NCBI GenBank assembly: GCA_023473595.1
Contig: JAMCYV010000029.1
Span: forward strand, 1-35,181
Length of the DNA stretch: 35,181 nt
Reading direction: 5' to 3'
Source of the DNA: Patescibacteria group bacterium
Lineage (GTDB): Bacteria > Patescibacteriota > CPR2 > UBA1875 > JAMCYV01
Shown here: positions 1 through 35,181 of the stretch, piece by piece
Layout of the letters: every line of letters starts with the position of its first letter
Numbering within the stretch: position 1 is the first letter of the stretch
Translations under genes and position numbers: made by a program
The notes under the pieces: generated by a model
What the model was told of the DNA's origin: nothing
The model's input: only the letters and a program-made list of their open reading frames with translations
Databases searched by the model: none

Positions 1-2
1 AT

Positions 3-68
3 GTAAGGCATCAGGAAAAACGAAACCAAGTCGATGCTCCAACACTCTTTGACAAACTCCTAGACTAA
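3..68 (+). CDS. C-terminal tail of an upstream gene of unknown identity (partial)
   Basis: Frame open from base 3 reads VRHQEKRNQVDAPTLFDKLLD* and stops at 66-68; followed by two hairpins. Too short to identify. Confidence 0.3.
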   Translation, partial: VRHQEKRNQVDAPTLFDKLLD

Positions 69-70
69 CT

Positions 71-86
71 GCCGCCTCTGAGCGGC
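71..86. repeat. Small hairpin GCCGC-ctctga-GCGGC
   Basis: Perfect 5-bp stem directly after the putative upstream stop codon. Confidence 0.5.
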
Positions 87-94
87 AATATGAA

Positions 95-120
95 TACCAC
101 CGGCTCTCGAGCCGGTGGTA
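95..120. repeat. Perfect hairpin TACCACCGGCT-ctcg-AGCCGGTGGTA
   Basis: 11-bp perfect stem with a 4-nt loop; no T-tract follows, so not a classical intrinsic terminator. Confidence 0.7.
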
Positions 121-155
121 GGTTATTGGGGTTAAAATAAAGAATGTCTTGATCT

Positions 156-246
156 GTCATTTCGACCGACACTACGGTAGTAGCGAGTGGAGAAATCTTT
201 GAGGTTTTAGATCTCTCGATCCGGCGGCTGCCGGACTCGAGATGAC
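156..246 (+). repeat. Palindromic GTCAT...ATGAC element, copy 1
   Basis: GTCATTTCGACCGA...GTGGAGAAATCT...AGATCTCTCG...CTCGAGATGAC; same layout as the copies near 20216 and 22077. Confidence 0.75.
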
Positions 247-283
247 AATGCTGTGGGCTTGATCGCATAATAACCATATTTAA

Positions 284-1480
<1,197 letters not shown>

Positions 1481-1849
1481 TTATCTTCCCGGTGGGATTA
1501 TAACTGGCGTATTTGTCTGAACAAAACGAACAATTACAAAGGAAATAATAATTATTACAAGACCAATAATCGAATTTAAAATTATTCTTTGGGCGCGTCC
1601 CACAGACTTTTCGTCTCCGCCGGAAACAATGTAAAGTATAGCGCCAATTATGATAAAAAGGACCGTAAGTGCGGCACCGAAACCCAATATGTAATTAACA
1701 ATACTGGCGATCAAAGTGCCGGGTAAAAAATTGCCTCTGCTTTGCGGGAGAGGCTCAACGCTCTGGGGGACATCTTGAAGAGCGACAGCGACTATTATTG
1801 AGATAAGCCACAGTCTTAAAAGCTTTCTTAGATTTTTTATCCTTTTCAT
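1481..1849 (-). CDS. Small two-TM membrane protein, pilin/VirB2-like hypothetical
   Basis: 122 aa; leader-like N-terminus and two hydrophobic helices flanking a YIVSGGDEKSVGRAQRIILNSIIG loop. Confidence 0.7.
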   Translation of the reverse strand: MKRIKNLRKLLRLWLISIIVAVALQDVPQSVEPLPQSRGNFLPGTLIASIVNYILGFGAALTVLFIIIGAILYIVSGGDEKSVGRAQRIILNSIIGLVIIIISFVIVRFVQTNTPVIIPPGR

Positions 1850-1913
1850 ACCTTTATATTAAGACCTGTAAGATAGAGAAGAATATTGAGAACTTACAAA
1901 AATTCTATTCAAG

Positions 1914-2756
1914 TTGAATTTAGAGTCCATACTTGCTATGATTAAAAAGAAAATGAAAACAGACAAAGACAAAATAAATACAATTATAGATCTTATAACT
2001 GCTGCTCAAAATAGCATTCATAGCGCCGAACAAATGCTAAAAAGCTTGGGTGATAAAGAAAGTAAAAAGCCTGTGAGTGCAACTCCATCCAAACAAGGTG
2101 AAGCGACAATAATCGAAGGCATCTTTGATGGAGAAAAGATGCTAGGGAATGACAATAAAGAATATCCAGTGCCTGAAAATTATGCTTCAAAATCAAAATT
2201 GGTCAAGGGAGACACCTTAAAACTTACGATCGGTGGGGATGGTAGCCATCTTTTTAAACAAATATTGCCTGTAGAAAGAAAAAGAATTATTGGTGAAGTG
2301 GTTGATGAAGGAGGGTATTTCAAGGCTATATCGGAAGGCAAATCTTACAAAATTTTAAATTCCTCTATTACTTTTTATAAACTTATAGGCGGAGATAAGG
2401 TAGCACTTCTTATTCCAGCCGAAGAAGAGAGCGATTGGGCAGCGGTTGAAAACAAACTTTTACAAAGTGAAGACTCGAGTGGCACTGGAGAAAATATTAC
2501 GTTACCGAAGGAAAACCCTAGTGAATCTGTCACAGGAAAAAATGTAGAACCTTCTATTCTTTCTAATAGTGATGAAACAGAAAAAGCAGAACCATCTGCT
2601 GAAAATTCTGTAGTTATGCCTGCGACCCCAGTCCAAAATGAAGCTGAAACAGAACTTATTTCTGATATCTTAGATCGTCCGTCAGATAAAACTAAAGCCG
2701 AGGCTTCACTTTGTAAAAGTTTGTTTTCAACCGCTGCCCAATCGCTTGATATTTGA
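1914..2756 (+). CDS. Conserved hypothetical with acidic S/E/P-rich tail; alternative ATG at 1938
   Basis: Folded-looking region to SDWAAVENKLLQ followed by a low-complexity tail; listed start is TTG, and ATG (MIKKKMKTD) at 1938 is plausible. Confidence 0.65.
   Translation: MNLESILAMIKKKMKTDKDKINTIIDLITAAQNSIHSAEQMLKSLGDKESKKPVSATPSKQGEATIIEGIFDGEKMLGNDNKEYPVPENYASKSKLVKGDTLKLTIGGDGSHLFKQILPVERKRIIGEVVDEGGYFKAISEGKSYKILNSSITFYKLIGGDKVALLIPAEEESDWAAVENKLLQSEDSSGTGENITLPKENPSESVTGKNVEPSILSNSDETEKAEPSAENSVVMPATPVQNEAETELISDILDRPSDKTKAEASLCKSLFSTAAQSLDI
2430..2477 (+). repeat. Left arm of inverted repeat (43 bp perfect, 47/48 when extended)
   Basis: agcgattgggcagcggttgaaaacaaacttttacaaagtgaag is the exact reverse complement of 2704-2746. 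Confidence 0.97.
2699..2746 (-). repeat. Right arm of inverted repeat (43 bp perfect, 47/48 when extended)
   Basis: cttcactttgtaaaagtttgttttcaaccgctgcccaatcgct at 2704-2746 is the reverse complement of 2430-2472. Confidence 0.97.
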
Positions 2757-2867
2757 GTTCCCGAACTTTTCCACAAGAAAAAATACTTATAAACATAAAA
2801 ATTGGCTTACCCCCATTAGTTTGAGTATTATTTGTGTTAACATTTACAAAGAATAAACATAAGATGT

Positions 2868-4355
2868 ATGGAGAAAATAGCATTATATAGAAAATACCGT
2901 CCGAAAAATTTCTCAGAAGTTTTGGGGCAAATTCATGTGACAAAGACTCTAGAAAACGCTCTAAAAGAAGGAAGAGCCAGTCATGCTTACCTTTTTACTG
3001 GCCCTAGAGGAGTTGGTAAAACCACTGTAGCTAGAATTTTGGCAACAGCTATAAATTGCGAAAAGAGAAAAGGCGGCGAACCCTGCGGATCTTGTGAAAA
3101 TTGCAAAATGATTTTAGCAGGAAAAGCAATCGATATTTTAGAGATAGACGCTGCAAGCAACAGGGGGATAGATGAGATTAGGGAACTAAAGGAAAAAATT
3201 AAATTTTCACCATCAAAACTAAAATACAAAGTTTTTATAGTAGACGAAGTCCATATGCTTACTAAAGAGGCTTTCAATGCACTTCTTAAAACTTTGGAAG
3301 AACCGCCGGAATATGCTCTTTTTGTTCTAGCTACGACTGAGATTCATAAGGTTCCACAAACGATTCTTTCCCGATGTCAAAGATTCGATTTTAAGCGAAT
3401 TTCTTTGAAAGATTTGGCGGAAAAGCTTCAGTTCATTGCTAAAGAAGAAAAAATAAAGATTTCAAAAGATGCAATATCCATGATTGCAGAAGCCAGCGAT
3501 GGAGGGATGAGAGACGCCGAATCATATCTGGATCAAATTGCAAGCTACAAAGAATCCGGTGAGATCGAAGTAAAAGACATTATCGAGCTTCTAGGGATGT
3601 CTGATTTTAAAAATCTATATAATCTTATTTCGGCTTTAAAAGAAGGAAAGGCGAAAGAAGCAATTATTCAAATAAATGAGCTTGCCGAAAATGGGGCCGA
3701 TCTCGATCAGTTCATTAAAAACTTGGTAGAATATTTGAGAAAAGTTCTCCACATAAAAGTAGTCGGCGACTCAAATATTCAAATGACAGAAGAGCATTTT
3801 GAACTTACTAAAAAATTGGCGAAAGATTTGGATCTAGCTTACATTTTAGAAATGATAAAAACTGTCTTAAATTATTCAAACGCTTTTAAGAATTTGCCTT
3901 TGCCACAATTACCTTTGGAAATGGCAATTGTTTCTTTAACTGAAGGGAGGGTGGGAGTAACAAAAACGGCCGAAAAATATGAAAGAGAAGGCGAAGTCTA
4001 TGCCAAAGAAGACAGAGATATTAAAGGCGAAAACATAGACGGGGAATGGCCGGATTTCCTTTTGGAAGTAAAGAGCCAAAACAATTCTATTCATGCACTT
4101 CTCAAAGTCTGCAGCTATGAGATAAAAGGCGACGAGCTTTGTCTATATTTTCCTTATAAATTTCACAAAGAAAGGATTGAAGACATAAAAAATAAAAAAA
4201 TTGTCGAAAAAGCTTTAAATAAGGTTTTTAATAGAGACCTAAAGGTCAAATGCTTTATTAAAAATGACATGCCAAAACCAGAAGAAGCGGCGAAAACAGA
4301 GACAGAGCTTTTAGAAAAAGCCTTGGATATTTTTGGAGGGGAAGTAGTAAATTAA
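2868..4355 (+). CDS. dnaX: DNA polymerase III subunit gamma/tau
   Basis: YRKYRPKNFSEVLGQ, Walker A GPRGVGKTT, CGSCENC zinc module, VDEVHMLTKEAFNALLKTLEEPP. Confidence 0.97.
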   Translation: MEKIALYRKYRPKNFSEVLGQIHVTKTLENALKEGRASHAYLFTGPRGVGKTTVARILATAINCEKRKGGEPCGSCENCKMILAGKAIDILEIDAASNRGIDEIRELKEKIKFSPSKLKYKVFIVDEVHMLTKEAFNALLKTLEEPPEYALFVLATTEIHKVPQTILSRCQRFDFKRISLKDLAEKLQFIAKEEKIKISKDAISMIAEASDGGMRDAESYLDQIASYKESGEIEVKDIIELLGMSDFKNLYNLISALKEGKAKEAIIQINELAENGADLDQFIKNLVEYLRKVLHIKVVGDSNIQMTEEHFELTKKLAKDLDLAYILEMIKTVLNYSNAFKNLPLPQLPLEMAIVSLTEGRVGVTKTAEKYEREGEVYAKEDRDIKGENIDGEWPDFLLEVKSQNNSIHALLKVCSYEIKGDELCLYFPYKFHKERIEDIKNKKIVEKALNKVFNRDLKVKCFIKNDMPKPEEAAKTETELLEKALDIFGGEVVN

Positions 4356-4358
4356 CTT

Positions 4359-4404
4359 AAAACTTAAAAGTCAAAAGTCAAAAATATAGGTGTCGCTTTG
4401 CGAC
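4359..4404 (+). repeat. AAAACTTAAAAGTCAAAAGTCAAAA plus hairpin GTCGC-TTT-GCGAC
   Basis: Matches 11516-11540 (AAAACTTAAAAATCAAAAATCAAAA), which is followed by hairpin GTCCC-TTTC-GGGAC. Confidence 0.65.
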
Positions 4405-4486
4405 GGATAAAAAAATAGCAATAGCATAACTTTTTATTAATACCTTGTTTAATCTAAATCATAATGGAGGGTGAGAAAGGTTTAAG

Positions 4487-5830
4487 ATGGCAACAAAAGA
4501 AGAAGTAAAACAGAATGTTTACCCTCATAACCTTGAGGCTGAAGAATCGGTCTTGGGCTCGATACTTTTAGACAAGGATGCAATTATTAAAGTCGCTGAC
4601 ATTTTAACTCCAGCTGATTTTTATAAGAAAGCCAACGAAATTATTTATTCAGTCATGCTTTATCTTTTTGAAAAGCATGAGCCGATTGATGTCCTCACTG
4701 TTTCCAATAGATTAGAAAGCCTAGGAGAACTTGAAAAAGTAGGGGGCGCTAGTTATCTAGCTGCTCTATCAAATACTGTCCCATCAGCGGCGCATGTTGT
4801 GAAATATGCCAATATTGTTGCCGAAAAGGCGACTCTCTCCAGACTGATTAAGGCTTCAACAGAGATAGAAAGCATTGCTTACCAAGGCAGCGACGATATT
4901 CCCCTTCTTTTGGATCAAGCAGAGCAAATCATTTTCCAGGTTTCAAAAACCCATATCAAAGATAATTTAGTTCCTTTAAAGAGTATTATTACCGATAACT
5001 TTGAAAAGCTGGACGAACTACACGCCAATAAAGACAAACTTAGAGGTTTATCTACCGGTTTTAAAGATATGGATAATATCTTGGCCGGTCTTCAAAACTC
5101 GGACTTAATTATTATCGCTGGTAGGCCGGCAATGGGGAAAAGCTCGCTTGCCTTAAACATTGCCCAACATGCGGCGACCAAAGAAGGGATGCCAATCGCT
5201 CTTTTTAGTTTGGAAATGAGCAAGGAGCAATTAGGAGATAGGCTTCTTTCCGCCGAAGCCGGGATCGATTCTTGGAAACTTCGAACTGGCAATCTATCAG
5301 AAGATGATTTTGTAAAATTAGGGGAAGCGATGTCTGCTCTCGCTGAAGCTCCCATTTATATCGATGATTCAGCTCTCATCAATGTTCTAGAAATAAGGAC
5401 AAAAGCTAGAAGGCTCCAGGCAGAGCATGGTTTGGGCCTTATCGTTGTCGACTATCTCCAGCTAATGCAGGGACGAAACAAGGAAAGCAGGGTTCTAGAG
5501 CTTTCGGAGATTTCTAGGGAACTCAAAGGGTTAGCTAGAGAACTTAACATACCAGTTGTAGCCTTATCTCAGTTATCAAGAGCAGTTGAGGGCAGGCCAT
5601 CAAAGGTCCCCCAACTAGCAGATCTTCGCGATTCTGGATCTATTGAGCAAGATGCTGATGTTGTTCTTATGATTTATAGAGAAGATTACTACGAGCCGGA
5701 TACTGAAAGAAAAAATATGGCTGATATCCTTATAAGAAAGCACAGAAATGGGCCAACCGGATCAGTAGAACTCTTTTTCCAAGCAGATAGAATGCAATTT
5801 AGAAATCTCGAGAAAAAAAGAGAGGAATAA
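4487..5830 (+). CDS. dnaB: Replicative DNA helicase
   Basis: 447 aa; PHNLEAEESVLGSILLD, Walker A AGRPAMGKSSLALNIA, VDYLQLMQG, LSQLSRAVEGR, DLRDSGSIEQDADVV. No intein. Confidence 0.97.
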   Translation: MATKEEVKQNVYPHNLEAEESVLGSILLDKDAIIKVADILTPADFYKKANEIIYSVMLYLFEKHEPIDVLTVSNRLESLGELEKVGGASYLAALSNTVPSAAHVVKYANIVAEKATLSRLIKASTEIESIAYQGSDDIPLLLDQAEQIIFQVSKTHIKDNLVPLKSIITDNFEKLDELHANKDKLRGLSTGFKDMDNILAGLQNSDLIIIAGRPAMGKSSLALNIAQHAATKEGMPIALFSLEMSKEQLGDRLLSAEAGIDSWKLRTGNLSEDDFVKLGEAMSALAEAPIYIDDSALINVLEIRTKARRLQAEHGLGLIVVDYLQLMQGRNKESRVLELSEISRELKGLARELNIPVVALSQLSRAVEGRPSKVPQLADLRDSGSIEQDADVVLMIYREDYYEPDTERKNMADILIRKHRNGPTGSVELFFQADRMQFRNLEKKREE

Positions 5831-5893
5831 TATTTCTTTTGTTTTTCCTTTGATCTTGCTATATAATAAAAGGGTAATTAAAGGAGGAAACAA

Positions 5894-6379
5894 ATGGCAA
5901 ATGAAACAACTGTAGTAGGCGGTGAAAACAAACTTCTTAAGCAAATCTCAAAATTTGCTTCTGTTGGCGTATTAAATACTGCAATTGACTTTTTAGTATT
6001 TAACCTTTTAGTTAAATTAGGGGTGAATGTTATTATTTCAAGCGTTATTTCAATGACTCTTGCAATAACAAACAGCTATATCTTAAACAAATTCTGGACT
6101 TTTCAAGATAAGACAAAAACCAATATTACTGAACAAGCTAGTTTCTTTGTCATTGTAAGTCTGGTTGGTCTTTTACTTAGCAATTCAGTTCTTTATTTCT
6201 TCTATAACATTTGGACTTTCCCGGCCAATCTAGCATTGGATATTGTTAAGGCGATTAGTTTAGATAAAATTTTTAGCGATAATTTCGTAATCTCTAACTT
6301 CGCTAAAGTTTGCGGAATCTTAATGGCTATGGTCTGGAACTTTATCGCTTACAAGAAACTTGTTTTCAAGAGTAAATAA
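5894..6379 (+). CDS. GtrA-like family membrane protein
   Basis: FASVGVLNTAIDFLVFNLL, ITNSYILNKFWTFQDK and WNFIAYKKLVF are GtrA hallmarks; SD aaaggagg upstream. Confidence 0.9.
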   Translation: MANETTVVGGENKLLKQISKFASVGVLNTAIDFLVFNLLVKLGVNVIISSVISMTLAITNSYILNKFWTFQDKTKTNITEQASFFVIVSLVGLLLSNSVLYFFYNIWTFPANLALDIVKAISLDKIFSDNFVISNFAKVCGILMAMVWNFIAYKKLVFKSK

Positions 6380-7675
6380 ATGGATCTTCCGAAAATAGGG
6401 ATTATCTCTTCAAAAATTAAAAAAGGCATAAGAAAGGTTCCGAGCATTCTAAATGATGCACTTAAGGCAATTTTTTCTTTTTTAAGAGAAAATCCTAGAA
6501 GGTTCATCCCACTTTTTATTGTTGCTTTGGCCTTTATACTTAGAATTTACTATTTAAATGAATTACCAAACGGTCTTGCTAAACAGGAATACTTAATAGT
6601 TAAAAGAGTATTAAGCATTAAAACCTGGTCTGACCTTTGGCTGGGGATTTATTTCCCTCAAGGAATTTTTATTTTCCTAGGCGCTCTTTTTTCTAAAGTA
6701 TTTGGTGCTAAAGTCATAGTATTTAGGCTTCTTACGGCAACTCTAGGAACTTTAACAGTCCTTTTTGCTTATCTTTTTACAAAAGAATGGTTTACCAAAG
6801 AGGCTGGATACTTTGCCTCCTTTCTTTTAGCTGTTTCTTCTTGGCACATCACCTTGTCCAGAAATATTGATCCTAATATTCTTTTACCGCTTTTCCTTCT
6901 CCTTCTTTTTTATGTCACTACTTTTGCTTTTAGAACTAAAAAAAACTTTTATTTTATCTTGAGCGGTTTTATTTTAGGATTAGGCTTATATGTCAATATT
7001 GCTTTTGTTCTCTCGCCTTTTCTTTTTGTCCCGGTTGGGCTTTATTTTTATTTTAAAAATAAAAAGTTTGTTACTAGTTATATAAGAGAGCTCACTTTTG
7101 CTATTGATGCCGCAGCAATTACTAGCGTTCCTTATCTTGTCTCTTTTGTAAGATACCATTCAGATTTTCTAAAACCTTATACCATAAAAATGTTTTCTTA
7201 TTGGTTCTATAACATCGGGTCGATTATTCAGTCTCTATTTAGCCATGGCGAGACCAATTACTTTTATAATTTAGGGTTCGAGCCTTTAGTAAGCCCCTTT
7301 GTTGGGATTGTTTTAATTTGTGCGATTACTTTTGGTCTTTTAAACATAAGAAACAGAAAGCAAGTTTTCCTTTTAGGCTGGTTTCTTGTTTTTCTTCTTC
7401 CTGGAATCTTTTCAAAGACTACGGTTATCGACAAAATTTCTGGCATTATACCGGTAGTTTTTATTCTAGCCGCTGTTCTTATCACTCATTTAACAAGAAA
7501 ATGGTATACAACATTTCCTTTTAATAAAACAGCTCGTTTCACTTTTACTATCATCTTAGGCCTTATGTTTTTTCTTAATTTTGCTTATGAATATCAGAAA
7601 TACTTTGTAGCTAGAGCCAATTCTCTTCAAGTTAAAAGCGTTTATAGCTTAAGCAATAATTTGCCTTTGAAGTAG
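6380..7675 (+). CDS. GT39/ArnT-like polytopic glycosyltransferase
   Basis: Polytopic; AFILRIYYLNELPNGLAKQEYL, RLLTATLGTLTVLFAYLFTKEWF, SSWHITLSRN. Confidence 0.8.
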   Translation: MDLPKIGIISSKIKKGIRKVPSILNDALKAIFSFLRENPRRFIPLFIVALAFILRIYYLNELPNGLAKQEYLIVKRVLSIKTWSDLWLGIYFPQGIFIFLGALFSKVFGAKVIVFRLLTATLGTLTVLFAYLFTKEWFTKEAGYFASFLLAVSSWHITLSRNIDPNILLPLFLLLLFYVTTFAFRTKKNFYFILSGFILGLGLYVNIAFVLSPFLFVPVGLYFYFKNKKFVTSYIRELTFAIDAAAITSVPYLVSFVRYHSDFLKPYTIKMFSYWFYNIGSIIQSLFSHGETNYFYNLGFEPLVSPFVGIVLICAITFGLLNIRNRKQVFLLGWFLVFLLPGIFSKTTVIDKISGIIPVVFILAAVLITHLTRKWYTTFPFNKTARFTFTIILGLMFFLNFAYEYQKYFVARANSLQVKSVYSLSNNLPLK

Positions 7676-7708
7676 AGTCTTGCTACAATAATTCAAAAAG
7701 GAGCCGTT

Positions 7709-8509
7709 ATGTCTAAAGAAATTTACTTGTCAGTCATTATCCCCTGTAAAAACGAAAAAGAGAGGCTTGGGAAAAATCTTGATAAGTATATTGATTATTT
7801 AAATAAGCAAGAATATTCTTATGAGATTATTATCTGCGACTATGGCAATGAGACCACCGAAATGACTAAAAAAGTGGCAATGGAGAGAAAGAAGGATTGT
7901 CCGAATCTTAAATTCATTGTTCTAGACGAAAGCAAGAAATTTAATAAAGAGGCCAAAAAAGGTTTCCAAGTCCAGCAGGCTATGCAAGAAGCAGTTGGGG
8001 AAGTAAAAATGTTTTTGGATGCCGACGGGGCCACAAAGATAAACGAGCTTGACCATGCTCTTCCGAGATTGAAAGAAGGTTATGATGTTGTTATCGGCTC
8101 CAGGTTCTTAGAGGAATCGAATATAAAAGAAGAGGTGCATAGGGTTTGGTATCGGGAAGCAATTTCGAAGTTAGCAAACCTTGTTATTCAGATCTTAGCG
8201 GTAAGAGGGATCAAAGATACCCAGTGCGGATTTAAGATTTTCACCAAGGAAGCAGCCAATGATATTTTTAGTTTACTTAGGATCGGCGGCTGGGCTTTCG
8301 ATATGGAAGTTTTAACTATTGCCAAGGCTCATGGGTTTAAAATCAAAGAGGAACCGGTAGAATGGAACGAAGTCGGCGGCGGCAATATAAATATCAGGGC
8401 TTATATTGAATCCTTAAGGGATTTATTTAAGATAAAATGGTTCAAGTTGACTGGTAAATACAGCAAAAAAAGACTAGAGAAGGTAAAAAATGCTAAAGAG
8501 GCTCTTTAA
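7709..8509 (+). CDS. Family 2 glycosyltransferase (dolichyl-phosphate glucosyl/mannosyltransferase-like)
   Basis: LSVIIPCKNEKERL, FLDADGATKINEL, VVIGSRF, DTQCGFKIFTKEAA. Confidence 0.9.
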   Translation: MSKEIYLSVIIPCKNEKERLGKNLDKYIDYLNKQEYSYEIIICDYGNETTEMTKKVAMERKKDCPNLKFIVLDESKKFNKEAKKGFQVQQAMQEAVGEVKMFLDADGATKINELDHALPRLKEGYDVVIGSRFLEESNIKEEVHRVWYREAISKLANLVIQILAVRGIKDTQCGFKIFTKEAANDIFSLLRIGGWAFDMEVLTIAKAHGFKIKEEPVEWNEVGGGNINIRAYIESLRDLFKIKWFKLTGKYSKKRLEKVKNAKEAL

Positions 8510-10037
8510 AGATAAATATTTTTTAGCATTTTTAGGAATAATAGCTCTCGCAGTATTTTTTCGATTTTTTAAGCTTTCGAGTCTTCCGCCAGGACTTCAT
8601 CCTGACGAAGCGGCCAACGGCTTGGACATTATCGGCATTTTAGAAAAGGGGAAACAGTCGGTATTTTTTGCCACAAACGGCCCCAGAGAAGCTCTATTTT
8701 TCTACCTTCAAGCTATCGGAGTTCTACTTTTTGGCTATACTACTTTAGGACTTCGTTTTATGGCTAGTTTTATTTCGGTAGCTTCTATCATAGCTACCTA
8801 TTTTTTGGCCAAGGAACTTTTTGGGAAAAGGGTCGGGCTTCTCTCAGCCTTTGCAATGACAGTTATCCCTTGGTACTTAGTTATTTCCCGCGACGGTTTT
8901 AGGGCCAATATGACGCCTCTTTTCGTTTCCCTTACTCTCTTTTTTGCTATCAAGGCTTACAGGGAGAGAAAGACGCTTTATTTTATCCTTTTTGGTCTAA
9001 GTCTAGGTCTTGGTTTCCATACCTATCTAGCTTACCGGCTCTTCCCGGCTGTTTTTATTGCCTTAGTCGGATTCTTTATCCTGTTTAAACGAGATTTCTT
9101 TAGAAATCTTTTTGTTATGAAAAAAGAGCTTATCTATTCAGGGCTCTCTTTTTCTTTAGTACTTTTGCCGCTTGTTCTTTATTTTATAAGACATCCCGAA
9201 GATGCCGGAGCTAGGGCTTCGGGGACTTCAATATTAAATAAAAATTTAAATGGAGGGAACCCCATAGGTTTCCTTTTGGAAAACCTAAAAAAGACGGCGC
9301 TAATGTTTAACTATCAAGGGGACTTAAATTTCAGGCAAAATCTTGGCGGAGCCCCGATGCTTGATCCTCTTGGTGGAATTGCCTTTATCGGCGGCTTCGT
9401 TTATTCAATTAGGAAAATATTTAAATGGGAGTATTTCCTTATCTTAGCTATTTTTGGGGTAATGCTTCTTCCAATGGTCCTAACAGCCGAGGGGATTCCT
9501 CATGGCTTAAGATCAATCGGGATTGTCCCATCGGTTGCAATTATGATTGCTCTCTTTATTGATTTTATCTGGCGGAGATGGGAGCTGGATTTTAAACAAA
9601 AAGCAGTTAAGTATTTAGGGATTGCTACTTTTACCGGATTTATTCTTTTTTCAATCGCTTATGGCTATATCAGGTATTTCGAAGTCTGGGGGAAAAATTC
9701 AGATACTTATGAGGCATATGCTGAGGATATGGTAATCCTTGCAGGTAAGATTAATAGTGAGTCTAAATCAGCCAATATAGTTACGGTAATTGGCGAATAT
9801 TCGGATAAGACGGTTCAGTACTTAACTCATGATCGAGGAACTTATCAGCGCTTTGAACCAAGGGATGCTGATAAGATTCAGCTTAAAAAAGGTGAAAATT
9901 ACGTTTATATTCAAAGAGATATGATTGATGAAGCAGAAGATAAACTTTGGACAAAATACATAAATGGAAGGTTTACCAGTATAAATTCTACTTTCGACAG
10001 CCGGCCGCTTCTTTATCTTTTTGAGGTGAAATTATGA
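8490..10037 (+). CDS. GT39/ArnT-like polytopic glycosyltransferase
   Basis: FRFFKLSSLPPGLHPDEAANGLD, LFGKRVGLLSAFAMTVIPWYLVISRDG; overlaps the 3' end of the GT2 gene. Confidence 0.85.
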   Translation: MLKRLFKDKYFLAFLGIIALAVFFRFFKLSSLPPGLHPDEAANGLDIIGILEKGKQSVFFATNGPREALFFYLQAIGVLLFGYTTLGLRFMASFISVASIIATYFLAKELFGKRVGLLSAFAMTVIPWYLVISRDGFRANMTPLFVSLTLFFAIKAYRERKTLYFILFGLSLGLGFHTYLAYRLFPAVFIALVGFFILFKRDFFRNLFVMKKELIYSGLSFSLVLLPLVLYFIRHPEDAGARASGTSILNKNLNGGNPIGFLLENLKKTALMFNYQGDLNFRQNLGGAPMLDPLGGIAFIGGFVYSIRKIFKWEYFLILAIFGVMLLPMVLTAEGIPHGLRSIGIVPSVAIMIALFIDFIWRRWELDFKQKAVKYLGIATFTGFILFSIAYGYIRYFEVWGKNSDTYEAYAEDMVILAGKINSESKSANIVTVIGEYSDKTVQYLTHDRGTYQRFEPRDADKIQLKKGENYVYIQRDMIDEAEDKLWTKYINGRFTSINSTFDSRPLLYLFEVKL

Positions 10038-11512
10038 AAAATTTGATGCAAAAATTAAAAGAAAACTGGCTTTTTATTTCAATCCTAGCACTTTCAATAC
10101 TGGTTAGATTTTTGAATATTACTAAATCGAGTGTCTGGCATGATGAAGGTTATACCGTTCTTATGATTAAGCAGGGACTCCTCGATATTACAAAGACGAC
10201 GGCTATTGATGTCCATCCGCCGCTTTACTATTACTTTCTTCATTTCTGGTCGCTTATTTTTGGGACGAGCGAACTTGCAATAAGAAGCATGTCGGCTGTC
10301 TTTGGGATTGGAGTAGTAGTTATAATGTATCTTTTGGTGAAAAAAGTTTTTGATAAGAATACAGCACTTCTTGCTATGGCTTTTGCGGCTTTTTCTCCCT
10401 TTTTCATTCGGTATTCGCAGGAAGCTAGGATGTACGGGGTTGAGGGATTTTGGACAATTCTTGGCACTTATTTTCTTTTCTTAGCTTTGGATAAAGAATA
10501 CTTGGAAAAAGCTAAAACATTTTGGCAAAAATACAAATATTGGATATTTTATGTCCTTTCAATGGCGGCTGCCATTTATACTCATTATTATGCTTTGCTT
10601 TTAGTCTTTGCCCAGTGGGGATATGTCCTTATACGAAGCTTTGCCAATGGCGAACGATATATTCTAAAAAAGGAATGGTGGCTTTCGAATATTTCTGTCG
10701 GAGCTATTTTTCTGCCTTGGGTACCAAATGTCCTTAAGCAATTTACTAAAGTTCAATCAGGCTATTGGATTCCTCCGGTAAGCTTTAAAACGATTCCTGA
10801 GACAATTGTCGGGTCTTTTACCTACGATATTCCTCATTTTACTAATGTTATTTATTTTGTCCTTTTTCTTCTTTTCTTCATTATTGCCGATCTTGCTATT
10901 ACTAGAAATAAAGAAAAAGTTAATGAAATTATCTTCTTTCTCTTATATTTCCTTATTCCGACAACCCTTATCTTCCTCGTCTCTTTGAGACAACCTGTTT
11001 ATCAAAATCGCTACTTTGTCTTTGCAATGGCAGGCGTTTACATTATCTTAGCGGCTTTTATCAGCTCTTATAAAAACATTATTTTCAAGACCTTAGCTAT
11101 TGTTTTTTTACTTGGGACAATGGTTTTTAAGATTGACTCAGTCTACTCCCAAGCTTCCCATCAAATGAAAGAAGCAGCTAATCTAATAAACACCGAATTC
11201 CAGGCTGGTGATGGACTTGCAGCGGCGGAGCTTTATGTCTATCTAGATTACGATTATTACAATAAGACTGGCCAAAGAGCGAAGCTTGTAAATGATGGAG
11301 AAATCAGAAATAACAACGAAATGGCTTTCATCTACCGAGATAAGGAAAACTTGGTTAGAAAATATTGGTCGGAGGTTGAGACGACAACCGGAATTATTTG
11401 GGTAGTTGGTAAAACTAATCCGGATGACTACAAAAAAATTCCTTCCTTCTGGCAGCTCTTAAAAGATGAAAAATTCGGTTATACCGAGATAAGAAAATAC
11501 CAAGTAAGATAA
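10034..11512 (+). CDS. GT39/ArnT-like polytopic glycosyltransferase
   Basis: VRFLNITKSSVWHDEGYTVLM, DVHPPLYYYFLHFWSLIFGTSELAIRSMSAVFG, FSPFFIRYSQEARMYG; ATGA overlap with the previous gene. Confidence 0.88.
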   Translation: MKNLMQKLKENWLFISILALSILVRFLNITKSSVWHDEGYTVLMIKQGLLDITKTTAIDVHPPLYYYFLHFWSLIFGTSELAIRSMSAVFGIGVVVIMYLLVKKVFDKNTALLAMAFAAFSPFFIRYSQEARMYGVEGFWTILGTYFLFLALDKEYLEKAKTFWQKYKYWIFYVLSMAAAIYTHYYALLLVFAQWGYVLIRSFANGERYILKKEWWLSNISVGAIFLPWVPNVLKQFTKVQSGYWIPPVSFKTIPETIVGSFTYDIPHFTNVIYFVLFLLFFIIADLAITRNKEKVNEIIFFLLYFLIPTTLIFLVSLRQPVYQNRYFVFAMAGVYIILAAFISSYKNIIFKTLAIVFLLGTMVFKIDSVYSQASHQMKEAANLINTEFQAGDGLAAAELYVYLDYDYYNKTGQRAKLVNDGEIRNNNEMAFIYRDKENLVRKYWSEVETTTGIIWVVGKTNPDDYKKIPSFWQLLKDEKFGYTEIRKYQVR

Positions 11513-11515
11513 CCC

Positions 11516-11610
11516 AAAACTTAAAAATCAAAAATCAAAAGTTCGGGGTCCCTTTCGGGACGATTATTAATTATCCGAAGGATACCATAGTTTTGACTTT
11601 TGAATTTTAA
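11516..11610 (+). repeat. AAAACTTAAAAATCAAAAATCAAAA / GTCCC-TTTC-GGGAC hairpin / inverted AT-rich arm
   Basis: Left arm matches 4359-4383 (23/25); right side ttttgacttttgaattttaattttt is an imperfect inverted version. Confidence 0.6.
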
Positions 11611-11688
11611 TTTTTACGATGTCGTATCCTTGTTTTAAGAGTGAAACAGGCGTAAAATATATTTAAAATTTAATAGAAGGAGATAATT

Positions 11689-11982
11689 ATGTTTGGAAAA
11701 ATGAAAGAGCTCTATGATTTTCAGAAAAAAGCTCGGGAAATTCAAAAGGAACTCAAAAATACTCTTATAGAAAAAGAAGTTGGAGCAGTAAAAGTTACTA
11801 TAAATGGTGAACAAAAGATTGAGAAAGTCGAAATTAATTCGGAGATGGTAGATACAAACGATATTTCTTCTCTGGAGAGAGATATTAAATCAGCTCTAGA
11901 CCAAGCAATTCAAGAATCTCAGAAAATTGCAGCCGATAAAATGAAAGATATTACAGGCGGATTGGGAATACCTGGTTTATAA
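11689..11982 (+). CDS. YbaB/EbfC family nucleoid-associated protein
   Basis: 97 aa; MKELYDFQKKAREIQKEL and DKMKDITGGLGIPGL are typical; SD aaggag. Confidence 0.92.
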   Translation: MFGKMKELYDFQKKAREIQKELKNTLIEKEVGAVKVTINGEQKIEKVEINSEMVDTNDISSLERDIKSALDQAIQESQKIAADKMKDITGGLGIPGL

Positions 11983-11984
11983 AG

Positions 11985-12016
11985 CACCAAGTACCAAATA
12001 CCAAATTACAAATAAA
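11985..12016 (+). repeat. Left imperfect inverted-repeat flank of the four-helix-bundle ORF
   Basis: accaaataccaaattacaaataaat vs reverse complement of 12404-12445 (ccaaatgacaaataaat); core 15/16. Confidence 0.55.
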
Positions 12017-12027
12017 TCGGAAATAAC

Positions 12028-12390
12028 ATGCTCCAAAAAACAAACACTAAAATTTATGACCTTGAGGAAAGAACACTCAACTTTAGTAAAGAAATAATCC
12101 GTTTTTGTAAAGGATTATCCAAAAACACAGTTAATTTTGAATTAATTTCTCAATTAATAAGGTCTGCTTGCTCAATAGGGGCTAACTATATCGAAGCAAA
12201 CGAAGCTCTAAGTAAAAAAGACTTTATTCATAGGGTTAAGATAAGCAGGAAAGAAGCCAAAGAAACAATTTACTGGCTTAATCTTGTTTTGGAAATTAAT
12301 CCTAATTTAAATGGCAGAATTAATAGTCTAATAAAAGAAGCGATAGAATTAAAGAAAATACTATCAGTCATAATAGAGAGATCTAGTTAA
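12028..12390 (+). CDS. Four helix bundle protein (S23 / 23S rRNA IVP-like)
   Basis: YDLEERTLNFSKEIIRFCK, QLIRSACSIGANYIEANEALSKKDFIHRVKISRKEAKETIYWLNLV is the family signature. Confidence 0.93.
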   Translation: MLQKTNTKIYDLEERTLNFSKEIIRFCKGLSKNTVNFELISQLIRSACSIGANYIEANEALSKKDFIHRVKISRKEAKETIYWLNLVLEINPNLNGRINSLIKEAIELKKILSVIIERSS

Positions 12391-12403
12391 TTTGGGTAAT
12401 TAG

Positions 12404-12445
12404 AATTTGTAATTTATTTGTCATTTGGAAATTGTAATTTGGAAT
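12404..12445 (-). repeat. Right imperfect inverted-repeat flank of the four-helix-bundle ORF
   Basis: gaatttgtaatttatttgtcatttggaaattgtaatttggaatt. Confidence 0.55.
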
Positions 12446-12458
12446 TTAAGGATAATTT

Positions 12459-13058
12459 ATGCAGTTAATACCAAAAAACGTACAAAGCTTAATAGACGAG
12501 TTCTCGAAATTACCGGGCATCGGGCCAAAGAGCGCCCAGAGGTTGACCTTTTATTTATTAAGGGGAGCTAAGAAGAATATTGGTGAGTTGGGCCAGGCGG
12601 TTTTGGACCTCAAAAACGACTTAAAGATTTGTTCCAATTGTTTCAACATTGCCGAAAATGACCCTTGTGTTCTCTGCGGTGATGAAAGAAGAGATAGGGA
12701 AGTAATCTGCATTGTCGAAGAACCCTTAGATATAATTGCCTTAGAAAAAACCGGCAAATTCGAAGGTCTTTATCATGTTCTTCACGGAGCCATCTCGCCT
12801 GTAGATGGCATTGGCCCGGAGGATCTCTACATCTCCCAGCTTCTTTCAAGGGTTAAAAATAATGGAATCAAGGAAATTATTATTGCCACTAATCCGGACC
12901 TAGAGGGTGAAGCGACGGCAATGTATATCCATAAACTGATTGAACATCTAGGCATTAAAATTACCCGAATAGCTCACGGTCTTCCAATGGGTGCCGACAT
13001 CGAATACGCCGATGAGATTACTCTTTCCCGTGCCCTTGAGGGGAGAAGGGAATACTAA
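12459..13058 (+). CDS. recR: Recombination mediator RecR
   Basis: LPGIGPKSAQRLTFYLL, Cys4 zinc finger CSNCFNIAENDPCVLC, Toprim VEEPLDIIALEKT, HVLHGAISPVDGIGPEDL. Confidence 0.97.
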   Translation: MQLIPKNVQSLIDEFSKLPGIGPKSAQRLTFYLLRGAKKNIGELGQAVLDLKNDLKICSNCFNIAENDPCVLCGDERRDREVICIVEEPLDIIALEKTGKFEGLYHVLHGAISPVDGIGPEDLYISQLLSRVKNNGIKEIIIATNPDLEGEATAMYIHKLIEHLGIKITRIAHGLPMGADIEYADEITLSRALEGRREY

Positions 13059-13102
13059 AACAATAATAAATTTCTAATTTCAAATGTCAAATTGGGCTAA
13101 AA

Positions 13103-13138
13103 TGGTTCAAAATTTTGCTATAGCAAAATTTTGAACCA
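13103..13138. repeat. 36-bp perfect palindrome TGGTTCAAAATTTTGCTATAGCAAAATTTTGAACCA
   Basis: Self-complementary along its length; second copy at 15061-15096. Confidence 0.95.
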
Positions 13139-13205
13139 AAAACAAAAACTCCTTTCTTTTTATGTTTGGCTTAATTATAATTAAATTTGGCCTTAATTAG
13201 AGAAG

Positions 13206-15014
13206 ATGCTAAAGGATTTAAAAAGAATATTGAAAATAGCCCTAAGAGAAAAAGGCTTAACCCTTTTTGTTTTTCTATTGGCAATTTCTTCTTCTATAAT
13301 CTCTCTTGCATCTCCTTGGATATTTAAGTTTTTAATTGATTTAATGGTAAATATAAAGGCCTATGATTCTTTAGAAACTGCATTCTCTGTTCTAAGTAAG
13401 ATTACTTTAGGTTTGATAGTTATCTACTCTTTAGATATTGTTCAAAGTCTGACAATGAATTATTGGGGAAATATATGGTATTTAAGGATTGTTTATGATG
13501 TAACAAAAGACTCCTTCAGTCACCTTCACAGCTTATCATTAAGCTATTTTGAAAAAAATTCTGTTGGCAAAATAAAAGAACAGGTTGATAAAGGAGTCTG
13601 GGATATGCAAGCCATCATAGATGATTTTGTCCAAGAGCTTTTGCCTCAAGCAATACTTGTAGTTTTAGCGATTGTGATTTTAGCTAGAATAAATGTTTCA
13701 ATAACTTTGCTTTCCTTTGTTGGCTTGCCATTCTTCGCCCTTGTCACCTTAAAGAGAACTAGGATCTTAAATCAAAACATGGACAAAATCCGAGATATTT
13801 ATGAGAGAGCTTCTGCAATTGTGATGGAGAGTATTATCGGAGTTAAAACGGTAAAATCTTTCAACCGAGAAGAATTTGAGAAGAAAAATCATTCGAAAAC
13901 ATTGAATAATGCGCTTAGTCTTTATAAATGGCGTTATAAAAAAAGAAATAGGTTAAATTTAATCCGTTTTTCTATCATAAATGGCACACGGGTGCTAGTT
14001 ATCTTTTGTGCCGGGATATTAGCTATAAAGGGTAAAATAACAGCTGGAGATATTTACCTTTTCTATGCTTATATATCAAAGATTTATGACCCTTTTCAAA
14101 AGTTGGTCAAGATATATGATAGAACCCATGAAAGAATGCGGTCGGTAAAAAGAGTATTAGATCTGATTGACACAGAGCCGGAAGTTAAAGATGAAACGAA
14201 TGCGAAAAAACTATTAGTCAAACAAGGAAAAATCTCTTTTAAAAATGTAACCTTTGCCTATGAAAAGAAACATATTTTAAAAAATGTTTCTTTCGATGCT
14301 GATCCGGGTCAAGTAATAGCTTTAGTTGGCCCAAGCGGAGTGGGCAAATCAACAATCGCAAAGCTTATTATGCGATTTTATAACCTTAACAGCGGAAAAA
14401 TTTTGATTGATAACAAGGATATTTCAAAAGTAACCCAGGAATCTTTAAGAGAAAACATTGGGGTTGTTTTGCAGGATACTCAATTATTTAACGATACAGT
14501 TGTTTACAACTTGAAATATGGGAATTTAAAAGCAAAAAGCAAAGACATTATTGCGGCTGCTAGAGTTGCAAATGCAGACGATTTTATTCAAAAGCTTCCT
14601 AAAGGATATAATACTTTAGTTGGTGAAAGGGGAATTAAACTTTCTGGGGGCGAACAGCAAAGAATTAATATTGCCAGAGCAGTCTTAAAAAATCCGCCGA
14701 TTCTAATTCTTGACGAAGCAACTTCTCATCTCGATTCTGAATCAGAAATGCTTGTGCAGGATGCCCTTTGGAAGCTTATCAAAGGCAGAACAACAATTAT
14801 CATTGCTCACAGACTTTCAACAGTGATGAGGGCTGATAAAATCTTAGTTTTAAACAAAGGAAAAATTGTTGAAGAGGGAACACATGAAGAGCTTTTAAGG
14901 GAAAATGGCCTCTATGCCAAGCTTTTTAAGATTCAATCTGGAGCGATGCTTCTAACAGAAAAAGAAGAGGATACCGAAGAAGAGAATTTAAAGTTAGAGC
15001 TAAAATCTGTCTAG
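13206..15014 (+). CDS. ABC transporter, fused permease/ATP-binding (exporter type)
   Basis: 602 aa; N-terminal TM domain, Walker A GPSGVGKST, Q-loop LQDTQLF, signature LSGGEQQR, Walker B ILILDEATSHLD, H-loop IIAHRLST. Confidence 0.96.
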   Translation: MLKDLKRILKIALREKGLTLFVFLLAISSSIISLASPWIFKFLIDLMVNIKAYDSLETAFSVLSKITLGLIVIYSLDIVQSLTMNYWGNIWYLRIVYDVTKDSFSHLHSLSLSYFEKNSVGKIKEQVDKGVWDMQAIIDDFVQELLPQAILVVLAIVILARINVSITLLSFVGLPFFALVTLKRTRILNQNMDKIRDIYERASAIVMESIIGVKTVKSFNREEFEKKNHSKTLNNALSLYKWRYKKRNRLNLIRFSIINGTRVLVIFCAGILAIKGKITAGDIYLFYAYISKIYDPFQKLVKIYDRTHERMRSVKRVLDLIDTEPEVKDETNAKKLLVKQGKISFKNVTFAYEKKHILKNVSFDADPGQVIALVGPSGVGKSTIAKLIMRFYNLNSGKILIDNKDISKVTQESLRENIGVVLQDTQLFNDTVVYNLKYGNLKAKSKDIIAAARVANADDFIQKLPKGYNTLVGERGIKLSGGEQQRINIARAVLKNPPILILDEATSHLDSESEMLVQDALWKLIKGRTTIIIAHRLSTVMRADKILVLNKGKIVEEGTHEELLRENGLYAKLFKIQSGAMLLTEKEEDTEEENLKLELKSV

Positions 15015-15060
15015 CCTTTATTACTAAAACAGTAGGGATAATAAACTAAAACAAAGACCA

Positions 15061-15096
15061 TGGTTCAAAGTTTTGCTATAGCAATATTTTGAACCA
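15061..15096. repeat. Second copy of the 36-bp palindrome (2 changes)
   Basis: TGGTTCAAAGTTTTGCTATAGCAATATTTTGAACCA. Confidence 0.93.
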
Positions 15097-15151
15097 ATAG
15101 TTTTATAGTTTTTAGCGTACGATTTAGCTTTATTTCTCTCATTAGTTAAAG

Positions 15152-15157
15152 TATAAT
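15152..15157 (+). promoter_or_regulatory. Putative -10 box TATAAT 6 nt before the cysS ATG
   Basis: aaagTATAATctacctATG. Confidence 0.5.
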
Positions 15158-15163
15158 CTACCT

Positions 15164-16597
15164 ATGCTTAAGGTTTACAATACGCTTACTAGAAAAAAAG
15201 AAGAATTCAAGCCGAGAAAAGATAAAGAAGTCGGTATCTATACCTGCGGGCCGACGGTTTACAACCATGCCCATATCGGCAATTTGAGGGCTTATGTCTT
15301 TGCTGATACCCTTTTTAGATATTTAAAATTTGCCGGTTATAAAGTTAAATGGGTGATGAATATTACCGATGTTGATGATAAAACGATTCGTGATTCAAAA
15401 AAAGCTGGCGTTAGTCTGAAAGAATTTACCGAAAAATACGAAAAGCTCTTTTTTGAAGACATCGAAAAGCTAAATATTAATAAAAAAGAGTTTTTTAAGA
15501 TTCCTAAGGCGACTAAATATATGAAAGAGATGCAGGAACTCGTGAAAGTTCTTTTAGATAAAGAGATTGCTTACATAAAAGACGGCTCTATTTATTTTAA
15601 CATTCAAAAATATATTGATAGCGGGCATAAATACGGGAAACTTCTAAAGATTGATATGGCGAATTTCAAAAGGGGCGAAAGAGTAGAAGCTGATGAATAT
15701 GAAAAAGAGAATGTGCAAGATTTTGTCCTTTGGAAAGCCAAAAAAGAATCTAATGAACCAAGCTGGGATTTTAAAATTGAAGGAAAAAATTATCCCGGAA
15801 GACCTGGCTGGCACATCGAATGTTCGGCAATGAGCCGAAAAAACCTCGGAAATCCATTTGATATTCACACCGGTGGTGTTGACTTAATCTTTCCGCATCA
15901 CGAAGATGAAATTGCTCAAACCGAAGGTGCTTATGATGTCCCAATAGCTAACTATTTTATGCATAACGAGCATCTTTTGGTGGAGAATCAGAAGATGTCA
16001 AAGTCTTTGGGGAATTTTTATGTCTTAGAAGATATTACTAAATTTGGTAAACCCTTAGCCTTTAGGTTATTAGCTTTACAAACACATTACAGAGAAAAAC
16101 TAAATTTTACAAAAGATTCCATGCTACAAGCAGAAGTAGCCTTAACTAGGGTTTATGAATTTATAAGAAAACTTTTATGGGTAGAAAAAACAGGGCAAAA
16201 AGATAGAGTGAGTTTTTTATTAAAAAAAGTTGAGAAGGAATTTTCCGTTGCGATAGCAGATGATCTTTCGACTCCGAGAGCTCTTGCTAGCTTATGGGAA
16301 AGTATTGCTAAAATTAATAAATTAATTGATGAAGGTCTGTTAAATAAAAAAGAAGCTAATTTGTTTTATGATTTTTTTCTAAAAATTGATCGGGTTTTAG
16401 GCTTAGGTTTAGATGAGGTACTCCAACCAAAAATTGATCCAACTATTGTAGGGTTAATTAATAAATATAAGAAAGCGACTGTTAATAAGGATTATGAAAC
16501 GAAAGATAAAATCAGAACTGAATTTAATAAGTTAGGCTATAAGATAGAAGATACAAAATATGGAATTCCTAGAATAACTTTTCTAGGGGAAAAGTAA
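15164..16597 (+). CDS. cysS: Cysteinyl-tRNA synthetase
   Basis: YTCGPTVYNHAHIGNLRAYVFADTLFRYL, WHIECSAMSRKNLG, HTGGVDLIFPHHEDEIAQTEGA, KMSKSLGNF. Confidence 0.98.
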   Translation: MLKVYNTLTRKKEEFKPRKDKEVGIYTCGPTVYNHAHIGNLRAYVFADTLFRYLKFAGYKVKWVMNITDVDDKTIRDSKKAGVSLKEFTEKYEKLFFEDIEKLNINKKEFFKIPKATKYMKEMQELVKVLLDKEIAYIKDGSIYFNIQKYIDSGHKYGKLLKIDMANFKRGERVEADEYEKENVQDFVLWKAKKESNEPSWDFKIEGKNYPGRPGWHIECSAMSRKNLGNPFDIHTGGVDLIFPHHEDEIAQTEGAYDVPIANYFMHNEHLLVENQKMSKSLGNFYVLEDITKFGKPLAFRLLALQTHYREKLNFTKDSMLQAEVALTRVYEFIRKLLWVEKTGQKDRVSFLLKKVEKEFSVAIADDLSTPRALASLWESIAKINKLIDEGLLNKKEANLFYDFFLKIDRVLGLGLDEVLQPKIDPTIVGLINKYKKATVNKDYETKDKIRTEFNKLGYKIEDTKYGIPRITFLGEK

Positions 16598-17902
16598 ATG
16601 GAAAGAATTGAGATAAAAGACAGTTATAAGATTTTTAAAGCAGCAGTTGAAGCCATGGACGCCTATAACGCGACCAAGCTTAAGCTTAGAAGATCTGGCA
16701 ATATTTTAAGAATTGAAAGCCAGGAGCTTGATCTAAGAAATTACGATACAATCTATGTCGTTGGTGCCGGTCGGTTAGCCGGCCAGATGGCAAAAGCAGT
16801 CGAAAACATGCTTGCCGATAGAAACCTGAGCGGTAAGATTATTGTTCCAGCTGACGAGACTGAGCCGTCTCTAAGTCGAATTACGCAGATCGAGTCTTCG
16901 TTTCCTGTCCAGGATGAAAATGCTGTTTTAGGAACAAGAAAAATTTTAAATTTTTTAGAAAAAAGCGGTCAAAACGATCTCATCTTTGCGCTTTTTTCAG
17001 AGGGAGCTTCCGAGCTTTTATCGGCGCCAGCCCAAGGAATCTTTTTAACTGAAAAAATCGCTCTTACAAAGGAATTAGCTAAGGCTGGGGCAACAGAAAA
17101 AGAAATAAATATTGTGAGAAAACATCTTTCAGTCGTCAAAGGCGGACGTTTTGCCGCGTACGCTTACCCATCAAAAGTGATCTCAATGATTATTCCTGAT
17201 GTTCCCAATGAAGATCTAGAAATGGCTGTTTGCGGGCCTACAACAGCGGATACAACAACTTATTACGATTGCATCCAAATTCTAAAGAAGTATTTGCTTT
17301 ATGATGATCTATCACCTTCAATTAAAAATCATATTTTAAAAGGCATGAAAGGAGAAAATTTTGATGCTCCTAAAAAGGGCGACCGGGTTTACCATAATAT
17401 TCGAAATATTATAGTTACAGATCTAAAGACCGGTCTAGAGAAAGCTCAAGAGGAAGCAGAGTATCTGGAATATAGGCCGTATGTTTTAACTGAATCAGAT
17501 CTTGAAATTCGGAAAACAATTAAAAATTTGCTTGAAATAATTAGAACAAAAGAAATCAAAAAACTTCCTATCTCAAAACCTGCCTGCATCCTAGCGGGAG
17601 GAAAAATTTTTAAAAATGGCTCCAGAAGAAGAGATACTAAAAATCTTGAATTGGCTTTGAAATTATCCTTAGAATTTTCCGACTATATAGGACAAAATTT
17701 AGAGTTTTTATCTGCCTCTACGGAATGCAGGGAAAACCAAGGGGTAATAATAGACCAACTAATGTTTCCAAAAATTTTGAAAAAGGGAAATGTTCTAAGA
17801 AGTGACAGTCTGGTCCAGTTTTTCCAAGAAAACGGCTGCCTTCTTCCGTCTTTTCGCGTAAGAACAAATATTAATGACTTAATTGTCCTGTTAATTAAAT
17901 AA
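16598..17902 (+). CDS. Glycerate 2-kinase-like protein (DUF4147/MOFRL family)
   Basis: VVGAGRLAGQMAKAVE, LFSEGASELLSAPAQGI, IVRKHLSVVKGGRFA, IPDVPNEDLEMAVCGPTTAD. Confidence 0.85.
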   Translation: MERIEIKDSYKIFKAAVEAMDAYNATKLKLRRSGNILRIESQELDLRNYDTIYVVGAGRLAGQMAKAVENMLADRNLSGKIIVPADETEPSLSRITQIESSFPVQDENAVLGTRKILNFLEKSGQNDLIFALFSEGASELLSAPAQGIFLTEKIALTKELAKAGATEKEINIVRKHLSVVKGGRFAAYAYPSKVISMIIPDVPNEDLEMAVCGPTTADTTTYYDCIQILKKYLLYDDLSPSIKNHILKGMKGENFDAPKKGDRVYHNIRNIIVTDLKTGLEKAQEEAEYLEYRPYVLTESDLEIRKTIKNLLEIIRTKEIKKLPISKPACILAGGKIFKNGSRRRDTKNLELALKLSLEFSDYIGQNLEFLSASTECRENQGVIIDQLMFPKILKKGNVLRSDSLVQFFQENGCLLPSFRVRTNINDLIVLLIK

Positions 17903-18463
17903 TTAGGCTCTAAAATCGTAAAGATAAAGAGCTTTTTGAAAACCTTTTACATTATAAGTTGCAATTGGTTTTATACCTTTGATTGTCGAACTTAAAGTAA
18001 TCATTAGGTTGCCTTTAAATTTACCGGCTTTGTATAAATTATTAATGATTTCATTGTTAAAGTAGCAATAAATCAAGCTGTTCTTTGGTGTTTCAAAAGT
18101 AAAGACATCTTCTCTAATTAAATAGATTTTATATTTATTTCTAAGAAATAATTTAGAAGCTAGGTAAGTAAAAAATTCTTTTTCAACTGCATAAATATTC
18201 TCCCATTTGTATCCTTTGCTTAAATATTTGGCGACTTTGCAGAGACCGGCGCCTAATTCTACAAGATTCAAATTTTCAGTTTCTTTATAAAATCTCTCAT
18301 TAATTAATTTATCCAAAACTGGGAAGACATACTTTGGATTTGATGGGTAATAAAAAATTTGATTTTCACCAAAAGACCAAAAAAGGCGGTAAAGAGTAAT
18401 CCCAGTGATAATAATAAAAAGACAGGCTAGGATAAAAGGCAAAAGTGTAAGTAGGTAAAACAT
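17903..18463 (-). CDS. Membrane-anchored class I SAM-dependent methyltransferase-like protein
   Basis: Start placed at MFYLLTLL (18463) because the longer ORF runs into the tRNA; N-terminal TM, NLVELGAGLCKVAKYLSKGY motif I. Confidence 0.7.
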   Translation of the reverse strand: MFYLLTLLPFILACLFIIITGITLYRLFWSFGENQIFYYPSNPKYVFPVLDKLINERFYKETENLNLVELGAGLCKVAKYLSKGYKWENIYAVEKEFFTYLASKLFLRNKYKIYLIREDVFTFETPKNSLIYCYFNNEIINNLYKAGKFKGNLMITLSSTIKGIKPIATYNVKGFQKALYLYDFRA

Positions 18464-18469
18464 AAATTT

Positions 18470-18543
18470 TGGCTCCCGGGCTTGGATTCGAACCAAGATT
18501 AACGGCTCCAAAGGCCGTTGTCCTACCATTAGACGACCCGGGA
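18470..18543 (-). tRNA. tRNA-Gln (anticodon TTG), CCA encoded
   Basis: Minus strand: TCCCGGG acceptor, ACGGC-ctTTGga-GCCGT anticodon arm, TTGGTTCGAATCCAA T-arm, CCCGGGA, G73, CCA. Confidence 0.95.
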
Positions 18544-18648
18544 TTAACTAGTATATTTTAGCTTTTTTTAAGCATAAATTCAAGAATAAAGGAGCAACAT
18601 GCAATTTAAGAACTCATTAATCAATATGGGTTCTTTGCCACTGTGCTT

Positions 18649-18708
18649 GTCATCCTGAACTTGATTCAGGATCCAAAAGCATAGTTTCCGGATCAAGTCC
18701 GGAATGAC
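18649..18708 (+). repeat. Palindromic GTCAT...ATGAC element, copy 2 (double hairpin)
   Basis: GTCATCCTGAACTTGATTCAGGATCC...GGATCAAGTCCGGAATGAC with sub-hairpins CCTGAA-cttga-TTCAGG and CCGGA-tcaag-TCCGG. Confidence 0.8.
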
Positions 18709-18774
18709 AAAGAAGGTTTTTAGATTTATAGAAAGGGATCCTCAGTCAAGCCCCTCCTTATTTAAGGGGACAGT

Positions 18775-19401
18775 TTAAGCTAATATTCTATCTAATTTTT
18801 CGAAAAGTTCGTCTAAATCTTCCGGGTTCTTGATAGTTATATCGACATTTCCTTGCTCTAAATAATTTTTATGGTCTTTTTCCCAACGATCAAGTTGGTT
18901 CATAAACCATTTGGCTGTCTCACGGTCTCTCTCGCTTTCAATATTTTCGATTATTTTATCTTTTTCTATTTCGCAATTTATCACAAATGTTTCATAGCCA
19001 TATTCTTCAGCCCATTTTTCGTAAGTCTTAAATCTTCTGTCTGCTCCAGACATCCAAACAATCAGTTTATTTGGGAGAGCTGTCAGTTTTTTAATCAAAT
19101 CTTCGCCGTATTCATCGAGAATATCTTCAGGCTGCTTGGTATTTTCAATTTTTTCATTTTGATAAATAATCGTTCTGGCCTTGTCTTTATCTATTAAAAG
19201 GCCTTTGTATTTTTCAGCGATTTTCTTTGCAATTTTTTCATATCCAGATCCTGGAATTGTTGAGAATAAAACAAAAACCTTCTTCGAATTAGAAAAACCT
19301 TGGTTTGGTATTTCTTCAAAAAATCTTTTGTCTAAAATTTCTTTTAACCCTATTTTCATATTATTCATTTTTAATGATTTTCCCCCTATTTTCAACTCCA
19401 A
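18775..19401 (-). CDS. P-loop kinase-like protein with degenerate Walker A
   Basis: KKVFVLFSTIPGSGYEKIAKKIAEKY...LLIDKDKARTII; alternative downstream Met starts (MNNMKIG). Confidence 0.55.
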   Translation of the reverse strand: MELKIGGKSLKMNNMKIGLKEILDKRFFEEIPNQGFSNSKKVFVLFSTIPGSGYEKIAKKIAEKYKGLLIDKDKARTIIYQNEKIENTKQPEDILDEYGEDLIKKLTALPNKLIVWMSGADRRFKTYEKWAEEYGYETFVINCEIEKDKIIENIESERDRETAKWFMNQLDRWEKDHKNYLEQGNVDITIKNPEDLDELFEKLDRILA

Positions 19402-19434
19402 TTTATAAAAATAGTTTCCTCGCCAAATTCTTGT

Positions 19435-19440
19435 TATACT
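19435..19440 (+). promoter_or_regulatory. Putative extended -10 box (TTGTTATACT) 6 nt before the pyrK-like ATG
   Basis: TGtTATACT then 6 nt then ATG at 19447; heads the pyr operon. Confidence 0.5.
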
Positions 19441-19446
19441 ATTTTT

Positions 19447-20214
19447 ATGCTTACTATAGAGAACGCCAAAATAGTTACGAATCAGGAACTCACCCGAGAT
19501 TATTTTGTAATGACCTTAAATTGTCCTAAAATTTCTGCTCTTGCCCGGCCGGGGCAATTTGTAAATATTCATGTTTTAGAGAACACTGATCCGCTTTTAA
19601 GACGGCCGATCAGTATTTATGATATCGATAAATCAAAGGGGACTATTAAAATCCTTTATTTTATAAAAGGCAAAGGGACAAACATTCTAAAAAATAAAAA
19701 AGAAGAGGAAATTTTAAGCGTTACCGGGCCTCATGGAAACGGCTTTGTCGTCCATCCGGATTCAAAGAACATACTTTTAGTCGGCGGAGGATTTGGGACA
19801 GCCCCTCTGGCTTTTTTGGCTAAAGAAATTAAAGAAAAGAATATCTTTACAGCGATTGGCGGTAGAACAAAAGATTTGATTTTTTGTGAAAAGGATTTTA
19901 AGGATTCGGGCGCTAAAGTTTTTATTTCAACCGAAGACGGCAGTTATGGCGAAAAGGGGTTGGTCACTGAAAATATCATTAAGATTTTAAATCAAAATAA
20001 GATTGATGAAATCTTTACTGTTGGGCCTTCGCTAATGATGAAAGCTATCGCTGAAATTGCCAAAAAGAGGAACATCCCCTGCCATGTCTCGCTAGAGGAG
20101 AGGATGGCTTGCGGAGTTGGAGCTTGCTATGGATGCGTTTGTAAAACTAAGAAAGGATATGAAACGGTTTGTACCCAAGGTCCGGTCTTTGATTCGGGGG
20201 AGTTAGAATGGTAA
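19447..20214 (+). CDS. pyrK: Dihydroorotate dehydrogenase electron transfer subunit (PyrK-like)
   Basis: ARPGQFVNIHV, LLRRPISIYDID, VGGGFGTAPLAFLAKE, CHVSLEERMACGVGACYGCVC [2Fe-2S] motif. Confidence 0.92.
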   Translation: MLTIENAKIVTNQELTRDYFVMTLNCPKISALARPGQFVNIHVLENTDPLLRRPISIYDIDKSKGTIKILYFIKGKGTNILKNKKEEEILSVTGPHGNGFVVHPDSKNILLVGGGFGTAPLAFLAKEIKEKNIFTAIGGRTKDLIFCEKDFKDSGAKVFISTEDGSYGEKGLVTENIIKILNQNKIDEIFTVGPSLMMKAIAEIAKKRNIPCHVSLEERMACGVGACYGCVCKTKKGYETVCTQGPVFDSGELEW

Positions 20215-20215
20215 T

Positions 20216-20301
20216 GTTATTCCGACCGACTTGTCCTGCAAAGCTTTAGCGTCGTAGGAAGTGGAGGAATCTAATAGATCCCTCGACAGGCTCGGGATGA
20301 C
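20216..20301 (+). repeat. Palindromic element, copy 3 (pyrK-pyrD intergenic)
   Basis: GTTATTCCGACCGAC...GAAGTGGAGGAATCTAATAGATCCCTCGACAGGCTCGGGATGAC. Confidence 0.85.
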
Positions 20302-20312
20302 AGAGAAAATTT

Positions 20313-21233
20313 ATGAAATTAGAAACCAAGCCAAAATTAGAGGTAAATTTAGCTGGAATAAAGATGAAAAATCCGGTCACTGTTGCTTCTGGAACTTTCG
20401 GGCTTCAGCACGGTCAGTTTTTCGACCTCTCTGTTTTAGGAGCGATAGTCCCCAAAGGGATAACTTTGGAACCGAAAGAAGGAAATCCTACCCCTCGTAT
20501 TATTGAAACAGCTTCCGGAATGCTAAATGCGATCGGGCTTCAGAATCCGGGATTAGAAGGATTCATTGATACTTTACCGGCATATGAAAAGCTAAATACC
20601 CCTATAATCGTCAATATCTCTGCTGGAAGTGCAGAAGATTATGCCAAATTAGCGGAAAAATTAACAAAGACAGGTAAAATTCATGGTATAGAAATTAATG
20701 TTTCCTGCCCGAACGTTAAAAAGGGAGGCTTTCAATTTGGTAGCGACCCCAAAGAGACAGAAAATATTGTGAAAACAGTAAGAAAAGCAACAAATCTACC
20801 AATTATTACCAAGCTAACTCCGAATGTTACAGATATCACAGAGATTGCCAAAGCGGCGGAAAGTGCCGGAAGCGATGCTATTTCTCTAATCAACACTTTG
20901 CTTGGTACTTCTATAAATACCAAGACTAAAAAGTTTAACTTAGCCAATGTTACCGGCGGACTTTCCGGGCCGGCTGTAAAGCCGATAGCTCTTCGAATGG
21001 TTTGGCAATGCTATAATGCGGTTAAAATTCCTATTCTAGGGATGGGTGGGGTGGCAAATGTCACTGACGTCATTGAATTTATGCTAGCCGGAGCGACTGC
21101 TGTCGCCGTCGGCACTTATAATTTCGTTAATCCCAAAGTTTGTGAAGAAATTATCCTTGGCTTAAGCGATTATTTAATAGAAAATAAAATTGATGATATT
21201 AATAATTTAATAGGAAAGGTGGAAAAAGTATGA
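20313..21233 (+). CDS. pyrD: Dihydroorotate dehydrogenase, class 1B catalytic subunit
   Basis: LAGIKMKNPVTVASGTFG, NAIGLQNPGLEGFI, INVSCPNVKKGG, ITKLTPNVTDI, LSGPAVKPIALRMV. Confidence 0.96.
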   Translation: MKLETKPKLEVNLAGIKMKNPVTVASGTFGLQHGQFFDLSVLGAIVPKGITLEPKEGNPTPRIIETASGMLNAIGLQNPGLEGFIDTLPAYEKLNTPIIVNISAGSAEDYAKLAEKLTKTGKIHGIEINVSCPNVKKGGFQFGSDPKETENIVKTVRKATNLPIITKLTPNVTDITEIAKAAESAGSDAISLINTLLGTSINTKTKKFNLANVTGGLSGPAVKPIALRMVWQCYNAVKIPILGMGGVANVTDVIEFMLAGATAVAVGTYNFVNPKVCEEIILGLSDYLIENKIDDINNLIGKVEKV

Positions 21234-22048
21234 ATAAGCAATTTTTTACCTGGTTAGAAGAAACCCAAAGAAAAAACAATAGTCTCGTCTGTGTTGGGTT
21301 GGATATAGATCTTTCTAAGACTCCGGAAATAATTAATAAAGAAGAAGATCCGGTTTTCTTTTTTAATAAACAAATAATTGACGCTACCAAAGATTTAGTT
21401 GGCTGTTATAAACCGCAAATTGCTTTTTATGAGGCATTAGGAGTTGACGGTTTGAAATCTTTAAAGAAAACTGTCGATTATCTTCATTCTTTAGGTATTC
21501 CTGTTCTAGTCGATGCTAAAAGGGGGGACATAGATAGTACAGCAAAGGCTTATGGGAAAGCTATTTTTGACTATTTTGAGTTTGACGCCATGACAGCTAA
21601 CCCATATATGGGACTTGATTCAGCTGAGCCTTTATTAGAATACAAAGAAAAAGGAATCATATTTCTAGGAAAAACCTCAAATCCTGGGGCGAAGGACTTT
21701 CAGGATTTAGACTGCGGTGGAAGGCCTTTATATCAAGTTGTAATTGAAAAAATGCTTAGTTGGAATAAAAACAATAATATCGGTTTTGTAGTTGGTGCTA
21801 CTTATCCGGAAGAGATGAAAATAATTCGAGAGATGGCTCCTGACATTACTTTCCTTATTCCTGGTGTTGGAGCTCAAGGTGGAAAAGCTGAGGATATGAT
21901 TGCTAATGGAGTGCGTGAAGACGGTTATGGAGCGATTGTTAATTCTTCACGCGGAATTATTTTTGCTTCAAATGGGGAAGACTTTGCAGAAGCCGCTAGA
22001 CAAAAAGCAATAGAACTTAAGGATGAGATAAATAAGTATAGAAGTTAA
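21230..22048 (+). CDS. pyrF: Orotidine-5'-phosphate decarboxylase (type 2)
   Basis: VCVGLDIDLSKTP, VLVDAKRGDIDSTAKAYGKAIF, DAMTANPYMGLDS, FLIPGVGAQGG. Confidence 0.96.
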   Translation: MNKQFFTWLEETQRKNNSLVCVGLDIDLSKTPEIINKEEDPVFFFNKQIIDATKDLVGCYKPQIAFYEALGVDGLKSLKKTVDYLHSLGIPVLVDAKRGDIDSTAKAYGKAIFDYFEFDAMTANPYMGLDSAEPLLEYKEKGIIFLGKTSNPGAKDFQDLDCGGRPLYQVVIEKMLSWNKNNNIGFVVGATYPEEMKIIREMAPDITFLIPGVGAQGGKAEDMIANGVREDGYGAIVNSSRGIIFASNGEDFAEAARQKAIELKDEINKYRS

Positions 22049-22076
22049 GTAGTTAACAATAAATAATATTAAGAGT

Positions 22077-22129
22077 GTCATTCCGACCTAAGTGGAGGAA
22101 TCTAGATCCCTCGGCAAGTTCGGGATGAC
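22077..22129 (+). repeat. Palindromic element, copy 4 (compact reference copy, pyrF-pyrC intergenic)
   Basis: GTCATTCCGACCTAAGTGGAGGAATCTAGATCCCTCGGCAAGTTCGGGATGAC; the two halves are imperfect reverse complements meeting at TCTAGA. Confidence 0.9.
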
Positions 22130-22141
22130 GGGTTTAAAAAT

Positions 22142-23314
22142 ATGTCGAAGTTAGTTAGTTTGCCGGGGATTGTCGACCCCCATGTTCATTTCCGAACTCC
22201 AGGAGGAGAGCACAAAGAGGATTTTCAAACAGGATCCAGCTCTGCCTTAGCTGGCGGTGTTAAATTCGTCTTAGATATGCCGAATACTAATCCCGCAACA
22301 ACAACCAAAGAAGCTTTAGAATGGAAAGAAAAACAAATAGAAGTTCTTTATAGTCATTCTGGCGACCAAAGGGAGTCCAGAATCATAAATAAAGAAGAGA
22401 GTGCAGATCCTGGACAAGCCAGGATGACTAATTCGGAAGAATCTTGCTTAAATTTTGGTTTTCATTTCGGCGCTACCAATGACAACTTGGAAAAGATTAA
22501 AAAAGTAGAAGAAGAAATAGCTTCTATCAAAGTTTACTTTGGTTCTTCGACCGGCGATCTTTTGGTTAATGATTTGGAGGTTTTAGAAAAATTAATGATT
22601 GAAACTTCAAAAATTATAACTGTTCATGCCGAAGACGAAGAGATTATTCAGAAAAATATCGCAAAATACAGAGATACAAATAGGCCGGAAATACATTCGC
22701 TTATCCGCGATCCGGACTCAGCCGCTAGTGCTGTCGAAAAACTTTTGAAATTGGTAAAAAAGACCGGGCACAAGGTTTATTTTTGCCATATTTCAACCAG
22801 AGATGAGATTGATCTAATAAGAAAAGCGAAGAATGAGGGTTTGCCCGTCTATGCTGAAGCGACACCCCACCATTTATTTCTAGATGACAGCGCTTATAAA
22901 AAATGGGGCAATTTTGTGAAAGTAAATCCGCCTCTTAGAAGTCAGGAACATGTTGAAGCTTTGTGGGAAGCAGTTCATGATGGAACGATTGATTGTCTGG
23001 GCAGCGACCATGCGCCACATCTGCCGAAGGAAAAGGAACAAGATTATTGGCTAGCGCCTTCAGGTATCCCAGGTACTGAAACAATGCTTCCTTTAATGTT
23101 AAATGCAGTTAATGAAGAAAGGTTAAGTTTGGATAGGTTAATCGAGCTTATGAGTACAAATCCGGTGAATATATTTGGTTTAGATGTTTCCGATAAAAAA
23201 ACAATCGTTGGTTTGGATTTAACAAAAGAGGTTAAAATAGAGGAATTGCATTCAAAATGCGGCTGGTCGCCATATGAAGGAATGAAACTTAAAGGCTGGC
23301 CAGTTTTTCAGTAG
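22142..23314 (+). CDS. pyrC: Dihydroorotase with an apparent in-frame repeat insertion
   Basis: GIVDPHVHFRTPGGEHKEDFQTGSSSALAGG, MPNTNPATTT, HAEDE, HISTRDEIDLI, EATPHHLFL, GSDHAPHL. Confidence 0.94.
   Translation: MSKLVSLPGIVDPHVHFRTPGGEHKEDFQTGSSSALAGGVKFVLDMPNTNPATTTKEALEWKEKQIEVLYSHSGDQRESRIINKEESADPGQARMTNSEESCLNFGFHFGATNDNLEKIKKVEEEIASIKVYFGSSTGDLLVNDLEVLEKLMIETSKIITVHAEDEEIIQKNIAKYRDTNRPEIHSLIRDPDSAASAVEKLLKLVKKTGHKVYFCHISTRDEIDLIRKAKNEGLPVYAEATPHHLFLDDSAYKKWGNFVKVNPPLRSQEHVEALWEAVHDGTIDCLGSDHAPHLPKEKEQDYWLAPSGIPGTETMLPLMLNAVNEERLSLDRLIELMSTNPVNIFGLDVSDKKTIVGLDLTKEVKIEELHSKCGWSPYEGMKLKGWPVFQ
22353..22428 (+). repeat. Palindromic element, copy 5, inside the pyrC reading frame
   Basis: GTCATTCTGG...CCAGAATC...AGATCCTGGACAAGCCAGGATGAC; translated as SHSGDQRESRIINKEESADPGQARMT between IEVLYS and NFGFHFGAT. 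Confidence 0.8.
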
Positions 23315-23387
23315 CTAGTAGTCAGTAGTAGGTAGCAAGGTAGTTTCAATAATGATCGTTTAAGCGATTAAAAACTAAAATTAAGGT

Positions 23388-23434
23388 GTCATCCCGAGCT
23401 TGTCGAGGGATCTCTCCACTTCGGTCGAGATGAC
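23388..23434 (-). repeat. Palindromic element, copy 6 (opposite orientation)
   Basis: GTCATCCCGAGCTTGTCGAGGGATCTCTCCACTTCGGTCGAGATGAC; minus strand reads GTCATCTCGACCGAAGTGGAGAGATCCCTCGACAAGCTCGGGATGAC. Confidence 0.9.
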
Positions 23435-23459
23435 AAGCCAGGTAATAATCTTTGATACA

Positions 23460-23478
23460 ACCGAAGTGGAGGAATCTA
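23460..23478 (+). repeat. Left half of split palindromic element, copy 7 (before the GIY-YIG ORF)
   Basis: ACCGAAGTGGAGGAATCTA matches the left half of copy 4; outermost GTCATTCCG is absent or diverged. Confidence 0.85.
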
Positions 23479-23479
23479 A

Positions 23480-23767
23480 ATGGCAAATGACTATTATATC
23501 TACTTTTTAACAAACCAAAATAATAAGGTTATTTATATAGGGGTCACAAATAATCTTAAAAGAAGGGTTTATGAACATAGAATAGAATTGATTGACGGTT
23601 TTACAAAGAAATACAAATGCAAGAAATTGGTCTATTTTGAGGGTACAAAAAGTATTATATCTGCATTAGAAAGAGAAAAGCAGTTGAAAAAGTGGCGAAG
23701 GGAGAAGAAAGATGATCTTGTTAATCAATTAAATCCTGATTGGAAAGATCTTTATGAAAGTATTTAG
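23480..23767 (+). CDS. Small stand-alone GIY-YIG nuclease family protein
   Basis: 95 aa; YYIYFLTNQNNKVIYIGVTNNLKRRVYEHR...ALEREKQLKKWRREKKDDLVNQLNPDWKDLY; GGAGG SD at 23468-23472, 7 nt before ATG. Confidence 0.95.
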   Translation: MANDYYIYFLTNQNNKVIYIGVTNNLKRRVYEHRIELIDGFTKKYKCKKLVYFEGTKSIISALEREKQLKKWRREKKDDLVNQLNPDWKDLYESI

Positions 23768-23791
23768 ATCCCTCGACAAGCTCGGGATGAC
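23766..23791 (+). repeat. Right half of split palindromic element, copy 7; overlaps the GIY-YIG stop codon
   Basis: AGATCCCTCGACAAGCTCGGGATGAC is the exact reverse complement of 23388-23413. Confidence 0.95.
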
Positions 23792-23860
23792 AAGTACTAG
23801 TCAAATAGTTTTATAGAAAAAGAGTTATTTTTTTGTTATGATTTAAAAAAGGAGAAAAAA

Positions 23861-24145
23861 ATGGCAGAATTTGACCCAGAACCAATAGAAGAGGTCTTAG
23901 AACACGATCCAGGTTATCAACGTTCTCAATTAAAAGAATTGCTCATAAATGGTGGTTATTTAACAGATGCAGAGGCTGAAAAGATTTATAATGCTGATAG
24001 GAAGGGATTAGAAAGATATTTGGAGCAAAGGGAAAAATCTCTAGAGAGGACTTCAGGTAAAATGAGGCAATACACTGAGGAGGTTATTGGTACCTTAGCA
24101 GGATTATTAGACGCTTTACCGGCAGAAACAGAAAACGAAGACTAA
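23861..24145 (+). CDS. Hypothetical 94-aa acidic helical protein within the pyr operon
   Basis: Good SD (aaggag), ends 3 nt before pyrB; no recognised family. Confidence 0.7.
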   Translation: MAEFDPEPIEEVLEHDPGYQRSQLKELLINGGYLTDAEAEKIYNADRKGLERYLEQREKSLERTSGKMRQYTEEVIGTLAGLLDALPAETENED

Positions 24146-24148
24146 AAA

Positions 24149-25084
24149 ATGCTTAATCAAGATATTATTTCAATCGATCAGTTTGACAGAGAAACTTTGG
24201 AGGGAATCTTCGAGGTTTCTCTTTTTTTAGAAAAGGAAATAAAAGGAAGAGGCAGCTTAGATCTTTTAAAAGGGAAAGTAATGGCTTCCCTTTTCTTTGA
24301 GCCTTCGACAAGAACGCGATTTTCATTTGAATCGGCGATGGAAAAGCTGGGAGGTAACTTGGTCTCTGCTACCGGGGTTAATTTCTCCTCAATGGCAAAA
24401 GGCGAGACGCTTGAAGACACGATAAAAACTATTGAAAGGTATGCCGATGTCATCGTTATTCGCCATCCGGAGATGGGTTCGGCTAGAATAGCAGCTGATT
24501 CTTCAAATATTCCGGTACTAAATGCCGGTGATGGACCGGGCGAACACCCGACCCAAGCGCTTCTTGATTTCTATACTATAAAAAAAGAGATGGGGAAGGT
24601 TGAAGGATTAAACATTGCGATGATAGGCGACCTCAAACATGGTCGGACCATCCATTCACTCCTAAAACTTTTATCGCATTATGAAAATATCAATTATTAT
24701 TTAGTTTCTCCAGAAGAATTAAAGATTCCGTCTGAATATTTAAAGGGTATCAAAAGTTATAAAGAGATTAAAACTTTGGTAGAAGTATTACCAGATGCCG
24801 ATGTACTTTACATGACAAGGATTCAAAAAGAAAGATTTGCTTCCCTAAAAGAATATGAAAAACTAAAAGACTGCTTTGTTTTAAATAAAAAGATGCTTGA
24901 GAGTGCAAAAAAGGATATGATAATAATGCATCCTTTGCCAAGAGTCAGTGAGATTGCTGTTGATGTGGACGAGGACCCGAGAGCCAAATACTTCGGTCAA
25001 GTAGAAAACGGCCTTTATGTCCGCATGGCTCTTCTAGCTTTAGTCTTAGGCAAATTAAAGTTAAAAGAAAAAGTGGTAATTTAA
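24149..25084 (+). CDS. pyrB: Aspartate carbamoyltransferase catalytic subunit
   Basis: FFEPSTRTRFSFESAMEKLGG, VIVIRHPEMGSA, NAGDGPGEHPTQALLDFYTI, IGDLKHGRTIHSL, MHPLPRVSEI. Confidence 0.97.
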   Translation: MLNQDIISIDQFDRETLEGIFEVSLFLEKEIKGRGSLDLLKGKVMASLFFEPSTRTRFSFESAMEKLGGNLVSATGVNFSSMAKGETLEDTIKTIERYADVIVIRHPEMGSARIAADSSNIPVLNAGDGPGEHPTQALLDFYTIKKEMGKVEGLNIAMIGDLKHGRTIHSLLKLLSHYENINYYLVSPEELKIPSEYLKGIKSYKEIKTLVEVLPDADVLYMTRIQKERFASLKEYEKLKDCFVLNKKMLESAKKDMIIMHPLPRVSEIAVDVDEDPRAKYFGQVENGLYVRMALLALVLGKLKLKEKVVI

Positions 25085-25108
25085 ATGCCCGTCTTCACTA
25101 AAGTTACG

Positions 25109-25148
25109 GCAGGGCTACCGCTTCGGCAAGGAATAATTATTCCGAAGC
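25109..25148 (+). promoter_or_regulatory. Hairpin-rich leader between pyrB and pyrE
   Basis: GCTTC-ggcaa-GGAATAATTATTCC-GAAGC immediately before the aggagg SD of pyrE. Confidence 0.4.
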
Positions 25149-25161
25149 TACAGGAGGAAAA

Positions 25162-25767
25162 ATGAAGAAACAACTCATAAAAGATTTACACAATATCGGT
25201 TCGGTCAAATTTGGTGAATTTACATTAAAATCTGGGATCAAATCGCCTATTTATATTGATTTAAGGCTTTTAGCCTCTCATCCTAAGGTTTTAAAAACAA
25301 TCGCAAAGCTGATTGCAGAAAAAATTAAAGACAAGGATTGCGACATCATAGCCGGAATACCATATACAGGCATCCCGATGGCGACTGCCGTTTCTTTGGA
25401 AACCGGTATCCCAATGATCTATCCGAGAAAAGAGATTAAAGATTATGGTACTAAAAAGAAGATTGAAGGAGTCTATAAGAGCGGCGATAAATGCATAGTT
25501 ATTGATGACTTGATTACAAGCGGCGCCTCAAAGTTTGAGACAGTAGAACCTCTGGAAGCCGAGGGATTAATCGTACAAGACTTTGTTGTCTTGGTTGACA
25601 GAGAACAAGGTGGCGGACAACTTCTCGCCGATAAAGGTTATAATTTGCATAGTATTATTAGAATTTCTGAACTTCTTGATACTCTAGAAGATGAAGGTTT
25701 GATTTCCAAGAATCAGGTTGAAGATGTCAGAAGTTTTCTAGTAGAGAATTCATTTGTGAAGAAATAA
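25162..25767 (+). CDS. pyrE: Orotate phosphoribosyltransferase
   Basis: FGEFTLKSGIKSPIYIDLRLL, IAGIPYTGIPMATAVS, CIVIDDLITSGASKFE PRPP motif. Confidence 0.95.
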   Translation: MKKQLIKDLHNIGSVKFGEFTLKSGIKSPIYIDLRLLASHPKVLKTIAKLIAEKIKDKDCDIIAGIPYTGIPMATAVSLETGIPMIYPRKEIKDYGTKKKIEGVYKSGDKCIVIDDLITSGASKFETVEPLEAEGLIVQDFVVLVDREQGGGQLLADKGYNLHSIIRISELLDTLEDEGLISKNQVEDVRSFLVENSFVKK

Positions 25768-25788
25768 GCATTTTCCTTTTAAAAGAGT

Positions 25789-25794
25789 TATAAT
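25789..25794 (+). promoter_or_regulatory. Putative -10 box TATAAT 6 nt before the SemiSWEET ATG
   Basis: agagtTATAATatttatATG. Confidence 0.5.
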
Positions 25795-25800
25795 ATTTAT

Positions 25801-26061
25801 ATGGATTTTGTTGTTATATTAGGACTTATTGCAGCCAGTTTGACTACCCTGTCTTATATTCCACAACTTATAAAAATTAAGAGAACTAAATCAGTTGAGG
25901 ATCTTTCATTGGGTATGTTTATCGCACTTACAACGGGTTTTACCCTTTGGCTTATTTATGGCTTTTTAATTAATTCATTGCCGATAATTTTTTCTAATGT
26001 CCTAGCAGTTACATTATCTTTTTTGATTTTGCTTTTAAAAATTAAATATAATAAGAAGTAA
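25801..26061 (+). CDS. SemiSWEET/PQ-loop family sugar transporter
   Basis: 86 aa, three TM; AASLTTLSYIPQLIKIKRTKSVEDLSLGMF. Confidence 0.88.
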   Translation: MDFVVILGLIAASLTTLSYIPQLIKIKRTKSVEDLSLGMFIALTTGFTLWLIYGFLINSLPIIFSNVLAVTLSFLILLLKIKYNKK

Positions 26062-26876
26062 TGTTAAGCATTATTTCAGAATTTATAAATTGGATTGGGC
26101 TTCATGGGACGAGTATAATTCGAATCCTTTTTTTGGCGCTTTTTTACTATATCATCTTTGAGATTCTCGTTTGGCGGATTTGCAAAATGATTGAGAAGAG
26201 CGTTACTCGGAAGAAAGAAAAAGAGATTGCCGAGCAAAGGGCGGAGACTATTAAAAGCGCTCTTATTAAAGTAGGCAGCATTGTCTTTTTTATCGGGATT
26301 TTTATTTCAATTTTGGCTGAATCAGGACTGAATGTCCTTCCTTTCCTAGCTACTTTCGGTGCTGTTGGAGTTATAGTCGGTTTTGGTTTGCAGAGCGTTG
26401 TAAAAGACATTGTTAATGGAGCCCTCATCATAGGTGAGGGACAATATTCCAAAGGGGACATTATTGAAATAGAGGGCAAAAAGGGAACTGTCGAAAAAGT
26501 AAGCCTAAGAAGGACAGTTTTGAGGGATCTTGATGGCACAGCTCACCATATCCCCAACTCCTTGGTAGGAATAGTCAGCAACATGTCGCAAGATTGGGCG
26601 GGGATTAATTTAGATGTAAAAATTAAATCAAGTGAGGATATTGACAAAGCGATAAATATCCTAAATACTGTAGGCGAAGAGGTATATTCCAATAAATTAT
26701 ATAAGCCTTTGATGCTTGATGTCCCGAAGGTTTTAGGGGTAAACGAACTTGACGAAAGCGGTATTACCATCAAAATGATTGGTAAAACCAAACACCTTAA
26801 GAAATGGGATGTCAAAAAAGAGCTCTTGAAGAGAATTAAACTAACATTTGATAGAGAAAATATTAAAATGGCCTAA
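26061..26876 (+). CDS. MscS family small-conductance mechanosensitive channel
   Basis: ATFGAVGVIVGFGLQSVVKDIVNGALIIGEGQYSKGDIIEI, VEKVSLRRTVLRDLDGTAHHIPNSLV. Confidence 0.93.
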   Translation: MLSIISEFINWIGLHGTSIIRILFLALFYYIIFEILVWRICKMIEKSVTRKKEKEIAEQRAETIKSALIKVGSIVFFIGIFISILAESGLNVLPFLATFGAVGVIVGFGLQSVVKDIVNGALIIGEGQYSKGDIIEIEGKKGTVEKVSLRRTVLRDLDGTAHHIPNSLVGIVSNMSQDWAGINLDVKIKSSEDIDKAINILNTVGEEVYSNKLYKPLMLDVPKVLGVNELDESGITIKMIGKTKHLKKWDVKKELLKRIKLTFDRENIKMA

Positions 26877-26886
26877 AAGGAGGAAT

Positions 26887-27627
26887 ATGGGCAAAAAAAT
26901 TAAAATAATAACAGGAACAACACTTGCGGCATTAACCTTAGGTACTGCTTGTGTTTTCGCTCAAACAGCGCCTAAAATTCAAGGAGAACTTCAGAACTTA
27001 AGGCAACAAATCCAGGCGGATTTGGGAGAAGCTAAAAACGAAAGAAGTCAGGAGAGAGAAATTAAAAAACAAGCTGCTTTAGACAAAGTAAAACAAGCGA
27101 CTATTAAGGCGATTAACGCCACAATAGAGAAATTAAACAGAATAAAGGCTAGAGTTGCCAACATGACGGTCATCTCTGAAGAGGAAAAGAGCAGCTTATA
27201 TGAGAAAATCAGCGGAAGAATAGAGACGCTAAATGCGAAGATAGAAGAAGTAAATGCTGCTACAACTGTTGAAGAAGTCAAAGCAGTCTTTGCAGGGGGA
27301 CAGAAAGAAATCAGAAATACCGTAGATATTGTAAAAGACATAGTAGCTTCGATCCACAAGACTCACCTTCTTAACATTATTACCAAGCTTGAAACTTTAA
27401 TGGCCACTTTGGAGGGACAGATAAACCAAATCCCTGATGCAGCCAAAAAAGCGACGGCCCAAGGTTACCTAGATGCTGCTAAGGCTGCTATTGCAAACGC
27501 TAAGGTTCAAATTACTGCAGGAAAGCTGAAGGAAGCCAGAGACGCTATAAAAGAAGCGCATTCTAATCTAGTAAAACTAAAAAATATTGAAAAAAATAAA
27601 AAAGAAAGGGAGGATAGCAATGACTAA
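26887..27627 (+). CDS. Secreted helical/coiled-coil hypothetical protein
   Basis: Signal-like MGKKIKIITGTTLAALTLGTACVFAQ; aaggagg SD just before 26887, so the listed upstream start (26848) is unlikely. Confidence 0.7.
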   Translation: MGKKIKIITGTTLAALTLGTACVFAQTAPKIQGELQNLRQQIQADLGEAKNERSQEREIKKQAALDKVKQATIKAINATIEKLNRIKARVANMTVISEEEKSSLYEKISGRIETLNAKIEEVNAATTVEEVKAVFAGGQKEIRNTVDIVKDIVASIHKTHLLNIITKLETLMATLEGQINQIPDAAKKATAQGYLDAAKAAIANAKVQITAGKLKEARDAIKEAHSNLVKLKNIEKNKKEREDSND

Positions 27628-27886
27628 AACTACTAAATATCTTCTTTTGGGTCTGGGTATTACAGTTATTGGCGCTGGGACTATCTTTGGAACAGTTTAT
27701 TATTATTCCCTAAAACCCAAAACTACTACTAATAGTTCTTCTGCGAATGTTGTAGCTACAAAGGATAAAGATGAGCTGGAGCTGGAAAAAGCAGATAAAG
27801 AGTTAGATAATGATTTAGACTTTGATCTCTCTGAATTAGACACTATTTATAGCGAGCTTAACCAAATAAATCTGACAGGCATTTAG
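27620..27886 (+). CDS. Small single-TM hypothetical protein with acidic tail
   Basis: MTKTTKYLLLGLGITVIGAGTIFGTVYYY; SD aaagggagg upstream of 27620. Confidence 0.6.
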   Translation: MTKTTKYLLLGLGITVIGAGTIFGTVYYYSLKPKTTTNSSSANVVATKDKDELELEKADKELDNDLDFDLSELDTIYSELNQINLTGI

Positions 27887-27910
27887 ACCTATTAATTAGT
27901 ATTTTTATAA

Positions 27911-27945
27911 TATAGACTAAAGTCTTTGCTTTGGTCTATATTTTT
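27911..27945 (+). terminator. Rho-independent terminator
   Basis: TATAGACTAAAG-tctttg-CTTTGGTCTATA stem (12 pairs, one G-T) followed by TTTTT. Confidence 0.75.
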
Positions 27946-27948
27946 GAC

Positions 27949-28758
27949 GTGAAAGAAAAAGAGTATCGTAAACCAGAAATTTTAGACATAAATGAAATTT
28001 ATAGCTTTGAAAAGGCGTTGAAAAAGAACGGAATGTTTTTGTCGCTATATCTTCCAAGTGATATGAATAAGGAAGCTAAACACCTTTGGGATTCAATCTA
28101 TTCTAGAGAGAAAAAGAAAATTCAAGAAAGCCAGATCTCAGAAAAAGAAAAAAATGAAGCCTTAAGACTACTTAAGGAAATCAACAATTATCTTAAAAAC
28201 CGCGAGATTGATTACTACAATACACTTGTTCTTTTTTTAAATAATCAGGTCTTTAAGTATATGATTATTCCTGAAATTTTGGAAGCTAGTCTTTTTTTCA
28301 GCAATCGGCCCTTTTTAAGTCCGCTTAAAAAAATTAAAGAAAGCGACAGATTGTCACTAATCATTTGCCTCGATAGGATACAGGCAGAGCTTTTCTCTGT
28401 CAGGTATAATCGCTTTCATCATTATTATGGACGTCTAGAAACAACCGTTCCCCAAAAAATAAGGGGTGGAAGTGAAAGCTGGAAAGGACTTAGAGAGACG
28501 AAGAATTTCTTGCACACGGAAACCCACTTAAATGTACATTTAAAGAAAGTCTCCAGGAAATTATCTCATCTTTTAAAACATAGAGATTTTGAAGAAATTT
28601 ATATCGGTGGGCATGAAGAAATTTTCAAAAAATTTGAAGAAAAGCTGCCGGAAAGCGTTAGACAAAAAATAGCCGGTCGATTTATCGGCGAACCAGATAT
28701 ACTTCTTGCGGTAATAAGAAAGGAGGGATTCTCAAAAATTAAAAAAGGGCTTATTTAG
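27949..28758 (+). CDS. Possible bacterial archaeo-eukaryotic release factor (baeRF)-like protein
   Basis: Listed start (TTG 27931) lies in the terminator stem; GTG at 27949 is more plausible. C-terminal HLNVHLKKVSRKLSHLLKHRDFEEIYIGGHEEIFKKFEEKLPESVRQKIAGRF resembles the eRF1-like domain of baeRFs. Confidence 0.55.
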   Translation: MKEKEYRKPEILDINEIYSFEKALKKNGMFLSLYLPSDMNKEAKHLWDSIYSREKKKIQESQISEKEKNEALRLLKEINNYLKNREIDYYNTLVLFLNNQVFKYMIIPEILEASLFFSNRPFLSPLKKIKESDRLSLIICLDRIQAELFSVRYNRFHHYYGRLETTVPQKIRGGSESWKGLRETKNFLHTETHLNVHLKKVSRKLSHLLKHRDFEEIYIGGHEEIFKKFEEKLPESVRQKIAGRFIGEPDILLAVIRKEGFSKIKKGLI

Positions 28759-29240
28759 ATCTCTCGTAAAACTTCATTTTCCTGTTTTGGCGGAAAAACA
28801 TTAAAATTTTTCTGCTCCCTCGGTCTTATTTCTTCTGGAAATATTCCATTTTCTTGAATATTAGTTGATTCAATATTTCTTAGGCTTAAATAAGTAGAAA
28901 CCGTTAAAGCAAGGATAAAACCCAGGATCACCCAAAGGAAAATGATAAGACGTTTATATTTGGTTTCTGATTTTATTTCATTGTAAAGCGAGGGTGTATA
29001 ATAGCTGGTTGCTGCATTGTAAAAGATTTTTTCACCCGTTAGGTTTAGACTCTTATCATACTCTTCCCTTTTATTTTTTAGAGTATTGTAAGCTTCATTT
29101 AATAAAACCGTTTCTTTATCGGTATCTAATCTGTCGCTTCTGTCCGGATGAATCTCTTTTATTTTTTTAAGATAGGCTTTTCTTATCTCTTTTAAATCGG
29201 CCTCTTGATTTATACCTAAAATATGATAATAGTCTTCCAT
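28755..29240 (-). CDS. J-domain protein with C-terminal TM segment
   Basis: MEDYYHILGINQEADLKEIRKAYLKKIKEIHPDRSD...LLNEAYNTLKNKREEYD; start placed at 29240 rather than 29294. Confidence 0.9.
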   Translation of the reverse strand: MEDYYHILGINQEADLKEIRKAYLKKIKEIHPDRSDRLDTDKETVLLNEAYNTLKNKREEYDKSLNLTGEKIFYNAATSYYTPSLYNEIKSETKYKRLIIFLWVILGFILALTVSTYLSLRNIESTNIQENGIFPEEIRPREQKNFNVFPPKQENEVLREI

Positions 29241-29342
29241 TTCCACCTCAAATAAATCTTTATACTTTATAAGTTTTATAAGCGGTTGTTGCATTGTCAG
29301 TTTTTGCTAAAAAGGCGCCTGAATCGGCGAAGAATTTTGTGA

Positions 29343-29348
29343 TAAAAT
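29343..29348 (+). promoter_or_regulatory. Putative -10 box TAAAAT 7 nt before ATG 29356
   Basis: gaTAAAATgaaagttATG. Confidence 0.35.
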
Positions 29349-29355
29349 GAAAGTT

Positions 29356-31443
29356 ATGGTTTATAGAGGGAAGGTAGAAGGTCATAATTTCAAGGTTTTC
29401 GTTGATAATATAAAGAAAAATCAACTTAAGAAATTTAAAAATTTTTGCAAATTTTTTCTTAAGGTAACCTTTTTTGCGATCGGTTCATGCCTTGTAGCTG
29501 TTTTTTTTGGATCGTATGTTTATTATTTAAAAGTTCGGTCAGATTTTCTTTACGCAAAGCCAAGAATAAATACGACCCAAACGACTTTTTATGACAAGGA
29601 TAATAATGTTATTTATGAAAGTTATGGGACAAAAGAACCGGAATGGGTGGCTCTAAAAGATATCCCTGATACTGTAAAGAAAGCTACGCTTGCAGCTGAA
29701 GATTTAGAATTTTATAATCACGACGCCTACGATTTAAAAGGGATTTTAAGAGCTGTGTATGAAAATTATCAAAAAAGTAGCGAAACAGGTTTAAAGAAAT
29801 TTGCTGTTCTTTTTAGAGAAGATAGCTACAGCCAAGGAGGCAGCACTATTACCCAACAGCTTGTAAAAAACAGATACTTAACCAATGAAAAAAGCTTCGA
29901 TAGAAAAATCAAGGAATTAATTTATGCAAGTGAGCTAGAAAAAAGATACACAAAGGATCAGATCCTGGAAATTTATCTCAATGAGATTTATTATGGCGAG
30001 CAAGCTTTGGGTATTCAGAATGCCGCTAAAATTTATTTTAATAAGAATGCCAAGGATCTTAATCTAGCGGAAGCAAGCATGCTTGCTGGCCTGCCCCAAG
30101 CTCCTACTAAGTTTTCTCCTGTCTCCGGAGATTATTACGAAAGCAAAAAACGGCAAGATTATGTTCTTCAAAGAATGTATTTTGCTAAATTTATTGATTA
30201 TGAAACGGCAAAACTTGCTGCTAATGAGGAGCTTGCAATTTCCGGCAAAAAAAGCTTTGTCAAAAAGTATCCCTTTTTTGTTGATTGGGTAATGTCCGAA
30301 ATCGATAAAGAATATGGCGATGGATATACTGAAAGAAGCGGGCTTAAAGTCTATACAAGCCTTGATCAAAGAGTGCAGGAACTTTCAGAAAAAGCGGTTA
30401 TTATCAATCTAGAAAAATTTAAATATCGAAAAGCTGGGAATGCGGCTGTTGTTGTGATAGATCCTAAGACAAATGAAGTTAGAGCCATAGTTGGCGGTAA
30501 AAATTACGAGGAAAGCAAAGTAAATGTTGCTACTTCATTAAGGCAACCAGGATCTTCGTTTAAGCCAGTAGTTTATATGGCTGGTCTTGAGAACGGCTAT
30601 ACAGCGGCGACAAAATTTACTGACAAGTATGTTAATTTTGGCGGTAATCCGCCATATATACCTAGAAATTATGATGGCAGTTACCATGGAACAGTGACAA
30701 TGAGAAAGGCTTTAGCTTGGTCTTTAAATATTCCGGCTGTTGAGATGCTAAGCCTTCTAGGAATGGATAAAGTCATAGATCTAGGTAATAAGTTAAATCT
30801 TGATCTCGACGAGAAGGCGAAAGAGTGCGGGCTTTCCTTAGCTCTAGGATGTAAAGAAGTAAGACTTTTAGATCTTACAAACGTTTATTCTATTTTTGAT
30901 GATGCTGGGAAAATGGGAGTTCCCACGGGTATAAAAAAAATTATTGCAGCTGATGGAAAAGTAATAGCTGAAAACAAACAGAGGAAAAAGCAGGTTATAA
31001 GCAAAGAAAACGCATATATTATGACAAATATCTTATCAGATGCTATTACAAGAAGAACTATTTTTGGATACGGGAATAAGCTTGAAATAGGGAGATTAGC
31101 AGCTGCCAAAACTGGTACTACCGATAATTTTACCGATTCATGGACCATTGGCTTTACGCCAGAAGTTGTTGTCGGAGTTTGGATGGGAAATAATGACCAT
31201 TCGCCGATGCGGGAGACAAGCGGCATTGAGGGGGCTGCTTATATTTGGAATGAAGTTATTACAGGCACTCTTTTAAACACCCCTTCTTCAGATTTTCAAA
31301 AACCGGACGGTGTAATTGAAGTCAAAGTAAATCCCTACAACAGTCTTCCTGTCAAAGAAGGGAGCTGGGGGATAGCCGAATTTTTTAAAGAAGGGACAAT
31401 TCCCAAAGATAAAGAAGACCTTTCTTACCTTAAAAGGTTTTGA
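29356..31443 (+). CDS. Penicillin-binding protein 1A-type transglycosylase/transpeptidase
   Basis: [115 protein letters not shown]-like. Start 29356 preferred over 29347. Confidence 0.95.
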   Translation: [695 protein letters not shown]

Positions 31444-31501
31444 ACTTAAGTATTTACACTAATTTTTAGAATTGTTAGAATATTAAAAAAGGATTATTAA
31501 A

Positions 31502-31918
31502 ATGGCAAAAATAAAAATTTTAATAGCTGAAGACGATGTTTCATTAGCCAAGCTTTATGACAAAAAGTTTGAAGGCAAAGGCTATGAAGTAATCTTAGCC
31601 GGTAATGGTAAAGAAGCAATAGATAGAGCAAAAAAGGAAGAACCGGATGTAATTCTTTTGGATGTTATGATGCCGGTTATGAATGGGTTTGAGGCTTTAA
31701 AATCCTTAAAGGACTTTGAGGAGACTAAAAACATACCGGTGGTTATTCTTTCAAACTACGGAGAACTTCCTAATATCACTCAAGGCTTCAATGAAGGAGC
31801 AGCAGATTATCTTATTAAGGTTGAGCAGACGCCTGAAGATGTTGTCGAAACTGTTGAAAAAGTCTTAAAAGATAAAAGGCCGATAATCAGCGAAGCTTTC
31901 CAAGAATCCGAACTTTAG
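31502..31918 (+). CDS. CheY-like response regulator (receiver domain only)
   Basis: ILIAEDDVSLAKLYDKKF, VILLDVMMPVMNGFEAL, VVILSNYG, ADYLIK. Confidence 0.95.
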   Translation: MAKIKILIAEDDVSLAKLYDKKFEGKGYEVILAGNGKEAIDRAKKEEPDVILLDVMMPVMNGFEALKSLKDFEETKNIPVVILSNYGELPNITQGFNEGAADYLIKVEQTPEDVVETVEKVLKDKRPIISEAFQESEL

Positions 31919-31992
31919 CCTCTAAGACGACTGCTTATGCTTGCAAAATGGGCGGTCTTTTTGTATATTCTTAAGGTTAAGAGTGAGATTTT

Positions 31993-33585
31993 GTGGATAA
32001 ACTAAAAAATGGTATGAACAATCAAAAAGAATTAAGAGAGCTTCTTAAAACTGCTCGTATTATTTGTTCTTCTCTTGATTTGAATAAGACTTTAGAAATA
32101 GCTATAAAAAGTCTTTGTAAGATAACAGGCTGCCAGTATGGCAGCATATATTTGATAGATGAACAGGATCCAGAGTTTATGGTCCTTGCCACTTCGTGTA
32201 ATTTTAAAAAACCAACGCTTAGATATCAAATAAAAGATCTTTATTTTGCAAGTAAGATTTTCAAGACTAAAAAGCCAATTGAGATTACAAATCTAAGCGT
32301 TTCGAAGCTTCGGGATAAATTTACTGCCGAATCAAAACATTTTTTTAAAGAATTAGGTATTAATTATTTTATTTATCTTCCCATCGTGCGGGATAAAAGA
32401 AGCATTGGGCTGGTTAATCTTTATAGGAAAGAAAATATGCCCGGGAAAAAAATCGATTTGGACAATATTATGCTTCTTATAGAACAATTAGCGATAGCAA
32501 TCGAAAATGCAAAAACTCATCGCGACCTCAAAAATGAAAAAATCAGGTGGAAGACGCTTTTCGAAGAAAATAGGGGGATTGCCATTATTGATAGAAATCA
32601 TAAAATTATCGATGCAAATAAAACTTTTAAAAATTTTTTAGACGAGAAAGATGTTACTAATAGAAAAATTATCGATTTTATTCCTGGAGATGAGGAAAAA
32701 ATCCAGTTTACTAAAGAGCTTGATAGAAACTTTTCAGAAAAGAGAACAATCGGGTTTGAACTTCCAATCGAAACAAAGCATAGTATAGTCTGGGTAAGAA
32801 TCAGAGTAAGGTATATTGATTTAGATGGTTCGAAAGTTGCAGTTTTGACTTTTAAGGATTATACGGAACAAAAAGAGCTGGAGAGCGGAAAAAATGAATT
32901 TGTCTATATTGTCTCGCACGAACTTAGAAGTCCGCTTACTGCGATGATTGGATTTTTAGGGCTCTTGAAACGAGACGAAATCGGGCCTTTAAATGAAAAA
33001 CAAAAATTTTTCTTAAAAAGAGCTTCCGAAAGTACCATGAGAATGATAAACCTAGTTGAAAATATTTTGGACGTCAATAGAATTGATACGGGCAGAATCA
33101 ATTTAAATCTTTCTCCTATTGATTTAAGGATTGTCTTTGACCAAGTAAAAAGGGATTTGAAGCAGTCTTCAAATGCAAAAAATCTAGAAATAAAGACTAG
33201 AGGCGTGAAATCTATTTATATTATGGGGGATAAAGATAGGATGTATCAGATTTTTTATAACCTTTTGGATAATGCTATCAAGTACTCCCTTCCCAATGGG
33301 ATCATTGAAGCAGAGTTTAAGACAGGTGATGGCAAGGGAATAGTTTCTGTGAGCGACAATGGCGCTGGGATCCCGCCAGTAGAACAAAAAAAATTATTTA
33401 CCAAATTTGCTAAAATAAATAGTACTCTAGAAATATTTTCGAGCGGAACTGGTCTCGGTTTATATATCGTAAAAAATTTAGTTTTAGCCCACAATGGAAG
33501 GATCTGGCTTCAAAGTAGAAAGAATAAAGGGACAAGTTTCTTCGTTGAATTTCCAATAGCAAAACAATTATCATTAATAAAATAG
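31993..33585 (+). CDS. Sensor histidine kinase with GAF and PAS domains
   Basis: GAF-like N-terminus, PAS-like middle, H-box YIVSHELRSPLTAMIGFL, N-box YNLLDNAIKYS, G-boxes VSDNGAGIP and GTGLGLYIVKNLV; GTG start. Confidence 0.94.
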   Translation: MDKLKNGMNNQKELRELLKTARIICSSLDLNKTLEIAIKSLCKITGCQYGSIYLIDEQDPEFMVLATSCNFKKPTLRYQIKDLYFASKIFKTKKPIEITNLSVSKLRDKFTAESKHFFKELGINYFIYLPIVRDKRSIGLVNLYRKENMPGKKIDLDNIMLLIEQLAIAIENAKTHRDLKNEKIRWKTLFEENRGIAIIDRNHKIIDANKTFKNFLDEKDVTNRKIIDFIPGDEEKIQFTKELDRNFSEKRTIGFELPIETKHSIVWVRIRVRYIDLDGSKVAVLTFKDYTEQKELESGKNEFVYIVSHELRSPLTAMIGFLGLLKRDEIGPLNEKQKFFLKRASESTMRMINLVENILDVNRIDTGRINLNLSPIDLRIVFDQVKRDLKQSSNAKNLEIKTRGVKSIYIMGDKDRMYQIFYNLLDNAIKYSLPNGIIEAEFKTGDGKGIVSVSDNGAGIPPVEQKKLFTKFAKINSTLEIFSSGTGLGLYIVKNLVLAHNGRIWLQSRKNKGTSFFVEFPIAKQLSLIK

Positions 33586-33592
33586 GAGATAA

Positions 33593-33985
33593 ATGAAAAA
33601 GAAAATATTATTAGTTGAAGATGATTTAATACTTGTTGATCTTTATGAAGCTACTTTGGAAATGGAAGGTTTTCAGGTATTAAAAGCGACTTCGGGCAAA
33701 GAGGGTTTGAAGATCCTAAAAAAAGATACCCCGGATCTCATTCTTCTTGATATTCTAATGCCTGAAATGAATGGTTTTGAGTTTCTAAAAGAGTTAAAAA
33801 AGATTAAAACAGTAAAAAATGTTCCAGTTCTTCTTTTGACAAATCTTGGCGAGAGTAAGCTTGATATAAATAGGGAATTAGCTTTTGCCTTGGGGATTGA
33901 AGGATATCTTATTAAGTCAAAAAATCCTCCTGAACAAGTAGTCTCTAGAATTAAAAATGTCTTAGAAACTGTAGGCAGCCTTTGA
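33593..33985 (+). CDS. CheY-like response regulator (receiver domain only)
   Basis: ILLVEDDLILVDLYEATLEMEGF, LILLDILMPEMNGFEFL, VLLLTNLGE, GYLIKSK. Confidence 0.95.
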   Translation: MKKKILLVEDDLILVDLYEATLEMEGFQVLKATSGKEGLKILKKDTPDLILLDILMPEMNGFEFLKELKKIKTVKNVPVLLLTNLGESKLDINRELAFALGIEGYLIKSKNPPEQVVSRIKNVLETVGSL

Positions 33986-34002
33986 ATAATTAATGTGTTC
34001 AA

Positions 34003-34770
34003 GTGAGATCTTATAAATTAACTGGAGTTGTTTTAAAAAATAAGGACTTAGGTGAAGTCGACGGAATAGTAACTCTTTTTACCAAAGAAATTGGAAAAAT
34101 CAGTTTGAAAGCTAAAGGGGTGCGTAAAATAAAAAGCAAGCTTTCAGGACATTTGATGCCGCTAAATATTACATTTATCCAAGCTGTTCAGGGAAAGGGC
34201 AGCTTGGATACGATTACTGGTGCAGTTTCAAAAGAGCACTTTTCAAGTTTAAAAGGAGATCTAAAATTTTTATCTTTTGCCTATTTTTTCCTGGAGATAA
34301 TCGATAAATTAACATTTGAAAAAGAACCTAGTGAAAAAATCTACGATCTTTTGATAAAAGGGCTTCAGCTTCTAGATTCAAAAAATATCGAAAAACCGGA
34401 AATTTTGAAAACAGCTTTCTCGTACAATTTGATTAAAATCCTTGGCCATAAGCCTAAAATAGATTCCTGCGTAAAATGTTCAATCCCATTTAATTTAGAA
34501 AGCAAAAAGATAGGTTTCGATCTTAATTTGGGTGGCGCTGTTTGTAAGAGCTGCAATGAGTTAAATAATAAAGACACATTGCCCGTTTCATTTGATTCAC
34601 TGAAAGTTATTAATGCCTTTGATAAGTGCGATTTAAAGGACATTTCGAGGCTTATTATGAAAGAAAAGTACTTCAGAGAAGCATTAAAAATTATAAATAG
34701 CTTTAATTATTATATTTTTGAAAAAGACTACAAGTCGGAAAATCTTATAGAGATAATTAAAACCTTTTAA
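34003..34770 (+). CDS. recO: DNA repair protein RecO
   Basis: MRSYKLTGVVLKNKDLGEVDGIVTLFTKEIGKISLKAKGVRKIKSKLSGHLMP, plus a CVKCSIP...GGAVCKSC zinc module; GTG start. Confidence 0.92.
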   Translation: MRSYKLTGVVLKNKDLGEVDGIVTLFTKEIGKISLKAKGVRKIKSKLSGHLMPLNITFIQAVQGKGSLDTITGAVSKEHFSSLKGDLKFLSFAYFFLEIIDKLTFEKEPSEKIYDLLIKGLQLLDSKNIEKPEILKTAFSYNLIKILGHKPKIDSCVKCSIPFNLESKKIGFDLNLGGAVCKSCNELNNKDTLPVSFDSLKVINAFDKCDLKDISRLIMKEKYFREALKIINSFNYYIFEKDYKSENLIEIIKTF

Positions 34771-34801
34771 GCTTCATATTTAAATTAATTAAATATTGGG
34801 G

Positions 34802-34807
34802 TAGAAT
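34802..34807 (+). promoter_or_regulatory. Putative -10 box TAGAAT 6 nt before the ORF at 34814
   Basis: gggTAGAATgaaaaaATG. Confidence 0.4.
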
Positions 34808-34813
34808 GAAAAA

Positions 34814-35122
34814 ATGCAAAAGAGACCCTTATTATCTTGGAAATTAAACGATTATTTAAAAAACGAGATTGATCCTCCTGAAATTCTAATAAAAAATCCG
34901 GCAGAAACTGAAGGCGAACTTATGTCAGAAGATGAAATTAAAATTTGGTTTTCCGATAATGTGTCTACCCTTTTGACCCTAAAAGGAGTTGATGATAAGC
35001 TTTATAAAGAGCTTTTAGAGCTTTTAGAGCTTTTAGAGCTTTTTAGGACAAATCTTCATTATTTAGAAAAAATCGGCCTTATAGAAAAAGAAATAATTAA
35101 AGATTTCGAAAAAACCCTATGA
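34814..35122 (+). CDS. Hypothetical 102-aa protein
   Basis: ORF overlapping the glyS start by ATGA; contains LLE tandem repeat. Confidence 0.6.
   Translation: MQKRPLLSWKLNDYLKNEIDPPEILIKNPAETEGELMSEDEIKIWFSDNVSTLLTLKGVDDKLYKELLELLELLELFRTNLHYLEKIGLIEKEIIKDFEKTL
35008..35043 (+). repeat. Four perfect tandem copies of 9-bp AGAGCTTTT
   Basis: agagcttttagagcttttagagcttttagagctttt, encoding ELLELLELLEL. Confidence 0.95.
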
Positions 35123-35181
35123 AAACGGAAGTAACAATGGAAAAAATCGTAAATCTCTGCAAAAGGAGAGGATTTGTCTTT
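35119..35181 (+). CDS. glyS: Glycyl-tRNA synthetase, N-terminus (partial at window edge)
   Basis: MKTEVTMEKIVNLCKRRGFVF resembles the conserved N-terminus of bacterial GlyRS (alpha2 type). Confidence 0.75.
   Translation, partial: MKTEVTMEKIVNLCKRRGFVF

Follow-up and report, generated by a model that had tools for sequence, protein, structure and literature searches.

A translated REP dimer in a patescibacterial dihydroorotase and a REP-bracketed GIY-YIG nuclease as candidate mobiliser of its family

Introduction

How does a palindromic repeat come to lie in frame in the middle of a metabolic enzyme, and what moved it there? The question is raised by pyrC, a dihydroorotase gene in the stretch of DNA analysed here (35,181 nucleotides from a Patescibacteria group bacterium; hereafter the window). 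Palindromic repeats with a CGTC tag form a REP superfamily to which dRS3 of Neisseria and RPE-4 and RPE-6 of Rickettsia belong (Di Nocera 2013, PMC3733652); the tag is an unpaired CGTC, TGTC or CCTC flanking the palindrome on one side, and the known hosts are Neisseria, Rickettsia, Wolbachia and many Alphaproteobacteria, among others. Four families with stems of 8–9 bp, loops of 4–5 nt and an unpaired tail fitting CCA have been described, the superfamily spans five phyla, and in-frame inserts of 20–30 aa are on record (PMC3733652). According to the survey that defined them, these repeats apparently have no dedicated transposase (PMC3733652). In-frame CGTC REPs are already known, and taken alone the pyrC insert is another member. 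The parallel first drawn for it, with Rickettsia palindromic elements, is closer than was claimed, as RPE-4 and RPE-6 are themselves CGTC REPs (PMC3733652). Going beyond that earlier note, we find copies in many genes and a link between the family and a GIY-YIG gene that has a copy in the window itself; this nuclease link suggests what moves a class of repeat thought to be without an enzyme of its own.

The insert in PyrC

The sequence at 22353–22428 (GTCATTCTGG...CCAGAATC...GATCCTGGACAAGCCAGGATGAC) is, in letters and coordinates, exactly as first read, with GTCAT/ATGAC ends and two 7-bp hairpins (ATTCTGG/CCAGAAT and ATCCTGG/CCAGGAT) that contain zero mismatches. The loops measure 14 nt on the left and 5 nt on the right, and both stems start with AT, the units beginning ATTC or ATCC and ending GAAT or GGAT. 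An A adjoins the GTC tag at either end of the dimer, and the unpaired CCA tail found in many nuclease-bracketing units is absent from the pyrC units. Two of the copy's three forward frames are closed, and the gene runs in the third, open one. No stop interrupts 22142–23314, the 390 aa are read through the insert, and the product matches TIGR00857 above the cut-off, so the repeat does lie in frame in an open dihydroorotase gene, as had been proposed. The coordinates of this and the other features are collected in Table 1.

Table 1. Features of the window that bear on the pyrC insert and the neighbouring nuclease gene
Feature	Position	Strand	Details and basis
Intergenic REP dimer of another subtype than the pyrC copy, same family	18649..18708	.	
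REP copy between pyrimidine operon genes	20259..20301	.	
Intergenic REP dimer, ATTCCGA..ATCCCGA subtype	22077..22129	.	just upstream of pyrC
pyrC (class I dihydroorotase)	22142..23314	+	390 aa; TIGR00857, PF01979; frame intact through insert
31-codon insertion relative to 19 homologues	22343..22435	+	residues 68–98; MAFFT alignment, PDB alignment, pLDDT
CGTC-type REP dimer, tags outward	22353..22428	+	76 bp; encodes residues 71–96 (SHSGDQRESRIINKEESADPGQARMT)
Left unit, long-loop	22353..22383	+	ATTCTGG-CGACCAAAGGGAGT-CCAGAAT; genome-wide unit scan
Right unit	22407..22428	-	ATCCTGG-CTTGT-CCAGGAT; genome-wide unit scan
REP dimer left of GIY-YIG gene	23388..23434	.	
Class-1 GIY-YIG nuclease ORF, REP-bracketed	23480..23767	+	95 aa; PF01541, E=1.1e-16
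REP unit right of GIY-YIG gene	23762..23791	-	..GATCCCTCGACAAGCTCGGGATGAC

The insertion is best seen against other dihydroorotases. Among 20 sequences aligned with MAFFT, the partners being 19 homologues from Micrarchaeota, Bacteroidota, Alphaproteobacteria and other groups, the 31-residue insert is unique to this PyrC; it falls between KEKQIE and EESCLNFGFHFGAT, a position at which 0/19 homologues have a loop. The closest dihydroorotase in the PDB aligns only on either side of it. The figure of about 26 translated residues in the earlier note therefore holds for the element itself and falls short of the whole insert, about 17 bp beyond the 76-bp element being extra as well. An AlphaFold model of PyrC (mean pLDDT 89.9) drops below 50 at residues 74–93 and 97–99 and places the insert in a low-confidence surface loop from helix 56–71 to strand 104–110, so that the structural check proposed in the earlier note, whether the insert is a surface loop, came out in favour of its reading. 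As the expected metal-binding residues H16, H162, H216 and D289 are invariant in the alignment, the insert-bearing enzyme, to judge from sequence and model, probably works, with the insert as a floppy loop on its surface.

A near-repeat on the two sides of the insert (GAAGTTCTT at 22340, GAAGAATCTT at 22436) might be taken for a target duplication, a reading we did not adopt since it implies an insert of 96 bp, against the 93 bp aligned. A search at family and class level found no PyrC of the same lineage without the insert. None of the 16 genomes of the class examined holds a PyrC homologue of comparable identity, and the closest PyrC found, from Micrarchaeota, is 46% identical; together these two observations suggest that pyrC itself was acquired horizontally.

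The REP family and its in-frame copies

A scan for a GTCATYC tag followed by a 7-bp stem, covering 769 of the 775 kb of the genome, returned 111 units, compared with 5, 6 and 7 in three Markov-3 simulations, a null that rules out a chance palindrome. Many of the units form +/- head-to-head dimers with their tags outward. The window copy at 18649, to which the same architecture as the pyrC copy had been attributed, does share this dimer layout but is of a different stem/loop subtype (ATCCTGA-ACTTGAT / ATTCCGG). That the PyrC loop is a native, lineage-specific extension with a palindrome arisen by chance, or else an assembly error, is hardly credible given that its sequence places it in a family of about 105 units in this genome and that similar in-frame dimers occur in unrelated genes.

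Several further observations were made on the family. The outer flank of the units in this genome is pyrimidine-rich, with T before GTC in 71% of the 77 exact units and C in 16%, which is perhaps a target preference. At C10:24863 (Mur ligase) and C17:5419 (phosphatase-like) the ATGAC end of a REP supplies the first ATG of the next ORF, and REPs may donate start codons in this way. A separate 38-bp palindromic repeat (ATGGTTCAAAATTTTGCTATAGCAAAATTTTGAACCAA) lies at 13102–13139 and 15060–15097 of the window, with a partial third copy at C14:20244.

At least 10 genes of this genome besides pyrC carry in-frame REP copies. They include those for PpsA (PEP synthase), TruB, MiaB (two inserts), Xer recombinase, UvrC, AAG (3-methyladenine glycosylase) and a FemAB-like protein, together with a UvrD-type helicase, a DinB-like polymerase, a PilD-like peptidase and a RecG-like helicase, these last four named by inspection only; in several host genes the NCBIfam match is interrupted at the insert. 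REP clusters are nonetheless rarer in coding sequence: 15/77 fall within ORFs of 100 aa or more, and a simple gene call puts the coding share of the genome at 87%. Copies of the ATTCTGG subtype, that of the pyrC insert, lie inside ORFs more often (9/23) than those of the other subtypes (6/54; p=0.0096), and in all nine cases the long-loop unit comes first relative to the gene. Every host gene is open through its element, although lengths vary and at least two frames are used, according to subtype and loop length. It is plausible that most insertions into genes are lost by selection while stop-free copies survive. The pyrC insertion would have survived in this way, its one open forward frame being that of the gene, and the dimer would be translated as a disordered surface loop in an enzyme that probably still works.

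The hairpins formed by the element, and the fact that translational bypassing of inserts occurs in other systems, leave some room for a reading in which the insert is present in the DNA and missing from the protein, through RNA removal or ribosome skipping. We regard this as very improbable: bypassing would not require open frames in every host gene, across varied lengths and two frames, and Rickettsia proteins with an N-terminal RPE-1 are expressed in vivo (PMC3733652).

A GIY-YIG nuclease gene bracketed by REPs

Shortly downstream of pyrC, REPs bracket a small ORF (23480–23767) whose product is modelled by AlphaFold at pLDDT 91.2 and matched most closely by Foldseek to UPF0213, Slx1 and the UvrC N-domain; Y19, G21, R29, E66 and N85 are invariant in the alignment A3. 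The Tyr, Arg, Glu and Asn typical of GIY-YIG nucleases are present, and residues that catalysis would be expected to need are conserved. Elsewhere in the genome, an enlarged ATTCTGG dimer at C10:24863–25238 holds a small GIY-YIG ORF between its two units. Small GIY-YIG ORFs number 12 in the genome, and their protein sequences divide them into two classes. Class 1 is about 95 aa long, has the motif GF[ST]xKY and is bracketed by outward REP units, whereas class 2 mostly adjoins tRNA or rRNA genes and is without REP brackets; the idea that all small GIY-YIG genes are REP-linked was dropped, since only class 1 is.

A gene was scored as bracketed when it had GTCAT and ATGAC facing outward on its two sides, each no more than 160 bp away. 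By this measure 35/38 class-1 loci are bracketed in a discovery set (16 genomes of the class plus other loci), as are 48 of the 60 in a blind set chosen solely on protein similarity across 380 genomes of the phylum. The same holds for 9/805 other genes of the own genome and for 3/41 class-2 loci (Fisher p=8.5e-19 against class 1). With no tag assumed, 64% of class-1 flanks share a strong inverted repeat, compared with 15% of mismatched partners.

Class-2 ORFs lie beside tRNA genes or the 3' end of 16S rRNA, at C15:8938-9195, C8:14706-14951, C29:1007-1219, C4:12433 and C1:27677-27922. At these loci the RNA gene is apparently part-duplicated, and strong direct repeats flank 51% of the class-2 loci; this looks like homing into tRNA genes.

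Nuclease and repeat also vary together. For example, the protein group with RPTLYTGM is accompanied by the REP ATTCTGG-CTTG-CCAGAAT, the KAGSRxKK group by ATTGCGAG..GCAAT and the SESGTLY group by ATTCCGACC..GGAGGAAT. In pairs that span genera, REP similarity rises with nuclease identity (r=0.41), and none of 2000 permutations went above 0.10. At the level of genomes, class 1 is found in 69/86 of those with at least 10 REP hits as against 35/294 of the others, an odds ratio of 30, the p-values of these associations being optimistic because the genomes are related; a reversed pattern, counted as a control across the 380 genomes, gives numbers near zero. No class-1 gene was detected in the remaining 17 of these 86 REP-rich genomes (G072, G175, G282 and G299 among them), whose REPs may depend on a different partner or on a nuclease that has diverged.

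Taken together, we somewhat favour an explanation in which the insert in pyrC is a deleted, translated REP dimer, from a family mobilised by the small GIY-YIG nuclease. The insert would be a non-autonomous head-to-head CGTC-type dimer that entered the gene. In autonomous copies, the nuclease gene would sit between two REP units, and we infer that the enzyme recognises the folded REP hairpin and GTC tag, cuts there and drives copying to new sites. The pyrC dimer would then be an internally deleted, MITE-like form. Its long-loop-left, CTTGT-right layout is shared with the nuclease element at C10:24863-25238, the carrying copy of its subtype, and the pyrC copy is best read as a deleted derivative of that element.

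The matched subtypes bear on a second candidate enzyme. An association with RAYT has been described for GTAG REPs (PMC3733652), and the genome has one Y1_Tnp gene (C8:9729–10400), so that a Y1/HUH (RAYT-like) transposase might have moved the REPs, the pyrC copy included, in trans with the GIY-YIG gene as cargo. This is improbable, because CGTC subtypes track GIY-YIG subtypes and the Y1 gene has another palindrome, TTACAAAGGTCCGTCCTTTGTAA, on its two sides; as it is the only Y1 gene found, RAYT was set aside as the REP partner. The gene itself (L046) is flanked, and twice interrupted in frame, by the palindrome ACAAAGGTCCGTCCTTTGT, of which there are few other copies, with one near-copy on C19.

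A weightier challenge to mobilisation by the nuclease is that the GIY-YIG gene could be a homing parasite, which cuts REPs and copies itself into dimers while the REPs are moved by other means. GIY-YIG domains are classic homing endonucleases (PMC1564403), homing would likewise predict the bracketing, the REP specificity and the lack of relation between flanks beyond the REP homology, and some REP-rich genomes lack the nuclease gene. Such a parasite would leave the spread of the REPs unexplained, however, CGTC REPs having no other known enzyme, and the tie between nuclease presence and REP number fits a mobiliser better, though parasites need hosts too. We judge it unlikely on this evidence, yet clearly the most serious of the alternatives.

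Distribution and mobility

Both accounts can be set against genome G008, where two class-1 copies 4.4 kb apart differ by one base from (TCTCT)GTCAT to ATGACA and have unrelated outside flanks. Identity from tag to tag between unrelated flanks indicates that the unit ends at the tags. The pair fits transposition of the whole unit; it also fits homing into a pre-existing REP dimer, because the REP arms would limit the conversion tract.

Class 1 extends beyond the phylum. It occurs in 121/385 sampled alphaproteobacterial genomes and in plasmid-collection records of Sinorhizobium, Rhizobium, Azospirillum, Sphingobium, Aeromonas, Planktothrix and Neisseria gonorrhoeae, and the organisms that carry it overlap those with described CGTC REPs. 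In Alphaproteobacteria, paired terminal inverted repeats (e.g. CGTCACCCCGGCGAAAGCCGGGGTCCA) were found at 22/28 loci, against 2/28 with mismatched partners. Bracketing was weaker in a set of 20 loci enriched for multicopy Alphaproteobacteria, with paired repeats at 11/20 in an assumption-free inverted-repeat test. Under a strict GTC-hairpin rule the count for these mostly multicopy loci was 4/20, and no within-genome pair among them exceeded 80% identity. The Neisseria class-1 copy has dRS3 repeats around it but no clean outward-facing pair.

We put at about even the chances of a wider proposal: that the REP-bracketed nuclease of about 95 residues is part of a widespread mobile element and is the dedicated, subtype-recognising mobiliser of CGTC REPs (dRS3, RPE-4, RPE-6 and relatives), whose deleted derivatives persist as translated loops in conserved enzymes. 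A REP-bracketed nuclease with matched subtypes in two phyla makes the question of the missing mobiliser testable with one protein and a hairpin oligonucleotide. If the proposal is true, GIY-YIG nucleases mobilise short hairpin DNA, beyond their roles in homing or repair. The in-frame copies show a route by which repeats of this sort give the core enzymes of a reduced genome new disordered segments.

Comparison with known systems

Open-licence PubMed Central full texts yielded no earlier report of a link between GIY-YIG genes and REPs, and no description was found of the function of the GF[ST]xKY subclass. In its fold and conserved residues the REP-bracketed nuclease resembles UPF0213/Slx1-type GIY-YIG enzymes, Slx1 being a branched-DNA nuclease; the GF[ST]xKY motif sets the REP-bracketed class apart as a distinct subclass.

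The repeats themselves share with CGTC REPs the outward GTC tag, AT-starting stems, head-to-head dimers, high copy number and the presence of some copies in frame. Unlike the four described families, the pyrC units have 7-bp stems and a 14-nt left loop, and they are assigned to none of the four; unlike CGTC REPs as described, the repeats here bracket a GIY-YIG gene and their host belongs to the Patescibacteria. With the Rickettsia elements they have in common that palindromic repeats are translated in frame inside conserved proteins. RPE-1 is longer and different in sequence, however, while the copies here use at least two frames, and the pyrC copy is not classed as an RPE, since its host is no Rickettsia but a member of a small-genome phylum with 0.77 Mb of DNA. 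The arrangement as a whole recalls REPIN-RAYT systems, in which dimeric hairpin repeats go with a dedicated nuclease gene that is flanked by the same repeats and matched to them in specificity, but where RAYT is an HUH tyrosine transposase and its repeats carry a GTAG tag, the nuclease here is of the GIY-YIG type and the tag is CGTC/TGTC.
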